Positions 1 to 64,000 of a stretch of 64,000 nt of DNA are shown here, one piece after another. Each line of letters opens with the position of its first letter. The stretch's first letter is position 1. A model generated the notes under the pieces. That model was not told the origin of the DNA. It did not search any database and worked only from the letters and a program-made list of their open reading frames with translations. The position numbers were made by a program, and so were the translations under genes. The DNA is from Terriglobia bacterium (GTDB taxonomy: Bacteria > Acidobacteriota > Terriglobia > Terriglobales > Acidobacteriaceae), in NCBI GenBank assembly GCA_020072645.1, contig JAIQGK010000002.1, positions 62,001 to 126,000 of the forward strand, written 5' to 3'.

Positions 1-1006
1 CAAGCAACGCGATGACTGCGCTCTTCCCTGCCGTGAGCTTTTGGGCCAGGAGTTTGATAAAGAGTGCATCGCGATCGGTAAAAAATTCGGTGATGACCTG
101 CGGCGATCCCGCAGTTTGCGCCAGCAGGCGTTCGGCGTAAAGCTCCGCCAGTTCTTCCAGCAACTTGTGCTGCGCTTTCCCTGCGGCTTTGGCTTCCCCC
201 AGTGACTTGCGGACCTGTTCCGGCATATCATATATATGATTGGAGTACAGCGCCGCAGCTTCTGTGAGCGTACTGTAATCGCGGCGGCCTGTAGATACCG
301 CGCGCAGCCCGCAGACAAACTCCACGCGCACACCCTGTTTAACTTTTTCGATCTTCCGCAACAGGATGCTGCCGATCTGTCCTGTGGCGCGGACATGAGT
401 GCCGCCACACGCAGTCAGATCGAAATCGGTAATGTCTATCAGGCGAAGGTCGCCGGTCTGTTTTGGTGGAAGCTTGCGAAGACCGAGTTGCCGCGCTTCT
501 TCCAGCGGCACAAAGCGAATGCCAACCGGACGATCTTCTGCAATCACCTCATTGGCCAGGTATTCAGCTTTTTGAGCTTGAGCGGGAGAGAGACCAGACG
601 TTTCCAGGTCAATGGTGCAGCTTTCCTCGCCCATGTGGAAGCTGACCGTTGGCATATTGAAAAGCCGTATGAATGCAGCCGAGAGCACGTGCTGACCAGA
701 GTGTTGCTGCACATGGTCTCGCCGACGAGCATCATCGACGGTGCCATGAACTTGGGTTCCCGCAGGCAGGGACGCGGCGGCGAAGTGCAGAATCCGTCCA
801 TCTTCCTCGTCGGCAACTTCAGTAATGGCGATCTGCTTGCCCTCGGCGATCAGCGTGCCAAGATCGTGAACCTGGCCGCCGCTCGTCGGATAAAAAGCAG
901 TGCGATCGAGCACGATGGCCGTCCTGCCATTGCTGTCGAACGCTTCGACCACGCGAGCGTCGAAGTCGTAGAGAAAAGAATCGTGGTAATAAAGGCGTTC
1001 AGTCAT
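1..1006 (-). CDS. AlaX-like alanyl-tRNA editing protein with DHHA1 domain (3' end off window)
   Basis: The frame starts at the ATG complementary to 1004-1006 and stays open to base 1, so at least 335 residues are present and the C-terminus lies outside the window. The N-terminal half matches the editing (second additional) domain of alanyl-tRNA synthetase. It has the zinc/catalytic motif HVQQHSGQH near residue 107 and CGGTH near residue 205, which are the four metal ligands of AlaX proteins. The remainder resembles the DHHA1 C-terminal domain. There is no aminoacylation core, so this is a free-standing trans-editing factor that should hydrolyse Ser- or Gly-mischarged tRNA-Ala (family knowledge). 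The reading frame is strong throughout. Confidence in the class is high; substrate choice is not determined. Confidence 0.9.
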   Translation of the reverse strand, partial: MTERLYYHDSFLYDFDARVVEAFDSNGRTAIVLDRTAFYPTSGGQVHDLGTLIAEGKQIAITEVADEEDGRILHFAAASLPAGTQVHGTVDDARRRDHVQQHSGQHVLSAAFIRLFNMPTVSFHMGEESCTIDLETSGLSPAQAQKAEYLANEVIAEDRPVGIRFVPLEEARQLGLRKLPPKQTGDLRLIDITDFDLTACGGTHVRATGQIGSILLRKIEKVKQGVRVEFVCGLRAVSTGRRDYSTLTEAAALYSNHIYDMPEQVRKSLGEAKAAGKAQHKLLEELAELYAERLLAQTAGSPQVITEFFTDRDALFIKLLAQKLTAGKSAVIALL

Positions 1007-1089
1007 GAGAGCTATCAGAGGTCAGCACCGGGAACTTAGCTGCTGGCCAAAAACTATTTTAAAACAGCAAACCTCGGCGCGTGCCCCTT

Positions 1090-2091
1090 TCACATCGTGC
1101 ACTGATTGATCTCAGGAACCTTGATAAGTGACGGGGTAATCTGATTGCCGTTCACGGTGAAGACAAGATAATGGAAAAATGAGCCGGGTGTTTTGCTCTT
1201 GAGCGGCGCTCCGGCGCCTCCGGAAACCAGATAGGTGGGCGGTTGCGCAGGATCAGTACGCGCGGGTGGCGGGGTGAATTTGTCCTTGGGACCTTGATGA
1301 TTGAAATACATGTGCTCATGCCCTGAGATCACGTAGGAAATATTCTTATAGCCGGCGAAAAGATCTTTCAGGGCCTTTTTGCTGGCTTTGTCCAGCCCAT
1401 CCTTCTTCTCGTACGGTTCCACGGGATGATGCATGAAGATGATGACGTGGGCCATGTTCTTGTTCGCGTCAAGATCTTCCTTAAGCAGCTTGAGCTGCGT
1501 CTTCGTGATTGCTCCAGGGGCCTGGACTTTGGTCTCGCCTTCGGCGGTGGTCACGCTCTTGGTCGCGTTGGAAGGTTCATTTTCGCTATCGAGCGCGATG
1601 AAACGGGTATTGCCATAGCTGAACGCGCCATACGTCCCAGCCATGTACTTTCTATAGAGGTCCTTCATGGTTTTGGATGGCGTTTCCTTGCTGTCATCCA
1701 TTTCATGATTGCCGGGCGCGTTGAAGACCGGAACACCGGCGCGGGCGGCGATGCCCAGAAATTCCTTGTACTGGTCGTGCATGCGCTTGGGATGCTGCGG
1801 GTCTTTTCCGGAGATGGTGTCTCCAGTCCAGAGCACGAAGGCCGCGGGGGGATTCATTCTTTGTACAGCGCAAAAGATGTTTCCAGGAACAGCGGATTGA
1901 GGATCGCTGGAGTGCGCCGGACGGTTGTCGCCCGCAAGGACAAAAGTAAACTGCGTTGGATTCGCAGACTGGGAGAGAGTAGGCGTCTGGGGCAGTTGTG
2001 AGAGCACCGGCATCTGGGCCAGTGCCGCTATGGCTAACAACTGCACTATGAAAAACAGCTTTGCGAATGCATAGACAGTTTGCCGATCCAT
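1090..2091 (-). CDS. Exported calcineurin-like metallophosphoesterase
   Basis: A 333-residue secreted phosphoesterase. The ATG at 2091 is chosen because AAAGGAAAG lies just upstream, whereas the ATG five codons earlier (2106) has no ribosome-binding site. A hydrophobic signal peptide occupies about residues 5-26 and ends near ALAQ. All metallophosphoesterase motifs are present in order: GDNR, WTGDT, GNHE, a central MHHP and GHEHMYF. These supply the ligands of a dinuclear metal centre. The layout resembles purple-acid-phosphatase-like or 3',5'-cAMP phosphodiesterase-like families. The substrate is unknown. It stands alone between the AlaX-like gene and thrC on the same strand. Confidence 0.88.
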   Translation of the reverse strand: MDRQTVYAFAKLFFIVQLLAIAALAQMPVLSQLPQTPTLSQSANPTQFTFVLAGDNRPAHSSDPQSAVPGNIFCAVQRMNPPAAFVLWTGDTISGKDPQHPKRMHDQYKEFLGIAARAGVPVFNAPGNHEMDDSKETPSKTMKDLYRKYMAGTYGAFSYGNTRFIALDSENEPSNATKSVTTAEGETKVQAPGAITKTQLKLLKEDLDANKNMAHVIIFMHHPVEPYEKKDGLDKASKKALKDLFAGYKNISYVISGHEHMYFNHQGPKDKFTPPPARTDPAQPPTYLVSGGAGAPLKSKTPGSFFHYLVFTVNGNQITPSLIKVPEINQCTM

Positions 2092-2157
2092 TATCTTTCC
2101 TTTCATGAAGCAACAAAGATCCAGCCGCGGATTTACGCGAACACATTGCTTGGCCGG

Positions 2158-3333
2158 CTATTCGCTGCCGATCTTCAACGCCGGCGCAATCACGTCAATA
2201 TACTTCAGCCCTGATCCGGTGTTGAAGATCACGACTTTGTCGGTTGGCTTGAGGAACCCTTCGCGCAACAATCGCTGATACGCCGGGAGACAGGCTGCCC
2301 CTTCAGGAGAAGCAAAGAGTCCTTCTTTGCTCGCCCATTCTTGTACTCCCGCCAAAATCTCCTCGTCCGAAACTGACACCGCTGTCCCGCCGCTCTGCTT
2401 CAGGATGTCGAGAATAATGTAGTCGGCGTAAGGCTTGGGCACGCGCAATCCCGCGGCGGCAGTCTGCGCGCCCTGCCATACCTCTGCCACAGGCTTGTGT
2501 TCATTCCAGGCCTTCACCACCGGTGCGCAGCCGGAGGCCTGCACAACAATCATTTTTGGGCGTTTGTAACTGGCCGTTTTCTTGAGCCATCCGAGTTGCT
2601 CCATCTCGTCAAACGCCTTCCACATGCCGATGAGTCCCACGCCGCCGCCAGTGGGGTAGAAAATAGCGTCAGGCAGTTCCCAGTTCAGTTGTTCCGCTAC
2701 TTCATAACCCATGGTCTTCTTGCCTTCAACGCGAAAAGGTTCTTTGAGCGTGGAAATATCAAACCAACCTTCAGCTTGTTTTCGCTCATTGACCATGCGC
2801 GCGCAGTCAGAGATCAGGCCGTCGATCAATGTGACGTGGGCGCCATAGGATTTGCATTCCACCAGGTTGGCCAGCGGCACGTCTTTGGGCATAAATATAT
2901 GGGCTTCAATGCCCGCGGCGGCGCAGTATGCGGCAAGAGCGCTGGCGGCATTGCCTGCGGAAGGAACCGCCAGCTTCTTCAGTCCGTATTGCCGGGCCAT
3001 TGTCACAGCGGCGCAGAGACCACGCGCCTTGAATGATCCCGTTGGATTGAGGCCTTCATCCTTTATATAGACGTTAGGGTACTCGCGGCTGGGCAGCATG
3101 GGCGTGAAGCCTTCGCCCAGAGTCACAGGCTTGTCGCCCGGAAGAACTTCATGGTATCGCCACATGGTGGCGGCACGACCACGAATAGAATCCGGCGTAA
3201 ATTTGCCTTTCAGCGAGGCGAGGTCAAACCGCACATAAAGTGATCCGCCATCTTTGGGGCAAATGGTTTGCGGCTGCGCGCCGCTGATGTGGTCTCCGCA
3301 TTTGGTGCACTCAAGGTAAGCGATTTGGGCCAT
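2158..3333 (-). CDS. thrC: Threonine synthase
   Basis: PLP-dependent enzyme that converts O-phospho-L-homoserine to L-threonine in the cytoplasm. The 391-residue protein starts at 3333 (MAQIAYLECTKCG). A longer in-frame start at 3429 would run into the neighbouring gene and adds no conserved sequence. An N-terminal zinc-ribbon-like segment (CTKCG ... CPKDGG) precedes the fold-type II core. The PLP lysine lies in GSFKARG, and the phosphate-binding glycine loop is PTGGGVG. The length fits the short threonine synthase class. It is the last gene of a same-strand series with the DUF1684 and SYLF genes, but no pathway link to them is apparent. A homologous PLP lyase such as cysteate synthase is a remote alternative. 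Confidence 0.9.
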   Translation of the reverse strand: MAQIAYLECTKCGDHISGAQPQTICPKDGGSLYVRFDLASLKGKFTPDSIRGRAATMWRYHEVLPGDKPVTLGEGFTPMLPSREYPNVYIKDEGLNPTGSFKARGLCAAVTMARQYGLKKLAVPSAGNAASALAAYCAAAGIEAHIFMPKDVPLANLVECKSYGAHVTLIDGLISDCARMVNERKQAEGWFDISTLKEPFRVEGKKTMGYEVAEQLNWELPDAIFYPTGGGVGLIGMWKAFDEMEQLGWLKKTASYKRPKMIVVQASGCAPVVKAWNEHKPVAEVWQGAQTAAAGLRVPKPYADYIILDILKQSGGTAVSVSDEEILAGVQEWASKEGLFASPEGAACLPAYQRLLREGFLKPTDKVVIFNTGSGLKYIDVIAPALKIGSE

Positions 3334-3359
3334 GCGTGAAAGTTTAACAAAATGCGTGC

Positions 3360-4235
3360 TTAGTGATACCTCTTCTCGCCCGCGGGAATTTCCACCGGCA
3401 ATCTGTTTCGCGCGGTGGGCAAAGGGCACGTTGCATATGGGTTATAGGCACAGGGCGGGTTGTAGGCTTTGTTGAAGTCGATTTCGACGTGTCCATCCTT
3501 CGGCGGATCAGCATCAAGAAAACGCGCGGCCTGATAGGTGTCTGTCTTACTGGTGAGATCGCGAAAAACAATAAATAGCCCGCCCGAACCATTGTCTTCA
3601 GCGTCGAGGCGATACTCCTTGCCGCCAAGAGTGAAGGCTACATAGCCGAAAAAGTAAGTCGGCCCGCGATCTCCAAGCATGTTTTCAATTTCGACCTCGC
3701 GCGGCTTGGGATAGGCAACAAAACGCGCATTGAAACGATAAGCCTCATTCACCGGATACCAGTGGAGGCCCTTGAAGTTCTTGCGCAGTTCACTATTCCT
3801 GTCTTTCACTCGAATGGCATAACGCTTGCCGCTGGCGTGTACAAAGAAAGTCAGATCGCCAATGGTGAGCCGATCTTCTTTGGAATCGGGACGAAGCTCC
3901 ATGCTCTCCACTGGCTTTCCCCTCAGAGTGATCATCACACCAGGATTTATATGGATGACAGTCTTGCCCGCATGCAGTTCAAAGCGGCCGGCGCGAGCCG
4001 GAACGTAGCTATAGGGCAGCACAATGTCATTGTCGGCAGCCGAACCAAAGCTGTTTTCTCCTTCATGCAGCCACAAAAGAGCGGAAACCGTGAGCCAGCC
4101 ATCATCGGCTTTCAGCGTTGCCTCATAAGACTGCCGCCACTTTTCCACCGATTGCTGGTAGGAGGAGATTTCTATCGCACTAAGACATACACTGGCAGAC
4201 AGAAGTAGGCACACAATACACGAGAGCAGGCGCAT
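3360..4235 (-). CDS. Exported DUF1684 protein
   Basis: A 291-residue protein with a clear signal peptide (residues 1-20, ending SVCLSA). The mature part matches the DUF1684 family. Its conserved centre has GLHWYPVNEAYRF (residues about 150-165) and GPTYFFGYVAF, and the C-terminal part has the NPPCAYNPYATCPLP segment with its paired cysteines. DUF1684 proteins are common in Acidobacteriota and Bacteroidota and have no established activity. The gene lies 26 bp upstream of thrC and 3 bp from the SYLF gene, which suggests co-transcription, but the functions do not obviously connect. Confidence 0.88.
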   Translation of the reverse strand: MRLLSCIVCLLLSASVCLSAIEISSYQQSVEKWRQSYEATLKADDGWLTVSALLWLHEGENSFGSAADNDIVLPYSYVPARAGRFELHAGKTVIHINPGVMITLRGKPVESMELRPDSKEDRLTIGDLTFFVHASGKRYAIRVKDRNSELRKNFKGLHWYPVNEAYRFNARFVAYPKPREVEIENMLGDRGPTYFFGYVAFTLGGKEYRLDAEDNGSGGLFIVFRDLTSKTDTYQAARFLDADPPKDGHVEIDFNKAYNPPCAYNPYATCPLPTARNRLPVEIPAGEKRYH

Positions 4236-4238
4236 GAG

Positions 4239-4970
4239 TTATTTCTTCTCCTCGGCTCCGGCTTCGCGCAGTGACTTGGGATCTGATAAGTTCCTGGGCG
4301 ATGCTTTCTGCAGCGTATTCACCATGAGCCGCCCAGCGACTGGCGTTCCTACCCTGTGGCCAATCACAACGTCGCGCGCGGAAACTTTTCTGCCATAGAC
4401 TTTTTCCGTGGCGCTGTTGTCCGGACGAAGAGTTGAACCATCGAGAGAGATGCCGGCAAAAAGTCCGCGTGAGCGCGAATAAGTAAGAATTTCAGCATGC
4501 ATCAGGACGTCCGTGGCAGCCTGGGCGTCGCGGCCTTTTGGCCCGGCGGCGGCTGCGGCATCAGCGCCCAGTTTAACCTTGCTCTTCAGGATGGAATCTA
4601 TGCCCTTTGGATTCACAACCAAAAGCACAAAGTCCGTGGCCTGTCCTCCGAGTTGGAAGCCGATGTTGCCGCCTTCCAGTGCAACCATCGCGGGCGGGCC
4701 CCAAGCGCCGGTAAACGTGCCTCCGCCGCGGCACGTCATGGCACCTCGGCCATAGTTTGCGCCAACGCCGAGGGCGAGTTTCTTCACTGAGGGAATCACG
4801 ATCACGCATTCTGATTTGTCCAAAACGGTCTTGGGAATGTTATCTGGGATGTTCAGGATTTCCATCAGGACTTCGCCGGCATGGCGGAGGCGGTCGGCTT
4901 CATGCTGCTGGGCCTGCGCGCCGGTACAAAACAGAAGTGCTGCGACTGCGAAACTGAAAACCTTCTTCAT
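4239..4970 (-). CDS. Exported SYLF (YSC84-like) lipid-binding protein
   Basis: A 243-residue protein that starts at 4970 behind AGGAGCAGAC; the in-frame ATG 21 codons upstream lacks such a site. The signal peptide covers residues 1-21 (ends GAQAQ). The rest is a single SYLF/DUF500 domain, with the characteristic CVIVIPSVKKLALGVGANYG and GGNIGFQLGGQATDFVLLV stretches. SYLF domains bind phosphoinositides in eukaryotes. In bacteria they are periplasmic or outer-membrane-associated with unknown ligand. Only 3 bp separate it from the DUF1684 gene downstream. A divergent regulatory region of 125 bp separates it from the alpha/beta hydrolase gene. Confidence 0.88.
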   Translation of the reverse strand: MKKVFSFAVAALLFCTGAQAQQHEADRLRHAGEVLMEILNIPDNIPKTVLDKSECVIVIPSVKKLALGVGANYGRGAMTCRGGGTFTGAWGPPAMVALEGGNIGFQLGGQATDFVLLVVNPKGIDSILKSKVKLGADAAAAAGPKGRDAQAATDVLMHAEILTYSRSRGLFAGISLDGSTLRPDNSATEKVYGRKVSARDVVIGHRVGTPVAGRLMVNTLQKASPRNLSDPKSLREAGAEEKK

Positions 4971-5095
4971 GTCTGCTCCTCTTTCAGATAGCTTTTGAGC
5001 CCGCTGCAACTTCCCCAACAAGACTGACGGCATTTCACGATTTCAGGTTGCGACCGTTTGCGATCATATAAACTCTATCACTTCGGGAGGAGCAG

Positions 5096-7159
5096 ATGCG
5101 GCTACAAACACGAGTCTTATGGTTTCTGCTAATGCCCGCGATTTTAGTGTCATTAGCGCAGGCCCGCGTCATACGGGTGGAGGTAACGTCGCGCACAGAC
5201 TTACAGGAAGGCAAGCCGTTTGGAAGCGCCGGCGCCTATGAAAAGATCGTTGGGCGCGTGTATTTCGCCGTTGATCCCTCTAACCTGCACAACCGGCAAA
5301 TTGCGGACCTGGACAAAGCTCCGCGAAACGCTCACGGTGAAGTAGAGTTTTCTGCCGATCTGTATCTGCTTAAGCCCAAAGACATGTCCAAGGGAAACCA
5401 GGCCGTCCTGTTTGAAGTTTCTAACCGCGGGGGGCGCGGGATTCTTTCCCTTGTGAATGGCCGCGACGGCGAATTTGGCGACGGCTTTCTCATGCGCCAG
5501 GGATATACGATTGCCTGGGTAGGCTGGGAATTTGACCTTTCAAGCCAGGGCGAGCGCCTGCGTCTCTCCGCGCCGATAGCGCATGAGGCGGACGGAAAAG
5601 AAATTCATGGATTGGTACGCACGGATTTCACCCCGTCAGAAAAGCGCGAGGACATGCCCCTGGGACACATTCTGCTCGGCCCAGACGGTGGCAATAGCTA
5701 TCCCGTGGATGATCCGGCAAACGAGAGGAACCGATTGACTGTTCGCGATACTCCAACGGGGGACCGGACGACGATTTCACGTTCAGAGTGGAGCTTTGCG
5801 CACGTAGTGAACGGTCAGCTCACGACTGCCCCACACTATGTGCATCTGAACAGCGGATTTCTGCCCGGGAAAATTTATGAACTGGTTTATACGGCTAAAA
5901 ATCCTGCTGTCGTGGGAGTGGGATTGGCCGCGGTGCGGGATTTTCTTTCTTACTTGAAATACGATCCGCAAGCTACTGCGCCGATGAAACGTGCGTATGC
6001 AGTAGGCATCTCGCAGAGCGGGCGCTTTCTCCGGCATTTTATCTATCAGGATTTCAACGCCGACGAAAAAGGCCGTCAAGTAATGGACGGCGTGATCGCA
6101 CATGTGGCGGGCGCGGGGCGCGGCAGCTTCAACCATCGCTTTGCGCAGCCATCACGCGACGCTCAGCCGATGTCCAGCTTGTTCTTCCCCACTGACCTGT
6201 TCCCTTTTACTGATCTGCCAGAGGAAGATCGCTTGAACGCCTCTGCGGGTCTGCTGGATGCCGCAACGCGGTCACACACCGTTCCGAAAATTTTCTACAC
6301 CAACACCTCTTACGAGTACTGGGGACGCGCGGCATCATTGATTCACACAAGCGCGGACGGCAAGACGGACGCGCCGCTGGCGCCGAACACGCGGATTTAT
6401 TTTCTGGCCGGACTGGAGCATTTCACGGTGCCATTTCCGCCAGAGAATCGCGTAGGCGGAAATCCCGACTACACTGCACAGCAGAAGGCCAATCCCAATC
6501 CGATTCAATGGTACTGGCGCGCTCTGATTACAGATATGGACCAGTGGGTGAAGGATGGAAAAATACCGCCGTCAAGCACGTATCCGAAGATCGCCGAGAA
6601 GACTTTGGTGCCGCTTGCGGACTGGAAGTTCCCGAAAATTTCCGGTGTCAATACACCGCATGAGGTAAGCCTGGCGTACCACCTCGATTTCGCACTGGAA
6701 GTTTTTGGGCCGCCGCCGGGCAAAGAAGGTGACAGTAAACAGCCGCAGATCGCCTGGATCAACATAGAGCCTCCGCAAGTAGGCACTCCCTTCGCGGTAC
6801 TGATGCCGCAGAGCGATGCGGACGGCAACGACTTGGGCGGCGTGCGCCTGCCAGAGCTGCAAGTGCCATTGGCCAGCTACACGGGATGGAATCTACGCAA
6901 TCCCAGCATCGGCGCGCCGGACCAACGCGTGAGCTTTCTGGGGTCGTGGATTCCGTTGGCTAAGACTGCGGAAGAACGCAAGAAGTCAGGCGATCCTCGT
7001 CCATCAATTGCCGAGCGTTATGCGTCGCAAGCAGAATACATGGGCAAGTTTGAGCAGGCAGCGAAGAAGCTCATCGAGCAGCGATTCCTGCTGCAAGAAG
7101 ATCTGCCGGCAATTCTGGAGCGGGGCAGGTTGGAGTGGAAAACGATTGTGGGAGATTAG
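5096..7159 (+). CDS. Exported alpha/beta-hydrolase-domain protein
   Basis: A 687-residue secreted protein with a signal peptide at residues 1-23 (ends SLAQA). It has a strong ribosome-binding site (GGGAGGAG, 5 bp before the ATG). It resembles the large 'alpha/beta hydrolase domain-containing protein' family frequent in Acidobacteriota. The nucleophile elbow is visible as GISQSGRFLRHF near residue 300, preceded by a strand and followed by a helix as expected of the fold. Substrate and pathway are unknown. It is followed after 3 bp by a GNAT gene, so the two are probably co-transcribed. Confidence 0.82.
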   Translation: MRLQTRVLWFLLMPAILVSLAQARVIRVEVTSRTDLQEGKPFGSAGAYEKIVGRVYFAVDPSNLHNRQIADLDKAPRNAHGEVEFSADLYLLKPKDMSKGNQAVLFEVSNRGGRGILSLVNGRDGEFGDGFLMRQGYTIAWVGWEFDLSSQGERLRLSAPIAHEADGKEIHGLVRTDFTPSEKREDMPLGHILLGPDGGNSYPVDDPANERNRLTVRDTPTGDRTTISRSEWSFAHVVNGQLTTAPHYVHLNSGFLPGKIYELVYTAKNPAVVGVGLAAVRDFLSYLKYDPQATAPMKRAYAVGISQSGRFLRHFIYQDFNADEKGRQVMDGVIAHVAGAGRGSFNHRFAQPSRDAQPMSSLFFPTDLFPFTDLPEEDRLNASAGLLDAATRSHTVPKIFYTNTSYEYWGRAASLIHTSADGKTDAPLAPNTRIYFLAGLEHFTVPFPPENRVGGNPDYTAQQKANPNPIQWYWRALITDMDQWVKDGKIPPSSTYPKIAEKTLVPLADWKFPKISGVNTPHEVSLAYHLDFALEVFGPPPGKEGDSKQPQIAWINIEPPQVGTPFAVLMPQSDADGNDLGGVRLPELQVPLASYTGWNLRNPSIGAPDQRVSFLGSWIPLAKTAEERKKSGDPRPSIAERYASQAEYMGKFEQAAKKLIEQRFLLQEDLPAILERGRLEWKTIVGD

Positions 7160-7162
7160 TGT

Positions 7163-7750
7163 ATGTATGGAATACGTGGGTTCCCTGGTCGGCCATCGTA
7201 TCCATTCTTTGAACAAAAATACCCGCACCAACTGGAAATGGTGAGGCCGTCGTTTCTGGGTATTGTAGATGTGCCGCCGGCCACGGATGGCTATGCTCTG
7301 CGCCAGCTTTGCAGCGGCGATGAAGGCCCGTACGATGATCTGTTCCACCTGGCTTTTGCCGATGAAGGTCGATTCCAGGAAACGATCGAAAGGACATTAC
7401 CTGGCGGCTTCTTTGTTGTCGAGCACTTGGCCTCACGTGAGCTTGTAGCTTCATGTGTCGCCATGCGCGGCAGTAGTTCACCCAGGCACAAGGCCGGACA
7501 ACTGGGTTGGCTGGTCACTGATCCGTCACACACGCGAAAGGGCTTGGGGACAATCGTCTCCGCATCGGTGACGAACCGATTTGTGGAGGAAGGCTACGAG
7601 CGCCCATTTCTTGGAACGGAAGACTTCAGGATTGCCGCAATTTCAATTTACCTCAATCTTGGATGGCGTCCTCACATTTACCGCAACGATATGGAACCTC
7701 GCTGGCGGAGCATCTATGGCCGTCTGGGACGCGAGTTCCTGAGGGACTGA
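7163..7750 (+). CDS. GNAT-family N-acetyltransferase
   Basis: A 195-residue cytoplasmic protein. The ATG at 7163 is used because GGAGAT, overlapping the end of the previous gene, lies 6 bp upstream. The GNAT acetyl-CoA motif A is visible as LGWLVTDPSHTRKGLGTIVSASV (given in parts: strand GWLVTDP, then R-K-G-L-G-T). It is followed by the C-terminal FRIAAISIYLNLGWRP segment typical of the family (residues about 150-170). The acceptor substrate cannot be predicted. Coupling to the upstream alpha/beta hydrolase by 3 bp spacing suggests one transcript. Confidence 0.82.
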   Translation: MYGIRGFPGRPSYPFFEQKYPHQLEMVRPSFLGIVDVPPATDGYALRQLCSGDEGPYDDLFHLAFADEGRFQETIERTLPGGFFVVEHLASRELVASCVAMRGSSSPRHKAGQLGWLVTDPSHTRKGLGTIVSASVTNRFVEEGYERPFLGTEDFRIAAISIYLNLGWRPHIYRNDMEPRWRSIYGRLGREFLRD

Positions 7751-7772
7751 TACCCAATTGATCCCTCACGAT

Positions 7773-7803
7773 TTGTACAACAACCCTCTGTTTGCGATAT
7801 GAT
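7773..7803 (+). promoter_or_regulatory. Possible housekeeping promoter of the VPS10-like gene
   Basis: TTGTAC (7773-7778) and TATGAT (7798-7803) are separated by 19 bp, slightly long for a sigma-70 type promoter. They lie about 40 bp before the ATG at 7842, which has GCAGGAG as ribosome-binding site. The match is by eye only. Confidence 0.35.
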
Positions 7804-7841
7804 TCGCGTCAGCCTTCCTATTACCCGCAGGAGTATTCCCG

Positions 7842-10800
7842 ATGAAGACACTATTGAAGATGATTTTTGTTTTGGTCCTGGCGCTGTGCATTCCCGCGCT
7901 ACTCGTAGCCCAGAGCAAGACGGGCGACCGCACCAAGAAGAACAGCAGCGGAAACGCGCAGAAGCCGGTAGCAAACTCAGACAAGAAAACGTCTGACGAT
8001 GCCGACAAAGAAGCCAAGTCCACCACGCCGACCAAGCTTGAGGACAACAAGTCCAAAGACCCGCTGGAGAACGTGAAATTCCGCAATCTGGGTCCTGCAG
8101 TCGGCGGCGGCCGCGTGACATCTGTCGTCGGGATTCCCGGTAAGCCCAACGTGTATTACGTTGGCGCGGCGGGCGGCGGCGTTTTTATGACGCAGGATGG
8201 CGGTCTTTCCTGGAAGGCGATCTTTGAGAAAGAACCCACGGCTTCCATCGGGGCGATTGCGATCGCGCCTTCCAACCCGAACCTGATCTGGGTAGGCACG
8301 GGCGAGAAAAATATCCGCAATGACGTGATTACCGGCAAGGGCGTGTTCTTCTCTCCTGACGCGGGCACCACATGGAAGCATATGGGGCTGCGCGATGCCG
8401 GACAAATTTCGAACATCGCGATAGATCCGCGCGATCCGAACACAGTTTTCGTCGGCGTGCTGGGTCATGCGTGGGGACCAAATGCCGATCGCGGCGTCTT
8501 CCGCACTACAGATGGCGGCAAGACCTGGCAGAAAGTTTTGTTCATCGACGAAGATACAGGCGCAAGCTCGCTGATTATGGATCCCGGCAATCCCATGGTG
8601 CTGTTTGCGGGAATGTGGCGCGTGCGGCGTTATCCGTGGGCTCTTGAATCAGGTGGAACCAGCGGCGGCATTTTCCGGTCGACCGACGGAGGCAATACTT
8701 GGAAGAAGCTGACAGAAGGCTTGCCGACAGAACCTACAGGCCGCATCGGGCTGGGCGCGGCGCCGAGCAATCCCCGGCACGTATATGCGCTGGTGGAAAA
8801 CAAGAAAGGTACGCTCTATGACACCAATGATCTGGGCGACCACTGGAAGATGGTGAGCAACAATCACAACCTGGCAGCGCGCGGATTTTATTTCAGCGAA
8901 CTGATGGTCGCGCCGAATGACGAGAGCAAAGTGTACTTCATGTCATTCAACGTCATGCTTTCTGAAGATGGCGGTAAAACGGCGCGCAACACCACGCCGC
9001 GTGTGCATGTTGACCATCACGCGTTATGGATCGATCCGGAAAATCCCAATCGCATCATCAACGGCAATGACGGCGGTGTTTATATAAGCGGTGACGCAGG
9101 AAAAATGTGGCGCTACCTGGATAACCTGCCGATCGAGCAGTTCTACTCCGTAGCGGACGACGATGAGACGCCTTATAACCTGTGCGGCGGCTTGCAGGAC
9201 AATAACGGCTGGTGCGGCCCATCGAACAGCCTGAGCCGCGGCGGCATCAGCGGCTTTGAGTGGTACACGGTGACCGGCGGCGACGGCGAATATGTTGTCC
9301 CGGCGCGCGGCAAAGGCACGCACGTGGTTTATACGGATTCGCAAAACGGATCGATCCAGCGCGTGAGCAATGAAACGGGCATGTCGAACTTTATCCGGCC
9401 GTATCTGCAAGGCGTGCAGTCCATGAAGCCGTCCGATTTGAAATACCGTTTTAACTGGACGTCACCTATTGCGGTCTCCATGACCAACCCGAACGAAGTT
9501 TATCTGGGCGGCAACGTTTTGTTCCATTCTACTGATGGAGGCAAGACCTGGAATCCCATCAGCCCGGATCTCACACGGAATGACAAGACCAAGCAGCAAA
9601 GTAGTGGCGGGCCAATTTGGTTTGATCTGAGCGGCGCAGAAACAGTCGGCGCGATTCTTTCCATGTCGATTTCGCCGGTCGATCCCAAAACAATCTGGGT
9701 TGGCACCGACGACGGCCTGGCCCAGGTAACGCGTGATGGCGGACAAAACTGGACGAACGCCACTGCCAATATCGCGAACCTGCCGCAGTGGGGCAGACTG
9801 CAACAAGTCGAGGCTTCGCCCAATGACGCCAATACGGCTTATATCGCTGTGGATTTCCACGAGGTGGAAAACAACAAGCCATACGTTTACAAGACGCATG
9901 ACGGCGGCAAGACGTGGACTTCAATCGCAGCCGGGTTGCCGCAGGACGATCCCGCGCGTGTGATCCGCGAAGACCCGAACAAGAAAGGCTTCCTGGTCCT
10001 GGGCACAGACACCAGCCTGTTCTATTCGAGCGACGATGGCGCGCACTGGACGCAGATCAAGAGCAACTTCCCCACTGCTTCAGTCTATGACATTAAGTTC
10101 ATCAAGAAGTCACACGATCTGGTGGTTGCGACGCATGGGCGCGGTCTGTTTGTAATGGATGACATCACTCCGCTGGAAGAAAGCGGCGCGGAGTTGGCGC
10201 GGAGCGACTTCCACCTGTTTCCGCTGTCTCCTGCCGTGAACTGGCACAACTGGAGCAAGCACGGTTTTGCCAGCGGCGGATATGTTGCCCCCAATCCAAT
10301 GAGTGGCGCAGTGATTACCTACTGGCTGCCAAATGAAATAAAAGAAAATGCCGGCGGGCCGTCGCGGCGCAGACCGAATGGCGAGACGGCGGTAAAGATC
10401 ACCGTGACTGACAGCAGCGGACAGGTTGTCCGCACAATGTATGGGCCAACAAAGTACGGCCTCAATCGAGTGGCGTGGAACCTGCGTTATGACGGGCCAA
10501 AGAAGCTGAATTTCCTGCCACCGCCGGAAGGGCTGAACGACCAGGATTTCTTCTTTGATCCTAGCATTGGGCCAAACGCGCTGCCGGGCACATACAAAGT
10601 TGCGGTAACGGTGCACGGCAAAACTGAAACGCAGACAGTCGATGTCCAAACCGATCCGCGTTTCAAATTTGACGCTGAAGGCATGCGCGCACAGCTAAAG
10701 CTGGGACTTGAACTTCGCGATGAAGTCTCCGCGTTGCATGAGGCCCTGAACCGGCTCAACGGACTGCACAAGCAGATCACCAGCCTGCAAGAGCTTCTGG

Positions 10801-11264
10801 CTAGCGATGAAGGACAGGAAGGCGGCGCGAACGGCACCGCAACCAACGCTAGCTACAAACCAGTATTGGAGGAGGCGAAGGCGCTGGACAAGAAAATTGC
10901 ATCCATCCAGGAGCCGCTCTACAACAATGACATTCAGCCCGGCAGCCAGGATGATATCCACTATCTGCAACGCTTCCAGAACCGCCTGCAAGGGGTCATG
11001 CGCGGCGTAATGGGTGGGCCAGGAGAAGCACCGAGCCCGTTGCTGGTGACGGAAGCGGCCGAGGTCCGCAAAGAACTGGAAACTCAACTGGCGCAGGTGA
11101 ACACGTTCCTGACCACCGAAGTCACCGCTTTCAACAAGAACGCAGCGGAGCATGGTTCCAGCACGCTGTTTGCGGGCGGCCCGATCCAGATCAAGCCGGG
11201 TGCAGGGGCGGCATCGAGCGCCAGCACCGGCAATCAGGACGAAGAGCAGGACGATCAGGACTAG
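7842..11264 (+). CDS. Giant secreted VPS10/sortilin-like beta-propeller protein (first copy)
   Basis: A 1140-residue exported protein (signal peptide residues 1-24, ends LLVAQ). Asp-box/BNR repeats of the S-x-D-x-G-x-x-W type recur from about residue 110 to 760, for example TQDGGLSW, TTDGGKTW, STDGGNTW, THDGGKTW and SSDDGAHW. They build the ten-bladed propeller of VPS10/sortilin-type domains. The last 350 residues carry an Ig/FlgD-like segment (GQVVRTMYG) and a helical C-terminal tail. Such proteins are annotated as glycosyl hydrolases in Acidobacteriota, but no catalytic acids can be assigned. A low-complexity linker rich in Lys/Asp follows the signal peptide. It shares architecture with the gene at 12299-15484. 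A strong intrinsic terminator follows. Confidence 0.85.
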   Translation: MKTLLKMIFVLVLALCIPALLVAQSKTGDRTKKNSSGNAQKPVANSDKKTSDDADKEAKSTTPTKLEDNKSKDPLENVKFRNLGPAVGGGRVTSVVGIPGKPNVYYVGAAGGGVFMTQDGGLSWKAIFEKEPTASIGAIAIAPSNPNLIWVGTGEKNIRNDVITGKGVFFSPDAGTTWKHMGLRDAGQISNIAIDPRDPNTVFVGVLGHAWGPNADRGVFRTTDGGKTWQKVLFIDEDTGASSLIMDPGNPMVLFAGMWRVRRYPWALESGGTSGGIFRSTDGGNTWKKLTEGLPTEPTGRIGLGAAPSNPRHVYALVENKKGTLYDTNDLGDHWKMVSNNHNLAARGFYFSELMVAPNDESKVYFMSFNVMLSEDGGKTARNTTPRVHVDHHALWIDPENPNRIINGNDGGVYISGDAGKMWRYLDNLPIEQFYSVADDDETPYNLCGGLQDNNGWCGPSNSLSRGGISGFEWYTVTGGDGEYVVPARGKGTHVVYTDSQNGSIQRVSNETGMSNFIRPYLQGVQSMKPSDLKYRFNWTSPIAVSMTNPNEVYLGGNVLFHSTDGGKTWNPISPDLTRNDKTKQQSSGGPIWFDLSGAETVGAILSMSISPVDPKTIWVGTDDGLAQVTRDGGQNWTNATANIANLPQWGRLQQVEASPNDANTAYIAVDFHEVENNKPYVYKTHDGGKTWTSIAAGLPQDDPARVIREDPNKKGFLVLGTDTSLFYSSDDGAHWTQIKSNFPTASVYDIKFIKKSHDLVVATHGRGLFVMDDITPLEESGAELARSDFHLFPLSPAVNWHNWSKHGFASGGYVAPNPMSGAVITYWLPNEIKENAGGPSRRRPNGETAVKITVTDSSGQVVRTMYGPTKYGLNRVAWNLRYDGPKKLNFLPPPEGLNDQDFFFDPSIGPNALPGTYKVAVTVHGKTETQTVDVQTDPRFKFDAEGMRAQLKLGLELRDEVSALHEALNRLNGLHKQITSLQELLASDEGQEGGANGTATNASYKPVLEEAKALDKKIASIQEPLYNNDIQPGSQDDIHYLQRFQNRLQGVMRGVMGGPGEAPSPLLVTEAAEVRKELETQLAQVNTFLTTEVTAFNKNAAEHGSSTLFAGGPIQIKPGAGAASSASTGNQDEEQDDQD

Positions 11265-11287
11265 CGCGGTTTGACGCGATTCCAGGG

Positions 11288-11316
11288 GCGCGGCCCGCAA
11301 GGGCCGCGCATTTTTT
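11288..11316 (+). terminator. Rho-independent terminator after first VPS10-like gene
   Basis: A perfect 9-bp GC-rich stem (11288-11296 with 11301-11309) closes a GCAA tetraloop and is followed by A and six T. It ends the transcript of 7842-11264. Confidence 0.9.
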
Positions 11317-11484
11317 CGATTTGCCAGTAAAGTACGCAGGAATTGGCCTAATCATTCGGAGAAACACGCGCCTTCGATGAAGCTGGCTAACGAAGGCAGC
11401 TCCTGCGCGTCTAAACGAGTTTCACCACACAAACCCAGCGCGTCAGAAAAAGCCCGACCCCAAAGAACCTCAAGGAGCAATCAA

Positions 11485-12255
11485 GTGAGCGTACTACGCA
11501 GCATTTTGGCAAGCCTCGTCTGTTTTATCGCATTGAACGGTTACGCCCAGACTGCCGAGGAACTGGTGGCGAAAAATCTGCAAGCCAAGGGCGGAGTGGA
11601 GAAGATCAAGGCGATTAAATCACTCCGCATGATCGGTGATTTTGATGCTGGAGGTTTTAAGGCCACCGTGGGAGAACTAAGCAAGCGCCCGGACATGGTG
11701 AAAGAAACCTTTACCCTCCAGGGAATGACCCAGATTCAGGCATATGACGGGTCGAGCGGCTGGCAGATCTCGCCGTTTGGCGGCCGCAAGGACCCGGAGA
11801 TGCTGGGTGAGGACGACGTCCGCGGGCTGGCCGAGGACGCTGATTTTGACGGACCGCTGGTGGACGCCGCGGCCAAAGGCAACAAGATCGAATATATGGG
11901 CCACGACCAGGTGGATGGCGATGACGCATACAAATTGAAAGTCACGCTGAAGAACGGCGACGTCTTTTACTACTTCCTGGATCCGGACACATACATTGAG
12001 ATCCAGATTGAAAAGCAGCAGTTCATCCGCGGCTCAGTGCGTGAAAGCATAACCATGCTGGGATCGTACAAGCCGGTGAATGGCGTAATGTATCCGTTTT
12101 TCATTGAGAGCGGGCCCAAGAACAGTCCGGAACGTCGCGGAAAAATCACGGTAACCAGGATGGAAGCGAATGTGCCCATTGAGGACCTCGAGTTCAAGAT
12201 GCCCGCGGCTCCTGCCGCTTCGCCGGCCACCAAGCCAGCACCGAAACAAAAATGA
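11485..12255 (+). CDS. Exported outer-membrane lipoprotein-sorting-like protein
   Basis: A 256-residue protein. The GTG at 11485 is preferred over the in-frame ATG at 11377 because AAGGAG precedes it by 8 bp and it starts a proper signal peptide (about 22 residues, ends NGYAQ); the extra 36 codons upstream look non-coding. The mature protein begins with TAEELVAKNLQAKGG and has the ligand-binding half-barrel pattern of the LolA/LolB-like 'outer membrane lipoprotein-sorting protein' family. No lipobox cysteine is present. A proline/alanine/lysine tail ends the protein. It sits between the two VPS10-like genes on the same strand, so it may assist or belong to their export/assembly, but this is inference. 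Confidence 0.72.
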   Translation: MSVLRSILASLVCFIALNGYAQTAEELVAKNLQAKGGVEKIKAIKSLRMIGDFDAGGFKATVGELSKRPDMVKETFTLQGMTQIQAYDGSSGWQISPFGGRKDPEMLGEDDVRGLAEDADFDGPLVDAAAKGNKIEYMGHDQVDGDDAYKLKVTLKNGDVFYYFLDPDTYIEIQIEKQQFIRGSVRESITMLGSYKPVNGVMYPFFIESGPKNSPERRGKITVTRMEANVPIEDLEFKMPAAPAASPATKPAPKQK

Positions 12256-12298
12256 GCGCTTACTTTTACTGTAACGATATATTGAGAGGAATTTCATA

Positions 12299-15200
12299 AT
12301 GATGATTGCCCGCTATCGCCTGTCCCTTGTGCGCTCGATCGCTGTGCTTATTCTCTTGTGTGCGTTCTGCATGATGGCCGCGGCCCAGACGCCCGCGCCG
12401 GTGAGATACGATTCCGGCACCATCTCCGGATTGGCGGCAAGAAACATTGGCTCAGCCACCATGGGCGGACGGATTTCCGCCATTGAGGCCGTGGATGAAA
12501 ACGGCAAGATCACCGTCTTTGTGGGATCAGCCAGTGGAGGCGTATGGAAGTCCATCAATGGCGCCACAACTTTCAAACCGGTGTTTGACCGTGAACCTGT
12601 ACAGTCGATTGGAGCCGTGGCCATTGATCCTTCCAATCATAAAAATGTCTGGGTGGGAACGGGCGAAACCTGGACCAGAAACAGCGTTTCCATTGGCAAC
12701 GGGATTTACAAATCGACCGATGGCGGCGAGAACTGGACCAACATGGGATTGAAAGACTCAGAACGCATCGCGCGCATCCTGGTTGATCCCAAAGACAGCA
12801 ACACGGTTTACGCTTGCGCCACCGGTCACTTGTGGAATGACAATGATGAGCGTGGCGTCTATAGGACCACGGATGGCGGCGCGAATTGGAAAAAAGTTCT
12901 GGCCGGCGCCAATGGCTCGACCGGCTGCGGGATGCTGACTTCCAATTCGCAGGAGCCGAAAACGATTTACGCGTCCATGTGGGACTTCCGCCGCCAGGGA
13001 TGGACATTTCGCTCTGGTGGTCCGGGCAGCGGATTGTTCAAGAGCACAGATGGTGGAGACCACTGGACGGAAATCGCACCCAGCAACAGCCAGGGACTAC
13101 CGGAAAAGCCCTACGGAAGAATTGCGCTGGCAGTAGCTCCGTCCAAGCCAAACGTTGTTTACGCCATGATCGAATCAAAGCAGAGCGCGCTGTACCGCTC
13201 AGACGATGCGGGCAAAAGCTGGAAAAAGATGGATGCCAGCCAGTACATGGTGTGGCGGCCCTTTTATTTTGCCAACCTGATTGTCGACCCCAAGAATGAA
13301 AACAAGGTCTTTAAGGTAGACCTGCTGCTGCTGGTCAGCGTGGATGGCGGACGCAGCTTCAGTTCAACAGCAAACACGCACAGCGACAACCACGCCGTGT
13401 GGATTGACCCAAGCAATACCAACCTGGTTTATGACGGTGATGACGGCGGATTCTGGAGCAGCACTGACGGCGGCACCCGTTGGGCACGCGCATGGAACCT
13501 GCCAACCGCGCAGTTCTATCACGTAAGCGTTGACAATGCGAACCCATACCACGTTTACGGTGGACTGCAGGACAACAGCACATGGGTGGGAGATTCATCC
13601 TACCCTGGCGGCATCAGCAATTCGCGCTGGGAAAACGTTTATGGCGGCGACGGCTTCTGGGCATTTGAAGACCCGTCTGATCCGGACTACATCTACGCGG
13701 AGTCGCAGGGCGGAGAAATCGGAAGAGTCAATCGGCACACGTTGAGCGGTCAGGGCATCAAGCCCCAGCCGCAATACAACGAAAAGAAGCTGCGCTTCAA
13801 CTGGAACACGCCGATCCACATGAGCCCGAATGAAAAAGGGACAATCTATATTGGCGCGCAGTTCCTCTTCCGCTCGCGTGACCACGGCGTTTCATGGGAA
13901 CGCATTTCACCTGACCTTTCCACCAACGATCCGGAGAAGCAGAAGCAGGAGGAGTCCGGCGGCATTACCGTGGACAACTCTGCGGCTGAGATGCACACGT
14001 CAATCTATTCAATCAGCGAGTCGCCAAAAAATGGCCAGTTGATCTGGGTGGGCACCGACGACGGCAACCTGCAGATTACGCGCGATGGCGGAAAGCACTG
14101 GACGAACGTGGTGGACAAAGTCCCGAACCTGGGCAAGAACTCATGGGTATCCACGGTGACTGCCAGCCGATTCAATGAAGGCACCGCATATGCCACGTTT
14201 GATCGCCACACGTTTGGCGACATGAAGCCCTACCTTTACAAGACAACCGACTTCGGCAATACGTGGACTCCGCTCGTGAACGACGCCAGCGGCGTAACTG
14301 GATATGCGCACGTCATTACGGAAGACACAGTCGACTCCAATCTGCTATTCCTGGGAACCGAGTTTGGCTTGTGGATCTCCATTGATGGAGGCAAGCAGTG
14401 GGCGCAATACAAGGGCAGCGGATTCCCTGCCGTGGCAGTGCGCGACATTGTGGTTCAGCCCCGCGAATCTGATCTGGTATTGGCCACGCACGGGCGCGGC
14501 ATATGGATCATTGATGACATTTCATCGTTGCGTGCTCTCACGCCGGATTTGATGGCCCAAGACGCTGTCCTGTTGGATTCCACCAGTGTTCAGTACCTGA
14601 CTTCCAACGGCGGCTGGCCGGAAGGCGATGCCACATTCTCCGGTCAAAGCCGCACACAGGACGCTTTCATCACCTACTACCAGAAGACCCGGCATATTTT
14701 TGGCGACATGAAGATTGAAATTATCGATCCGGACGGAAAGGTGATGGATACCGTTGCGGGCAGCAAGCATCGCGGCATCAATCGGGCAACATGGTCAATG
14801 CGGTTGAAACCGCCAACCGTTCCGCCCGCAGCCAGCGCTGCATTCGGCGCTTCTACGGGACCGCGCGTCCTGCCGGGAACCTACACCGTAAAAATGACCA
14901 AGGGCGATAAGGTTTACACGTCAAAGCTCAAACTGGTGCTGGATCCGCGCGCGCCCTATAACGAACAGGACCGCCGCCAGCAATTTGATCTGGTGATGAA
15001 ACTTTACAACATGATGGGACGCATGAGCTTTGCCGTGGATTCCATGGTGAACCTGCGCGATGCTGCCAATGCACGCGCAGCTAAATTGCCGGCCAATGAC
15101 CCCTTGCGCAAGAATGTGCAGGAGCTATCGCAACAGGCTGATGCATTGCGCTCCAAGATTGTGGCAACCAAGGAAGGCGGCGCAATCACGGGTGAAGAGC

Positions 15201-15484
15201 GAATCCGCGAATACGTGACAAACGTTTACAGCGACGTGAACAGCTATGACGGCAAGCCCACCAATTCGCAAATCGAGCGGACCGATGGGCTGGGCCGAGA
15301 ATTGGATGACGTTATTAAAGAATTAGATCAACTTACAACCAGACAGCTGCCGGCCATCAATTCTGGACTGCAAAAGAAGAAGCTGGAGCCCATCCAGCCT
15401 CTGACGCAGCAGCAATGGGAGAAAATGCACCAGGGAAACACTGGCTCGCAGCCGGGAATGATGGGGATGCGAGACCGCGACTAG
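12299..15484 (+). CDS. Giant secreted VPS10/sortilin-like beta-propeller protein (second copy)
   Basis: A 1061-residue exported protein with a signal peptide (residues 1-30, ends MMAAAQ) and GAGAGGAATT as ribosome-binding site. Like the protein at 7842-11264 it has recurring Asp-boxes (KSTDGGENW, TTDGGANW, KSTDGGDHW, RSDDAGKSW, TRDGGKHW). It also has the same central signature, VWIDPSNTNLVYDGDDGG here and LWIDPENPNRIINGNDGG in the first copy, and a similar C-terminal helical region. The two proteins are diverged paralogues and not a recent duplication. Binding of a secreted peptide or polysaccharide is plausible from the fold; catalytic function is unproven. It is separated from the LolA-like gene by 43 bp and ends at a terminator. 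Confidence 0.85.
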   Translation: MMIARYRLSLVRSIAVLILLCAFCMMAAAQTPAPVRYDSGTISGLAARNIGSATMGGRISAIEAVDENGKITVFVGSASGGVWKSINGATTFKPVFDREPVQSIGAVAIDPSNHKNVWVGTGETWTRNSVSIGNGIYKSTDGGENWTNMGLKDSERIARILVDPKDSNTVYACATGHLWNDNDERGVYRTTDGGANWKKVLAGANGSTGCGMLTSNSQEPKTIYASMWDFRRQGWTFRSGGPGSGLFKSTDGGDHWTEIAPSNSQGLPEKPYGRIALAVAPSKPNVVYAMIESKQSALYRSDDAGKSWKKMDASQYMVWRPFYFANLIVDPKNENKVFKVDLLLLVSVDGGRSFSSTANTHSDNHAVWIDPSNTNLVYDGDDGGFWSSTDGGTRWARAWNLPTAQFYHVSVDNANPYHVYGGLQDNSTWVGDSSYPGGISNSRWENVYGGDGFWAFEDPSDPDYIYAESQGGEIGRVNRHTLSGQGIKPQPQYNEKKLRFNWNTPIHMSPNEKGTIYIGAQFLFRSRDHGVSWERISPDLSTNDPEKQKQEESGGITVDNSAAEMHTSIYSISESPKNGQLIWVGTDDGNLQITRDGGKHWTNVVDKVPNLGKNSWVSTVTASRFNEGTAYATFDRHTFGDMKPYLYKTTDFGNTWTPLVNDASGVTGYAHVITEDTVDSNLLFLGTEFGLWISIDGGKQWAQYKGSGFPAVAVRDIVVQPRESDLVLATHGRGIWIIDDISSLRALTPDLMAQDAVLLDSTSVQYLTSNGGWPEGDATFSGQSRTQDAFITYYQKTRHIFGDMKIEIIDPDGKVMDTVAGSKHRGINRATWSMRLKPPTVPPAASAAFGASTGPRVLPGTYTVKMTKGDKVYTSKLKLVLDPRAPYNEQDRRQQFDLVMKLYNMMGRMSFAVDSMVNLRDAANARAAKLPANDPLRKNVQELSQQADALRSKIVATKEGGAITGEERIREYVTNVYSDVNSYDGKPTNSQIERTDGLGRELDDVIKELDQLTTRQLPAINSGLQKKKLEPIQPLTQQQWEKMHQGNTGSQPGMMGMRDRD

Positions 15485-15499
15485 CGACGATGCCAAGAG

Positions 15500-15528
15500 G
15501 AGGAGTTCCGTCACGGAGCTCCTCTTTT

Positions 15529-15530
<2 letters not shown>
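15500..15530 (+). terminator. Rho-independent terminator after second VPS10-like gene
   Basis: An 11-bp stem (15500-15510 with 15514-15524, one T-G wobble) with a TCA loop is followed by six T. It overlaps the last bases of the convergent enolase gene. On the opposite strand no U-tract follows the hairpin, so it mainly serves the plus strand. Confidence 0.85.
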
Positions 15531-16944
<1,414 letters not shown>

Positions 16945-16978
16945 TTATGGTGAAAGTTTACTTCAGGAGATCATTCCC

Positions 16979-17278
16979 ATGACAATTCAGCAGCAGCCCA
17001 ACATCCGCCTGGTCAACGCGCCCGATTACCGCGATACCTACGCCAACTCAATACAAATCCGCGTCAGCGTGTGGGACTTTCTGCTGGTTTTTGGCCGCTT
17101 GCAGCCTGTGACGGCGCAAGAGGTCGAAGTGCAGAATTTTCAGGGCATCTACCTGAGTCCGCAACAGGCCAAGGCGTTGTTGACCATCCTGGAGCAGAAT
17201 GTACGCCAGTATGAAGGCACGTTCGGCGAAATCAAGCTCGATCCCAATATCACGGCGCAGCAAAGCCAAATCAACTAG
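16979..17278 (+). CDS. DUF3467 protein
   Basis: A 99-residue cytoplasmic protein. The ATG at 16979 follows CAGGAGATC, so the in-frame start 34 codons upstream is rejected. It matches the DUF3467 family throughout: an early NSIQIRVSVWDFLLVFG segment and a C-terminal ISLxxxxAKxLxxxLxxN-type stretch, here YLSPQQAKALLTILEQNV. The family has no established biochemical role. It is next to, but divergent from, eno, and 27 bp before the GT39-like gene. Confidence 0.85.
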   Translation: MTIQQQPNIRLVNAPDYRDTYANSIQIRVSVWDFLLVFGRLQPVTAQEVEVQNFQGIYLSPQQAKALLTILEQNVRQYEGTFGEIKLDPNITAQQSQIN

Positions 17279-17305
17279 CGCAGCTTCCTGTGAGAATCTT
17301 AGCCA

Positions 17306-18874
17306 TTGATCACGCCACGAACTAACGAACTGCCGGAATTCTCGTTCCGGCGTCTTTACCCGCTGATCTTTGTCATCATTTTTTTGCTGCACGCTCCGCT
17401 TTTGCGGCTTCCCTTTTTCTGGGACGAAGCCGGCTTCTATGTTCCTGCCGCTTACGATCTGGCGCATTCTCACAGTGTGATCGCCAAGACCACGCTTGAT
17501 ACAGGACATCCGCCACTCTCCGCGGCATATCTTGCGTTGTGGTTCACTATCAGCGGCTGGAAACCCGCTATAGCGCGCGTGGCCATGCTGCTGCTTGCCG
17601 CCTTTGCGCTGACTAATGTCTTTCTGCTCACGCGCAAGCTTGTTGGTACTGGCGTTGCTGTGGCCACGACTATCGCCACCGCCGTTTACCCGATCTTTTT
17701 TGTGCAGAGCTCTTTGACGCACGCCGATCTTATGGCTGCTGCATTCACGCTTTGGGGAATCCGGCTTCATATCGAAGATCGAATATGGCCCAGTCAGCTT
17801 GCATTTTGCCTGGCTGTCTTGAGCAAAGAGACTGCGGCGATCACGCCGCTTGCCTTTGCGCTTTGGGAAATCTTGTCTCGTCGCGATGACAGCGGTCGAA
17901 GCCGCTTCCAGCGCGCTGCGATTGCACTCATTCCAGTTCTTCCCTTGCTGGGCTGGCTGGCTTATCACCATCATGCCACCGGAAGATTTTTTGGCAATGC
18001 CGATTTCTATCAGTACAACGTGACCCAGACACTCAGCCCGCTGCGGTTTGTTTTAGCGCTGGTGCAACGCGTCTGGCATCTCTTTGGCACCATGAACATG
18101 TTGGCGCTTACCGCAGCCACGGCGGTCGCAATGTTCTTTCCGCCGGTTATTGATTCAACCGGCGATTCCACCGTCGTGCGTCCGCGCATCGCCGTACCGG
18201 TACAACTCCAGTTCGGATTGATCATGCTGGCGCATCTACTCGCGTTTTCATTGCTTGGCGGTGCGCTGCTTACTCGCTATTTATTGCCCGTTTATCCGCT
18301 GGTAATCATGCTCGGCATGTCAACTCTGCACCGGCGCATCAGTCGATGGGAATGGCCGGCAGCCTTGATGGTGATTGTCTTCGTGCTGGGATTATTTTTC
18401 GATCCGCCTTACCGCTTTGCGCCGGAAGACAACCTAACTTACAAAGACTTCGTCGATCTCCACTTTAAGGCTGCAAAGTTTCTGGAAGAGCACGAGCAGA
18501 ATTCCACAATCCTCACCGCTTGGCCGGCCACCGACGAACTTACTCGTCCCTACCTGGGCTACGTGAAGCAATCATTTCCATTTGTTCAAGTACAGGATTT
18601 TACCGTTGAGGAAATAATCAAAGCGCGGCAGATGCGGCCAAAATATCAGGTGGCCTATTTATTTTCCACCAAAGTTGACGTGCCGCCGTTCATCCGTTCA
18701 GAACGATGGGAGAGACTCAACCGGCGTTTCTTCGGCTCTCATGTCGATGTGTCTCCAGAGTTAGCTGCGGAATTCCTTCACGGAAAAATCGTGTTTCTGG
18801 CGCGAAGCAAAGCCGAGTGGGTGGCAATTCTGGAGATGGACCAGCCATCTTCGGTGGCATCAGCCGCTGAGTAA
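17306..18874 (+). CDS. GT39/ArnT-like integral membrane glycosyltransferase
   Basis: A 522-residue multi-spanning protein with about nine to ten hydrophobic helices in the first 370 residues and a soluble C-terminal portion. It starts with TTG at 17306; no ATG or GTG with a better context lies nearby. The first extracytoplasmic loop contains FFWDEAGFY, which matches the conserved Asp-Glu catalytic pair of polyprenyl-phosphate-dependent GT-C enzymes (PMT/ArnT, GT39/83). The usual job is transfer of a sugar from a lipid-phosphate donor to protein or glycolipid on the periplasmic side. Donor and acceptor are unknown. Confidence 0.78.
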   Translation: MITPRTNELPEFSFRRLYPLIFVIIFLLHAPLLRLPFFWDEAGFYVPAAYDLAHSHSVIAKTTLDTGHPPLSAAYLALWFTISGWKPAIARVAMLLLAAFALTNVFLLTRKLVGTGVAVATTIATAVYPIFFVQSSLTHADLMAAAFTLWGIRLHIEDRIWPSQLAFCLAVLSKETAAITPLAFALWEILSRRDDSGRSRFQRAAIALIPVLPLLGWLAYHHHATGRFFGNADFYQYNVTQTLSPLRFVLALVQRVWHLFGTMNMLALTAATAVAMFFPPVIDSTGDSTVVRPRIAVPVQLQFGLIMLAHLLAFSLLGGALLTRYLLPVYPLVIMLGMSTLHRRISRWEWPAALMVIVFVLGLFFDPPYRFAPEDNLTYKDFVDLHFKAAKFLEEHEQNSTILTAWPATDELTRPYLGYVKQSFPFVQVQDFTVEEIIKARQMRPKYQVAYLFSTKVDVPPFIRSERWERLNRRFFGSHVDVSPELAAEFLHGKIVFLARSKAEWVAILEMDQPSSVASAAE

Positions 18875-18999
18875 GACCTTGATCGACACAAAACCGATGC
18901 AGCGGTGAAACTACCTCATCCGAATATCGCAGCAGCTCTCGCAGCAGAGCCACACGAACAAGCACAGCCTCCCGGAAGAAAGGCTGCTTGCATCAATAG

Positions 19000-19107
19000 C
19001 TATGAAAGTATCCTGGCAACCACCGCAGGTATGTTTGCGTTGTACCAGAAATAAGCAAACACCAGTCCCACCGACTCAATCACCCGAAACCGCCACTGCC
19101 GTTTCAT
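19000..19107 (-). CDS. Possible 35-residue membrane peptide
   Basis: A small frame from the ATG at 19107 to a TAG at 19000, preceded by GAGGT 8 bp upstream. It encodes a basic N-terminus (MKRQWRFR) followed by one hydrophobic segment of about 20 residues. It starts 22 bp after the zinc-ribbon-like gene on the same strand, which suggests a two-gene transcript. Codon evidence is too short to prove it, and I recognise no family. Confidence 0.35.
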   Translation of the reverse strand: MKRQWRFRVIESVGLVFAYFWYNANIPAVVARILS

Positions 19108-19129
19108 GACCCTTTACCTCTCCCGCTTC

Positions 19130-19360
19130 TTAGCCTCTGGCCTCAACTTCCACACGTGCATGGGCAAAAGGCTGTTTCTCAATGGGGGAGAGAACTCGCA
19201 TCTTTTTCCAGTCGTAAGCAAACTCGGTACCACAGTCGAGACACACCACATACGTTCCGGTGAGCGTGGCGGCCTCGCAGCGGCGCTGTCCAGGCTTGCT
19301 GGTCTGGGGAAAGCTGATTCGTTTATGCCAGCATCCGAACAAAGCGTCAAAAATCTTCAC
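19130..19360 (-). CDS. Small conserved zinc-ribbon-like protein
   Basis: A 76-residue protein that starts with GTG at 19360 directly behind GGGAGGAG. It begins MKIFDALFGCWHKRISFP, and a second pair of cysteines occurs in VVCLDCGTEFAYDW. The C-x-H ... C-x-x-C arrangement suggests a small metal-binding fold. Proteins with the YVVCLDCG-x-x-F-x-YDW pattern are, as I recall, widespread uncharacterised Acidobacteriota proteins. No function can be assigned. Confidence 0.65.
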   Translation of the reverse strand: MKIFDALFGCWHKRISFPQTSKPGQRRCEAATLTGTYVVCLDCGTEFAYDWKKMRVLSPIEKQPFAHARVEVEARG

Positions 19361-19750
19361 AAACTCCTCCCGGCTGTTGCATCAAGCTATTCACTCTTAC
19401 AGCCTCGCGTCTACCTGGGGTCGTCTTCAGGATCATCAAGCCCTTCAGGCCCGAGACCTTCGTTACTGTAAGTAGTGGTCTCTGCCTCGATTTCGTTTCA
19501 CTTGATTTCCACATCCCAATGACACAAATTGTCATTAGTTTGTATTACGAACATCGCTTTCAATACGTTGAACGCAGGTATTCTGGATTTGTTGCATTAA
19601 GTTTCGTTGTCGGCGCAGGTACTTCAGCTTGGCGATCTTAGGAATCAATGGGTTAAAACGCGAAAAAGAGTTTCGATTTTGGATGCCCCAACACTCTCAT
19701 CCCGGGCGTTCTGCACTAAGCGTGGCCGATTGATAAAATTATCCTGACCC
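19361..19750. other. Intergenic region, 390 bp, divergent promoters
   Basis: No coding frame with a ribosome-binding site or family similarity is visible here. The stretch is AT-richer than its surroundings around 19500-19640 and must hold the promoters of the zinc-ribbon-like gene (minus) and of the propeller-domain gene at 19751 (plus). No clear -35/-10 pair or palindrome stood out. Confidence 0.5.
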
Positions 19751-20647
19751 ATGGAAACCATCGATCCCAACGCCATAGGACGCCGATCAAAAGACGCCAG
19801 CCGCCCCTGGACTTGGTCCATTGCCATGTATTCCGGTCCATCGCCGTTGCGCATGGCGGCTGCTCCCGGCGCTTCCAACCCTGTCATTTCCGCCGCCGAC
19901 GTCAGAGATGTTCCCGCGCGCTTTGTCGCTGATCCGTTCATGGTCAATGTTGACGGCCTTTGGCACATGTTTTTTGAGGTCTTAAACAACCAGTCCAATA
20001 AGGGCGATATTGGCCGCGCCACCAGCCGCGACGGTCTAACCTGGCGCTACGAGCGAATCGTCCTGCAGGAGCCGTTTCATCTTTCGTATCCATACGTGTT
20101 CCGCTGGAACAACGATTTCTATATGACGCCGGAAACGCTCGGCGCCAACGCTGTTCGTCTTTATCGGGCCACGTCATTCCCTGATCAATGGGCCTTGGTC
20201 AAAGACCTGATTCCCGGCCCGCACGCTGACCCTTCAATCTTCCAGCACGGCGGAAAATGGTGGCTCTTTACCTGTCCAACTCCTCACAAGCATGACACGC
20301 TCGCTCTTTATTCAGCCGACGGTCCCGCGTCCACATGGACCGAACATCCTTCCAGCCCCATCATCTCTGGCAATAAAAGCATCGCCCGGCCCGGCGGTCG
20401 CGTGCTCGACTATGATGGTCGCCTTCTTCGCTTTACCCAGGATTGCTATCCCACTTACGGCAAACAGGTGAGAGCTTTTGAGATCACAGAACTCACCCCG
20501 ACAACTTACAAGGAGCATGAGGTACAAGAGTCGCCTATCCTCGTACCCGACGGCAGTTCATGGAACGCTTCCGGCATGCACCATATTGATGCGCATCGCG
20601 TTGGCGAGAAATGGCTGGCCTGTGTCGATGGGCTCGTCGATTTCTAG
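19751..20647 (+). CDS. GH43-like five-bladed propeller protein (glucosamine IPC transferase N-terminal-like)
   Basis: A 298-residue protein without an obvious signal peptide. It resembles the propeller found at the N-terminus of glucosamine inositolphosphorylceramide transferase 1 and in bacterial 'family 43 glycosylhydrolase-like' proteins. Key features are ADPFMVNVDGLWHMFFE (the catalytic-type Asp of GH32/43 folds near residue 60), HLSYPYVFRWNNDFYMTPE and HADPSIFQHGGKWWLFT. It could act on a glycan during surface polysaccharide synthesis, but activity is not assignable. No Shine-Dalgarno is visible before the ATG, so the start is uncertain. Confidence 0.7.
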   Translation: METIDPNAIGRRSKDASRPWTWSIAMYSGPSPLRMAAAPGASNPVISAADVRDVPARFVADPFMVNVDGLWHMFFEVLNNQSNKGDIGRATSRDGLTWRYERIVLQEPFHLSYPYVFRWNNDFYMTPETLGANAVRLYRATSFPDQWALVKDLIPGPHADPSIFQHGGKWWLFTCPTPHKHDTLALYSADGPASTWTEHPSSPIISGNKSIARPGGRVLDYDGRLLRFTQDCYPTYGKQVRAFEITELTPTTYKEHEVQESPILVPDGSSWNASGMHHIDAHRVGEKWLACVDGLVDF

Positions 20648-20662
20648 CGTCACACGAATCGG

Positions 20663-21874
20663 TCACTCAGGCTTCGCAGTCTTGCTGCATTCTGGTTGAA
20701 AAGAATGAGACGCCAGATCAACACACACGATCTCGGCTTTAAATGATCCCACCCGGCGATTCGCGCCGAACGTGATGCCAGGAAGCAGGCCAGTCCTGAA
20801 ATCGCGCATCTGCTCCAGAGTCTGAATCAATTTCTCTCGGGTCACGTTTTTGCCAGCGCGCGCCAGTGCCTCTACCATGATCTTTGCCGCGCAATACGCT
20901 GAAATCTGCACCAACCGATGGTCGCTGGCAAGATTGTGGCTACTGAGAAAGTAGTCGAACTCATCCACCGCTCCTACTTCAGGTTGCAACTGCGGATAGG
21001 CGGCAAATATCCTGCCCTGGAAACGCGCAGGAGCGCCAAGAATGCTTTCATCCAGCAGCGGCCCCAGCACAAAAACTCTGGGGGCCCACTCAGCTTTGTC
21101 GGCTGCCTGTATCCACGGCGCAAGCTGCTCTCCATCCCCGATGAAAAAGACCCGCTCTATTCCCTGCTTATGCAGATCACTGATGACCTCTGCGCCCTTC
21201 GCCGCAGAAAGCAGAACCTCCTGCGGCTTTTCGACGCTCAGCTCTTTCCATGTTGCCTGCATGGCTGCGGCCACGTCTGTCTGCAGCTTGCTATCGGCGA
21301 CCACAACCGCGGTCTTCTCCATGGCAGCTTTTTCCCGTGCCGCGGCAAACCGGACTAATTCCTGCTCCAGTTGCTGAAAGCCGGGAAGCAGGTAAAACAC
21401 TTCACGATTTGCCGGTTCATTGGGCACAGAAAGCGCCAGCAATCCCACCAGCGGCATTTTGCTGGTGTGCGCCACCGCTGCCAGCTTTTCTTCAGCGTCA
21501 GGAACAAACGGGGCCACCATGGCAAATACCGGCGCAGCGGCCAGACGTTTTGCGCTCTTCAACATAGCAGCGCTGTTCCCGCCAGAGTCATCAAAGCGAA
21601 GCACTATCCGCCGGCCGTAAACTCCGCCGCGCTGGTTTAGGTCGTCAAAATAAGCGGTCAAAACCGCTTTCACCGCGCTGCCGGTTTCGGCGTTCTCGCC
21701 CGTAAGCGGAGCAAGGCTGCCAATCGTGATGCTGTTCGGTGTAACGCCGGGCTGGGGTGGCATGGGCTGCTTTGCCTGTAGTGCGTGGACGCGCAGGTTT
21801 GCTGCGCCTGCATTGGTGCACAACATCAGGCTGAGAAATGCGGCCGAGAACTTCAGCGTCAAATGCAATGGCAT
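20663..21874 (-). CDS. ABC transporter substrate-binding protein (LivK / Peripla_BP_6 type), orphan
   Basis: A 403-residue exported protein (signal peptide residues 1-24, ends AGAA). The mature part has the type I periplasmic binding fold of branched-chain amino-acid-type receptors: SITIGSLAPLTGENAETGSAV at the start of the domain, then VYGRRIVLRFDDSGGNSA and a C-terminal SAYCAAKIMVEALARAG segment. No permease or ATPase genes are nearby, so it is either an orphan receptor or works with a distant transporter. The ligand is unknown, probably an amino acid or small organic acid. Confidence 0.82.
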   Translation of the reverse strand: MPLHLTLKFSAAFLSLMLCTNAGAANLRVHALQAKQPMPPQPGVTPNSITIGSLAPLTGENAETGSAVKAVLTAYFDDLNQRGGVYGRRIVLRFDDSGGNSAAMLKSAKRLAAAPVFAMVAPFVPDAEEKLAAVAHTSKMPLVGLLALSVPNEPANREVFYLLPGFQQLEQELVRFAAAREKAAMEKTAVVVADSKLQTDVAAAMQATWKELSVEKPQEVLLSAAKGAEVISDLHKQGIERVFFIGDGEQLAPWIQAADKAEWAPRVFVLGPLLDESILGAPARFQGRIFAAYPQLQPEVGAVDEFDYFLSSHNLASDHRLVQISAYCAAKIMVEALARAGKNVTREKLIQTLEQMRDFRTGLLPGITFGANRRVGSFKAEIVCVDLASHSFQPECSKTAKPE

Positions 21875-21883
21875 TGATATGAA

Positions 21884-22426
21884 CTATTCCAGTCCTGCAG
21901 GTATTGGAACGACTTCCATAGCTGCCTGAAAAGAGGGCGTTAACACCACCCTCCGCGTTTCATTGTCGATGGTTACGATTCCTCTGCCATCCCCTCTCCT
22001 CATTAGTTCATCCCTGATGGCTTTGTTTGGGAAGTATCGCGGTAGAGCCTGAGCAAGGCGCATGTAGCGATAGCCCGTGCTGCTTGCGATGCCGTACTTG
22101 GCTGGCAACATTTTAATGAATTCGCTAAATGCGTAGCTGCCCAGTTCCGCACGACGGGCGATCAACCAAGTTCCGAATGCCAATATGTTCGAGGGCCGTC
22201 CCGCCGAGCAGGGCACGAACTCAGTCTGGTCGTTGACGGCAGCATCCGTCATCGATAAGAAATCACGAAAGATCTGATCAAAAAGAGCTGGGTCGAACGG
22301 GGTCAGGGTGCGAGGCCGAACTGGTTTGCAAAGCTTCCTATTGCGTTTTGCGCACACTGGGCAGCCTACGTGTACCCGACCGTGGACCGAACAGGTCGCC
22401 GGTAATTTCTTGCGCTTGACCTTCAT
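21884..22426 (-). CDS. Uncharacterised protein with N-terminal Cys/His cluster
   Basis: A 180-residue basic protein. Residues about 12-33 contain CSVHGRVHVGCPVC and a further Cys shortly after, which look like a small zinc-binding module. The centre (residues 85-140) has a helical pattern with GIASSTGYRYMRLAQALP, reminiscent of a helix-turn-helix. It lies 9 bp from the binding-protein gene on one side and only 19 bp from the tRNA-Arg gene on the other. That position next to a tRNA 3' end is typical for remnants of integrated elements. I do not recognise the family. Confidence 0.6.
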   Translation of the reverse strand: MKVKRKKLPATCSVHGRVHVGCPVCAKRNRKLCKPVRPRTLTPFDPALFDQIFRDFLSMTDAAVNDQTEFVPCSAGRPSNILAFGTWLIARRAELGSYAFSEFIKMLPAKYGIASSTGYRYMRLAQALPRYFPNKAIRDELMRRGDGRGIVTIDNETRRVVLTPSFQAAMEVVPIPAGLE

Positions 22427-22445
22427 ATGGCTTCGACTATAAGTC

Positions 22446-22522
22446 TGGTGACCCTGGCAGGAGTCGAACCTGCGACCTGCGGTTTAGGAAACCGTCGCTC
22501 TATCCATCTGAGCTACAGGGCC
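22446..22522 (-). tRNA. tRNA-Arg (anticodon CCT)
   Basis: A full cloverleaf is readable on the minus strand. The acceptor stem is GGCCCTG/CAGGGTC, the D-stem GCTC/GAGC, and the anticodon loop TTCCTAA with anticodon CCT. The T-arm is GCAGG-TTCGACT-CCTGC, and the discriminator A is followed by an encoded CCA. It decodes AGG. Confidence 0.96.
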
Positions 22523-22577
22523 ACTCACACCATTTTAACCCGTAATATCAGCTCGCGGCGGCGTACTGGTCTCCTGC

Positions 22578-23501
22578 TTACTTCGCTCGCGGATGCGTCC
22601 TGTCATAGACTTCCATCACGTGCGTTATCGATAGCTGCGTATATTTCTGCGTGGTTGCCAGCCGCTCATGCCCCAACAACTCCTGGATGGACCGCAGATC
22701 TGCGCCTTCCGTCAGCATGTGCGACCCAAACGCGTGCCGTAGAGTATGCGGATGCACGTCCGGCGGCAGTCCACGTGAGACTGCGATCTTTTTCACAATT
22801 CGCCCAACGCTCCGTGTCGTCAATGGCCCACCTCGCTGATTGATGAACAGCCGGTGCGTTTTCTTGCGCGTTGCCTTGAGCACTTGCTGCCGGGCCACGC
22901 GATACGCCGCCAGCGCTTCCGCCGCTGCGCCTTCCAGCGGCACATAGCGTTGCTTCTTTCCTTTTCCACGAATCAAAATTACGCCGTTCGCTTCTTCAAT
23001 ATCGCCCAGTTCTGTGCCTACCAACTCTGAATTTCGGAGTCCGCAGCCATACAGCAGTTCAAAGATCGCGCGATCACGCTCAGGAAACGCGGCGCTCTCC
23101 GGCATTTCGGTGTTCAGCAGGCCGTTAATCTCTTCCATCGTCGGGACACGTGGCAGCTTCTTTGGTAATCGCGGCGAAGAAACTAGTTTTGCCGGATTTT
23201 GCGCAACAATTCCCTCTCGCCCCAGCCATTTGTATATTGACCGCAACGTTGCAAGCGCACGCGCCACTGAAACTTTGCTCAGCCCACAGCCGTGCAGATG
23301 CGAGAGAAACCCCCGGATCGTGATGTGGTCAATCTCTTTCCATTTCGCTTGCGGCCCCAGATATTCGGCAAAGCGGCCCAGTTCGTTGCTATACGCGCGC
23401 AGCGTATGCTCCGATGCATTCCGCTCTCCGCGCAGCGAGTCCAGAAATTTTCTGATGCCGTGTTGGATTTCCGTGCTTACCCGTCTTCCCTGCTGCTTCA
23501 T
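22578..23501 (-). CDS. xerC: Tyrosine recombinase, XerC-like
   Basis: A 307-residue recombinase of the chromosome-dimer-resolution family. The N-terminal SAM-like core-binding domain (residues 10-100) is followed by the catalytic domain. The catalytic residues are visible: Arg in CGLRNSE, Lys in RGKGKKQR, His/Arg in HTLRHAFGSH, His in LLGHERLATTQ and the nucleophile Tyr in KYTQ. It overlaps the upstream recombinase gene by 4 bp (ATGA), so the two are translationally coupled. Assignment as XerC versus XerD is by general resemblance only. Confidence 0.85.
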   Translation of the reverse strand: MKQQGRRVSTEIQHGIRKFLDSLRGERNASEHTLRAYSNELGRFAEYLGPQAKWKEIDHITIRGFLSHLHGCGLSKVSVARALATLRSIYKWLGREGIVAQNPAKLVSSPRLPKKLPRVPTMEEINGLLNTEMPESAAFPERDRAIFELLYGCGLRNSELVGTELGDIEEANGVILIRGKGKKQRYVPLEGAAAEALAAYRVARQQVLKATRKKTHRLFINQRGGPLTTRSVGRIVKKIAVSRGLPPDVHPHTLRHAFGSHMLTEGADLRSIQELLGHERLATTQKYTQLSITHVMEVYDRTHPRAK

Positions 23502-24508
23502 GGTTTCCCCGTTGTGCCGGTCCTCTTGCCGCGCGGATGAAAGTCGCGATACACGGTCTTTAGCCGGTCCAGCGCAACATGCGTATAAATCTGGCTGGTG
23601 GAAATATCGGCGTGGCCCAGGATCGTCTGCACCGTTCGCAGGTCTGCGCCATTTTCTACCATGTGCGTGGCGCAGCTATGGCGCAACATGTGCGGGCTTG
23701 CATGCCTTCCAGAAGCGGATGCATCTTTCACCATCTGCCAAACCCACTGCCGCGTCATCCGCCCTCCACCGCGACGCACAAACAGCAGGGATGAAATCTT
23801 TCCCTTCAGCAGCGCTTCCCGCCCATCGGCAAGATACGCGCTGATTCGCTCCTGCGCGGCCTTTCCAATCGGAACAATCCGCTCTTTGTCACCCTTGCCC
23901 CGCACTAGTATGTGTCCAAGTTCCAGCTTCAAATCTTCCAGTTTTACGTTGATGATCTCGGAAACCCGCATCCCGCCGGCATAAAACACCTCCAGCATGG
24001 TTTGGTCGCGCTGCGCCAGCGCCGCGGAAAGTTTGGAGTCGCCCGCCTGCCCGGCCGACTCCATCATCGAATCAATCTCGCTTACCGCCAGCGACTTTGG
24101 CAGCACCTTCCATTGCTTGGGCGAATCGATCTCCAGCGTTGGGTCCTGTTTGATAATCCGGTCCAGCAGCAGATACTTGTAGAAGTGTCTAAGCGTGGAA
24201 AGCTTTCGCGCCACTGACCGGTCTTTTACGCCATTGGCAAACAACTGGCTCAGAAAGGCGCGAATATCCTCCCGCCTCGCCTCCGTCAACTCGCGCCGGT
24301 GTGCCGCAAGAAACTCGGCAAGCTGAATCACGTCAGACTTATACGCAGCCACGGTCAACTGCGTCAGCCCTTTCTCAACGTTCAGGTAATCAAGAAATCT
24401 ATTCAATATTGGATCTGGCCCCGCCGCCCGATCTCGCTGGCGGATAGAATCACTTGGCTCCGCCGTTTTGTGGCGGCTTCCAGTCTCACGCTTGTTATCA
24501 GACCTCAT
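23498..24508 (-). CDS. xerD: Tyrosine recombinase, XerD-like
   Basis: A 336-residue tyrosine recombinase with a 30-residue polar N-terminal extension before the core-binding domain. The catalytic set is complete: Arg in GGMRVSE, Lys in RGKGDKER, His/Arg in HMLRHSCATH, His in ILGHADISTSQ and Tyr in IYTHV. The downstream partner starts inside its stop codon. In most bacteria xerC and xerD are unlinked, so this pair in one operon is notable. It could alternatively be the recombinase pair of an old mobile element, but no such element remains around it. Confidence 0.85.
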   Translation of the reverse strand: MRSDNKRETGSRHKTAEPSDSIRQRDRAAGPDPILNRFLDYLNVEKGLTQLTVAAYKSDVIQLAEFLAAHRRELTEARREDIRAFLSQLFANGVKDRSVARKLSTLRHFYKYLLLDRIIKQDPTLEIDSPKQWKVLPKSLAVSEIDSMMESAGQAGDSKLSAALAQRDQTMLEVFYAGGMRVSEIINVKLEDLKLELGHILVRGKGDKERIVPIGKAAQERISAYLADGREALLKGKISSLLFVRRGGGRMTRQWVWQMVKDASASGRHASPHMLRHSCATHMVENGADLRTVQTILGHADISTSQIYTHVALDRLKTVYRDFHPRGKRTGTTGKP

Positions 24509-24716
24509 AATCCTCAGTATCCTGCCTGCCGATTCCCCGGCAAATAGCTCTGCTGGTTCCGTTTGGCTTTGAACGCGAATTGGCTTGGGTCTTGCGTCCG
24601 GTGATCTAAGTCCCGACTCTTCACTTTTATTCCTGCTCCGCGTCCGTCTGGTTTAATCCGTTGTGAAATTTGCTTTTCCTATCTCGTCATAGGCTAAGTC
24701 TGGGGAGCCATGGATA

Positions 24717-24738
24717 CCCTACCCCCTCCCCGATCCCC
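24717..24738 (-). other. Potential G-quadruplex motif
   Basis: On the minus strand four G-runs of 4, 4, 5 and 3 bases are separated by loops of 3, 1 and 2 bases. This satisfies the usual intramolecular quadruplex rule with very short loops. It lies about 210 bp upstream of the xerD start. Confidence 0.5.
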
Positions 24739-24876
24739 ATTTCTAAAAGACTTATGCGATTCCTCCCCATTGATCCCCAAACGCCGTTGTTGCAAACATA
24801 AGCACTTATCTAAAACCTCCCCATTTGCTCCCCATTCCATCGGCTGAGAGATCAGGCAGAGGGTCGCAAAATACCC

Positions 24877-24907
24877 AAAAGACAAAACGCAACGGTTTCC
24901 CGTTGCG
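24877..24907 (-). terminator. Intrinsic terminator downstream of the DUF1330 gene
   Basis: On the minus strand a perfect 8-bp stem CGCAACGG/CCGTTGCG with a GAAA tetraloop is followed by TTTTGTCTTTT. It lies 146 bp beyond the stop of the gene at 25053-25343 and is oriented to end its transcript before the Xer genes. Confidence 0.75.
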
Positions 24908-25028
24908 CGGACTGTTGACAGGTCGCCCTGTCAGCCTTTGTTATAGCAAATATAAAGCGAATAAATCAAGGGAAATCGACATGAATTGACCGAATCTCCA
25001 AAGATTTTTTCTCACGCTCTTCCGGCCA

Positions 25029-25055
25029 TTCTCCGCGCCTCCGCGGTGAAAATTA
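25029..25055 (-). repeat. REP-like dispersed repeat, copy 1
   Basis: A GC-rich repeat with the word CTCCGCGCCTCCGCGGTGAA. It shares 22 identical bases with 27688-27709. On the minus strand it begins exactly with the TAA stop codon of the DUF1330 gene. Confidence 0.65.
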
Positions 25056-25343
25056 CCCGATTCCCTTCACTAGCAACACCACCGCCTCTGAACCCGCTTT
25101 CCGGTCCTTTGAAATCTCCTGATACTCGGGCGACTCCGCCCACTCGCGAAAGGCCTTCTCATCCGGAAACGCAAGCAACACAACTTTATCGCGCCTCCAT
25201 TCCCCTTCGATTACCTGTGGCTTCTCATCCGCCGCCAGCACTTGTCCCTGGAAACGCTTCATCACGCCCATAAACTTCGACTGATAGCGGTCATAGGCCG
25301 CCCGGTCCGTGATCTTCAATTGCGCAATCGCGTAAACGGTCAT
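25053..25343 (-). CDS. DUF1330 family protein
   Basis: A 96-residue small cytoplasmic protein of the dimeric ferredoxin-like (DUF1330) fold. It starts at 25343 (MTVYAIAQLKITDRAAYDRY); the upstream in-frame ATG would extend into the divergent aldo/keto reductase promoter. Family hallmarks are the early AYDRYQSKF, the central VLAADEKPQVIEGEW and the SPEYQEISKDRKAGSEAVVLLV tail. The family has no well-defined reaction. Its stop codon is supplied by a REP-like repeat. Confidence 0.88.
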   Translation of the reverse strand: MTVYAIAQLKITDRAAYDRYQSKFMGVMKRFQGQVLAADEKPQVIEGEWRRDKVVLLAFPDEKAFREWAESPEYQEISKDRKAGSEAVVLLVKGIG

Positions 25344-25397
25344 CTCTACTCCTGTCTCAACAAACCAGAACAAAACGCCATATGTAAGAATAAATCG

Positions 25398-26234
25398 ATG
25401 CCCAGCGTCCAACCCTCATCCATTCCCAGTTTCCTCTACGGTACCGCCTGGAAAGAAGACCGCACCGCGGCCCTCACTGAACTCGCTATCCGCTCGGGCT
25501 TTCGCGCCATTGATACGGCCAACCAGCGCAAACACTACTTTGAAGCCGCCGTCGGACAAGGCTTGGCTGCCGCATATGCCGCCGGCATCGTCACGCGCGC
25601 TGATCTCTTTCTTCAGACTAAGTTCACCTATCAGGAAGGTCAGGACCATCGTTTGCCCTACGATCCTGCCGCAACTCTTTCCGTTCAGGTCGCGCAGTCC
25701 ATGGCCAGTTCGCTGGAGCATCTTGGCACGGATCACGTGGACAGCTTTGTTCTCCACGGCCCCGCTTCTAGCTCCCATTGGACCACCGACGATTTTGAAA
25801 CCTGGCAGGCCATGATCAAAGAGCGCGACGCTGGACGCACACGCCTTCTCGGCATCAGCAACATCTCGCTTGCTCAACTCCAGCAGATGGCCCGGGCCCA
25901 TGCGGAACCGCCGGCTTTCGTTCAGAACCGCTGCTACGCCAATCGCGGCTGGGACCGCGAAGTGCGGGCCTTCTGTCGCGAACACAACATCATCTACCAG
26001 GGCTTCTCTTTGCTCACGGCAAATGTTGAAGTCCTGCGTCATCCCTTCGTTGCAGGACTCGCCGCGGAGCTCAACGCTACACTCGCCCAGATCATTTTTG
26101 CTTTCGCTCGAGCCGTAGGGATGCTGCCGCTTACCGGCACATCCAGCGCAGAACACATGCGGCAGGACCTTGCCAGCCGTGAGCTTGCGCTGACGCCGGA
26201 CGCCCTGCACACAATTGAATCTCTGGCCGGCTAA
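25398..26234 (+). CDS. Aldo/keto reductase family oxidoreductase
   Basis: A 278-residue (beta/alpha)8 NADPH-dependent oxidoreductase. It starts at 25398 because the preceding 52 in-frame codons are antisense to the DUF1330 gene. The active-site Asp and a Tyr are visible in FRAIDTANQRKHYFEAAVG, the Lys in LFLQTKF and the His in SFVLHGP. The cofactor-binding end has MLPLTGTSSAEHM. The spacing between DTA and the candidate Tyr is slightly longer than the common DTAxxYGNE pattern. It is divergent from DUF1330 with a 54-bp shared promoter space. Substrate unknown. Confidence 0.87.
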   Translation: MPSVQPSSIPSFLYGTAWKEDRTAALTELAIRSGFRAIDTANQRKHYFEAAVGQGLAAAYAAGIVTRADLFLQTKFTYQEGQDHRLPYDPAATLSVQVAQSMASSLEHLGTDHVDSFVLHGPASSSHWTTDDFETWQAMIKERDAGRTRLLGISNISLAQLQQMARAHAEPPAFVQNRCYANRGWDREVRAFCREHNIIYQGFSLLTANVEVLRHPFVAGLAAELNATLAQIIFAFARAVGMLPLTGTSSAEHMRQDLASRELALTPDALHTIESLAG

Positions 26235-26305
26235 ATCAACCAAGAGCGCGGCCCGATCGCACGGCCTTGCCCGCAACCGACTGCGCCGTGCCCGGCCAAA
26301 CTTTT

Positions 26306-26716
26306 CTAGTTTCCGAGCTCAATTGGGATGATGATCGCGTCGCTTTTCCACCATCTGCGTGAAACCATGACCTTGCCGATCACAGGTTTGAATTCATTCT
26401 TTGAAACCCTGAAGTCGTATGTTCCGCGAGGCACATGCGCAAGAGTAAACTCGCCATTTTCATCCGTAGTCGCAGTGAGCACACGACCAGACTTGTCGCG
26501 AATTTCAAAGAAGGCGTCGCGGAGCTTCTCGCGTCCAGAATAAACGACTTTCCCTTTGATGGAGGAAACCTTGAACGGCTTTGGAAGCTCAATCGTATTC
26601 AACTCGGGCTGTTCCTTGAAAAATCCCTTCCACGGGCCAGATGAAAACCGTTCCTGGGCAGTCATAGAGCATGTAAACACCAGAAGCGTACACATATACC
26701 GAACTAAGGTATTCAT
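26306..26716 (-). CDS. Exported carboxypeptidase-regulatory-like (CarboxypepD_reg) domain protein
   Basis: A 136-residue secreted protein. The signal peptide covers residues 1-20 (ends SMTAQ). The mature part is a single Ig-like transthyretin fold of the carboxypeptidase regulatory type: GKVVYSGREKLRDAFFEIRD, TATTDENGEFTLAHVPRGTYDF, then a final strand. The ATG overlaps the stop of the DUF72 gene by 4 bp, which indicates translational coupling. The domain usually mediates surface or protein contacts; no catalysis is expected. Confidence 0.8.
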   Translation of the reverse strand: MNTLVRYMCTLLVFTCSMTAQERFSSGPWKGFFKEQPELNTIELPKPFKVSSIKGKVVYSGREKLRDAFFEIRDKSGRVLTATTDENGEFTLAHVPRGTYDFRVSKNEFKPVIGKVMVSRRWWKSDAIIIPIELGN

Positions 26717-27468
26717 GCGCTCTTCCGGCCCTTCTTCTCAGGCATCGCAAACGGCTTCTCTTCAATCCCATTCAGCCGCGCCACCGTCACCGCATTTAAC
26801 GCGCTCTCCGGCTGCTCTTCATGCTTGAAAAATGCAAATACCTCGCGTTCCGCGCGCTGCGCCTTCAACTCCTCCGCCACCTTTTGTAAATCGGGCGTGC
26901 TGTACTCCGGCTCGCGAAAGCGATGGTACAAAAAGTCCGCCGTCGCTACTTTCGGCACAACAATCTTTTCGCTCTCCGCCCAGCACAGCGCCGCATTCTT
27001 GCTTTTCAAAATCTCATAGACCGCATCTACAAACCAGCTATCATGCCGGAACTCAAAGGCAAACCTATAGGCCTGCGGCAATAGCTGCGCAAACGCCCGT
27101 AACAGGTCAAGATCGATTTTCAAATTCGGTGGCGTCTGGATCAAGATCGGCCCTAGCTTGCCCGACTGCCGCATCGGCTCCATGCTTTGCAGAAAGAACC
27201 GGAAAGAATCGCCGCAATCCTTCAACCTTTTGAAATGCGTGATTGATTGATGCACCTTCGCCGCAAACTTGAAGTCAGCGGGCGTTGGCCCCACCCATCC
27301 GGCGATGGCGCTGCCCGTTGGCATGCGGCGAAACGTTGCATTCAACTCCACGGCATTCAGCCGCGTTGCGTAGAACTCAAGAAATCTTTTCGACGGCAGC
27401 TTCTCCGGAAAAAATGCCGGCTTCCAGCTCGCGTATGACCATCCTGAAGTGCCGATGTGCAGGTCCAT
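26713..27468 (-). CDS. DUF72 family protein
   Basis: A 251-residue TIM-barrel-like DUF72 (YecE-type) protein. The start at 27468 (MDLHIGTSGWSYASWKP) is where family members begin; the 16 in-frame codons before it are not conserved. Typical segments are GTSGWSY, FYATRLNAVELNATFRRMP, FKFAAKVHQSITH, FAFEFRHDSWF and EVFAFFKHEE. DUF72 function is unestablished. It is the first gene of a two-gene operon with the Ig-like protein. Confidence 0.9.
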   Translation of the reverse strand: MDLHIGTSGWSYASWKPAFFPEKLPSKRFLEFYATRLNAVELNATFRRMPTGSAIAGWVGPTPADFKFAAKVHQSITHFKRLKDCGDSFRFFLQSMEPMRQSGKLGPILIQTPPNLKIDLDLLRAFAQLLPQAYRFAFEFRHDSWFVDAVYEILKSKNAALCWAESEKIVVPKVATADFLYHRFREPEYSTPDLQKVAEELKAQRAEREVFAFFKHEEQPESALNAVTVARLNGIEEKPFAMPEKKGRKSA

Positions 27469-27620
27469 GGAAGAAAAGTATAGCCGACCTGGTAAACCTA
27501 CACAGATCGTGCTCAACAGACATGCCCTCTATTTTTTAGAGTTGTCGTCTCGAAGGTCAGTGAGAAAGCAAGCGTAGTCTTCAGCTTGCTAGCAGGACCC
27601 AAGGGATCTGGCGCCGCTGT

Positions 27621-27663
27621 TTTATTCCTGATCCGCGTTTATCCGTGTTCATCCGCGGTAAGA
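27621..27663. repeat. Second class of dispersed-repeat-like sequence
   Basis: Two near-identical ATCCGCG/ATCCGTG/ATCCGCGG words occur in a row. The first 17 bases (27621-27637) match 24626-24642 except for one base. It resembles widespread intergenic 'ATCCGCGGT' sequences and lies next to REP-like copy 2. Confidence 0.45.
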
Positions 27664-27687
27664 ATTAGTCCTTTGTTCTTCTCCGCG

Positions 27688-27713
27688 TCTCCGCGCCTCC
27701 GCGGTGAAATTTA
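27688..27713 (-). repeat. REP-like dispersed repeat, copy 2
   Basis: 22 bases are identical to copy 1 (25029-25055). As in copy 1, it begins on the minus strand with the TAA stop codon of the gene it abuts, here the serine-hydrolase/DUF1343 fusion. An extra CTCCGCGT unit precedes it at 27681-27688. Confidence 0.65.
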
Positions 27714-30125
27714 CTTATAGAGAAGATACTTCTGCCTTAACTCCTTAAACTTCTCCAGGTCCTCCTGCCAGCCTTGCGCGATCGCGCGGGGATCGTCGCC
27801 ATTCATCAATGCGTCAAAAACCTGGCGATTGGCAAGCAGGCCGAGCATACGCTCAATCTTCCAATTGTCGGGATACAGCTTTTTCAGCGCCGCCGCCAGC
27901 TCGATTCCCATCTCCGGCCCGTCCAGGACCGTGCGGTCAGTAACGATAATGTTCACGCCCTTGCACTGCTGGTTCTGGTACGGCCCGCTGACAGGCGTGA
28001 ATGTGACTGGAACAAACCGCACACCGGGAATCAGCCGTGCATTCAAATAGTCGGAAAACGCGCGTGCATCAATCCACGGAGCGCCCAGCACTTCAAACGG
28101 CGTATCGGTCCCTCGTCCCACAGAGACGTTCGTCCCCTCCACGATCCCCACGCCGGGATACAGCTCCGCTTCATTCACTGACCGCAAATTCGGCGACGTG
28201 TTGATCCAGACGATCCCCGTTGAATCGAACCAGTCGCCGCGCAGCCAGCCCTGCATGGGAATCACCCGCAGCCGCGCACCGATCTTCCGCTCCGCGTTGT
28301 ACATCTGCGCCAGCTCGCCCAGGGTCATGCCGTGTCGTAGAGGTATGGGGTGGTAGTTGTTAAAGTTTGTAAACTCGGTCTGCGACATTGGGCCCTGCAC
28401 AAACGAACCATTGATCGGGTCTGGCCGATCCAGCACAATGACCTCGGTATTGGTCTGTGCAGCCGCCTCCAGCAGGTAGCCCAGCGTTGCCGGATAGGTA
28501 TAGAACCTGGTTCCAGCATCTTGAATATCAAAGACCACGGCGTCCAGCGTCTTGAGCACGTCCAGCGGCGGGCGCTTTTTTGCGTCGGTGCCGCCATACA
28601 TCGAATACACGGGAACGCCCGTCACAGAGTCAGTCGTATTCTGGACGTTCAAGTCATCCTGCGCGCCAAAGATTCCGTGTTCCGGCGCAAAAATTGCCGC
28701 TAGCTTGATTCCTGGCGCCGACGCCAGCACGTCGATTGTCCTTCTGCCTTGGCCGTCCACGCCGGTATTGTTCGTGAGCAGGCCAATCGTCATCTGCGTC
28801 TTGTCCTGCTTCAACGAAGCAAAATTATCCTGCTCCAAAACATCAATCCCGGTCAACACGTGCCCGTTGCGCGCTCCCAAATGCCGTGAAGCCGAGGCCG
28901 CTTCGTTATAGCCCGTAATCGCCAGCAGCTTTTCCCGGGCAGCAGAAGTTACATCCAGCTTCAGCACTCCCGCCACCGCCGTAGCCACACGCGACCGCAA
29001 AGAAATAATCGCCGGTCCCTGCCGAGGCAGAACAGAATTCGTCAGCAGGATCACATACGTATCCGTATAAGGATCAATCCAGATCGATGTGCCGGTGTAC
29101 CCGGTGTGGCCAAACGATCCCACCGGCAGCAGCACGCCGCGGTTCGACGAAAATGAAGAATCAATGTCCCAGCCCAGCCCGCGGACTTCGGTGGCATTCG
29201 GCGGCTGTTGCGGTGTCGTCATCTTCTCAATGATGTCGCCATCCAGAATTTGCTTGCGGCTGATCAGCGCCTGCGCGTACAGAGCCAGATCGCCCGCAGT
29301 GGAAAAAACCCCTGCGTGTCCTGCTACGCCGCCCATTCTGTCCGCGCGCGGATCATGCACTACGCCGCGCAGGATCTGCTTTCTGTCCGGCGCAAAAGTT
29401 TCCGCGATCTTGTTTTTCCATTCCGGAGGCGGCAGAAAGCGTGTGTGCTTCATGCCCAGGGGCTGGAAGATATGCACAGCAGCATACTGGTCCAGTGGCA
29501 TTCCGGAGAGCCGCTGCACCAGTTCGCCCAGCACAATGAAGTTGGTATCGCTATATACAAAGACTGAGCCCTGCGGCGCCTGCAGCTTCTCTTCATGGGC
29601 CAGCCGGAACGCCGCATCGCGTCCCACCCAATAAGGATTCAGATCGATGTCCGGACGCAGCCCGGAATAATGCGTCAAGAGCTGCCGCACCGTGACTGCG
29701 TCTTTGCCGTTCATCCCGAAATCAGGGATATAATGCGCCACTGGTTCATCCAGGCGGACTTGCCCATATTGCACCAGGCGCATCACGCTCGGTGTGGTCG
29801 CCACTACTTTGGTCAGGGACGCCAGATCAAAAATCGTGTCCAGAGTCATGGTTTCAGGACGCGGCGAGGTGGCGCGCAGCCCAAAAGCTTTCTGGTGCAC
29901 GATCTTTCCGCCGTGTCCCACCACCAGCACTGCGCCAGTGATGGCTTGATCATTGATCTGCTCCTGCACCAGCAGATCCACCGGGGAAAAGTTCGCTGTT
30001 TCCTTTACTTCCGCCGCTGGTTTCTTCTTTTTTGCGGCAGGCGCGGACGCACCAGCAGCCCAAAGACCTTGGATAGCCAGAATAAGTATAGAAATGAAGC
30101 CAATGGCTTTGCGCGGGAATGTCAT
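27711..30125 (-). CDS. Exported serine-hydrolase (AmiE-like) / DUF1343 (NamZ-like) fusion
   Basis: An 804-residue two-domain exoprotein. The start at 30125 opens a signal peptide (MTFPRKAIGFISILILAIQG, ends near GASA); the upstream in-frame start would overlap the divergent gene. Residues about 40-400 are a serine beta-lactamase-fold hydrolase with SLTK, YSDT and HTGYTGTS as the three active-site elements. Residues about 415-804 are a complete DUF1343 domain with FAPEHGIFG, FDIQDAGTRFYTYP and VLDRPDPING. NamZ of Bacillus (DUF1343) is an exo-beta-N-acetylmuramidase, and AmiE is a muramyl-L-alanine amidase of the beta-lactamase-like family (recalled knowledge). The fusion would combine peptide removal and MurNAc release outside the cytoplasm. 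The divergent serine hydrolase, murQ and murA follow next door. Confidence 0.85.
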   Translation of the reverse strand: MTFPRKAIGFISILILAIQGLWAAGASAPAAKKKKPAAEVKETANFSPVDLLVQEQINDQAITGAVLVVGHGGKIVHQKAFGLRATSPRPETMTLDTIFDLASLTKVVATTPSVMRLVQYGQVRLDEPVAHYIPDFGMNGKDAVTVRQLLTHYSGLRPDIDLNPYWVGRDAAFRLAHEEKLQAPQGSVFVYSDTNFIVLGELVQRLSGMPLDQYAAVHIFQPLGMKHTRFLPPPEWKNKIAETFAPDRKQILRGVVHDPRADRMGGVAGHAGVFSTAGDLALYAQALISRKQILDGDIIEKMTTPQQPPNATEVRGLGWDIDSSFSSNRGVLLPVGSFGHTGYTGTSIWIDPYTDTYVILLTNSVLPRQGPAIISLRSRVATAVAGVLKLDVTSAAREKLLAITGYNEAASASRHLGARNGHVLTGIDVLEQDNFASLKQDKTQMTIGLLTNNTGVDGQGRRTIDVLASAPGIKLAAIFAPEHGIFGAQDDLNVQNTTDSVTGVPVYSMYGGTDAKKRPPLDVLKTLDAVVFDIQDAGTRFYTYPATLGYLLEAAAQTNTEVIVLDRPDPINGSFVQGPMSQTEFTNFNNYHPIPLRHGMTLGELAQMYNAERKIGARLRVIPMQGWLRGDWFDSTGIVWINTSPNLRSVNEAELYPGVGIVEGTNVSVGRGTDTPFEVLGAPWIDARAFSDYLNARLIPGVRFVPVTFTPVSGPYQNQQCKGVNIIVTDRTVLDGPEMGIELAAALKKLYPDNWKIERMLGLLANRQVFDALMNGDDPRAIAQGWQEDLEKFKELRQKYLLYK

Positions 30126-30199
30126 CTGTAAACTGAGTGTGTTATAAACCGAAAACAAAAGCAACACGAGGGGATTTTCTGCACCAAAGTACCAACAGC

Positions 30200-31294
30200 A
30201 TGCTGTCCCGCTCGCTCGACCATCAGGACGAACAGTTCCAGCGTGCCTTTAACGTCCTGCGTTCCGGCATCGAACAGCGCGCTTTCCCTGGTGCCGCCGT
30301 CGCCATCGCCCATCAAGGAAAGCTCATCGCCCACAAGGGCCTCGGGCGTTTCACTTACGATGAAGCCTCCCCAGCCGTGACCGCTGAAACGGTCTACGAT
30401 CTCGCATCGGTCACCAAGGTTCTTGCCACCACCACCGCATGCATGATTTTGTACGATCGCGGCCTGTTCAAGCTCGATCAGCCATTGGTCGAGCTGCTAC
30501 CCGGATTCGCCGACAACAGCGCAAAACAAAAAGACGTCCGCAGCCAGATCACGCTCCGCATGCTTCTGGCGCACTCCTCCGGTCTGCCGGCCTATATCAA
30601 GCTGTTCCAGTCCGCCCATAATAAGGACGATTTGCTCCAGCAAGCTCTCCGCGTCCCACTCACCGCTGAACCTGGTTCCCGCGCCGAATACAGTGATATC
30701 GGCTTCATTCTGCTGGGCCAGGCGGTGGAAAAGCTCTCTGGCGAGCCTTTGGACCAGTTTTGCCGGCGTGAGATCTTCGCCAAACTCAACCTTGCGCACA
30801 CCTGCTTCAACCCGTCGGCAGACCTGAAACCTGCCATCCCGACCACAGAAGATGACCGCACTTTTCGCCATCGCCTGATTCAGGGTGAGGTCAACGATGA
30901 AAACGCTTCCATGATGGGTGGGGTAGCCGGGCATGCTGGTTGTTTTGCCAGTTCCCTGGACGTGTCAGTTTTTGCACAATGCATGTTACGGGGAGGCACA
31001 CCTTTGGTCCAGGCTCGCACCTTGGAAATTTTTACCCACCGAGAGGATTTTCCTCCCGGCACTTCGCGCGCTTTGGGGTGGGATACACCCTCCCAACCGT
31101 CTCAGTCCGGAAAATATTTTTCCTCGCGGTCCTATGGCCATTTGGGCTATACAGGTACCTCACTATGGATTGATCCTGATAGCCAACTTTCCGTCACTCT
31201 GTTAACCAATCGCACCTGGCCGGACCGTGGCTCGCAGTCCATTAAGAAATTCCGGCCCGCTTTCCACGATGCAGTTATCGAAGCGCTTAACTGA
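30200..31294 (+). CDS. Serine hydrolase of the beta-lactamase / AmiE-like family
   Basis: A 364-residue serine hydrolase. The ATG at 30200 is chosen because the earlier GTG (30137) overlaps the divergent gene; the ribosome-binding site is weak, so the start is uncertain. Catalytic elements are SVTK (in YDLASVTKVLATT), YSDIG and GHLGYTGTSLWIDP. It is clearly paralogous to the N-terminal domain of the divergent fusion protein but has no DUF1343 domain and no signal peptide, so it is predicted cytoplasmic. It precedes murQ by 3 bp. A muramyl-peptide amidase or carboxypeptidase role fits the context. Confidence 0.8.
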   Translation: MLSRSLDHQDEQFQRAFNVLRSGIEQRAFPGAAVAIAHQGKLIAHKGLGRFTYDEASPAVTAETVYDLASVTKVLATTTACMILYDRGLFKLDQPLVELLPGFADNSAKQKDVRSQITLRMLLAHSSGLPAYIKLFQSAHNKDDLLQQALRVPLTAEPGSRAEYSDIGFILLGQAVEKLSGEPLDQFCRREIFAKLNLAHTCFNPSADLKPAIPTTEDDRTFRHRLIQGEVNDENASMMGGVAGHAGCFASSLDVSVFAQCMLRGGTPLVQARTLEIFTHREDFPPGTSRALGWDTPSQPSQSGKYFSSRSYGHLGYTGTSLWIDPDSQLSVTLLTNRTWPDRGSQSIKKFRPAFHDAVIEALN

Positions 31295-31297
31295 GGT

Positions 31298-32224
31298 ATG
31301 AACGTGAGTTCCAGCAAAGCTAAACTTCGTGATCTCCGGACCGAGCAGCAGAACCTCGCCTCTTCCGCACTCGATACCATGTCCGCGCTGGAAATTACCC
31401 GGGTAATCAACCGTGAAGACCACAAAGTTGCTGCAGCCGTGGAGCGCGCCTTGCCGCAAATCGCGCAGGCCATTGACGCCATTGCCAATGCCATTCGCAG
31501 CGGCGGAAGGCTGATTTACGTGGGCGCCGGCACTAGCGGACGTCTTGCCGCGCTTGATGCCGCCGAGTGTCCTCCCACGTTCAATACCGACCCTAAGACC
31601 GTTCAATATGTGATTGCCGGTGGCAATAAAGCCCTGGGCCGTGCTGACGAATATAGCGAGGATTCCGCCGCCAGCGGGCGTAATGACATTGCCAAACGCA
31701 AGCCGGGCAAAAAAGATGTCGTAGTGGGAGTTGCTGCCAGCGGTCGAACACCCTACACCTTGGGTGCTCTGGAGCATGCACGCAAGAAAAGGGCCAAAAC
31801 CGTAGCCGTTGTCTGCAATCCTGGCTCCCCCATGGGTGCTCTGGCAGATATTGAGATCGTTATCGACGTAGGTCCGGAAGCCGTTTCAGGGTCAACGCGC
31901 ATGAAGGCCGGTTCTGCACAGAAAATGGCCCTGAACCTGCTAACTACAGGAACAATGGCCCGTCTTGGGTATATCTATGGCAACCTGATGGTGAATGTCC
32001 ATACCAGGAATCATAAGTTAATGGAACGTGGGCTGAATGTTTTAGAAAAAGCTGCTGGCGTTGACCGCCAAACTGCATCCAAAACTCTTGACGTGGCGGA
32101 CAATCAGGTGGCCATCGCCCTGATTATGTTGAAGACCGGTTTATCTCGCACCCAGGCAGTTAAAAGACTCAAAAGCGTTAAGGGTAATGTCCGAGAGGCG
32201 ATCGAGCAGGGTCATTTAAAATGA
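31298..32224 (+). CDS. murQ: N-acetylmuramic acid 6-phosphate etherase
   Basis: A 308-residue SIS-domain enzyme that splits the lactyl ether of MurNAc-6-phosphate to give GlcNAc-6-phosphate and D-lactate during cell-wall recycling. The signature GAGTSGRLAALDAAECPPTF is intact near residue 70, and the second family segment GPEAVSGSTRMKAGSAQKM is present. Start at the ATG 31298; a GTG two codons later is an alternative. It is 3 bp after the serine hydrolase gene, and its stop overlaps an ATG in the murA frame. No MurNAc kinase or PTS for making the 6-phosphate is in the window. Confidence 0.95.
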   Translation: MNVSSSKAKLRDLRTEQQNLASSALDTMSALEITRVINREDHKVAAAVERALPQIAQAIDAIANAIRSGGRLIYVGAGTSGRLAALDAAECPPTFNTDPKTVQYVIAGGNKALGRADEYSEDSAASGRNDIAKRKPGKKDVVVGVAASGRTPYTLGALEHARKKRAKTVAVVCNPGSPMGALADIEIVIDVGPEAVSGSTRMKAGSAQKMALNLLTTGTMARLGYIYGNLMVNVHTRNHKLMERGLNVLEKAAGVDRQTASKTLDVADNQVAIALIMLKTGLSRTQAVKRLKSVKGNVREAIEQGHLK

Positions 32225-32370
32225 AGCTAGTTCCCAAGTCACCGAATGGCAGTTCCAGCAAGGCAGAGACGCTGCTGTCCGTGGGCGTTCCCGGTTTCAG
32301 AAAGCCGGTTTCGCGCAGCCGGACCATCCGGATTGACTTCAGGGACGGAGAAATCGCGCCAGAGAGTCTT

Positions 32371-33675
32371 ATGGATAAGTTTGTAATTCGTGGTGGCAAT
32401 CCCCTGGTGGGAAGCGTACGCATCAGCGGCGCCAAAAATGCCGCATTGCCCGCGATGGCCGCCGCCATCCTTACCGACGAGCCCGTAATTCTGGAAAATA
32501 TCCCTGACGTTCGTGACATTCAGACGGAGCGCAATCTACTGGTCTCAATGGGCGCAGACGTGGAATTGGGCTACGGTCGCGCTTCCCATCGCACCACGAT
32601 TTCCTGCAACAACCTGGTCAATCCTGAAGCCGCGTATGAACTGGTAAAGACCATGCGTGCATCCACGCTGGTTCTGGGGCCGCTGCTCGCGCGTATGGGA
32701 CGCGCCCGCGTTTCCCAACCCGGAGGCTGCGCCATTGGCGCGCGGCCTATCGATCTCCATATCAAAGGTCTGGAACGGCTCGGCGCTTCCATCAAGCAGG
32801 AGCATGGCTATATTGAAGCCACTGCGGAACGTCTGCGCGGCGGCCACATCATTTTCGATAAGATTACCGTTACCGGCACTGAAGATCTCATGATGGCCGC
32901 AACACTGGCCGAAGGCGAGACCATCATGGAGAATTGCGCGCGCGAACCTGAAGTTGTTGATCTTGCTGCGCTACTCATCAAGATGGGCGCAAGGATTGAA
33001 GGCGCAGGGACCCATACCATCCGTATCCATGGAGTAGAAAAGCTTCACGGCGCGCGCCATAGGATCATTCCTGATCGTATTGAAGCCGGCACCTTTGTGA
33101 TTGCTGCCGTCCTCACCGGCGGCGACCTGCAGCTGACCAGTTGCGATCCGTCGCACCTGGGCTCATTGATTCAAAAACTGGAAGAATGCGGCGTGAGCAT
33201 CACGGCAGGGACGGATTCAATGCGCGTGACCAACGGCCACCAACTGCAAGCAGCCGATATCACCACAGAAGAATTCCCCGGCTTTCCCACGGACATGCAG
33301 GCGCAATACATGACGTTGGCCACACAGGCGCAGGGTACCTCGCTCATCACTGAGAATATCTTCGAGAACCGCTTCATGCACGCCGGCGAACTGGCCCGCA
33401 TGGGCGCTAACATCAAGGTAGAAGGCAGCCGCGCCATCGTTCGCGGCAAGACCCCTCTCAGTTCCGCCGCCGTTCAATGCTCTGACCTTCGCGCTTCAGC
33501 CTCTCTCGTCATCGCCGCGCTGGTTGCCGACGGTGAAACGATCATTGATCGCGTCTACCACGTAGACCGTGGCTATGAGCGGATTGAAGAGAAGCTGAAA
33601 GGCGTAGGCGCACAAATCCGTCGCATCGGTGAGATCCTGCCCAAACGCGCTGCGGTGCCCAGCGTGGTCGCGTAA
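32371..33675 (+). CDS. murA: UDP-N-acetylglucosamine 1-carboxyvinyltransferase
   Basis: First committed enzyme of peptidoglycan synthesis: it transfers enolpyruvate from PEP to UDP-GlcNAc. The 434-residue protein starts at the ATG 32371 ([20 protein letters not shown]), where all MurA proteins begin. The fosfomycin-target cysteine is present in [14 protein letters not shown], and the Lys in SGAKNAALP is intact. The frame is open back to an ATG at 32221 that overlaps the murQ stop by 4 bp. That would add a 50-residue low-similarity extension, so translational coupling or an internal start both remain possible. Confidence 0.93.
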
Positions 33676-33901
33676 AAATCGCCGGCAAGTCCCTTCTCAG
33701 TGCTCATTTCTTTGTGAAGTTACGTGGAGTTCTCGCCACGCTTTCTTCCCGCCAATGAAAACGCAGGATTTACGCAACCCATCAGTGTTCCCGCCTTCCC
33801 GTTTTGGAACAGCTCCGGATTTTTCTAAGCGATTTTTCATCATTTCCAACTGCTAGCGCCGTACCATTTAATTCTTCGTTTAATACGGAGCGAACAAGCG
33901 C

Positions 33902-34540
33902 ATGCCACTTCCCGGCAAGACTCTAAGTTCGGTGGAAAGAGGTTCGGAGGAAAGCCACAGCAATCATAGTGAGCCTCTGCCTCTGTTCCGTCCGGAAGCG
34001 ATTGCCGCTCTACAGCAAAAATTCTATGGCGAGATTATTCTCGTCCGTCCGTTTTCACTGATGTTGCTTTGCTGGTTTGCGCTGGGGATTACGGCAGCGG
34101 TCCTGGGATTTCTCTTCCTTGGCCAATACACGGAAAGGGCGCGCGTTCCGGGGATCATAAGCTCGAGCAGTCTCTCAAATCCGGGTCCGACGGGAGCTGA
34201 ATTCTACGTGCCCGCCAGCCTGCGTGACCGGCTGCACGTGGGCACTCATCTGACTTTGCGCTGTAATTCTTGCTCGACAAAGTTTGCTCGTCAGGTGGGA
34301 ACAGTACTGGAAGTCCCACAAACACCTGTGGAACCAGCGGAACTTTCCCAGAAGAATCCAGGTCTCTCTGTGCCTGGGGACAAAATTCCGGTTTACAAGA
34401 TTAAGGTGTCGCTTCCGCCACAAGCGGCACAGGACATGCAAGTGGACCCTTCAACACAAGCGGGAGTAAGAGTGGAAGCGGAAATCCCGCTTGGGCATAA
34501 ACCTCTCATCAAGTGGTTTTTTGAACGATCAGGAAGTTAA
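33902..34540 (+). CDS. Short HlyD-like membrane fusion (adaptor) protein of the peptide exporter
   Basis: A 212-residue inner-membrane protein with one transmembrane helix at about residues 52-76 and a small periplasmic part. The segment LFRPEAIAALQQKFYGEI just before the helix is typical of HlyD/CvaA-type adaptors of bacteriocin exporters. Usual members are about 400 residues with a long coiled-coil hairpin inserted in the lipoyl domain. Here residues 95-205 keep only the beta-domain part (EFYVPASLRDRLHVGTHLTL and a late VRVEAEIPLGHKPLIKWFF). It precedes the C39-type ABC transporter by 20 bp and probably works with it. Confidence 0.75.
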   Translation: MPLPGKTLSSVERGSEESHSNHSEPLPLFRPEAIAALQQKFYGEIILVRPFSLMLLCWFALGITAAVLGFLFLGQYTERARVPGIISSSSLSNPGPTGAEFYVPASLRDRLHVGTHLTLRCNSCSTKFARQVGTVLEVPQTPVEPAELSQKNPGLSVPGDKIPVYKIKVSLPPQAAQDMQVDPSTQAGVRVEAEIPLGHKPLIKWFFERSGS

Positions 34541-34560
34541 AGGGACGTAGGGCGCGGTAC

Positions 34561-36711
34561 TTGCAGAAAATGAAATTTTCCTGGGAACAAAAACTGCCGA
34601 TGGTCTTTCAGACTGAGGCGGCGGAGTGTGGCCTGGCTTGCCTTGCCATGATCGCCGGCTATCACGGTCTGCGCGTTGACCTGCCCGCGTTGCGGCACCG
34701 TTTCTCCGTTTCCCTTCGCGGCGCCACCCTGAACCATATCATCAAGTTCGCCGCCGCTCTTGATCTCACCGGACGCCCGCTTCGCGTGGAACTGGAAGAC
34801 CTGGCCTATCTGAAAGCACCCTGCATCCTGCATTGGAAGATGGAACACTTTGTGGTGCTGAAGAAGGTCACGCGGAAATACGTGTACCTGCATGACCCCG
34901 CTGTAGGGCCGCGCAGGGTCAGTTTTGCTGAAGCCAGCCGTCACTTCACCGGCGTTGCGCTGGAACTGACTCCCACACCCAGCTTTGTGCAGCGTGAAGA
35001 GCGCCGCCCGCTCCGCCTGCGCGACCTCATTGGCCGCGTCTCCGGTCTCAAGCGCGCTCTGGCGCAGATCTTTGTGCTGGCTTCCGCTCTGGAAATATTT
35101 TCCATCATCAGCCCATTGTTCCTGCAACTCACCGTGGATAAGGTGCTCGCGTCGTTTGATCGCGACCTGCTCTTTACCCTTGGCGTCGGCTTCATGCTGT
35201 TGATCGGCCTGCAATCTTTCCTGGGAGCGCTGCGCAGTTGGACCACTCTTTATTTCGGCACGTTGCTCAAATTGCAGTGGTACGCCAATCTTTTCTCCCA
35301 TCTGGTACGGCTGCCGGTATCTTTCTTTGAGAAGCGCTACTTCGGCGACATTCTCTCCCGCTTTGATGGCGCTGAAGCCATCCAGCGCACCCTCACTAAC
35401 AACTTTATTGAAACACTGCTCGACGGCTTGATCTCCATCTTTGTTTTGGCCGTAATGTTCTTCTATAGCCGCCAGTTGGCGCTGATCGTGATTGCCAGCG
35501 TACTGATTTACGTCGCATTGCGTAATTTCGCCTACCGTCCATTGCGGCAATCCACGGAAGAGCAGATCATGCGTCTCGCCAAACAACAAACTCATCTGAT
35601 TGAGACGCTTCGTGGCATTCGCACTATCAAAGTCCTGGGCCGTGAAGATGGCCGCAAGACGCGCTGGATGAACCTGCTTGCCGACACAACCAACGCCCAG
35701 GTGGCTGCGGAAAAGCTCACTCTGCTTTTCAGAGCTGCGAATGGGTTGATTTTTGGCCTGCAAACAGTAGCTGTGGTCTGGGCTGGCGCAATGCTGGTTC
35801 TGGGCGGCAAATTCAGCGTCGGCATGCTGTTTGCCTTCGTCGCTTATCAGGAACAATTCAAGGCGCGCATCACCACACTCGTTGACCGCTTGTATGAATT
35901 TCGCATGCTCTCGCTCCAGGTCCAGCGGCTTGCGGATGTGGTTCTGGAAAAACCTGAATCCACCTTCATCGATGACGCGGGAGCAGTTGAAGACTCTTCC
36001 ATCGATGTGAAACACCTCTTCTTCCGCTACTCGGACACCGAGCCGTGGTTGTTGCACGACGTAACCTTCCGGATCGAACCGGGCGAGTGCGTGGCAATCG
36101 TAGGAGCCTCTGGAGCGGGAAAATCGACGCTGCTGAAACTAATGGCCGGGCTTCTGAAACCGCAATCGGGAGATGTGGTTGTTAATGGACATTCTGTGTG
36201 CGAGAGCCGCGCGGCAGTCCTGGGCAATGTTGGTTTTGTGTTGCAGGATGATTCTCTTTTTGCCGGGACCATTGCGGAAAACATCGCTTTTGCCTCTGAC
36301 GTTGCCGACATGGCGCGGGTACAGGAATGTGCTCGTCTCGCCTGCCTCGACGATGAGATTAACGAGATGCACATGGGCTATAGCACGCTGATTGGTGAGA
36401 TGGGGTCGGCTCTTTCCGGAGGCCAGCAACAGCGCCTTTTGTTGGCGCGCGCTCTTTATCAACGGCCTTCCATTCTGATACTGGATGAGGCCACCAGCCA
36501 TCTCGACGTTCCCACTGAGCAGCGGATCGCGGCCATGCTGGTTGACCTGCGCATGACGCGCATTTTTGCCGCCCACCGTCCGGATACGATACGAATAGCC
36601 GACCGCGTCATCACTTTGTCGCGTTCCGGAACCATTTCTGAAGAACCGTCTTCATTGCGTGCAGCGCGTGAAGCGGGAGCACGAGTTTACGAAGGAGAAA
36701 GCTATGTCTAA
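34561..36711 (+). CDS. Peptidase-containing ABC transporter (C39 peptidase, TMD, NBD)
   Basis: A 716-residue exporter that both cleaves leader peptides at double-glycine sites and secretes the product. Residues 8-135 are a C39 domain with Gln17, catalytic Cys23 (AECGLAC), His96 (MEHFVVL) and Asp112 (HDP), all present. Residues about 150-430 contain six transmembrane helices. The nucleotide-binding domain follows with Walker A GASGAGKST, signature LSGGQQQR and Walker B ILILDEATSHLD. The frame starts TTG at 34561, with an ATG four codons in as the alternative. The first precursor gene starts inside its last codons (8-bp overlap), which ties export to the peptide array. Confidence 0.93.
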   Translation: MQKMKFSWEQKLPMVFQTEAAECGLACLAMIAGYHGLRVDLPALRHRFSVSLRGATLNHIIKFAAALDLTGRPLRVELEDLAYLKAPCILHWKMEHFVVLKKVTRKYVYLHDPAVGPRRVSFAEASRHFTGVALELTPTPSFVQREERRPLRLRDLIGRVSGLKRALAQIFVLASALEIFSIISPLFLQLTVDKVLASFDRDLLFTLGVGFMLLIGLQSFLGALRSWTTLYFGTLLKLQWYANLFSHLVRLPVSFFEKRYFGDILSRFDGAEAIQRTLTNNFIETLLDGLISIFVLAVMFFYSRQLALIVIASVLIYVALRNFAYRPLRQSTEEQIMRLAKQQTHLIETLRGIRTIKVLGREDGRKTRWMNLLADTTNAQVAAEKLTLLFRAANGLIFGLQTVAVVWAGAMLVLGGKFSVGMLFAFVAYQEQFKARITTLVDRLYEFRMLSLQVQRLADVVLEKPESTFIDDAGAVEDSSIDVKHLFFRYSDTEPWLLHDVTFRIEPGECVAIVGASGAGKSTLLKLMAGLLKPQSGDVVVNGHSVCESRAAVLGNVGFVLQDDSLFAGTIAENIAFASDVADMARVQECARLACLDDEINEMHMGYSTLIGEMGSALSGGQQQRLLLARALYQRPSILILDEATSHLDVPTEQRIAAMLVDLRMTRIFAAHRPDTIRIADRVITLSRSGTISEEPSSLRAAREAGARVYEGESYV

Positions 36712-36865
36712 GCAAAACGAGCCTAATCGGGTGCTGCTCCGCATGGGCGCCCGGCTGTTAACTGAGGAAGAAGTGGAAAGCGTAAGCGCTGCCGGTCCGC
36801 CGTGTCAGCTCACATTCACACACCTGCCCAAAGGCGGCTCAGACGAGGACACGTTTTGTCCGTAA
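36704..36865 (+). CDS. Graspetide-type precursor peptide 1 (divergent)
   Basis: 53 residues. The ATG overlaps the end of the exporter gene by 8 bp and has AAGGAG 7 bp upstream. The leader keeps NRVLLRMGARLLTEEEVESV but ends in SAAG and not Gly-Gly. The 23-residue tail has PPCQLTFTHL and an acidic end SDEDTFCP: two Thr, a D-E-D cluster and two Cys. It lacks the repeated 5' hairpin and is, with precursor 2, the most divergent member. Confidence 0.8.
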   Translation: MSKQNEPNRVLLRMGARLLTEEEVESVSAAGPPCQLTFTHLPKGGSDEDTFCP

Positions 36866-36917
36866 TCTGAGGGTCCCGGGCGAGCGAATGTAACAAAAAA
36901 TAAAAAGGAGAAAACAA

Positions 36918-37115
36918 ATGTCGAGACAAGAAGACAACAGAGTACTTGTCCGTTTCGGAGCACGGGAACTCACGATGGACGAAATCGACCAAGTGAGCGC
37001 CGCCATGCAGAACCACACCAATGTATGCACCGCAGCCATGCCCTTCGCCACCGTTACAGGTTCCGGCGACGGCGATGGCTGCAGCGATACCGACAAAGAC
37101 TCGAATTTCATTTAA
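36918..37115 (+). CDS. Graspetide-type precursor peptide 2 (long core)
   Basis: 65 residues, the longest of the set, with AAAAAGGAG before the ATG. The leader has DNRVLVRFGARELTMDEIDQV and ends SAA. The 36-residue core contains NVCTAAM, a Thr-Val-Thr stretch and an Asp-rich end GSGDGDGCSDTDKD. It has two Cys. It is followed by a GC-rich hairpin (CGGCCGC 37124-37130 with GCGGCCG 37151-37157). Confidence 0.8.
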   Translation: MSRQEDNRVLVRFGARELTMDEIDQVSAAMQNHTNVCTAAMPFATVTGSGDGDGCSDTDKDSNFI

Positions 37116-37224
37116 TGAAAACTCGGCCGCTTCACTGCTTTTGCGGATGAGCGGCCGCCAAAATCGCTCTCTAAAGCTTGGGCCCGCTCAACGGACCCAA
37201 AATGACGAAAAAAGGAGAACAAGC

Positions 37225-37380
37225 ATGAACGACGAAAGCAGAGTACTTATTCGGCGGGGCGCTCGTGAATTGGACCGGGAAGAGACCAAGCAAGTCAGCG
37301 GAGGTGTGAGGACCCTTACGGCATGCACATGGGACCCGGACTTCGGCGGTGACGGAGACTCTTCAATCGGTGAGTGCTAG
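37225..37380 (+). CDS. Graspetide-type precursor peptide 3
   Basis: 51 residues. The leader is 27 residues (ESRVLIRRGARELDREE, ending SGG). The core starts VRTLTACTWDPD and ends GDGDSSIGEC, giving three Thr, several acids and two Cys. It is preceded by the array hairpin (37178-37200) and AAAAGGAG, and followed by a terminator. Confidence 0.88.
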   Translation: MNDESRVLIRRGARELDREETKQVSGGVRTLTACTWDPDFGGDGDSSIGEC

Positions 37381-37390
37381 TTCATCAGGT

Positions 37391-37419
37391 GGGGCCGCCT
37401 TGGCGGCCCCGCCCCTTTT
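37391..37419 (+). terminator. Terminator between precursors 3 and 4
   Basis: An 8-bp stem GGGGCCGC/GCGGCCCC with a CTTG loop is followed by GCCCCTTTTC. It lies 10 bp after the stop of precursor 3. Confidence 0.65.
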
Positions 37420-37503
37420 CATCACACGAAGTCGTCATAGAAGGATCTTTTGCAAAGCTTGGGTCCGTTCATCAGACCCAAAATGACGAAAAAGGAGAAC
37501 AAC

Positions 37504-37656
37504 ATGAAAGAAGACAGAGTATTGATTCGACGGGGTGCTCGTGAGCTGACACCAACAGAAGCAGACCTGATCAACGGAGGCTTACGTACTCTTACGCTCT
37601 GCACGATCGGCGCCTCAGCACAAAAAGACGGAGATGTTTCCCTGGGTGAGTGCTAG
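37504..37656 (+). CDS. Graspetide-type precursor peptide 4
   Basis: 50 residues. The leader is 26 residues (EDRVLIRRGARELTPTEA, ending NGG). The core starts LRTLTLCTIG and ends KDGDVSLGEC. Two Cys. The array hairpin lies at 37459-37481, and AAAGGAG precedes the ATG by 8 bp. Confidence 0.88.
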   Translation: MKEDRVLIRRGARELTPTEADLINGGLRTLTLCTIGASAQKDGDVSLGEC

Positions 37657-37756
37657 TTTCAACGGGCCGCTCTTCCCCGGCGGCCCGGCAAGACTTTTGT
37701 GAAATGCTTGGGCTGTTCAATGATCCAAAACCAAGAAAAGAAAAGGAGCAAATGCA

Positions 37757-37906
37757 ATGAATGATCAAACCAGAGTGCTGATTCGTCAGGGATCGCGCGA
37801 GTTGAGTCAAGAGGAAGTCGAGCAGGTTGGCGGCGGTTTCAATACGCTTTCCATCACCTGGGGCCCCAATGGCAGGGATGGAGATGGTCTCCTGGGTGAG
37901 GCCTAG
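37757..37906 (+). CDS. Graspetide-type precursor peptide 5 (no cysteine)
   Basis: 49 residues. The leader has QTRVLIRQGSRELSQEE and ends GGG. The core FNTLSITWGP ... RDGDGLLGEA differs from all others: the Cys of T-x-C-T is deleted and the terminal Cys is Ala, so both cysteines are lost together. Thr/Ser and acids are kept. An imperfect 5' hairpin lies at 37708-37728. Confidence 0.86.
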   Translation: MNDQTRVLIRQGSRELSQEEVEQVGGGFNTLSITWGPNGRDGDGLLGEA

Positions 37907-38002
37907 CTTTTGCGCTTGTCGTCCTTGCGGCCTCGGCAAAGGTTTTTGTGAAGGCTTGGGCCGCTCGGATCGACCCCAAAATAAGAGAGGAAAGGAGGCA
38001 CT

Positions 38003-38161
38003 ATGAACGACCAAAATAGAGTGTTGATTCGCAAGGGCGCTCGCAACCTTACAGCGGAAGAAGTCGACCTTGTGAAGGGAGGCATAAATACCCTTACTGC
38101 CTGCACCGCTGATCCTGATTCACGCAGCGCGGACGGAGATGCTTCCATTGGTGAATGCTAG
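38003..38161 (+). CDS. Graspetide-type precursor peptide 6
   Basis: 52 residues. The leader has QNRVLIRKGARNLTAEE and ends KGG. The core starts INTLTACTADPD and ends ADGDASIGEC. Two Cys. An array hairpin lies at 37956-37979, and AAAGGAGG precedes the ATG. Confidence 0.88.
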   Translation: MNDQNRVLIRKGARNLTAEEVDLVKGGINTLTACTADPDSRSADGDASIGEC

Positions 38162-38259
38162 CTCTTGAATGCGGGCCGCCGCCCTCCAGCAGCCCGAGTG
38201 GTTTCTTTGAAAGGCTTTGGGCCGTTTGCTTAGGCCAAAGATGAAAGGAAGGAAAAAAC

Positions 38260-38433
38260 ATGGATGACCAGAACAGAGTATTGATTCGCAGGGGCGCTCG
38301 CTCATTGAGTGCGGAAGAAATCGAGCGCGTCGGCGCAGGAATAAGTACCACAACCCTGTGCACCATTCCCAGCACGACTTGCCCTAACAAGGACGGAGAC
38401 GCCTCCATCGGCGAATGCGGGCATGGTTGTTGA
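38260..38433 (+). CDS. Graspetide-type precursor peptide 7 (four cysteines)
   Basis: 57 residues. The leader has QNRVLIRRGARSLSAEE and ends GAG. The 30-residue core ISTTTLCTIP ... KDGDASIGECGHGC has an extra TTC segment and a C-terminal GHGC, so four Cys in total. The 5' hairpin at 38215-38240 has a distinct stem (CTTTGG/CCAAAG), consistent with compensatory change. Confidence 0.87.
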   Translation: MDDQNRVLIRRGARSLSAEEIERVGAGISTTTLCTIPSTTCPNKDGDASIGECGHGC

Positions 38434-38537
38434 ACAAGAGTGGCGCGTTCATAGCGCCACCGGCTTAAGCCCGGGACTTCATTCCGGCGGAATTAATGGT
38501 TTTAGAAAGTCTTGTACCGCAAGTAAGGAGTAAATGT

Positions 38538-38696
38538 ATGGACCAGGAAAATCGCGTACTCTGCCGCAATGGCGCTCGTGAGTTGACCGAGCAAGAAACC
38601 GGCCTCATTAATGGAGGCCTGCGTACCCTTACACCATGCACCATCGGGCCCGGCCCACACCACCGGGACGGAGATGCTTCCATAGGTGAATGCTAG
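38538..38696 (+). CDS. Graspetide-type precursor peptide 8
   Basis: 52 residues. The leader has ENRVLCRNGARELTEQE (with a leader Cys) and ends NGG. The core starts LRTLTPCTIGPGP and ends RDGDASIGEC. Two core Cys. The usual hairpin is missing upstream; the ribosome-binding site is TAAGGAG. A terminator follows. Confidence 0.87.
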   Translation: MDQENRVLCRNGARELTEQETGLINGGLRTLTPCTIGPGPHHRDGDASIGEC

Positions 38697-38706
38697 CTGG
38701 AAGCGG

Positions 38707-38730
38707 GGTCGCCCAATTGGCGACCTTTTT
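38707..38730 (+). terminator. Terminator between precursors 8 and 9
   Basis: A perfect 7-bp stem GGTCGCC/GGCGACC with a CAATT loop is followed by five T, 10 bp after the precursor 8 stop. Confidence 0.8.
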
Positions 38731-38813
38731 CATCCGCCAGCCAGCTGACCGGAAATTTCTCTTGAAAGAGCTTTGAGTCCGCTCAACGGACCCAATTGAT
38801 GAAAGGAGAAAAA

Positions 38814-38969
38814 ATGAATAACCAGAACAGAGTATTGATTCGCAGGGGTGCTCGCGAATTAACACCGTCAGAATCTGAAATCGTCAACGGAGGATTTGCC
38901 ACTTTCTCCCTCTGCACCAGCTCTCCTTCCCCGGATGGAGACCAACACGTTGGCGAGTTCGGTTGTTAA
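38814..38969 (+). CDS. Graspetide-type precursor peptide 9
   Basis: 51 residues. The leader has QNRVLIRRGARELTPSE and ends NGG. The core FATFSLCTSS ... PDGDQHVGEFGC carries Thr/Ser in place of the T-L-T-x-C-T spacing and ends FGC in place of GEC. Two Cys. The hairpin lies at 38773-38795. Confidence 0.87.
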   Translation: MNNQNRVLIRRGARELTPSESEIVNGGFATFSLCTSSPSPDGDQHVGEFGC

Positions 38970-38971
38970 AC

Positions 38972-39009
38972 GCGTTCGGCTGCGCATGAGCGCGGCCGAA
39001 CGCTCTTTT
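38972..39009 (+). terminator. Strong terminator between precursors 9 and 10
   Basis: A continuous 14-bp stem (38972-38985 with 38990-39003, one T-G wobble) with an ATGA loop is followed by TCTTTT. It starts 2 bp after the precursor 9 stop. Confidence 0.85.
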
Positions 39010-39059
39010 GCAAAGCCTGGGACAGCGATGGACCCAAAATTACGAAAGGAGATAAAAAC

Positions 39060-39233
39060 ATGAATGACCTGAACCGAGTATTGCTTCGCCGAGGCGCTCG
39101 CGCATTGAGTGAGCAGGAAGTCGAACACGTGGGTGGAGGAATACGTACCGCAACCCTTTGCACCGTCTCTACGGCGGCTAACGCCAGCGCGGACGGAGAT
39201 ACTTTCAACAGCGAGTGCGGCGCCGACGTATAG
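39060..39233 (+). CDS. Graspetide-type precursor peptide 10
   Basis: 57 residues. The leader has LNRVLLRRGARALSEQE and ends GGG. The core starts IRTATLCTVST and ends ADGDTFNSECGADV, with a short tail after the second Cys. Two Cys. A weaker hairpin lies at 39018-39036, and GAAAGGAG precedes the ATG. Confidence 0.88.
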   Translation: MNDLNRVLLRRGARALSEQEVEHVGGGIRTATLCTVSTAANASADGDTFNSECGADV

Positions 39234-39308
39234 CATTCCCGCTGAGAAAACTTCTTTTAAAGAGCTTGGGCCCCTCCAACGGACCCAAAAAGATGAAAGG
39301 AGAAAAAC

Positions 39309-39479
39309 ATGACTGACCAAAACAGAGTGTTAGCTCGCAAGGGCGCTCGTGATTTGAATGAGCAGGAAGTCGCGATGGTATCCGGTGGGCTGAGGACGTT
39401 GACCGCATGCACCCTGGCGGCAGCCGGCACTCTCGACGGAGATACCTTCCACAGCGAATGCGGCAGCCCCGATCTATAG
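39309..39479 (+). CDS. Graspetide-type precursor peptide 11
   Basis: 56 residues. The leader has QNRVLARKGARDLNEQE and ends SGG. The core starts LRTLTACTLAAAG and ends LDGDTFHSECGSPDL. Two Cys. The hairpin lies at 39266-39288. It shares the LNEQEV leader and TLTACTL core words with precursor 13, so the two are close relatives. Confidence 0.88.
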   Translation: MTDQNRVLARKGARDLNEQEVAMVSGGLRTLTACTLAAAGTLDGDTFHSECGSPDL

Positions 39480-39553
39480 CCGTTTCCGCGGTGAAGACTT
39501 CTCTTGAAAAGTCGGGTCCATTTAACGGACCCAATGACGAAAGGAGAAAAAGC

Positions 39554-39706
39554 ATGAATGACCAGAACAGAGTATTAGTGCGCAGGGGCGCCCGTGACCT
39601 GACCGAAAAAGAAGTCGAGCAGGTCTGCGGCGGTCTCCGGACGGCAACCAAATGCAGTGTAACCGCGGCCGGCGCAATTGACGGAGATCTCCACGAATGC
39701 AGTTGA
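39554..39706 (+). CDS. Graspetide-type precursor peptide 12
   Basis: 50 residues. The leader has QNRVLVRRGARDLTEKE and ends CGG. The core starts LRTATKCSVTAAG and ends IDGDLHECS. Two core Cys. The hairpin at 39512-39534 is a perfect GGGTCC/GGACCC stem. Confidence 0.88.
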   Translation: MNDQNRVLVRRGARDLTEKEVEQVCGGLRTATKCSVTAAGAIDGDLHECS

Positions 39707-39803
39707 CCCGGTTCCAGGCGGCATCCTTGCATGACGCCGCCGAACAAACTCTCTTGAAGAGCTTGGGCCCGCTCAACGGACCCAGATGTCGAAAGGAGAA
39801 AAC

Positions 39804-39950
39804 ATGAATAACCAGAACAGAGTATTGGTTCGCCAGGGCGCTCGTGACCTGAATGAGCAGGAAGTCGAGCAGGTAAGCGGCGGTTTCAGGACGTTGACCG
39901 CATGCACCCTGGTTGCGGTTGGCGTATTCGATGGCGAATGCTCCAATTAA
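39804..39950 (+). CDS. Graspetide-type precursor peptide 13 (shortest)
   Basis: 48 residues. The leader has QNRVLVRQGARDLNEQE and ends SGG. The core is only 21 residues, FRTLTACTLVAV then GVFDGECSN: D-G-D...G-E-C is contracted to D-G-E-C. Two Cys. The hairpin lies at 39764-39784. It is followed by a TTCG-loop terminator. Confidence 0.88.
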   Translation: MNNQNRVLVRQGARDLNEQEVEQVSGGFRTLTACTLVAVGVFDGECSN

Positions 39951-39955
39951 ACGGT

Positions 39956-39977
39956 GGCGTCTTCGGGCGCCCCTTTT
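39956..39977 (+). terminator. Terminator between precursors 13 and 14
   Basis: A 6-bp stem GGCGTC/GGCGCC with a TTCG tetraloop is followed by CCTTTT, 5 bp after the precursor 13 stop. Confidence 0.65.
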
Positions 39978-40023
39978 AACCAGCATCCAGTGCAATCGCT
40001 TAGCAATCATCAAGGAGGAACTT

Positions 40024-40197
40024 ATGGATCAGGACAATCGCGTACTCACCCGCAGGGGTGCTCGCGAACTTAGTGAGCAGGAAGTGGAAACCGTCACCGG
40101 GGCTTTCAAAGTCCGCCGCACGCTCACACCCTGCTTTGTGGACAGCAAACAACAATTCCTTAATGGAGATCAGACCATTGGTGAATGTGGTCCTTGA
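40024..40197 (+). CDS. Graspetide-type precursor peptide 14
   Basis: 57 residues. The leader has DNRVLTRRGARELSEQE and ends TGA. The core has an inserted FKVR before RTLTPCF, a long middle, and NGDQTIGECGP at the end. Two Cys. It has a stronger ribosome-binding site (AAGGAGG) and no array hairpin. A GC-rich hairpin without a T-run (40207-40229) separates it from the ATP-grasp gene. Confidence 0.85.
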   Translation: MDQDNRVLTRRGARELSEQEVETVTGAFKVRRTLTPCFVDSKQQFLNGDQTIGECGP

Positions 40198-40268
40198 TCG
40201 ATCCCAGGCGGCGTCCTTGTGGCGCCGCCCGGCTATAACACGCAAACTTCTGAAACGGAGGCAACGCA

Positions 40269-41363
40269 ATGAAGCTCATAGTTTTAGCGCCAGCGGACGA
40301 CAACCACACAGCCCCTATCAAGTGGGCGATGGAAAAGGCGGGCCAAAAGGTAGTGTGCTGGGCAGGTCTCTCATGGACTGATGAAGGTCAGTCTTCCCTC
40401 CTGATGAACGACGATGACACGCTCATCCTGGGAGGACACTCAGTTGACGCTGGTGACGTGATATGGATTCGTCGTCCGGAGGTTCCGGTCCACAACCCCA
40501 AGGTTTCTGAAGCAGACAAGAAATTTGCCGCGCTCGAATACCGCTGCTTCTACCATTCCATTGCTTATTTCTTTGAAACCATGCCGGTGTGGTGCATCAA
40601 CAAATATTCCGCGGCCCGCGTAATGATCCAGAAAGCCGTGCAGATGCAACTGGCCCGCAAGTGCGGACTCAAGACACCGGCGACTCTGATGTCCAATCAT
40701 CCTGCAGCTGTCAGAGAGTTTTTTGCCCGCGAAAATGCCCGCACCATCTGCAAAGGCTTTACCCCCCACGTATGGCAGAAGGAAGGCCATATGTCTGTCG
40801 CCATCACGGAAACCTTTGAGCTGACTGCCGACCAGTTGCCGAGCGATGAAGTTCTGACCTATGCGCCCGCCATCTACCAGGAACGCGTACCCAAGGAATA
40901 TGACATCCGCATGGTGCTGATGGGCAATCACATTTATTCCTACGCGCTCAGGAACAAGAAGCAGGCGCTGGACTGGCGGCAGGACGCAGGGTTAGGCCAC
41001 GTGACAGCCGAACTGGTTCCCACACCGCCTGACGTCGAAAGAGGCGTCCTGGAGTTCGCGCGCCGGTCCGGGGTGTGTTTTGGCTCGCTCGACTTCGGCG
41101 TTGACGCACAGGGCACGTGGTGGTTCCTGGAAATCAATGAAGAGGGCCAGTTCCTTTGGATCGATCAGTTCAATCGTGAAGCCAGGTTGCTGGAAAAGTT
41201 TTGCGCCTTCGTGACTGCGCCCGAGGGTTCAACCCTGCCTCTGGAAGCCCGTCAGGACCTCTTCCCTTCTCTGCAGGAATACGAAGAGTTGCTCAAGAAC
41301 GAGCAGGTTGCGCCTATAGGTCGGCCTCGTCAGGAAGACCCATTCCTCTCTATGGAGGCATAG
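40269..41363 (+). CDS. RimK/MvdD-type ATP-grasp peptide maturase (graspetide synthetase)
   Basis: A 364-residue ATP-grasp ligase directly after the precursor array, with GAAACGGAGG upstream. It resembles ribosomal-peptide ATP-grasp enzymes of the MvdC/MvdD type. These activate Asp/Glu side chains as acyl-phosphates and join them to Thr/Ser hydroxyls or Lys amines of a precursor. Features: VIWIRRPEVPVHNP in the N-terminal domain, NKYSAARVMIQKAVQMQLA at the start of the grasp, YQERVPKEYDIRMVLMGNH in the middle, and GSLDFGVDAQGTWWFLEIN-E-E-G-Q-F-L-W with the Mg-binding Glu/Asn pair. It is the only visible modifying enzyme, so it probably serves all 14 precursors. Confidence 0.87.
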   Translation: MKLIVLAPADDNHTAPIKWAMEKAGQKVVCWAGLSWTDEGQSSLLMNDDDTLILGGHSVDAGDVIWIRRPEVPVHNPKVSEADKKFAALEYRCFYHSIAYFFETMPVWCINKYSAARVMIQKAVQMQLARKCGLKTPATLMSNHPAAVREFFARENARTICKGFTPHVWQKEGHMSVAITETFELTADQLPSDEVLTYAPAIYQERVPKEYDIRMVLMGNHIYSYALRNKKQALDWRQDAGLGHVTAELVPTPPDVERGVLEFARRSGVCFGSLDFGVDAQGTWWFLEINEEGQFLWIDQFNREARLLEKFCAFVTAPEGSTLPLEARQDLFPSLQEYEELLKNEQVAPIGRPRQEDPFLSMEA

Positions 41364-41414
41364 AAGGCCAGGAATCTTTGCGATCTTCATTGCCTATGGA
41401 GTACAACAGATGCG

Positions 41415-42308
41415 ATGAAGATCGCGAAGAAAGCCCTCAAACTGGCGGATGCATTCAAGGTCAGACACGCGGGATCTTTTCGTCTCAAGGATTTCGACCC
41501 CGCCGATATCCGTGGCATCGATTCCAAAGAAAAAGCCGATGAGCTTTTGCAGCAAAGCGTGGCCGTGCTGCAGGACCTTCAGGAAAAACTCTACGCCCAG
41601 GACCAGTGGGCCGTCCTGCTGATCTTCCAGGCCATGGATGCCGCGGGCAAAGACAGCCTGATCAAGCACGTAATGTCTGGCGTAAACCCGCAGGCTTGTG
41701 AGGTATCGAGCTTTAAACAGCCCTCAGCCGAAGAACTGGACCATGATTTTCTCTGGCGGACGACGCGCCGGCTGCCGGAGCGCGGAAAAATTGGCATCTT
41801 CAACCGCTCATATTATGAAGAAGTCCTCGTCGTTCGGGTGCATCAGGAATATCTGCAAAAACAGCATCTTCCGCCGGAACTTGTAACAAAAAAGATATGG
41901 AAAGAGCGCTTCAAAGATATTCGCAACTTTGAGGAATACCTTACGCGCAACGGCGTCATCATCCGGAAATTCTTTCTCCATGTTTCCAAAGAGGAACAGA
42001 AGCGGCGATTTCTTGCCCGGCTGGACGAGCCGGAAAAGAACTGGAAATTTTCAGAAGGCGATGTCCATGAGCGCAAATACTGGGAAGACTACATGAACGC
42101 CTATGAAGACATGATCCGCCACACTTCTACTCCAGATGCGCCTTGGTACGTGGTGCCCGCCGATCACAAATGGTTTACCCATATCGCGGTAAGCTCGGCC
42201 ATCATCCAGACGCTGGAAGACATGGATCTCCAGTTGCCCAAGGTCGATAAAGTACGCCGCAAGCAGCTGGACGCAGCAAGGCAGGCGTTGCAGAAGTCGC
42301 GTGACTAA
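41415..42308 (+). CDS. Polyphosphate kinase 2 family protein
   Basis: A 297-residue PPK2-type polyphosphate:nucleotide phosphotransferase, cytoplasmic. The Walker A-like loop is FQAMDAAGKDSLIKH (about residue 75). It is followed by GVNPQACEVSSFKQPS, the lid region with WRTTRRLPERGKIGIFNRSYYEEVL, and a C-terminal WYVVPADHKWF. The family makes ATP or GTP from ADP or GDP (or AMP) with polyphosphate. It lies 51 bp behind the ATP-grasp gene on the same strand. It may be co-transcribed with the peptide pathway, whose maturase consumes ATP, but this link is speculative. Confidence 0.9.
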   Translation: MKIAKKALKLADAFKVRHAGSFRLKDFDPADIRGIDSKEKADELLQQSVAVLQDLQEKLYAQDQWAVLLIFQAMDAAGKDSLIKHVMSGVNPQACEVSSFKQPSAEELDHDFLWRTTRRLPERGKIGIFNRSYYEEVLVVRVHQEYLQKQHLPPELVTKKIWKERFKDIRNFEEYLTRNGVIIRKFFLHVSKEEQKRRFLARLDEPEKNWKFSEGDVHERKYWEDYMNAYEDMIRHTSTPDAPWYVVPADHKWFTHIAVSSAIIQTLEDMDLQLPKVDKVRRKQLDAARQALQKSRD

Positions 42309-42316
42309 CCTGACCC

Positions 42317-42898
42317 TTACTTGGACTGGTACTTAAGCTTGTCTGAAAGCGGCGAAGCCAGCCATTGCTCCAGGCTCTGCGCCTTGCGGTCGCGTTCGGA
42401 CGTTTCCGCGCTGGCAACATCAATGGGCCACTGAATGCCAATCTGCGGATCAGCAAAATGAATTCCGCTCTCGGCGTTCTGGTTGTAAACGCCCGTCGTC
42501 TTGTATTGGACTTCACAATCGTCGGTGAGCGAACAGAATCCGCGGGCAAAGTTATAAGGCGCCCAAACCTGTTTCTTGTTTTCTTCTGAGACCTCGATCC
42601 CAAACCATTTTCCCAGAGTCGGCGACCCTTTGCGGATATCCACGGCCACCAGGAACGCCGCGCCGCGCGTCACGCGCATCAGTTTGCCCATCGGCGGGTC
42701 CCACTGGAAGTGCAAGCCGCGCAAAACACCTTTTTTTGACTTGGAATGGTTGTCCTGGACAAAGTTTGTGGGGAGCCCTAACTCCTTAAACTGGTCAGCG
42801 CGGTAGGTTTCCATAAAGAAGCCGCGCGAATCCCCGCGCACCTCCGGCTGCACGACAATCACTTCATTCAGATGGACTGACTCAATCTTAAAGCTCAT
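42317..42898 (-). CDS. rfbC: dTDP-4-dehydrorhamnose 3,5-epimerase
   Basis: A 193-residue cupin-fold epimerase of dTDP-L-rhamnose synthesis. It starts at 42898 (MSFKIESVHLNEVIVVQP); the in-frame ATG seven codons upstream lacks similarity. Hallmarks: GDSRGFFMETYRADQF, FVQDNHSKSKKGVLRGLHFQ with the catalytic His, VAVDIRKGSPTLGKWFG, PYNFARGFCSLTDDCEVQYK, and a C-terminal DPQIGIQWP. The rest of the rml pathway is not in the window. It is convergent with the PPK2 gene and downstream of the symporter on the same strand. Confidence 0.93.
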   Translation of the reverse strand: MSFKIESVHLNEVIVVQPEVRGDSRGFFMETYRADQFKELGLPTNFVQDNHSKSKKGVLRGLHFQWDPPMGKLMRVTRGAAFLVAVDIRKGSPTLGKWFGIEVSEENKKQVWAPYNFARGFCSLTDDCEVQYKTTGVYNQNAESGIHFADPQIGIQWPIDVASAETSERDRKAQSLEQWLASPLSDKLKYQSK

Positions 42899-42934
42899 TC
42901 GGCGTTCGCTCCCTCGCAAGTTTGGATTCGTGCG

Positions 42935-44896
42935 TCAGGAAAGGTTCTTTTGCGCCTGCGACGAATCCATCTTGAGTGTAACAGCGGTCTGGTCTGTACC
43001 GGAAAGGGCCTGCCAGCCTCGCCGTGAGAGGTCCCAGAAAATCAGATAACCGGCTACGGCAGCAATCGCCAGCAGCAGGAGACCAACGGCGAGTTCGCCA
43101 AAGATGATCTTGCCGATTCCGAAGAGAGTTCCATAGACGAGCACGCATCCCATGAGCCAGTCAAAAGCGTTGCTGCCGATATCGCGCACTTGTGGGATTT
43201 CTGGCGCTAGTGCCGCAATGCGCTTCCAGCCATGCACCGTCGGTCGCACGCGACGATAAAACGCCAGCAGCTTTTCTTCTGACTCCGCGGGGGTTAGAAA
43301 AGTGACCGCGATCCATGCCACGGTCGTGATTCCCGCCGTGATCAATGAAGTCTTGGCAAATGTAACTGGATCGTCGCCGGGAAAATGCTTGTTGAGATAA
43401 ACCGCAACCACGGCGGCAACGACCATGGCGCTGATCTCGCTCCATGCGCTGATGCGCCACCAGTACCAGCGCAGGATGTATACCGCTCCAGTCCCCACGC
43501 CCAGGCCAAGAACGATTTGCCATCCTTGGCCAACCGAATGCAATTGCGAAGCGACATAGCCGCTGATTAACACCATCAGGATGGTAAAAAGCCGTCCCAC
43601 TGCCACGTAATGTTTCTCAGTTTTCTGTCGCACCATAAACCGGCGGTACAAGTCGTTTACCAGATAAGAAACACCCCAGTTCAGTTGCGTCCCCAGGGTG
43701 GACATAAAGGCCGCAAGAAACGCGGCCACCATCACACCGCGCAGAGCTGGAGGAAGAAAATCACGCAATACCATTACGTAGCCCTGCTGGGGATTCGCGC
43801 CAAATGCAGCGTCAGGACGCAGGCCGCCATGTGGTGAATACACAGCCAGCGCGACTAATCCCGTGATAATCCATGGCCACGGACGTACAGCGTAATGGGC
43901 AATGTTGAACCAAAGAGTCGCGCCCAGTGAATTCTTTTCGTCGCGGGCGCAGAACATGCGTTGCGCCACGTAGCCTCCGCCGCCCGGCTCCGCGCCTGGG
44001 TACCATGCTGACCACCACTGCACACCGAGATACATCAGGAACGTTAACACCGGCAATGTCCAGATGGCGCTCGATGTCCAGCCAAGATGGAAGTCAGGAA
44101 AGAACGCCAGCGGGTTCGATGTCTGCACTCCAGTCTTTTGCACCTGCTGGCCAATAAACTGGAGCTGAAGCTTGAGTGCCTGCATGCCCCCGACTTTCAC
44201 CACCGCAACCCATGCCAGAACGATCACCATCGTCATCTTCAAGGCAAACTGAAACAGGTCGGTCACGAGCACGCCCCAAAGACCGCCGATGGATGTGTAA
44301 ATGCCGGTAAAAGGAATCAACACGAAAATACAGATCAGCAAGGCCGTGTGGCTGGGAGCGCCCAGCGTGTAATGCAGCAGAGTGTGTCCACCCAGAGTCA
44401 GTTGCAGGACTTTGCCCTGCGCAATGAGCGGCCCCAGCAGAACTGCGATAATGCTGACCATAGCGTTGGTGACCCAGCCCAGGATGAGACAATTCATCGC
44501 CAAGCCGAGATATATGGCTTTGAATCCGCGTAGAAACGCCGCCGGTTTGCCGCCATAGCGCATCTCAGTGAGTTCCACGTCGGTCAGCACTTCCGCACGA
44601 CGCCAGTAGCGGGCAAAGAAAAAGACAGTGAGCATGCCGCCAAGGCAAGATGTCCACCATATCCAGTTGCCGGCGATTCCCTGCGTCGCAATCACGCCGC
44701 TCACAAACAGCGGAGTGTCCGCAGCAAAAGTTGTGGCGACCATGGAGGTCCCGGCCAGCCACCAGGAGACATTCCGTCCGGACACAAAAAACTCTTCGGT
44801 GTTGCCGCCCGAGCGACGGCGGTAGTAAATGCCAATCGCCAGGTTAATCAGCAGATAGCCGCCGATCACGATCCAGTCAGTCCAGGTTAGTGACAC
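42935..44896 (-). CDS. Sodium/solute symporter (SSS family)
   Basis: A 653-residue inner-membrane protein with about 14 hydrophobic helices. The first two (WIVIGGYLLINLAIGIYY, then EEFFVSGRNVSWWLAGTSM) show the SSS/SGLT N-terminal pattern. FAADTPLFVSGVI and the later GVMVAAFLAAFMSTLGTQLNWG match the sodium-site helices of the LeuT-like fold. A soluble stretch at about 540-580 separates the last helices. The substrate is probably a sugar or amino-sugar. It is divergent from the NagZ-like GH3 gene across a 213-bp gap, which suggests uptake of its product. Confidence 0.87.
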   Translation of the reverse strand: MSLTWTDWIVIGGYLLINLAIGIYYRRRSGGNTEEFFVSGRNVSWWLAGTSMVATTFAADTPLFVSGVIATQGIAGNWIWWTSCLGGMLTVFFFARYWRRAEVLTDVELTEMRYGGKPAAFLRGFKAIYLGLAMNCLILGWVTNAMVSIIAVLLGPLIAQGKVLQLTLGGHTLLHYTLGAPSHTALLICIFVLIPFTGIYTSIGGLWGVLVTDLFQFALKMTMVIVLAWVAVVKVGGMQALKLQLQFIGQQVQKTGVQTSNPLAFFPDFHLGWTSSAIWTLPVLTFLMYLGVQWWSAWYPGAEPGGGGYVAQRMFCARDEKNSLGATLWFNIAHYAVRPWPWIITGLVALAVYSPHGGLRPDAAFGANPQQGYVMVLRDFLPPALRGVMVAAFLAAFMSTLGTQLNWGVSYLVNDLYRRFMVRQKTEKHYVAVGRLFTILMVLISGYVASQLHSVGQGWQIVLGLGVGTGAVYILRWYWWRISAWSEISAMVVAAVVAVYLNKHFPGDDPVTFAKTSLITAGITTVAWIAVTFLTPAESEEKLLAFYRRVRPTVHGWKRIAALAPEIPQVRDIGSNAFDWLMGCVLVYGTLFGIGKIIFGELAVGLLLLAIAAVAGYLIFWDLSRRGWQALSGTDQTAVTLKMDSSQAQKNLS

Positions 44897-45109
44897 AAGA
44901 TCTCCTAGCTTCTCGCTAAAGACGTATCAGCCGATGAGTGGCGGCTCGTCGCCAGACTAGCAGAAGAACGCGCTGGAGTGTCCCGGGGAAACCGCTTAAC
45001 CAACGGGGGAGCGCCTGCAAGGTCAACGCCTGTGAACCATGCCCGATACTGTCCGATCGTTCACGATATTCTGACCAAACCAACTCCGCATTTCTGGTAT
45101 CGTTGCGAA

Positions 45110-47026
45110 ATGGTGCAAAAGTTGGTCCAAAATTTGGTGGTCGTCGGCATTGTTCTGCTCGCCCTCTCGTCTCACGCCGTTGCCGGCGATTTTCAGCGCG
45201 TCGGGCCAGTCCATCTTGATCATGACGGCGAAAAGTGGGCCCAAAAAACTCTCAAGAAGCTCTCTCTTGAAGAAAAAATTGGGCAGATGTTCATGATCCG
45301 GCTGGCCATGCCACAATTTGTGAACCTCAAAAACCCCGAGTACCTGAACTGGCTCGACCAGATTGCGCGCTATCACCTGGGCTCTGTTCTGTTGACTGTA
45401 CCTGCTGAAGGCCCATCCCTTTCCAAGAGCGAGCCCTATGAAGCGGCCATGCTGGTTAACCAGCTTCAGCGCGCCTCCAAAATCCCACTGCTTGTGGCTG
45501 CCGACTATGAACGCGGCCTCTCTATGCGTCTGTATGGGACTACGGTCTTTCCGCACAGCATGGCTTTTGGGGCCGCAGCCAAGCCGGAATTTGCCGAACA
45601 GTTCGGAAAGATTGTCGCTCAGGAATCCCGCGCCATCGGCGTGCAGTGGAACCTGATGCCCATCGCCGACGTGAATTCCAACCCCGCGAATCCTGTCATC
45701 AATACTCGCTCCTTTGGTGAAGATCCCGCACAGGTGAGCTCTCTGGTGGCAGCTTACATTCGCGGAGCGCGCAACAACGGCCTTCTCACTGCCGCCAAGC
45801 ATTTTCCGGGACACGGCGATACCTCTACCGATTCGCATCTGGGATTGGCTGCGGTGAATCGCACGCGCGAACAGATCAATCAGATTGATCTTCCTCCTTT
45901 CCGCGCCGCCATCGCCGCGGGAACCGACGCCGTCATGGTGGCGCACATCACAGCTCCTGTGCTCGAACCAGACCGGTCGCGGGTCGCCACCAACTCGCCC
46001 GCGATCGTCACCGGGATTCTTAAGCAGCAGCTCGGTTTCAAGGGACTGGTAATGACCGACGCCATGGATATGGCCGGCCTCACCGCCGTGTATCCGGAAG
46101 GCGGTTCCGCAGCGGCCAAACACGCTGCCATCGACACTGTAAGAGCGGGCAATGACATGCTGATTCTCTTTACTGATCTTGATGGCGCGTACAAAGGCCT
46201 TTTGAGCGCTGCGCGCAGCGGAGAGATCCCGGAAAAACGCATTGACGAATCTGTGCTGAAGATTTTGCGCGCGAAGGCGAGCGTGGGGCTGAACAAGGCC
46301 AGCCAGATCGATATCAACAATATTTCATCCATGATTTCCAGTCCGCAAAACCTGGCGACTGCGCAGCAGATAGCCGATTCCGCCATCACCCTTGTTCGCG
46401 ACAACGGCCGCATGCTGCCGCTCAGGCCGCAGCGACGTTCGGCTTCTGCCCCGGCTTATGGAACCGTACAACAGGAAGGAAGCAAGTTCTTGTGCATCAT
46501 CTTTACTGACGACGTAAGAAGCGACAACGGTCGCCAGTTACAGCGCGAGCTACGAGCCCGTATTCCCGACGCAAAAATCATCTTTGTGGATCCGCGCATC
46601 GCCGCCGGTAGTTCGGCGGAAATCCAAAGCGCTCTTAGCTCAGCGGAAAATGTCCTAGCCGCGATCTACTTAATCCCCGTTCCCGGCCGCGCTGTACGCA
46701 AGGAAGGCTCTACCGCGGTGAACACCATTTCCGTTCCAGATGCCACGGCGGCTTTGCTGCAATCGATCCTTGAGATCAAGCGAGAAAAGACCGTAGTGGT
46801 AAGTTTTGGATCGCCTTATTTTCTGGCAGACTTTCCGCAGATTGAAAATTACGTCTGCGCCTACTCGAATGCCAGTACTTCTGAGACGGGAGCGGTGAAA
46901 GCATTGTTCGGTGAGATTCCATTTCGCGGGCGCTTGCCGGTGACAATTCCAGGCATGGCCCAACGCGGAGCAGGCACGGACCAACCTGCCCAAGGCCTTC
47001 GAAGCGGAGCACGCGCCACCCGCTGA
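45110..47026 (+). CDS. Exported glycoside hydrolase family 3, NagZ-like
   Basis: A 638-residue exported enzyme. The ATG at 45110 is preferred because it opens a signal peptide (about 26 residues, ends HAVAGD); the earlier GTG at 44978 adds an unlikely 44-residue leader. The beta-N-acetylhexosaminidase motif KHFPGHGDTSTDSHLGLA is complete, including the Asp-His dyad that serves as acid/base in NagZ-type enzymes. The nucleophile Asp is in GLVMTDAMDMAG. A second alpha/beta domain occupies the C-terminal 240 residues, as in the two-domain Bacillus NagZ. It likely removes GlcNAc from cell-wall fragments and complements the NamZ/AmiE-like protein and MurQ at 27-33 kb. Confidence 0.88.
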   Translation: MVQKLVQNLVVVGIVLLALSSHAVAGDFQRVGPVHLDHDGEKWAQKTLKKLSLEEKIGQMFMIRLAMPQFVNLKNPEYLNWLDQIARYHLGSVLLTVPAEGPSLSKSEPYEAAMLVNQLQRASKIPLLVAADYERGLSMRLYGTTVFPHSMAFGAAAKPEFAEQFGKIVAQESRAIGVQWNLMPIADVNSNPANPVINTRSFGEDPAQVSSLVAAYIRGARNNGLLTAAKHFPGHGDTSTDSHLGLAAVNRTREQINQIDLPPFRAAIAAGTDAVMVAHITAPVLEPDRSRVATNSPAIVTGILKQQLGFKGLVMTDAMDMAGLTAVYPEGGSAAAKHAAIDTVRAGNDMLILFTDLDGAYKGLLSAARSGEIPEKRIDESVLKILRAKASVGLNKASQIDINNISSMISSPQNLATAQQIADSAITLVRDNGRMLPLRPQRRSASAPAYGTVQQEGSKFLCIIFTDDVRSDNGRQLQRELRARIPDAKIIFVDPRIAAGSSAEIQSALSSAENVLAAIYLIPVPGRAVRKEGSTAVNTISVPDATAALLQSILEIKREKTVVVSFGSPYFLADFPQIENYVCAYSNASTSETGAVKALFGEIPFRGRLPVTIPGMAQRGAGTDQPAQGLRSGARATR

Positions 47027-47029
47027 CGA

Positions 47030-47854
47030 CTAATCAGATTCCTGCAAGGTCTTTACGTGCGCCTCAAGCGCTCTTGAGTACTCGCGTTCGGCCTGCAATT
47101 CTGACTGTAGTTTTTTCACCAGGCCTTCCAGGCGCATAATCTCGATCTTCAACTTCCCGGCATCATTCAGCGGCGCAGCTTTTGCAGCCGTAGCGGTGCC
47201 GTTTCCATTCGTTATAGCTGGCTGAGCAACTGAAACTGGGACTGTTGCCGCAGGCGCTGCAACTGCAACTGGCTGGGGCAAAGGAACAGCAGCTGTCGCC
47301 GTGATGGGTAATGGCGTTGCAGGCGCGGGCGCAGCGGCCACTGCGGCACGTTGCTGCACTGGCGGCGGCGTTGCGGGAACAGAACGCGGCGGCATTGGAG
47401 CCGATGCTGCTGCCGAAAAGATACTGCTGAGCGCTACCGCCGCATTCGCGGCTGCGGCAGGCGTGGGAACAGGAGCGCCATTGCTCTTGAGCAGATGCTT
47501 GACGCGGGCAATCAGATCTTGCGGCTGGAAAGGCTTACGCAGAAGCTCGTCGGCCTTTACGGCAAATGCCTTTTCCGCCACCGCGCGATTGACCACGCCC
47601 GACATCAGGATCACCGGCGTCTTCGCCAGTTCAGGATGCGACTTGATATGCTGGCAAACGTCGTAACCGTCCTTGTCCGGCATGATCACGTCAGTGATCA
47701 CAATATCCGGCTTCGCCGTTTCGATTTCCACCAGCGCCGTGGCTGCATCATGGCAGGCCACCACATTGATGTTCTCACGCCGAAAGGCGATCTTGATCAC
47801 TTCGCGCATGGTCGCACTGTCATCGATAAAATAGACAGTGGGAATCGTGCTCAT
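47030..47854 (-). CDS. CheY-like response regulator with Ala/Pro-rich linker and C-terminal coiled coil
   Basis: A 274-residue protein. Residues 5-122 form a receiver domain with the acidic pocket FIDDSATMRE, phospho-acceptor Asp in DIVITDVIMPDKDGYDV, Thr/Ser in VILMSG and Lys in LLRKPFQP. About 110 residues of Ala/Pro/Val-rich linker follow, then a C-terminal heptad segment (KIEIMRLEGLVKKLQSELQA and beyond). Receiver plus coiled coil without an output domain suggests a scaffold or interaction role in motility control. Last gene of the chemosensory operon; its start overlaps the preceding gene by 4 bp. Confidence 0.87.
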   Translation of the reverse strand: MSTIPTVYFIDDSATMREVIKIAFRRENINVVACHDAATALVEIETAKPDIVITDVIMPDKDGYDVCQHIKSHPELAKTPVILMSGVVNRAVAEKAFAVKADELLRKPFQPQDLIARVKHLLKSNGAPVPTPAAAANAAVALSSIFSAAASAPMPPRSVPATPPPVQQRAAVAAAPAPATPLPITATAAVPLPQPVAVAAPAATVPVSVAQPAITNGNGTATAAKAAPLNDAGKLKIEIMRLEGLVKKLQSELQAEREYSRALEAHVKTLQESD

Positions 47855-48627
47855 CTAAAACCTCCATCACCGTTGTCGTGCGCGGACTCATCCAGCTCCC
47901 GCAGGGCTTCCAGCATCAGTTCCGTAGCCGAGCGGAGCACGGTGCGCGTGGCGGCGCTCTCTCCGGGCAAAAATTTATAGGATCCGGTATCCACGCCGTT
48001 GCAGTGCTTCACAATGTGGACCACAGCATCATCGCCAATGCGGTCTCCACTTTCAGCGTGTGTAATATTGCCATTCTCAAAAAATAAGATTCCATCAATG
48101 TCACCCGCATTCACCGAGAGCGATCCGGTTTGGCGCGAGTGCACCAGCATCTGGACCACTCCGGGCAAATCAAGATGAGAAAGGCTGCCGGTCAGTCCTT
48201 CATCGGCTGAATTCAGCATCTGCACAGGATGAAAACCTTCAGCACTACTGCGTAGGAAGGTTTTGATCTGCGCCGCGATCAACTCCGGCCCCAGGCGCTT
48301 GTCCACGTAGTCGGCGCAACCGGAGCGAAAAGCTTCCATCAATGCCTGATCGCCGCCATCGCCGAGTGCAATCACAGGGATATGCGCGGTTTTTGGATCG
48401 GCATTGATGATCGGCGGCAAATCATGAGCGCTGATCTCCCGCAGATTGGTTGAACACAGAATTGCCGAAGGCGTGTCATATTCCAGCATGGTCAACGCAT
48501 AGCCCGATTGCGTCGTGTGGACGACCTCGAATCCTTCAAGCTTGAGCGCCTCAGTAATGCGGCGGGCCAGAAACACGTTGGCATCAATCAGCAAAATCTT
48601 GGCGGGCGTGGCGACCGTGGGGTTCAT
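47851..48627 (-). CDS. Response regulator with DUF4388 (PATAN) domain
   Basis: A 258-residue protein with an N-terminal receiver-like domain (residues 10-125: ILLIDANVFLARRITEAL, the acceptor position is degenerate because CSTNLREISAHD replaces D-x-x-M-P). A DUF4388 module follows (residues about 145-235: GSLSHLDLPGVVQMLVHSRQ, TGSLSV, GILFFENGNITHAESG). DUF4388/PATAN domains occur in gliding and pilus-motility regulators. The missing acceptor Asp suggests phosphorylation-independent signalling. Both ends overlap neighbours by 4 bp. Confidence 0.83.
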   Translation of the reverse strand: MNPTVATPAKILLIDANVFLARRITEALKLEGFEVVHTTQSGYALTMLEYDTPSAILCSTNLREISAHDLPPIINADPKTAHIPVIALGDGGDQALMEAFRSGCADYVDKRLGPELIAAQIKTFLRSSAEGFHPVQMLNSADEGLTGSLSHLDLPGVVQMLVHSRQTGSLSVNAGDIDGILFFENGNITHAESGDRIGDDAVVHIVKHCNGVDTGSYKFLPGESAATRTVLRSATELMLEALRELDESAHDNGDGGFR

Positions 48628-49052
48628 GCCGTCGCCTCCGCGCAGATCAGCTTTTCCAATGCGACGACCGCGATAGTCTCATCGCCAAGGGACAGTATGC
48701 CGCTGACATAAGGTGGCTCACTGCCCGTGAGCGGCGCGCTTGCCGCGCTGGCCAGTTCACATTCGCCCGTGACTGGCACAGCCGTCAGTTCCTGGCGCGA
48801 TCCGATTTTGCAGTTCGCAATCAAATAAAACTTTCTTGGCGGCGCTGTCGGTCCAACCAGGACCTGGGCAACGTCACACACCGGAACAATTCTTCCCCGA
48901 CGTACCAGCACGCCCGTCAGCAACGGCGTTCGATGCGGAAACGTCTGCACGCTGTCTGGCCGCGCCAGCTCAGTTACAGTTTCTGCCCGCAGAGCAAAAC
49001 GCTTTTCGCCCAGAGGAAAGAGCACATACGATTTGTCGCCCTCCGCGATCAT
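48624..49052 (-). CDS. CheW-like coupling protein (second of pair)
   Basis: A 142-residue CheW-domain protein. The start at 49052 is chosen for the ATGA overlap with the previous gene; the longer frame has no support. CheW features are YVLFPLGEKRFALRAETVTEL, TGVLVRRGRIVPVCDVAQVL and the late VSGILSLGDETIAVVALEKL. It is one of three CheW-like proteins in the cluster. They could build alternative arrays or act as phosphorylation-independent adaptors. Confidence 0.82.
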   Translation of the reverse strand: MIAEGDKSYVLFPLGEKRFALRAETVTELARPDSVQTFPHRTPLLTGVLVRRGRIVPVCDVAQVLVGPTAPPRKFYLIANCKIGSRQELTAVPVTGECELASAASAPLTGSEPPYVSGILSLGDETIAVVALEKLICAEATA

Positions 49053-49558
49053 ATCGTCACCACGCCGCGCACACGTTCCAGCCCTGCGCGCAGAGTTTCC
49101 AGCTCTGCCCTGTTCAAAAAAGCGTTGTGATTCACAATCGGCACTACCAGTCCATTCACCACGGCCAGGCCCCGATACCATGCTCGCTCTTCATGGGTGA
49201 AAGCTGGCGGCACCGCATGCAGTGCTGAAATCTCCATGATGCGGTCCGTCGAGTCCACCAGCACGCCAGTAGGCATATTGCGCAGGACCATCACTCGCGA
49301 TGCATGCGAAGCCGGCAGGCGAAAATGCTGCGCGGCATCGATCACAAAATAGGTAGTGCCGCTCCGCTCCAGCGTGTACTTTAGCTTCGCGATCTGCGCA
49401 GAAATTCCTCCCAGCTTGAACGGATGCAGGTCATCCATGCCGCGGATTTCCTTGATCGCGCCCGCGGCAACAGCAAGTTTGTACCCACCCACGGCAAACA
49501 CGATCACATCTTCACGCGCCGCTTTCACTTCTGGCCGCAGCTGTTTCAAGGGCTTCAC
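49049..49558 (-). CDS. CheW-like coupling protein (first of pair)
   Basis: A 169-residue protein with a CheW fold: VIVFAVGGYKLAVAAGAIKEI at the start, a central YFVIDAAQHFRLPAS with MVLRNMPTGVLVDSTDRIMEI, and AWYRGLAVVNGLVVPIVNHNAF at the end. Similarity is weaker than for the other two CheW proteins, so this is a divergent member. It overlaps cheB upstream and the next CheW downstream by 4 bp each. Confidence 0.72.
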   Translation of the reverse strand: MKPLKQLRPEVKAAREDVIVFAVGGYKLAVAAGAIKEIRGMDDLHPFKLGGISAQIAKLKYTLERSGTTYFVIDAAQHFRLPASHASRVMVLRNMPTGVLVDSTDRIMEISALHAVPPAFTHEERAWYRGLAVVNGLVVPIVNHNAFLNRAELETLRAGLERVRGVVTI

Positions 49559-50700
49559 AAGGCCCCCACTTTCGCCGCGCCAAAAATATACAGAACACGC
49601 TTTTCGATCCCCTGATAGATCGCTTCCATCGGCAGGACCTGGTCCACCGCGCCAGTCTTAATGGCCTCTTGCGGCATGCCGAAAATTACGGCGGTCGATT
49701 CGTCCTGCGCAATCACATGCCCGCCAACGGAACGGACCGTCTGCGCGCCCTTGGCGCCATCATTTCCCATCCCTGTTAGGATCACGCCGATTGTCATAGG
49801 CCCGGCATACTCCGCAGCGCTTTCAAACGTAAGATCAGCGCACGGACGATAACCGCTGACGCGCGGGCCATCGTCAAGGGAAATTCTGCCCGTGGGTGAA
49901 ACACGAAGGTGATGCGATCCGGGACATACATAAAGCTGGCCCGGAACAATAATTTCGCCGGCTTCCGCTTCTTTCACTTTGATCTGTGACACTTCCGCCA
50001 ACTGACTGCTGAATTGGGCGGTAAAGTTTCCCGGCATATGCTGTACCAGGACCACCGCTCCCGGAAAATCCTTGGGGAAGTACGGTATGAACTTCATCAG
50101 TGTGGCCGGCCCGCCAGTGGACGATGCCAATACGATGAGCGGAAATTTCCCGGCGCTCTTGGCCGCTGCATTTACCGCTGCGCGGACTTCCTGAAGACCG
50201 TTGTCGCCATTTTTTGAAGCAGGCTCCACGCGCGGTGAAGACGAAGCTACCTCATGCTGCAACTTGGATCGCGTTGCCGTGCGGACCACTCGTACTTTCG
50301 CGGCCATCTTGAGCTTGCGGCACAATTCTTCTTTCACCGAACTCATGTCCAGATCAACGCCGCCGCTTGGCTTGGCCACAAAATCAATCGCGCCCAGTTC
50401 CAGCGCTTTCAACGTGACGTCCGCACCTTCACGCGACTCGGAGCTAACAATCAGGATCGGCTTGGGATTGCTGGACATGATGATCTCCGTGGCCTGAAGA
50501 CCGTCTACGTGCGGCATATTGATGTCCATGCTGATGACGTCCGGCTTGAGTGTCTCGGTTTGGGTTACGGCATCTCGGCCATCACGCGCCTCGCCGCACA
50601 CCTCAAGCTGCGGATCGGACGCAATAATGCCTTGCAGCACCTTGCGCATGAACGCCGAGTCATCCACAATCAGCACCCGAGTTTTCTTACTTAACGTCAT
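49555..50700 (-). CDS. cheB: Chemotaxis protein-glutamate methylesterase CheB
   Basis: A 381-residue two-domain enzyme that removes methyl groups from receptor glutamates when phosphorylated. The receiver domain (residues 8-125) has VLIVDDSAFMRK and the acceptor Asp in DVISMDINMPHVDGL. The esterase domain shows the catalytic Ser in VLASSTGGPATLM, His in LVQHMPGNFTAQF and Asp in ILTGMGNDGAKG. It starts at 50700, 19 bp after cheA, and overlaps the next gene by 4 bp. Confidence 0.95.
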   Translation of the reverse strand: MTLSKKTRVLIVDDSAFMRKVLQGIIASDPQLEVCGEARDGRDAVTQTETLKPDVISMDINMPHVDGLQATEIIMSSNPKPILIVSSESREGADVTLKALELGAIDFVAKPSGGVDLDMSSVKEELCRKLKMAAKVRVVRTATRSKLQHEVASSSPRVEPASKNGDNGLQEVRAAVNAAAKSAGKFPLIVLASSTGGPATLMKFIPYFPKDFPGAVVLVQHMPGNFTAQFSSQLAEVSQIKVKEAEAGEIIVPGQLYVCPGSHHLRVSPTGRISLDDGPRVSGYRPCADLTFESAAEYAGPMTIGVILTGMGNDGAKGAQTVRSVGGHVIAQDESTAVIFGMPQEAIKTGAVDQVLPMEAIYQGIEKRVLYIFGAAKVGAL

Positions 50701-50719
50701 CGCTTACAAAATCTCTCTG

Positions 50720-53700
50720 CTATCCTGCCGCTGCCTTTTCCAACGCCTGTCCCGCCGGCGAGCCGATCAGCTTGGCCACTGCTGTAATAAATTGGTCTTC
50801 TTGTACGGGCTTGGTCAGAAACGCCATTGCGCCCTCTTTCATTGCCCGGTCCCGATGCTTGGCTCCGGCACGCGACGTGACCACCATCACCGGAATGTTT
50901 CGAGTCTTCGCGTCCTGCCGCAAATGCGACAACAGCTCGTAGCCATTCGTTCTCGGCATTTCCAGATCGGTGACAACCAGATCGCAACGCGTCTGCGTTA
51001 CGATTTCCAGGGCTTCCAGTCCGTCCGCTGCCAACTTCACGCGGTAACCGGCCTTCTCCAGCATGCGACCAACAAACTTGCGCACGCTGATGGAGTCGTC
51101 CACAAGCACCACAAGTTTTTCTTCCGGAACAAAATCAATGGCTTCCTGCGGGATAGCTCCATGCGCGATGGCCGCTGCACCGGGAGCAAAAATTCTCGCC
51201 GCATTCGCGCTGGTCATCAGCGGGCGATGTTCAATTGCTTCGCCAGCCACCAGGCGGTTCACGTCAATCAGCAGAATCAAGCTACCGTCAGGAGCGATGG
51301 TGGCACCAGGAAACATCTTCAGATTGCGCAGGAACTCACCCAGGCTCTTGATAACGATTTCATCTTTACGCACAACATCTTCCACCACGATTCCCACCTG
51401 GCGGCCTGCGACATTCGCAATCACCATGCGGAAGTAACCATTGATCGGTTGGATTGGCTCCAGCCCCAGAACGCTATCAAGACGCACGATTTCCGTGACC
51501 ACGTCACGCACTTTCGTGAGCAGCTTGCCGCCAACTTCTTCAATTTCGTTGATCCTGAGCCGCCTGATTTCTTCCACGAATGAAAGTGGCAGAGCAAACA
51601 TGGAAGTACCGCAGCGCACAAACAACGCCTGAGAAATAATGAGAGTGAGAGGAACTTTGAGCGTGAAACGCGTGCCCAACCCTTTTTGTGTCTCTACTTC
51701 AATCTCACCATTGAGCAGTGCGAGGTTTGACTTCACCACATCCAGGCCTACGCCGCGACCGGCCAACTCAGTTTTGCGCGGGGCTGTAGAAAATCCTGGC
51801 TGGAACAGAAGATCGAGCAAGTCGCGTTCGCCAAGTTCAGCGGCACTTTCGGCGGAAAGCATGCCATGATCCACCGCGGTCTTGCGGACCTTTTCGTAAT
51901 CAATGCCGCGGCCGTCGTCCTCTACTTCTATATATATGTGGTTGCCGCGATGGTAGGCCCGCACGGCAACATTGCCGGCATCGCTCTTGCCCTGCTCGTA
52001 TCTTTCTTCGTCGCGCTCAAGGCCGTGCGCCACCGCGTTACGCACCAGGTGAATGAGCGGATCAGAAATCTGCTGGATGATATTGTTATCCAGTTCAGTC
52101 TCGGCGCCCGCCAACGTGAGCTCAACTTTTTTGTTTACCGCCTTAGCGGCATCGCGCACCGTGCGGGAGAGACGCGTGTACAGATTGCCTATCGGCACCA
52201 TGCGCGCCTGCGTAATCTCATCCTGCAGGCGGTGCGCCAGTTTGGTGAACTCGTCAATATCGCCATCCACTCGCCGAACAAAACCGTCAAGCTGCGTCAA
52301 AACTTCAGTGATGTCAGCAGAAATTTCTGTCAGTGAACGCGAGAGGATATTGAAATCGTCATAGCGATCCATCTCCAGTTCACTGAACTCTGCCAGCGAA
52401 TGGTCAAAGCTGTGCGAATAGCTGGAATAACCGCTTCGCAGCGGAAAGTCTTCTGATGGCCTTGGAGTCGGCGCAGAGTGTATGCGGCTGAACTCGTGCT
52501 TCTCCTGGAATTCTGAGACCTTGTCCTGCATGCGCGCCTTGGAGAAATTCAGCACGTCGGCCAAACGTTCCAGTTCGGCCACGCGGCCCAGCATGCGCGT
52601 GCGATTGATCACCAACTCGCCCACGGCGTTCATCATGCGGTCTAAACGTTCCAGGGCAATGCGCACAGACTTGGACTGCGGCATGGAAGCCGGCTCTTTG
52701 CGCATCAGGTCTTCGTCGGCGAACTTTTCGATTCCTTCCGGCTTCTTGATTTCCGCCACTGCATGCGGCGCTACCGGGACCACCGCCTGAGTTTGTATCT
52801 CAGCAGGAGCCGCGGCCACAGCCGCCGGTACTGGTTCATCGTCCGAAAGATGTATCTCTTGCAAGTAGCCGGCAGGAGCTGTCTCCACGGACTGCGGAAT
52901 TGCTGGAGCATGAACATCGCTTACTGGCGCGGCTGAACTGACTGCCGCCTCTTCTTTTTCCGGAGGCACCAATCGCGCGATGCGCGAAAACAGCCCGTGG
53001 ACGGAAACCTGCATAACGGCTTCGTCAGCCCATTGGTGGTAGAGAAATTTCTTAAGCGTATCAACCGCGTCAAGACAGATGTCAATGATCTCGGCGCTTG
53101 GTCGCAACTCACCTTCACGTAAGCGCCCGATCAAATCTTCCGCGCGGTGCGCCACGCTGGATATCCGGTGTAGTCCAACCTGCGCTGCCGATCCTTTTAC
53201 CGTGTGCATGGCGCGTAGCAGCCGGTGAATCTGCTCAGAGCTGGGATTGGTTTCCAGCGAGAGCAGGCAGTGCGTCACAATCTGCAAATGCTCTTCCGCT
53301 TCCGGGACAAAGAACTCCAGGACTTCAGCAGGAACTTCGCCGTCGGGCGGCAGGGGCTCGTAGGGAATCTCCGCTATGGGCGCAGGTGATGCTTCCAGAA
53401 TTGAATCTGACTTGTCAGCAGTCGCGGTAGCAGCACTTTCCGCAGTCTTTGGCTGAGGCCTTTCTTCTTGCGGCTGCGCCACTGCAGAGGTCTGGAACGC
53501 AAAGGGATAACGCTGCTTGAAGACGCCGATGTCTTCTCCCGATTCCACCCCGTTGGTGCTGATCATAATGAGGTCGGACTCAAGCAGTGCCACGGCCTCA
53601 GAGATAAATTCGACTAGTGGGCCAGCCGCATCAGCGGCAATAGTCGCATTCAGCGCGTACTGGAAAATGTGCGCGAGCTTGCCGGAAATTTCAGCAAAGA

Positions 53701-53881
53701 GCGGAAAACCATAGGAGGCAGAGGTACCGGCAAGCGTGTGCGCCGCAATGTGCAGGCGCTCCACATCCTCCTGGCGTGGATACGCGTCCTGCAGGATGCC
53801 CGAATATTCCCGCAAAAACTGCAGGCGCTCAGACGCTTCCTGCAGGAATATCTCCACGAATTCCGCCCCTTGCTGGTTCAA
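50720..53881 (-). CDS. cheA: Hybrid chemotaxis histidine kinase CheA with two Hpt domains and a C-terminal receiver
   Basis: A 1053-residue signal kinase. Two Hpt domains are visible: one with His48 (AAHTLAGTS) and a second with His226 (RAMHTVKGSA). A proline/alanine linker and the dimerisation region follow (from about 410). The ATP-binding domain has QISDPLIHLVRNAVAHGLE, DDGRGIDYEKV and GRGVGLDVVKSNLALLNGEI. A CheW-like regulatory domain follows (about 770-900). The receiver (about 925-1045) has VVLVDDSISVRK and DLVVTDLEMPRTNGYEL. This layout is typical of type IV pilus (Pil-Chp/ChpA-like) or alternative-function chemosensory kinases more than of flagellar CheA. Starts 4 bp inside cheR's end. 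Confidence 0.94.
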   Translation of the reverse strand: MNQQGAEFVEIFLQEASERLQFLREYSGILQDAYPRQEDVERLHIAAHTLAGTSASYGFPLFAEISGKLAHIFQYALNATIAADAAGPLVEFISEAVALLESDLIMISTNGVESGEDIGVFKQRYPFAFQTSAVAQPQEERPQPKTAESAATATADKSDSILEASPAPIAEIPYEPLPPDGEVPAEVLEFFVPEAEEHLQIVTHCLLSLETNPSSEQIHRLLRAMHTVKGSAAQVGLHRISSVAHRAEDLIGRLREGELRPSAEIIDICLDAVDTLKKFLYHQWADEAVMQVSVHGLFSRIARLVPPEKEEAAVSSAAPVSDVHAPAIPQSVETAPAGYLQEIHLSDDEPVPAAVAAAPAEIQTQAVVPVAPHAVAEIKKPEGIEKFADEDLMRKEPASMPQSKSVRIALERLDRMMNAVGELVINRTRMLGRVAELERLADVLNFSKARMQDKVSEFQEKHEFSRIHSAPTPRPSEDFPLRSGYSSYSHSFDHSLAEFSELEMDRYDDFNILSRSLTEISADITEVLTQLDGFVRRVDGDIDEFTKLAHRLQDEITQARMVPIGNLYTRLSRTVRDAAKAVNKKVELTLAGAETELDNNIIQQISDPLIHLVRNAVAHGLERDEERYEQGKSDAGNVAVRAYHRGNHIYIEVEDDGRGIDYEKVRKTAVDHGMLSAESAAELGERDLLDLLFQPGFSTAPRKTELAGRGVGLDVVKSNLALLNGEIEVETQKGLGTRFTLKVPLTLIISQALFVRCGTSMFALPLSFVEEIRRLRINEIEEVGGKLLTKVRDVVTEIVRLDSVLGLEPIQPINGYFRMVIANVAGRQVGIVVEDVVRKDEIVIKSLGEFLRNLKMFPGATIAPDGSLILLIDVNRLVAGEAIEHRPLMTSANAARIFAPGAAAIAHGAIPQEAIDFVPEEKLVVLVDDSISVRKFVGRMLEKAGYRVKLAADGLEALEIVTQTRCDLVVTDLEMPRTNGYELLSHLRQDAKTRNIPVMVVTSRAGAKHRDRAMKEGAMAFLTKPVQEDQFITAVAKLIGSPAGQALEKAAAG

Positions 53882-54741
53882 GCTTTCTCCTGCGTTGTAG
53901 CGGCCCGCGCCAAGTTGGCGGGCTTCTGGTAAATCCGCGCATCGCGATAGATGTGCGTTTCAAACTTTACGTCGGCCTTGTTGATGGACTCGGCATGGCC
54001 CAGAAACAGATATCCGCCCGGCTCCAGATATTCATAAAACCGCTGGATCAACTGCGCGCGCCGCTCTTCAGAAAAATAAATCAGCACGTTCATGCAGAAG
54101 ATGCAGTCAAACTTTCCCATATAGACAACCTGGGCAAGATTCATGGGCGCGAATGTAACCAGGTTGCGAATGCGCGGACGGACCAGATAATGGTCGCCGA
54201 CACGGGAAAAATACTGTTCACGCTGGCGTGGCGCAACGGTTTCCATGTCGCGGGGTTCGTAGAGGCCGTGGTCGGCGTGCTCCAGCGCGTCGCGGCTCAC
54301 ATCCGTGGCCAGGATATGAATGTTCCATGCGTCGGCAAACTCAATTGCATCGGCCACGGTCATGGCGATGCTGTAAGCCTCTTCTCCCGTAGCGCATCCG
54401 GCGCTCCAGACGCGCAGCGAACGTGGGCTCTCCCAGAATTTTTTCATGTGCAGGTCCGGCAAGACCTTTTTCTCCAGCGCCTCAAAGAGCGCGGGGTAGC
54501 GGAAGAATGAGGTCTCCTGCGTCAACAGACGCTGCAACAGAGAATCATATTCGACGTTGGAATTTTTGATCAGGCGGATCAGGTCGGTACCATGCGTCAG
54601 CTTCCTGGACTCAACGTGCTCAACCACGCGAGTGGAAAAGAAGCGTTCGCGCGAATCGTCAAAATGGATTCCCGAGCGCGTTTCAATCAAGCCGCGTATC
54701 TCGCTCAATTCGTGTTCGCTCACTGTCACTACGCCTGCCAT
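53878..54741 (-). CDS. cheR: Chemotaxis protein methyltransferase CheR
   Basis: A 287-residue SAM-dependent enzyme that methylates receptor glutamates. The N-terminal helical domain (residues 8-75) is followed by the SAM-binding core with RVWSAGCATGEEAYSIAM, HILATDVSRDALEHAD, FDCIFCMNVLIYF and LFLGHAES. GGTGAGGGAGAC precedes the ATG. No C-terminal pentapeptide-binding extension is seen. Operon position between the MCP and cheA genes. Confidence 0.94.
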   Translation of the reverse strand: MAGVVTVSEHELSEIRGLIETRSGIHFDDSRERFFSTRVVEHVESRKLTHGTDLIRLIKNSNVEYDSLLQRLLTQETSFFRYPALFEALEKKVLPDLHMKKFWESPRSLRVWSAGCATGEEAYSIAMTVADAIEFADAWNIHILATDVSRDALEHADHGLYEPRDMETVAPRQREQYFSRVGDHYLVRPRIRNLVTFAPMNLAQVVYMGKFDCIFCMNVLIYFSEERRAQLIQRFYEYLEPGGYLFLGHAESINKADVKFETHIYRDARIYQKPANLARAATTQEKA

Positions 54742-54768
54742 GTCTCCCTCACCCTGGACCTAACGAAG

Positions 54769-56223
54769 TTAACGACGTGACATTGCCGCCGCCGCGCTTA
54801 CCAGTTCCGGACGCGCTTCACTGGGAAGCGCATTCTGATTGGCAGCGACTACGCGGAATTGCGATAGCGCTTCATTCAGCTGTTCCGACATATGCACCAG
54901 TTGTTCTACAGTGCGCGAAGTCTGCCGCGCGCCCTGCGAAGTCTGGCGGGTGATGTTAGAGATAATCTGCATTGCGTTGGCCACGCCTTCCGTACCACGC
55001 ACTTGCTGTTTTGAGGCCAGAGAGATTTCCTGCACCAGCTCAGCCGACTGGCGCACAACGGTTGAAATTGCGTCCAACGCTCGTCCTGCCTGATCAGCCA
55101 GCTTGGCGCCGATTTCCACTTCCTTCGTGCCTTCTTCCATCACGATGACTGCATCATTCGTCTCCGCCTGGATGGCTTTGATCAGTGCGGCAATGTCTTT
55201 CGTCGCAGCGCGTGAGTGTTCTGCCAGCTTGCGCACTTCGTCGGCAACCACGGCAAATCCGCGTCCTGCTTCACCGGCGCGGGCCGCTTCGATGGCTGCA
55301 TTCAGTGCCAGCAGGTTGGTCTGTTCAGTAATGTCATTAATCACGTTGACGATTTCGGAAATTTCCAGCGAGCGGTCGCCCAGCGCCTTAATGCGCTTAG
55401 CGGTTGCCTGCACAGAAGACCGAATGCGCTGCATGCCTTCCAGCGTGTCTCGCACGGAGCGGTTGCCCTGTTCGGCGGCGTCCAGTGCACGGCGTGCCGC
55501 TTCAGCACTGGCTTCAGCGTTGTTCGATACCTGTTTCATCGAAACTGTAAGCTGTTCCACGGCCGATGAAGTGTTGGTAATTTCCTGGTCCTGCTGAATT
55601 GCGCCGGTGGACATCTCTTCCGACGCGATCAGGATTTCATTGGCGCTCGATTGCACGTCAATGGCGGCCTTGCGCACGCGCTCCAGCACTTTGGCAAAGT
55701 TATCGAGCATGTAGTTGACGGAGTCCACCACGTTGCCCAGCGCGTCATTGCTCACGCGGCCGCGCAGCGTCAGGTCGCCTCGGGCAATCTGGCTTACGAT
55801 GGTCAGGAACTCGGTCACGCTCTTCTGCAGATTTTCCTGCGCTTCCTGGTTGAAGACGGCGCGGGACGAGTTCTCCGCGGCACGGTTCAGTTGTTCGGCG
55901 ATAAAGCCGAAATCATCCGCCGAATCAACCGTGGCGCGCGAGCGGTAGTCACCCTGAGCAAAGCGCTCGGCAAAATCCGAGAGCCGCTTCACCGGAATCA
56001 GCACGCGGTTGCCGATCGTAATAAAGGTCAACAGGCCGGCGCCGGCGGCGATGACGAACGCAAACAACAGCTTCAAGCCGGAGCCCTGCCCCAGACCGCC
56101 AAAGTCGGTGATCGGGAGTTTGCCTTGCTCGCCGGCGCTGTATGCCAGCCATAAGACCACAAACAGCGCGACCACGTCGCCAATCACCATCGCCCATAGG
56201 GCCGAATTCAAACGACCTTTCAT
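54769..56223 (-). CDS. Methyl-accepting chemotaxis protein with minimal periplasmic part
   Basis: A 484-residue receptor. The start at 56223 ([20 protein letters not shown]) places the first transmembrane helix at the N-terminus. A second helix follows after only about 25 residues, so there is no periplasmic ligand-binding domain. A HAMP-like segment comes next ([18 protein letters not shown]). The cytoplasmic hairpin is complete, with the tip [20 protein letters not shown] and neighbouring methylation helices. The signal therefore comes from the membrane, the cytoplasm or a partner protein. It lies 27 bp upstream of cheR. Confidence 0.92.
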
Positions 56224-56391
56224 AACTATTACTCCTGTCGCTCCGCTCCAAACCGCCACAGAGCTTTCATAAACTGGCTATACTTCAGCACTTGCTACCG
56301 GCCGCTCGGCGCGTGGTCGGCCTCGCGGCTTTTTTATTCCTGTCTTTGCGCTCCCAAACGCCGCAGAGTGCTCAACTAATCTCTTGCAATT

Positions 56392-56904
56392 TCAAATCAC
56401 TGGGACGGGGAACGTCTCAGTCAATTTCTTCAAATTCAGTGCCAACGCCATGCGGTCTTCATGCCGCAACATGCCGCAACAGTGCGGCATCTCACTAGGC
56501 GCTTCCTCCACCAGCAGTGGCTCAGAGGTGCTGCAAGTGCCAATCACCTCGTCTGCCGCAATCCCGATCCGCAGATCGTCGTTATCGCCTTCGCCCTTGA
56601 GACTGGCCACCACCACATGCTTGGGGTGCAGGTCTGGACGACGGCCTTCCGTCAACGCGATATCCACAACAGGCACTATCGAACCACGTAGGTTGAAGAT
56701 GCCCATTAAGAATGCCGGTGCCAGCGGGACTTTGGTCAGATTGGGCCATTCCACGACTTCCTCCACATCGAGCACGGAAAAGCAGAAGCGCTCGCGTCCA
56801 GCGCGGAACAGGCAATACTGCCGTTCCGGCTCCGCCTGGGGCAGCAGTTCAAGCTGCTCGGCTTCCGGAGAAAGTGGTTCGAGTTGTTGCTGTTCTTCTG
56901 GCAT
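56392..56904 (-). CDS. cheW: CheW coupling protein
   Basis: A 170-residue protein: a Glu/Gln-rich N-terminus (MPEEQQQLEPL) and then a canonical CheW domain (QYCLFRAGRERFCFSVLDVE, PNLTKVPLAPAFLMGIFNLRG, PVVDIALTEGRRPD, GIAADEVIGTC). AAAAGG precedes the ATG. Its first ten codons exist a second time 177 bp upstream (57051-57081), where they are truncated. The MCP gene follows after a 168-bp gap. Confidence 0.92.
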   Translation of the reverse strand: MPEEQQQLEPLSPEAEQLELLPQAEPERQYCLFRAGRERFCFSVLDVEEVVEWPNLTKVPLAPAFLMGIFNLRGSIVPVVDIALTEGRRPDLHPKHVVVASLKGEGDNDDLRIGIAADEVIGTCSTSEPLLVEEAPSEMPHCCGMLRHEDRMALALNLKKLTETFPVPVI

Positions 56905-57042
56905 TCGCCTTTTCTGAAGTCCCGAACCCGCGCTGTTTCCGGGACCACTATCGCCTTACGATCTGCCTTACGTTTACCAATTCCCTGCTTCAGACCCTAT
57001 GTTCCTTCTTGGCTATAGGGTTCCCTCGCTCCGCTCGGGATT

Positions 57043-57081
57043 TCACATAAGGGGTTCGAGTTGTTGTTGTTCTTCTGCCAT
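57043..57081 (-). pseudogene. Decapitated duplicate of the cheW 5' end
   Basis: Immediately after the TAA of the receiver gene an ATG opens MAEEQQQLEP followed by LM and a stop, 12 codons in total. The first ten codons are near-identical in DNA to the start of the intact cheW at 56904. After them the sequence turns into a GC-rich palindrome-like segment (57021-57046). This looks like a cheW start that was displaced by an insertion or partial duplication. Confidence 0.65.
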
Positions 57082-57447
57082 TTACTTCCCTACTAATCCG
57101 CGCACAGTCCCCAAAAGCTCTTCATTCGTAAACGGCTTCACCACGTAGCCGTCCGCGCCCTGCTGCTTGGCCCAGAACTTGTCACTCTCAGTGTTCTTGG
57201 AACTCACCATGATCACTGGAATGCGCGAATAGTCAGCGTTGCCTTTCAGTTCGCGGCACGCCTGGAAGCCATTGCGCTGTGGCATAACCACGTCCATCAA
57301 GATCAAGTTAGGACGCTCGATGTCGATCATCTGTTCCAGGCGCATAGGATCATGAACTGAAACCGACATGTATCCGGCCCGATCCAGGACGGACTGCATG
57401 AGCCTGACCTCGGCCGGTGAATCATCGACTATCAGAATCTTGGTCAA
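57082..57447 (-). CDS. Single-domain CheY-like response regulator
   Basis: A 121-residue receiver domain. The TTG at 57447 is chosen because the product then starts LTKILIVDDSPAEVRLMQ like other CheY/PilH proteins. AGGGG precedes the TTG by 10 bp, and the earlier ATG (57477) would lie at the inferred sigma-54 transcription start. The acceptor Asp is in NLILMDVVMPQRNGFQA, the Ser in IMVSSKNT and the Lys in GYVVKPFTNEEL. First gene of the che operon. Confidence 0.9.
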   Translation of the reverse strand: MTKILIVDDSPAEVRLMQSVLDRAGYMSVSVHDPMRLEQMIDIERPNLILMDVVMPQRNGFQACRELKGNADYSRIPVIMVSSKNTESDKFWAKQQGADGYVVKPFTNEELLGTVRGLVGK

Positions 57448-57486
57448 AACGAACGAACCCCTGCCCTTGGTATCCATTAAAAGTAT

Positions 57487-57502
57487 TGCAATTGCGCAGC
57501 CA
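57487..57502 (-). promoter_or_regulatory. Sigma-54 (-24/-12) promoter of the che operon
   Basis: On the minus strand TGGC-TGCGCAAT-TGCA matches the sigma-54 consensus TGGC-N8-TTGC with correct GG-to-GC spacing. The inferred start is about 57475, leaving roughly 28 nt of leader before the TTG at 57447. Confidence 0.72.
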
Positions 57503-57600
57503 AGTTGCGGCGGCAGGAAAGGAATCCCAGAACGACATCAAGCTGCTTTTTATCAATAGCTTGAAAAGAACCACGACCAGCGGTGATGGATGGCAGTAAG

Positions 57601-57648
57601 TCCCTGAGACGGTGGCTTTTGTCTCATGCTGAGACAAAATCTCAGGGA
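57601..57648. promoter_or_regulatory. Candidate enhancer (NtrC-type activator site), nested palindromes
   Basis: A perfect inverted repeat TGTCTCATGCTGAGACA (57620-57636; 23 bp including flanking A/T pairs) sits inside a second one (TCCCTGAGA 57601-57609 with TCTCAGGGA 57640-57648). It is centred about 153 bp upstream of the inferred start of the che operon. An alternative is a transcript-end hairpin for the gene at 57672-59201, although no U-tract follows on that strand. Confidence 0.6.
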
Positions 57649-57671
57649 TGCCGCAACAAAAAGGGTTGCTG

Positions 57672-59201
57672 CTACCCCGCCTTTTCGCATTCGGCGATCA
57701 ATGACAAAAGGCGTTTGCTAGTCGCCGCGAGGTTCACGGCAGCATCAATGTTCTTGGCTTCTTTTGCGGCTTCTACGTGTTGCTTCATTTCTTCAACCTG
57801 GGCGCGGGCAATGTCCATGGCTGCAGCCAGATCAGTGGGCTCATTCTTTTTGTGGCGATCTACACAGACATGGAGAATGGTGCGTGCCGCCACTGTGCGT
57901 TGCAATGCCTTGGAGGTTTCATCCTCCTGCACAAAGGCCTGCGCTTCCCATGTTGCGATTAACAGCTTGCATCCTCCCAGGACTATTGGGGAAACAGCAG
58001 GGACATTTTTTGCCGGCACCGACTTTAACTGCTCCGCGATATCGGTAACGCAGCGGGTCAGGTAATTTTCTTCATCGGCCTGCTCTTCCGCACTGGTCTC
58101 GGACGTTTCAGTGCCGCTGTGCGCAGGCCGGGATATCAGGTCCAGAGGATCAGCTTCAGCCGCGGCAACCGGCTGCTTTTCCTGGGCGACCGCCACTGCC
58201 ACAGGCTGATTGTCAGGCTGTTTCGCAGGCGCAGGCGCCGCCGCAACGGGCTCTTGGATCTGCACGGTCGGTTGGGACACATTGGACGACGCTTCAGGCA
58301 CAGAGACTTGCGCTTTGCCCCCGGCGGTCTCCAAAGTGTGCTGCAAACAGTGGCGCAGCAGAATCAATTGTAGAAATGACGATCCGCCGGAATACGGCGC
58401 ACGGAAAGGCGTCTTCCATTGGTGGACAACGTGCCGGACCTGTTCAAGCGATTCACTTTCAGTCAAGCCAGCATCGCGGCAATCCACGGTCGCGAATCCC
58501 ATCCGTTCCAGTTCATTGACTGACTCACGAATGGCATGGAGATCAAGATGCATGGCGCGGAAAAAAGCGCGTCGAGCCAGGAAATTGAAGCGCGTGAAAG
58601 CCACCAGAAAACCGGGCTCAAAATAGTCGTCGCCCACGGCCAGCTTCAACTCGCGGACTTCCTGCAGCGCGCCGGAGTTCTGCAGCTCTTCCAGGCTGTT
58701 GGACTCGTTCAGCTTGCGCAGCTTGGAGTCGAGACTGGAAGCCCAGTCAGGAAAAGTTTGAGGCGTTTTCCCCATGGCTGGCTCCAACACACGGGCCACT
58801 TCATCCAGTGCTGTTTCGGCCAGGCCATGCGGCGCGCAATGTGCGAAGTACTGCACCAGCAAAAAATCAACCTTGTCTTTATCCGCTTCAGTCTTCTGTT
58901 TCTTGTCCAGATGGCGGGCGATCAGGTAGCGCAGGTTTTCTTCATTCTGCAGGCTGGTGCTTTGCAGCAGCTGCCGCAACTGCCAGACTTGCACATGGCC
59001 GTCAATCTGGTCGAACCATTGCAGCACGCGCTCACGCGCATGCGCGTCAGAGCTATCGGCGGCATGTTCCAGTTCAGGGCATGTAGGAATGTCGAGCTCA
59101 AAAGTGCGGTCCAGTTCAATATAGACAGCGTACAGCCGGCGCGCGATGCGCCAGAATTCTGCGACTTCATCCTGATTGAGCGTAGCTGTTGTTGTCATCA
59201 T
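57672..59201 (-). CDS. Uncharacterised chemosensory-operon protein
   Basis: A 509-residue soluble protein. The ATG pair at 59198-59201 is used; the earlier TTG (59240) overlaps the preceding gene. The first 310 residues look helical (EFWRIARRLYAVYIELDR, LRKLNESNSLEELQNSGALQ). A proline/alanine/glutamine-rich linker (about 320-385) and a helical C-terminal domain with a conserved-looking GGCKLLIATWEAQ follow. I recognise no domain. It follows the PilZ-like gene, so it belongs to the same sigma-54-dependent transcript, and a role in the chemosensory or motility pathway is inferred. Confidence 0.75.
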   Translation of the reverse strand: MMTTTATLNQDEVAEFWRIARRLYAVYIELDRTFELDIPTCPELEHAADSSDAHARERVLQWFDQIDGHVQVWQLRQLLQSTSLQNEENLRYLIARHLDKKQKTEADKDKVDFLLVQYFAHCAPHGLAETALDEVARVLEPAMGKTPQTFPDWASSLDSKLRKLNESNSLEELQNSGALQEVRELKLAVGDDYFEPGFLVAFTRFNFLARRAFFRAMHLDLHAIRESVNELERMGFATVDCRDAGLTESESLEQVRHVVHQWKTPFRAPYSGGSSFLQLILLRHCLQHTLETAGGKAQVSVPEASSNVSQPTVQIQEPVAAAPAPAKQPDNQPVAVAVAQEKQPVAAAEADPLDLISRPAHSGTETSETSAEEQADEENYLTRCVTDIAEQLKSVPAKNVPAVSPIVLGGCKLLIATWEAQAFVQEDETSKALQRTVAARTILHVCVDRHKKNEPTDLAAAMDIARAQVEEMKQHVEAAKEAKNIDAAVNLAATSKRLLSLIAECEKAG

Positions 59202-59206
59202 TTTTG

Positions 59207-59632
59207 CTAAACGGCTGAACTTTTCGCTTTTATCGAGCAATCTTCCGCTCCGGAATGGTCGTTCGGCGCGTCTTGGGTATCAGCCTTAATGATCCAATTC
59301 GGAACTTCTTCTAAAAATTTGACGGCAATGGCCATTTTGTCATGGTAGAGATGCATAGCTATGACCTTGGCCACAATGTCGAGCGAACCATCCGCGTTTC
59401 TTACTCGCACAATATCTTCAAAATCCAGGGTCAGACCGGAAACAAAAAGGACTTCATCGGACGTACCAAACTCAATCATGGTCTGTTCAGAAGATGTAGC
59501 CTTGCCCGAACGTCCCTGGCAAACTCTTACGGGAATACGTACCTGCATTACCCCAGGGAAAAACCTTGCCAGCTCTTCGACACACTCCGCCGGCTCGATT
59601 GGCTCTTGACCCTCCAATACCGCTTTTTCCAT
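59207..59632 (-). CDS. PilZ-like domain protein
   Basis: A 141-residue protein. After an acidic N-terminus (ECVEELARFFPG) it has a beta-rich core VRIPVRVCQG, SGLTLDFEDIVRVRNADG and VAKVIAMHLYHDKMAIAVKFLE. The order of strands resembles PilZ-type c-di-GMP binding proteins, but the RxxxR and D/NxSxxG motifs are not convincingly present, so nucleotide binding is doubtful. First gene after a good sigma-54 promoter. The context suggests a role in pilus or surface motility. Confidence 0.6.
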   Translation of the reverse strand: MEKAVLEGQEPIEPAECVEELARFFPGVMQVRIPVRVCQGRSGKATSSEQTMIEFGTSDEVLFVSGLTLDFEDIVRVRNADGSLDIVAKVIAMHLYHDKMAIAVKFLEEVPNWIIKADTQDAPNDHSGAEDCSIKAKSSAV

Positions 59633-59678
59633 GAACTGGAACTCTTTTCCTTTGGCAAAACTTAGCTAAAACACTTAG

Positions 59679-59694
59679 AGCAAGACCCCGGCCA
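59679..59694 (-). promoter_or_regulatory. Sigma-54 (-24/-12) promoter of the PilZ-like operon
   Basis: On the minus strand TGGC-CGGGGTCT-TGCT fits TGGC-N8-TTGC with exact spacing. The inferred start is near 59668, giving a leader of about 36 nt that contains AAAGGAAAAGAG before the ATG at 59632. Confidence 0.75.
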
Positions 59695-59734
59695 AACCTT
59701 AATAGCACTAACCTGTTGATTCCAAGATGCAAAG

Positions 59735-59803
59735 TGTTTCATTCTCTGGCCCAATGAGGAAAAGTGTCTCAGGATGAAACAATGTCTCACACCTTTTGTC
59801 TCA
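59735..59803. promoter_or_regulatory. Candidate enhancer region with TGTCTCA repeats
   Basis: An imperfect inverted repeat TGTCTCA-GGA-TGAAACA lies at 59765-59781. There are two more TGTCTCA words at 59783-59789 and 59797-59803, and a TGTTTCA at 59735-59741. The half-site and the 3-bp spacer match those at 57620-57636. It is centred about 105 bp upstream of the inferred sigma-54 start. Confidence 0.62.
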
Positions 59804-61210
59804 TGACGACGCCGATGCCGCCTTGGCCCCAGGACCAATGTTGTAGCGCTTAAGTTTCCGGTACAAAGTTGCGCGGCTGATCCCGAGCATCTGTCTCGCA
59901 CGCGCCTTATCGCCATTCACTTGCTCAAAAACCCGTTGAATCGTTTCACGCTCCAGTTCCTCCAGATCGGTATTTGAAGATGGAGCCGGTTCATATTCGA
60001 GATCCATTTCGTCCCCGGAAGAGATCCATTCCTTTTGCTTGCGCACTGCCGGAGGCAGATCAGATACCTCGATCATTTCCTGATCGCCGAGCGCTACGGC
60101 ACGCTCAATGCAGTTTTCCAGTTCGCGCACGTTGCCCGGCCAGTCATACTGAAACATCGCCTCCATGGCCGCAGGAGAAATCGTGATGGTTTTGCCGGGA
60201 GCAAAGCGGTCCAAAAAATAGTGGACCAGGGACACAACGTCAGAGCGTCTTTCCCGCAATGGCGGTAGATTCAGCGTCACCACATTCAGGCGGAAATAAA
60301 GGTCCTTGCGGAAGGTGCCCTCTTTTTGCGCAGCTTCCAGATCACGATTGGTAGCGGCGATCACTCGCACATCGACTTTGAATTTCTGATTGCTGCCGAC
60401 TGGCCGCACTTCTTTTTCCTGCAACACGCGCAGCAATTTGGCTTGTAATTCCGGAGATAATTCGCCAATCTCGTCCAAAAAAATAGTCCCGCCATTGGCC
60501 GTCTGGAACAGCCCTTCCTTGGAGCGCATGGCGCCGGTAAACGCGCCTTTCTCATAGCCGAACAATTCGCTTTCGATCAGCGTGGGCACCAGAGAGCCGC
60601 AATCCACAGCCACAAAAGGCCGCTTGGAAAGCAGACCGCGATAGTGAATGGCCCGCGCCACTAACTCTTTGCCTGTTCCGCTTTCACCGGTGATCAACAC
60701 AGGCGTGCGCGTATCTTTCAGGCGGGCAATCATTCGCAGCACTTCCTGGATTTTGTGTGAAGAGCCAACAATGCCGCTGAGTTCCATCTCGGCATTTACA
60801 CGGTCGCGCAGGAACTGATTTTCCGCAACCAGGTTCACCTTTTCCGCCATGCGTTGCAACAGCAGCTTAAGTTCTTCAACGCGAAAGGGCTTGGTGATGT
60901 AGTCATAAGCGCCAAGCTTCATGGCCTGCACCGCGGTCTCAATGGAGCCGTGGCCGGTCATGATCGCCACTTCCGTTCGCGGCAGCAACTGCTTTACGCG
61001 CGGCAAAAATTCCAGGCCGCTCATGTTCGGCATCATCAGGTCGGTGAGGATGATATCGGGGGAACCGTTTTCCAGTTGAGACAGGGCGGCTTCCGCGCTT
61101 TCGGCTTCCACGCAACTGAAGCCGACGGAGGTACCCACGGTCATGCAGAGCTTGCGAATGCTCGGATGATCGTCCACGATCATGAAACGGACTTTGGCGT
61201 CACTGGTCAT
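59801..61210 (-). CDS. NtrC-family sigma-54-dependent response regulator
   Basis: A 469-residue activator. The receiver domain (residues 8-122) has MIVDDHPSIRK and the acceptor Asp in IILTDLMMPNMSGLEF. The AAA+ domain (145-375) has Walker A GESGTGKE, the sigma-54 contact loop GAFTGA, Walker B GTIFLDEIGEL and the arginine-finger region. The Fis-type helix-turn-helix is at the C-terminus (ARARQMLGISRATLYRKLKR). It is the third gene of an HK-REC-NtrC operon with 4-bp overlaps. It is the natural candidate to act at the two sigma-54 promoters just downstream. Confidence 0.95.
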   Translation of the reverse strand: MTSDAKVRFMIVDDHPSIRKLCMTVGTSVGFSCVEAESAEAALSQLENGSPDIILTDLMMPNMSGLEFLPRVKQLLPRTEVAIMTGHGSIETAVQAMKLGAYDYITKPFRVEELKLLLQRMAEKVNLVAENQFLRDRVNAEMELSGIVGSSHKIQEVLRMIARLKDTRTPVLITGESGTGKELVARAIHYRGLLSKRPFVAVDCGSLVPTLIESELFGYEKGAFTGAMRSKEGLFQTANGGTIFLDEIGELSPELQAKLLRVLQEKEVRPVGSNQKFKVDVRVIAATNRDLEAAQKEGTFRKDLYFRLNVVTLNLPPLRERRSDVVSLVHYFLDRFAPGKTITISPAAMEAMFQYDWPGNVRELENCIERAVALGDQEMIEVSDLPPAVRKQKEWISSGDEMDLEYEPAPSSNTDLEELERETIQRVFEQVNGDKARARQMLGISRATLYRKLKRYNIGPGAKAASASS

Positions 61211-61608
61211 TCCGCTTTGCCGAAAATCCTTTCCACAATATTGATCAGTTCCTGCACTCGAAAAGGCTTTTCAATATAAGGCACGCCAGTGCTCTGCAAT
61301 GCCTTCATGGTGTTCTCATTCACGGTATCGCCGGTAATAAAAAGCATGCGGTCTTTGAGTTCCGGCCGATGTAGCACGATCCATGAATGCACGTCCGCGC
61401 CGCTGGCTCCGCCGGGCGTGCGCATATCGGAAATAATTCCGCCAAATCTGCCGGTTTCCAGAGTGCGAATGCCTTCCGCCGCGGAGTTGGCCGTGCTGCA
61501 GGCATAGCCATTGCGCTCCAGTGCCGTGCGGATGAACTCCATCACGGAGCGCTCATCTTCAATAAGCAGCAAAGGCAACCGTGCGAGCGTTGCAGCGCCG
61601 GAGTTCAT
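61207..61608 (-). CDS. Single-domain response regulator
   Basis: A 133-residue receiver protein that starts at 61608, overlapping the kinase stop by 4 bp. LLLIEDERSVMEFIRTALE supplies the acidic pocket, the acceptor Asp is in GGIISDMRTPGGASG, Thr is in LFITGDTV and Lys is in YIEKPFRVQEL. It lacks an output domain and may relay phosphate between the kinase and the NtrC-type regulator or act as a phosphate sink. Confidence 0.88.
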   Translation of the reverse strand: MNSGAATLARLPLLLIEDERSVMEFIRTALERNGYACSTANSAAEGIRTLETGRFGGIISDMRTPGGASGADVHSWIVLHRPELKDRMLFITGDTVNENTMKALQSTGVPYIEKPFRVQELINIVERIFGKAE

Positions 61609-64000
61609 TGCTTGGCTCCCGCGGTAACGACCAGCTTCAAATCGGTCCTGGTTCGAACAGGCAGACGCACACTGAAGGTGGCTCCTTGCGTCTCCTGGTT
61701 GTTGGCGCAAAGAATCTCTCCTTCATGCTCACGCACGATTCCATAGCAGATGCTCAAGCCCAGGCCGGTTCCCTGTCCGACTTCTTTGGTTGTAAAGAAT
61801 GGATCAAAGATGCGCTCCGGATACTGGATACCTTCGCCGTTATCGCGGAACAGGACCTCGACCCAGCCGCCATCCTGAATCGTCTCGATCTCGATCAGGC
61901 CTGGCCGACCGGCAGATTGCACAGCGTCATAAGCGTTGTTCAGGATATTGAGAAACACCTGCTGCAGCTGATGGGAATCGCCGATCAGATCAGGCAGGCG
62001 CGAATCGAACTTCTCCACGATCTGCACGCCGTGGTTAGCGAAGTCATAAGAACGCAGCGCGATTGTCTTGCGGAGAATATTATTGATCTGTAACGGCTGG
62101 CGTTGCGGCGGGCGCTGGCGGGCAAAGCTCAGCAGATTCTGCACAATCTCTTTAGTGCGTTGCGCTTCTTCCAGAATCACTTGCAGGTCTTTGCGCGCGC
62201 TGCCGGGAACATCAGGATTTTCCATGAGCAGATCAGAGAATCCCATGATGGCCGTAAGAGGATTGTTGACCTCATGCGCAACGCCGGAAACAAGCTGGCC
62301 GACGGCCGCCATTTTTTCCGTGTGCATCAGCTTGGCCTGAATCATGGAAGTGTCAGTGATATCGGTCATCAAGACGACAACGCTGCTGACTTCGCCGCGG
62401 TCATCGCGCATTGGACTCAGGTTTACGGAAAACTTGCCTTGCGTGCCGTTGCCGCGCGTGATCATCAGTTCCAGATTGTCTGATTGCAAACCGTGCAGGC
62501 TGGCGTCAAAGGCTTCAGCAAAAGCCTTCTTGTGAGAATGCGAGATGATGCGGTCCAGGCGGTGCCCGACCAACTCATTTTGGTCAAAGCCACCGCCTTC
62601 ATACACGCGCTGGTTGGCGTAGCTGATTAAACCGGCGGTATCAGCCACCATGATCATGGTTTGTGTGTTGTTCAGGATCTTGCTGGTAAAGTCGCGCTCG
62701 CGCTGCAATTGCGCCTGGAAGTTTTTCACTTCAGTGATATCAAGGAAGACGCCGCGGTACTGCATGATCTTGCCCTGGCCGTCTTTTACAACGAAAGCAT
62801 TTTCCAGCGCATGAATCATGCTGCCGTCACGGCGGGTTAGCGTTACTTCAAAGTTGCGAATCGCGCCTCTGTGGTGCAATTGGCGGGTGATTTCTTCGCG
62901 CTGCTCGGCTGAGACATATACCTGGCTCTGAAGATCGAGCTTCAGCACTTCTTCACGCGTCTGGTAGCCAAGCATGCGGACCAGAGCGTCATTTACCTCG
63001 ATAAAATGGCCTTCCGGCGAGGCAAAGAAAACGCCTTCCTGAACGTTATCAAACAACTCACGATAGCGCTGCTCAGCTTCGCGGCGGTCGGTAATGTCCT
63101 TGAGCACATGAACAGTCTGGAGGCCTTCATCAAGCGCGCCATGGATGCGCGAACTTGAGACAAGGTATGTACGTTCCAGCACAGGATGCAGGTATTCGTC
63201 AGACTCGTTTTCCGCGCGGCAGAAAGGACAGGGCTGCGGCGAATCGGAAGCAATCGAGACCAGGGCGCGCATGCTCAGGCCAATCAACTCAGCAGGGCGC
63301 ACGCCGATGAACTCGGATAAAGATCGATTCACGCGCAGGACTTCAAAATGTTCGTCGTGCACCACAATGAAGTCTGAGATCGAATCAAAAATTTCCGCCC
63401 ATTGGCGGCTGGACTGCGTGATCCTGGTGAACAGTCTGGAATTTTCCAGCGCCACCGACGCGTGAACGATGAGCGCCTGAAGCAGGTTAAGATCGCCGGG
63501 CATGAGTTCACGGCTGATATCGGCCAGAGCCAGAATGCCGAGAAGATCGCTTTCAGTTCCTTCCAACCGAACAAGAGTCAGATTCTGCCAGCCGCACGCC
63601 GCTATCAGATCCGGGCCAAGCGCCTGAACGCCGCTGCCGGTAATCTTCACGTCAGGATGGCGCTCCGCATATTCAGAAAACGCCGCGTTTAACTTGCGTT
63701 GCAGTTCGCGCTCTGGCCGAGGCCCGCAAAAGCCGACGCTCTCCACCTTATTACCCTGGGCCAAAGAGAGGATGGCTGATCGCGCCCCAATCATGCCGGC
63801 GACGCGCTCGGTGAAGTTCTTCACAAAATCCGGCAGTCGCAGCGCGGAACCAAGATCCAAGGCCATTTCCATCAAGTCTTCAGTGCGCTTGCGGTGCTGG
63901 TCTGAAAGCTGAAGATTGTGGGTCGCTTCCAGCGTCACCGTGATTTCAGCGCCTAAAACACGGGCGCGGCGAACGTCGTCAGCCGAAAAGCGAGTCTTGT
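61605..64000 (-). CDS. Multi-sensor PAS/GAF histidine kinase (5' end off window)
   Basis: At least 798 residues. A GTG occurs at 63938, but the frame stays open to base 64000 with plausible protein sequence (RFSADDVRRARVLGAEI), so the true start lies outside. An N-terminal GAF-like sensor (about the first 190 visible residues) is followed by three PAS domains (for example YRELFDNVQEGVFFASPEG). The kinase core has the H-box GVAHEVNNPLTAIMGF and HATPase motifs FLNILNNAYDAV, DNGEGIQ and GQGTGLGLSI. No transmembrane helix is visible, so it is soluble as far as seen. It heads the HK-REC-NtrC operon. Confidence 0.92.
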   Translation of the reverse strand, partial: KTRFSADDVRRARVLGAEITVTLEATHNLQLSDQHRKRTEDLMEMALDLGSALRLPDFVKNFTERVAGMIGARSAILSLAQGNKVESVGFCGPRPERELQRKLNAAFSEYAERHPDVKITGSGVQALGPDLIAACGWQNLTLVRLEGTESDLLGILALADISRELMPGDLNLLQALIVHASVALENSRLFTRITQSSRQWAEIFDSISDFIVVHDEHFEVLRVNRSLSEFIGVRPAELIGLSMRALVSIASDSPQPCPFCRAENESDEYLHPVLERTYLVSSSRIHGALDEGLQTVHVLKDITDRREAEQRYRELFDNVQEGVFFASPEGHFIEVNDALVRMLGYQTREEVLKLDLQSQVYVSAEQREEITRQLHHRGAIRNFEVTLTRRDGSMIHALENAFVVKDGQGKIMQYRGVFLDITEVKNFQAQLQRERDFTSKILNNTQTMIMVADTAGLISYANQRVYEGGGFDQNELVGHRLDRIISHSHKKAFAEAFDASLHGLQSDNLELMITRGNGTQGKFSVNLSPMRDDRGEVSSVVVLMTDITDTSMIQAKLMHTEKMAAVGQLVSGVAHEVNNPLTAIMGFSDLLMENPDVPGSARKDLQVILEEAQRTKEIVQNLLSFARQRPPQRQPLQINNILRKTIALRSYDFANHGVQIVEKFDSRLPDLIGDSHQLQQVFLNILNNAYDAVQSAGRPGLIEIETIQDGGWVEVLFRDNGEGIQYPERIFDPFFTTKEVGQGTGLGLSICYGIVREHEGEILCANNQETQGATFSVRLPVRTRTDLKLVVTAGAKQ

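Follow-up and report, generated by a model that had tools for sequence, protein, structure and literature searches.

Why would a bacterium keep fourteen related peptides next to a single modifying enzyme, and when a graspetide synthetase serves such a set, is it the leader, the core or the two together that it recognizes? These questions are raised by an array of small genes in the window, which is the whole stretch of 64,000 nucleotides of Terriglobia bacterium DNA analyzed here. We read the locus as a graspetide (ATP-grasp RiPP) operon and give this reading, taken with the whole mechanism proposed below, a probability of about 0.85. At the level of sequence it is supported by the gene layout, the enzyme family, the leader–core structure, the constraint on the cores and the co-occurrence of leader and enzyme.

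Enzymes that tolerate many unlike cores are wanted for cyclic peptide libraries, and passages of a 2025 study describe how the substrate of the graspetide synthetase ThfB was engineered to probe core tolerance (PMC12291112). Evolution may have produced such tolerance here, with one synthetase beside 14 cores, ten of which are shown to be conserved between species. The source genome (G000) appears to belong to Candidatus Angelobacter, a soil genus known for rich specialized metabolism; the word graspetide is absent from the main text of the genus paper (PMC9723581).

Organization of the locus

All genes of the locus lie on the forward strand. The 14 small genes (window 36704–40197; ORFs of 48–65 amino acids, n = 14) follow a C39-peptidase ABC exporter and precede an ATP-grasp enzyme; spacers in the locus measure 52–123 nt. 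Precursor 1 (53 aa, 36704–36865), the start of which overlaps the exporter end by 8 bases, and precursor 2 (65 aa, 36918–37115) have divergent cores. They are followed by precursor 3 (51 aa, 37225–37380), precursor 4 (50 aa, 37504–37656, with an additional in-frame ATG at 37483), precursor 5 (49 aa, 37757–37906), which has neither Cys, precursor 6 (52 aa, 38003–38161), which has the top score to the family profile, precursor 7 (57 aa, 38260–38433), with four Cys, and precursor 8 (52 aa, 38538–38696), whose orthologue in the related genome G006 is split by a frameshift. Precursors 9 (51 aa, 38814–38969), 10 (57 aa, 39060–39233), 11 (56 aa, 39309–39479), 12 (50 aa, 39554–39706), 13 (48 aa, 39804–39950) and 14 (57 aa, 40024–40197) complete the array. 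A profile of the 14 precursors finds 14 pieces in 36700–40200 and nothing in the remaining 60.5 kb of the window or when the array was shuffled 20 times in 2-base blocks; it was built from those same 14, so that only its zero counts are informative. The tandem precursors, exporter and ATP-grasp enzyme described in the first-pass annotation are thus present as ORFs. An Rfam search of 33600–41500, which takes in the spacers, gave no match to a known RNA; spacer folding gave z-scores beyond −2 for 6 of 14 spacers, from −2 to 0 for 5 and positive ones for 3. Promoter prediction found 1 site against 3.0 expected, and terminator-like sites numbered 12 against 9.9 expected.

The exporter (PCAT type, 716 aa, 34561–36711, from a TTG start or an ATG at 34570) contains the Pfam domains Peptidase_C39 (E 6e-35), ABC_membrane and ABC_tran, matches HlyB and bacteriocin-transporter structures, and scores 514 bits against NHLM_micro_ABC1, below the cut-off of 853. 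No other exporter-type C39 protein was found in the source genome. G007 has enzyme and precursor with no exporter-like C39, its C39 matches lying only in a 197-aa frame (E 9e-8) and a 1740-aa frame (E 2e-5), and this counts against the graspetide reading. Upstream lies a short membrane protein (212 aa, 33902–34540) that was earlier called HlyD-like. Sequence support for this name is weak (TIGR01843, E 0.029; no Pfam match up to E 1), and some support comes from the fold of a low-confidence AF2 model (pLDDT 63.9, pTM 0.45), in which a single long helix near the N-terminus (H50-73) is accompanied by strands, with no long hairpin; in Foldseek its top row is the HlyB/D complex 7sgr (E 2.1e-3), with none below 1e-3. 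The protein could be aligned with four counterparts, in G004, G005, G006 and G008.

A common leader within and beyond the array

One leader is common to all 14 precursors, and nine alignment columns are invariant across them. The cores are diversified and rich in Thr, Asp and Cys, with the motif [TS]x[TS]xC[TS] in 10 of 14; the exceptions are genes 1, 2, 5 and 14, the last of which lacks the third Thr. Ten of the 14 have GG at the presumed cut site and the others AG, GA or AA. Accordingly, the shared leader of the first-pass annotation stands, while its core motif and GG site are not universal. The leader has neither the PFFARFL nor the Phhx(1,2)h motif of many graspetides (PMC8939145), a point against the graspetide reading.

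Beyond the window array the leader is found on 20 further genes of the source genome. This gives 34 leader-sharing precursor genes, 26 beside an enzyme and 8 not, a count obtained with a profile of the 14 window genes only (A1) and equaled by profile A4, which contains rows from G000, G001 and G007 and matches there partly by construction. The genome encodes four close ATP-grasp paralogues and two distant relatives, and hence the earlier description of one ATP-grasp enzyme applies to the locus and not to the genome; the first-pass annotation, made from the window alone, had no view of this wider set. For one of the eight non-adjacent precursors, C19:62.7k (stretch L019), the distance to the C19 enzyme is 7.4 kb; in the stretches of 14.7–16 kb around the remaining seven (L049-L055) there is no ATP-grasp and no C39 match. 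Related Acidobacteriota carry the array too, with 12 genes in G006 (split gene included) and 5 in G004. An incomplete congener, G005 (81% complete), has leader precursors, one of them away from its array, and no enzyme found; we count this against our best explanation, bearing in mind that G005 is incomplete.

Within a locus the leaders are more similar than between loci (0.614 vs 0.538, beyond all 5000 permutations), and the cores carry a stronger locus signal (0.267 vs 0.114); among 26 genes, 85% of cores and 62% of leaders have a locus mate as nearest neighbor. Since locus membership shows more strongly in the cores than in the leaders, the leader as the sole specificity element is not borne out, and the signal is as compatible with four partly separate systems as with a single pool. 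It may be that four separate graspetide systems inherited their leader in common and that the other eight genes are leftovers, with no action in trans; this is compatible with the graspetide reading and competes only with its trans part. Besides the grouping of the cores, such a history agrees with the local precursors at each of the four enzymes and with the stand-alone precursor that G005 keeps, but it sits poorly with the stand-alone genes that recur beside the same neighbors in related species (L052/L057, L055/L063 and L059/L061/L062, among 16 compared loci L049-L064, 15 of them stand-alone genes or pairs and L064 the G005 array). Nor does it account well for the leader being found only alongside an enzyme in 150 same-family genomes: it occurs in 5 of the 6 that have an enzyme match and in none of the 144 others. 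We regard this history as a serious contender, at somewhat under even odds. As for other maturases serving the stand-alone precursors, ORFs of at least 100 aa in L049-L064, judged by eye and mutual comparison, gave only shared synteny and weak cross-matches.

Composition and order of the cores

Compared with 11 window proteins, the 14 cores are enriched in Thr (13.9% vs 5.9%), Asp (10.2% vs 5.1%) and Cys (8.0% vs 0.8%), with the leader taken to end one residue later than in the donor-order test. Ser is weakly enriched (8.2% vs 5.9%, p 0.07) and Glu is not (3.7% vs 5.0%), both of which count against the graspetide reading. Among peptides of 44–75 aa with a start Met, to which the order and Cys-parity counts apply, donor (Ser/Thr/Lys) and acceptor (Asp/Glu) residues are both present in 72 of 72 distinct cores. 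The donor-first share of donor–acceptor pairs has a mean of 0.845, against 0.500 (sd 0.027) in residue shuffles; restricted to the 31 cores that are mutually unlike, the share is 0.846, with a shuffle sd of 0.042.

Of 77 distinct cores, 74 have an even number of Cys, as do 30 of 31 mutually unlike ones, and the two conserved Cys probably pair as a disulfide. Together with the C39 exporter, this parity could suggest double-glycine microcin-like peptides that carry disulfides only, the ATP-grasp working on another substrate. We consider this quite improbable: the donor-before-acceptor order and the Thr/Asp enrichment would be left unexplained, relatives with a similar leader undergo dehydration (PMC9576775), and the ATP-grasp of the C3 locus in the same genome is accompanied by seven precursors with Cys-less cores, with no C39 match on the contig. 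Under the graspetide reading it should be added that genes 1 and 2, and several elsewhere, have cores so unlike the others that one enzyme may not modify all.

The ATP-grasp enzyme

Sequence, fold and tree all place the ATP-grasp enzyme (364 aa, 40269–41363) among the graspetide synthetases. In its stretch WWFLEINEEGQ, the Glu and Asn of the ExN would be the metal-binding residues of the ATP-grasp fold. In an NCBIfam scan TIGR04187 is best (160.8 bits, E 4.5e-47), followed by MvdD (131.2) and RimK (19.8); the label MvdD-like is therefore loose. All NCBIfam graspetide model scores are below the curated cut-offs, which counts against the graspetide reading. In a sequence search of solved structures the best match is CdnC (7mgv, E 4.4e-27), and at E < 0.7 the matches are graspetide synthetases only (CdnC, MdnC, PruB, AMdnB, MdnB and PsnB). 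In the tree the enzyme falls in a 36-row clade (support 100/99) together with Legionellales enzymes, whose rows form a 14-row branch with weaker support (92/65) and with which it shares about 30% identity. It is therefore not placed outside the peptide maturases, in a tree that has no true RimK root since both intended outgroup rows came from the source genome itself; of these, L006 was scanned and has TIGR04187 as its best model (89.5 bits). Enzyme matches occur in 71 plasmid records, all below 60% identity, the best being a Legionella plasmid at 30%. An ATP-grasp of the peptide macrocyclase family, by scores below the curated cut-offs, is thus found beside precursor genes with leader and core, and the cores contain both donors and acceptors, as the graspetide class assignment of the first-pass annotation had it.

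An enzyme of this common superfold might instead add amino acids or link the peptide to another molecule, like RimK or PGM1, and in Foldseek the RimK and ArgX ligases do come next after the graspetide synthetases, which take the first 32 of the best 50 rows; with the low RimK score and no RimK among the 8 PDB sequence matches, we judge such an activity very unlikely.

Selection on the cores

Ten orthologue pairs with G006 give a dN/dS of 0.094 in the leader part and 0.091 in the core part; the pairs exclude gene 8, because of its frameshift in G006, and genes 2, 5 and 11, which have no reciprocal partner there. The cores are constrained between orthologous arrays, and a dN/dS of 0.09 rules out fast interspecies core diversification. 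A decaying tandem expansion, in which all but one or two genes are relics, could draw on the split gene and the varying array size, but at this dN/dS in leader and core, and with all 14 window genes open and preceded by a purine-rich site 5′ of the start codon, it is hardly credible.

Proposed maturation

We infer the following course. Each small gene would give an N-terminal leader and its own core of about 20–35 residues. The ATP-grasp enzyme would bind the common leader and phosphorylate Asp/Glu of the C-terminal core half, whereupon Thr/Ser hydroxyls of the N-terminal half would attack the activated acids; the macrolactones so formed, probably two or three, would be nested or arranged like a hairpin. 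The conserved Cys would then probably be oxidized to the disulfide. The exporter's C39 domain would cleave behind the GG-like site, and export of the peptide would be assisted by the short HlyD-like partner. The synthetases may also act in trans on precursors from across the genome, in the way that ProcM serves the prochlorosins; this is suggested because the leader recurs on genes beyond the array, eight of them not beside an enzyme. Tentatively, and with less than an even chance as a whole, the system could be a natural combinatorial graspetide library, in which 34 precursors with the common leader, 26 of them at the four enzyme loci and 8 elsewhere, have unlike cores each under selection, four sister synthetases act partly in trans and the window C39 exporter serves all.

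Comparison with known systems

The graspetide class is already known, because Legionella relatives have a similar leader and a three-water loss (PMC9576775); what is unusual is the scale and layout of the array. Contrary to what had first been suggested, the locus does not stand alone: the enzyme clade and leader type reach other Acidobacteriota and Legionellales, and passages of the literature describe multi-precursor loci (PMC8939145; Gra-7, with two precursors, PMC9576775). In group 8, two L. pneumophila precursors of one locus (Gra-7A and Gra-7B) each lost three waters with a single ATP-grasp (PMC9576775), and an NHLM-type exporter is frequent according to part of another report (PMC13097080), which covers 17,967 clusters and has a network of 43 groups. 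Our locus resembles this group in its related ATP-grasp clade, in more than one precursor per enzyme and in its leader, since the Legionella enzymes adjoin precursors with a leader of the RVLxYxLA....xxL..VSGG kind; the link is by genus, the Legionella loci compared not including L. pneumophila itself. It differs in enzyme sequence, as given above, in having 14 precursors where Legionella loci have one or two leader matches each (E 0.05), and in its Cys, which 25 of 32 listed Legionellales-type precursors lack.

The microviridin, plesiocin and chryseoviridin synthetases (MdnC, PsnB and CdnC) share enzyme fold and family with ours, but in the passages available microviridin-like precursors have the PFFARFL leader motif, plesiocin has repeated cores in one precursor and chryseoviridin has four precursor genes (PMC8939145, PMC12291112). 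Bacteroidetes branch 5 loci, as described in part of PMC8939145, likewise have one ATP-grasp, several unlike precursors and GG sites; there, however, a SPASM radical SAM enzyme is typical and precursors are often unalignable, whereas here there is a single common leader and no SPASM-like gene was recognized on reading through the window ORFs. In passages of the graspetide literature, a scope that excludes supplements, Lee 2020 and Ramesh 2021, we found no description of a 14-gene single-core array or of this core.

By analogy, the system is best read as a graspetide counterpart of the prochlorosins, with one leader, many conserved cores and few synthetases. Prochlorosins have a conserved leader, unlike cores and genes that lie partly apart from the synthetase. 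As far as the passages of PMC11667668 go, ProcM is accompanied by 30 ProcA genes in Prochlorococcus MIT9313, so that many precursors per tolerant synthetase are common to both, and here too one leader is carried by many precursors (34 genes), some unlinked to an enzyme (8 non-adjacent). The two differ in that prochlorosins have lanthionine chemistry and one synthetase, a LanM unrelated to ATP-grasp, against four here; the array enzyme is an ATP-grasp.

Organization of the apparent precursor operon

With a MurA-like gene at 32221-33675 on one side and a polyphosphate kinase 2-like gene at 41415-42308 on the other, both named by reading the open reading frame without a family search, the plus strand carries an HlyD-like gene (33902-34540; 212 aa), a C39-ABC exporter (34561-36711; 716 aa), 14 small precursor genes (36704-40197) and an ATP-grasp enzyme (40269-41363; 364 aa), which apparently form one operon. 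The array spacers are 52-123 nt long, each precursor start is preceded by a purine-rich site and the start of precursor 1 lies 8 bases inside the exporter gene's end. A profile of the 14 precursors found no further match in the rest of the window and none in shuffled copies of the array.

By eye, a GC-rich hairpin can be seen soon 3' of the stop codon in about 10 of the 14 spacers (36866-40268), and a TTGGGCCCGCTCAACGGACCCAA-like repeated hairpin lies 5' of the ribosome-binding site in several of them. Compared with shuffles, spacer folding is beyond z -2 in 6/14 and above the shuffles in 3/14. Such hairpins could tune mRNA stability or dosage separately for each gene.

The ATP-grasp enzyme

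That this is a real locus of predicted graspetide type is well supported at the sequence level. Among the family models, the enzyme scored best with TIGR04187 (160.8 bits), followed by MvdD (131.2), MvdC (102.7), grasp-with-SPASM (56.6) and RimK (19.8), all five scores being below the curated cut-offs. Its sequence matches the solved structures of CdnC, MdnC, PruB, AMdnB, MdnB and PsnB; besides these it hits only two tail fibre proteins (E ~0.8). In a fold search with its AlphaFold model (pLDDT 74, pTM 0.78) those same graspetide synthetases occupy the first 32 of the 50 rows listed, with RimK and ArgX next. In a 60-row tree built without a true RimK root, the enzyme falls inside a 36-row clade (support 100/99). 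One part of this clade (22 rows, 97/89) holds 20 Acidobacteriota and two long-branched Pseudoxanthomonas, and the other (14 rows, 92/65) holds Legionellales and other proteobacterial rows, one Massilia-type, one Myxococcales and one further Acidobacteriota.

The C-terminal stretch past ExNxxG (41150-41363 in the window) has 56-81 residues in the 28 clade enzymes compared and 21-38 in three enzymes outside the clade (Kitasatospora, Chryseobacterium, Pleurocapsa). An [FY]xSxE motif lies near the C-terminal end in 11 of the 12 Angelobacter-type enzymes listed.

Leader and core of the precursors

All 14 precursors share the leader R-V-L-x-R-x-G-x-R-x-L, after which come a Glu and a site of the V-x-G-G kind. 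Thr, Asp and Cys are enriched in the 14 cores relative to 11 window proteins, and Glu is not. Every one of the 72 distinct cores from loci fetched in the genus contains both Thr/Ser (donor) and Asp/Glu (acceptor). The donor comes first in a mean of 84.5% of donor-acceptor pairs, against 50.0% in residue shuffles (sd 2.7 points), and in 84.6% for 31 mutually unlike cores (shuffle sd 4.2). With the cores of three near loci added, 74 of 77 distinct cores contain 0, 2 or 4 Cys, and the remaining three belong to one core type; this pattern points to probable disulfides.

A second array type was seen at L026 (9086-10649) and L027 (5872-7603), with seven or eight precursors whose cores read T...TG..S.PD...D without Cys. 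The last L027 precursor is cut short and has one Cys. No C39 gene was found near these two arrays.

A genome-wide precursor set

The 6.4 Mb assembly containing the window encodes three close paralogues of the enzyme (contigs C19, C10 and C3; 51-62% identity) and two distant relatives (E 5e-8 and 7e-6). Searching with a profile built solely from the 14 window genes gives 34 precursor genes with an E of at most 1e-4, followed by one gene at E 0.03 and one chance-like match; a wider profile returns the same 34 at E 1e-8 or better. Besides the 14 in the window array, 7, 3 and 2 adjoin the other three enzymes and 8 lie elsewhere. The C19 enzyme lies 7.4 kb away from one of these 8; for the other seven no ATP-grasp match was found within the 14.7-16 kb fetched around them. 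Some stand-alone precursors have the same neighbours in related species (L052/L057, L055/L063 and L059/L061/L062), and L053 and L061 have one neighbour in common. In genomes G005, G006 and G004 (L059, L061 and L062) the same neighbours lie beside a stand-alone precursor whose long core contains four cysteines; the counterpart in the genome of the window (L053) lies near one of these neighbours, which by reading is an elongation factor P-like gene.

The window exporter is the only exporter-sized C39 match with an ATPase domain in this genome. The other matches are a 180-aa protein on C4 and a 528-aa frame on C1, which by reading has no ATPase domain and is part of another RiPP-like locus. This separate locus (L166, C1:325000-336000) encodes, by reading, an ABC transporter, the C39 protein, further ABC parts and a protein resembling the C-terminal domain of lantibiotic dehydratases.

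Distribution and evolution

The first-pass annotation had proposed looking for the array in related Acidobacteriota, and it does occur there in smaller form, with 12 genes in G006 (one frameshift-split gene counted) and 5 in G004. The split gene is the precursor 8 orthologue (L017, 10870-11026), unless this is an assembly error. Of nine genomes of the genus, 7 carry the precursor family and 6 the enzyme; G005, which has precursors and no enzyme match, is an 81% complete genome in which the array reaches a contig end. Among 150 family genomes precursors were found in 5, by a profile that includes rows from three of these five, and every one is among the 6 with an enzyme match, of which the sixth (G170) matches only in part (E 3e-30). 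Genomes for the enzyme and the precursor scan were drawn under identical settings, and the two draws coincide wherever genomes are listed. At a threshold of E 1e-20, the enzyme is matched in 11 of 396 genomes sampled from the phylum. A one-genome-per-species scan gave 79 loci with relatives, of which 7 repeat genus-genome contigs; in 36 of the remaining 72 the leader is matched with an E of at most 0.05, several times near that limit, and 24 of these 36 are named Legionella, Legionellaceae or Legionellales.

Over the 10 reciprocal intact pairs between the window and G006 arrays, dN/dS is 0.094 for leaders (95% bootstrap 0.048-0.157) and 0.091 for cores (0.045-0.154); for the ATP-grasp enzyme it is 0.033. 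Cores are thus strongly unlike within one genome, yet the ten comparable ones stay steady between species, as a maintained set and not a randomised one. For the 26 enzyme-adjoining genes of the four loci, grouping by locus is stronger for cores than for leaders, with some locus signal in the leaders too.

Comparison with known graspetides

PMC8939145 describes 174 graspetide families, Bacteroidetes systems with several unlike precursors for one enzyme, and chryseoviridin with four precursors; the string 'acidobacteri' is absent from its main text. A few group 13 clusters are reported from Acidobacteria (PMC13001092), and a description of Candidatus Angelobacter gene clusters mentions one shared ribosomal-peptide family without detail (PMC9723581). 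A literature search over titles and abstract starts, with Lee 2020 and Ramesh 2021 outside its scope, turned up neither an array of 14 genes nor a dispersed graspetide set with a common leader. The 21,584 graspetides predicted from 17,967 clusters (PMC13097080) amount, by our division, to ~1.2 per cluster; the same source gives NHLM exporters as frequent in group 8 clusters. In Gra-7 of L. pneumophila one enzyme serves two precursors with three dehydrations on each, placed in the core region for precursor A only (PMC9576775). Broad tolerance was described for one graspetide synthetase (PMC12291112), and there are lanthipeptide systems, that of ProcM among them, with 10-80 precursors per synthetase (PMC11667668). 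The class of the locus is already known; its scale, its core type and the genome-wide set of precursors sharing one leader look new.
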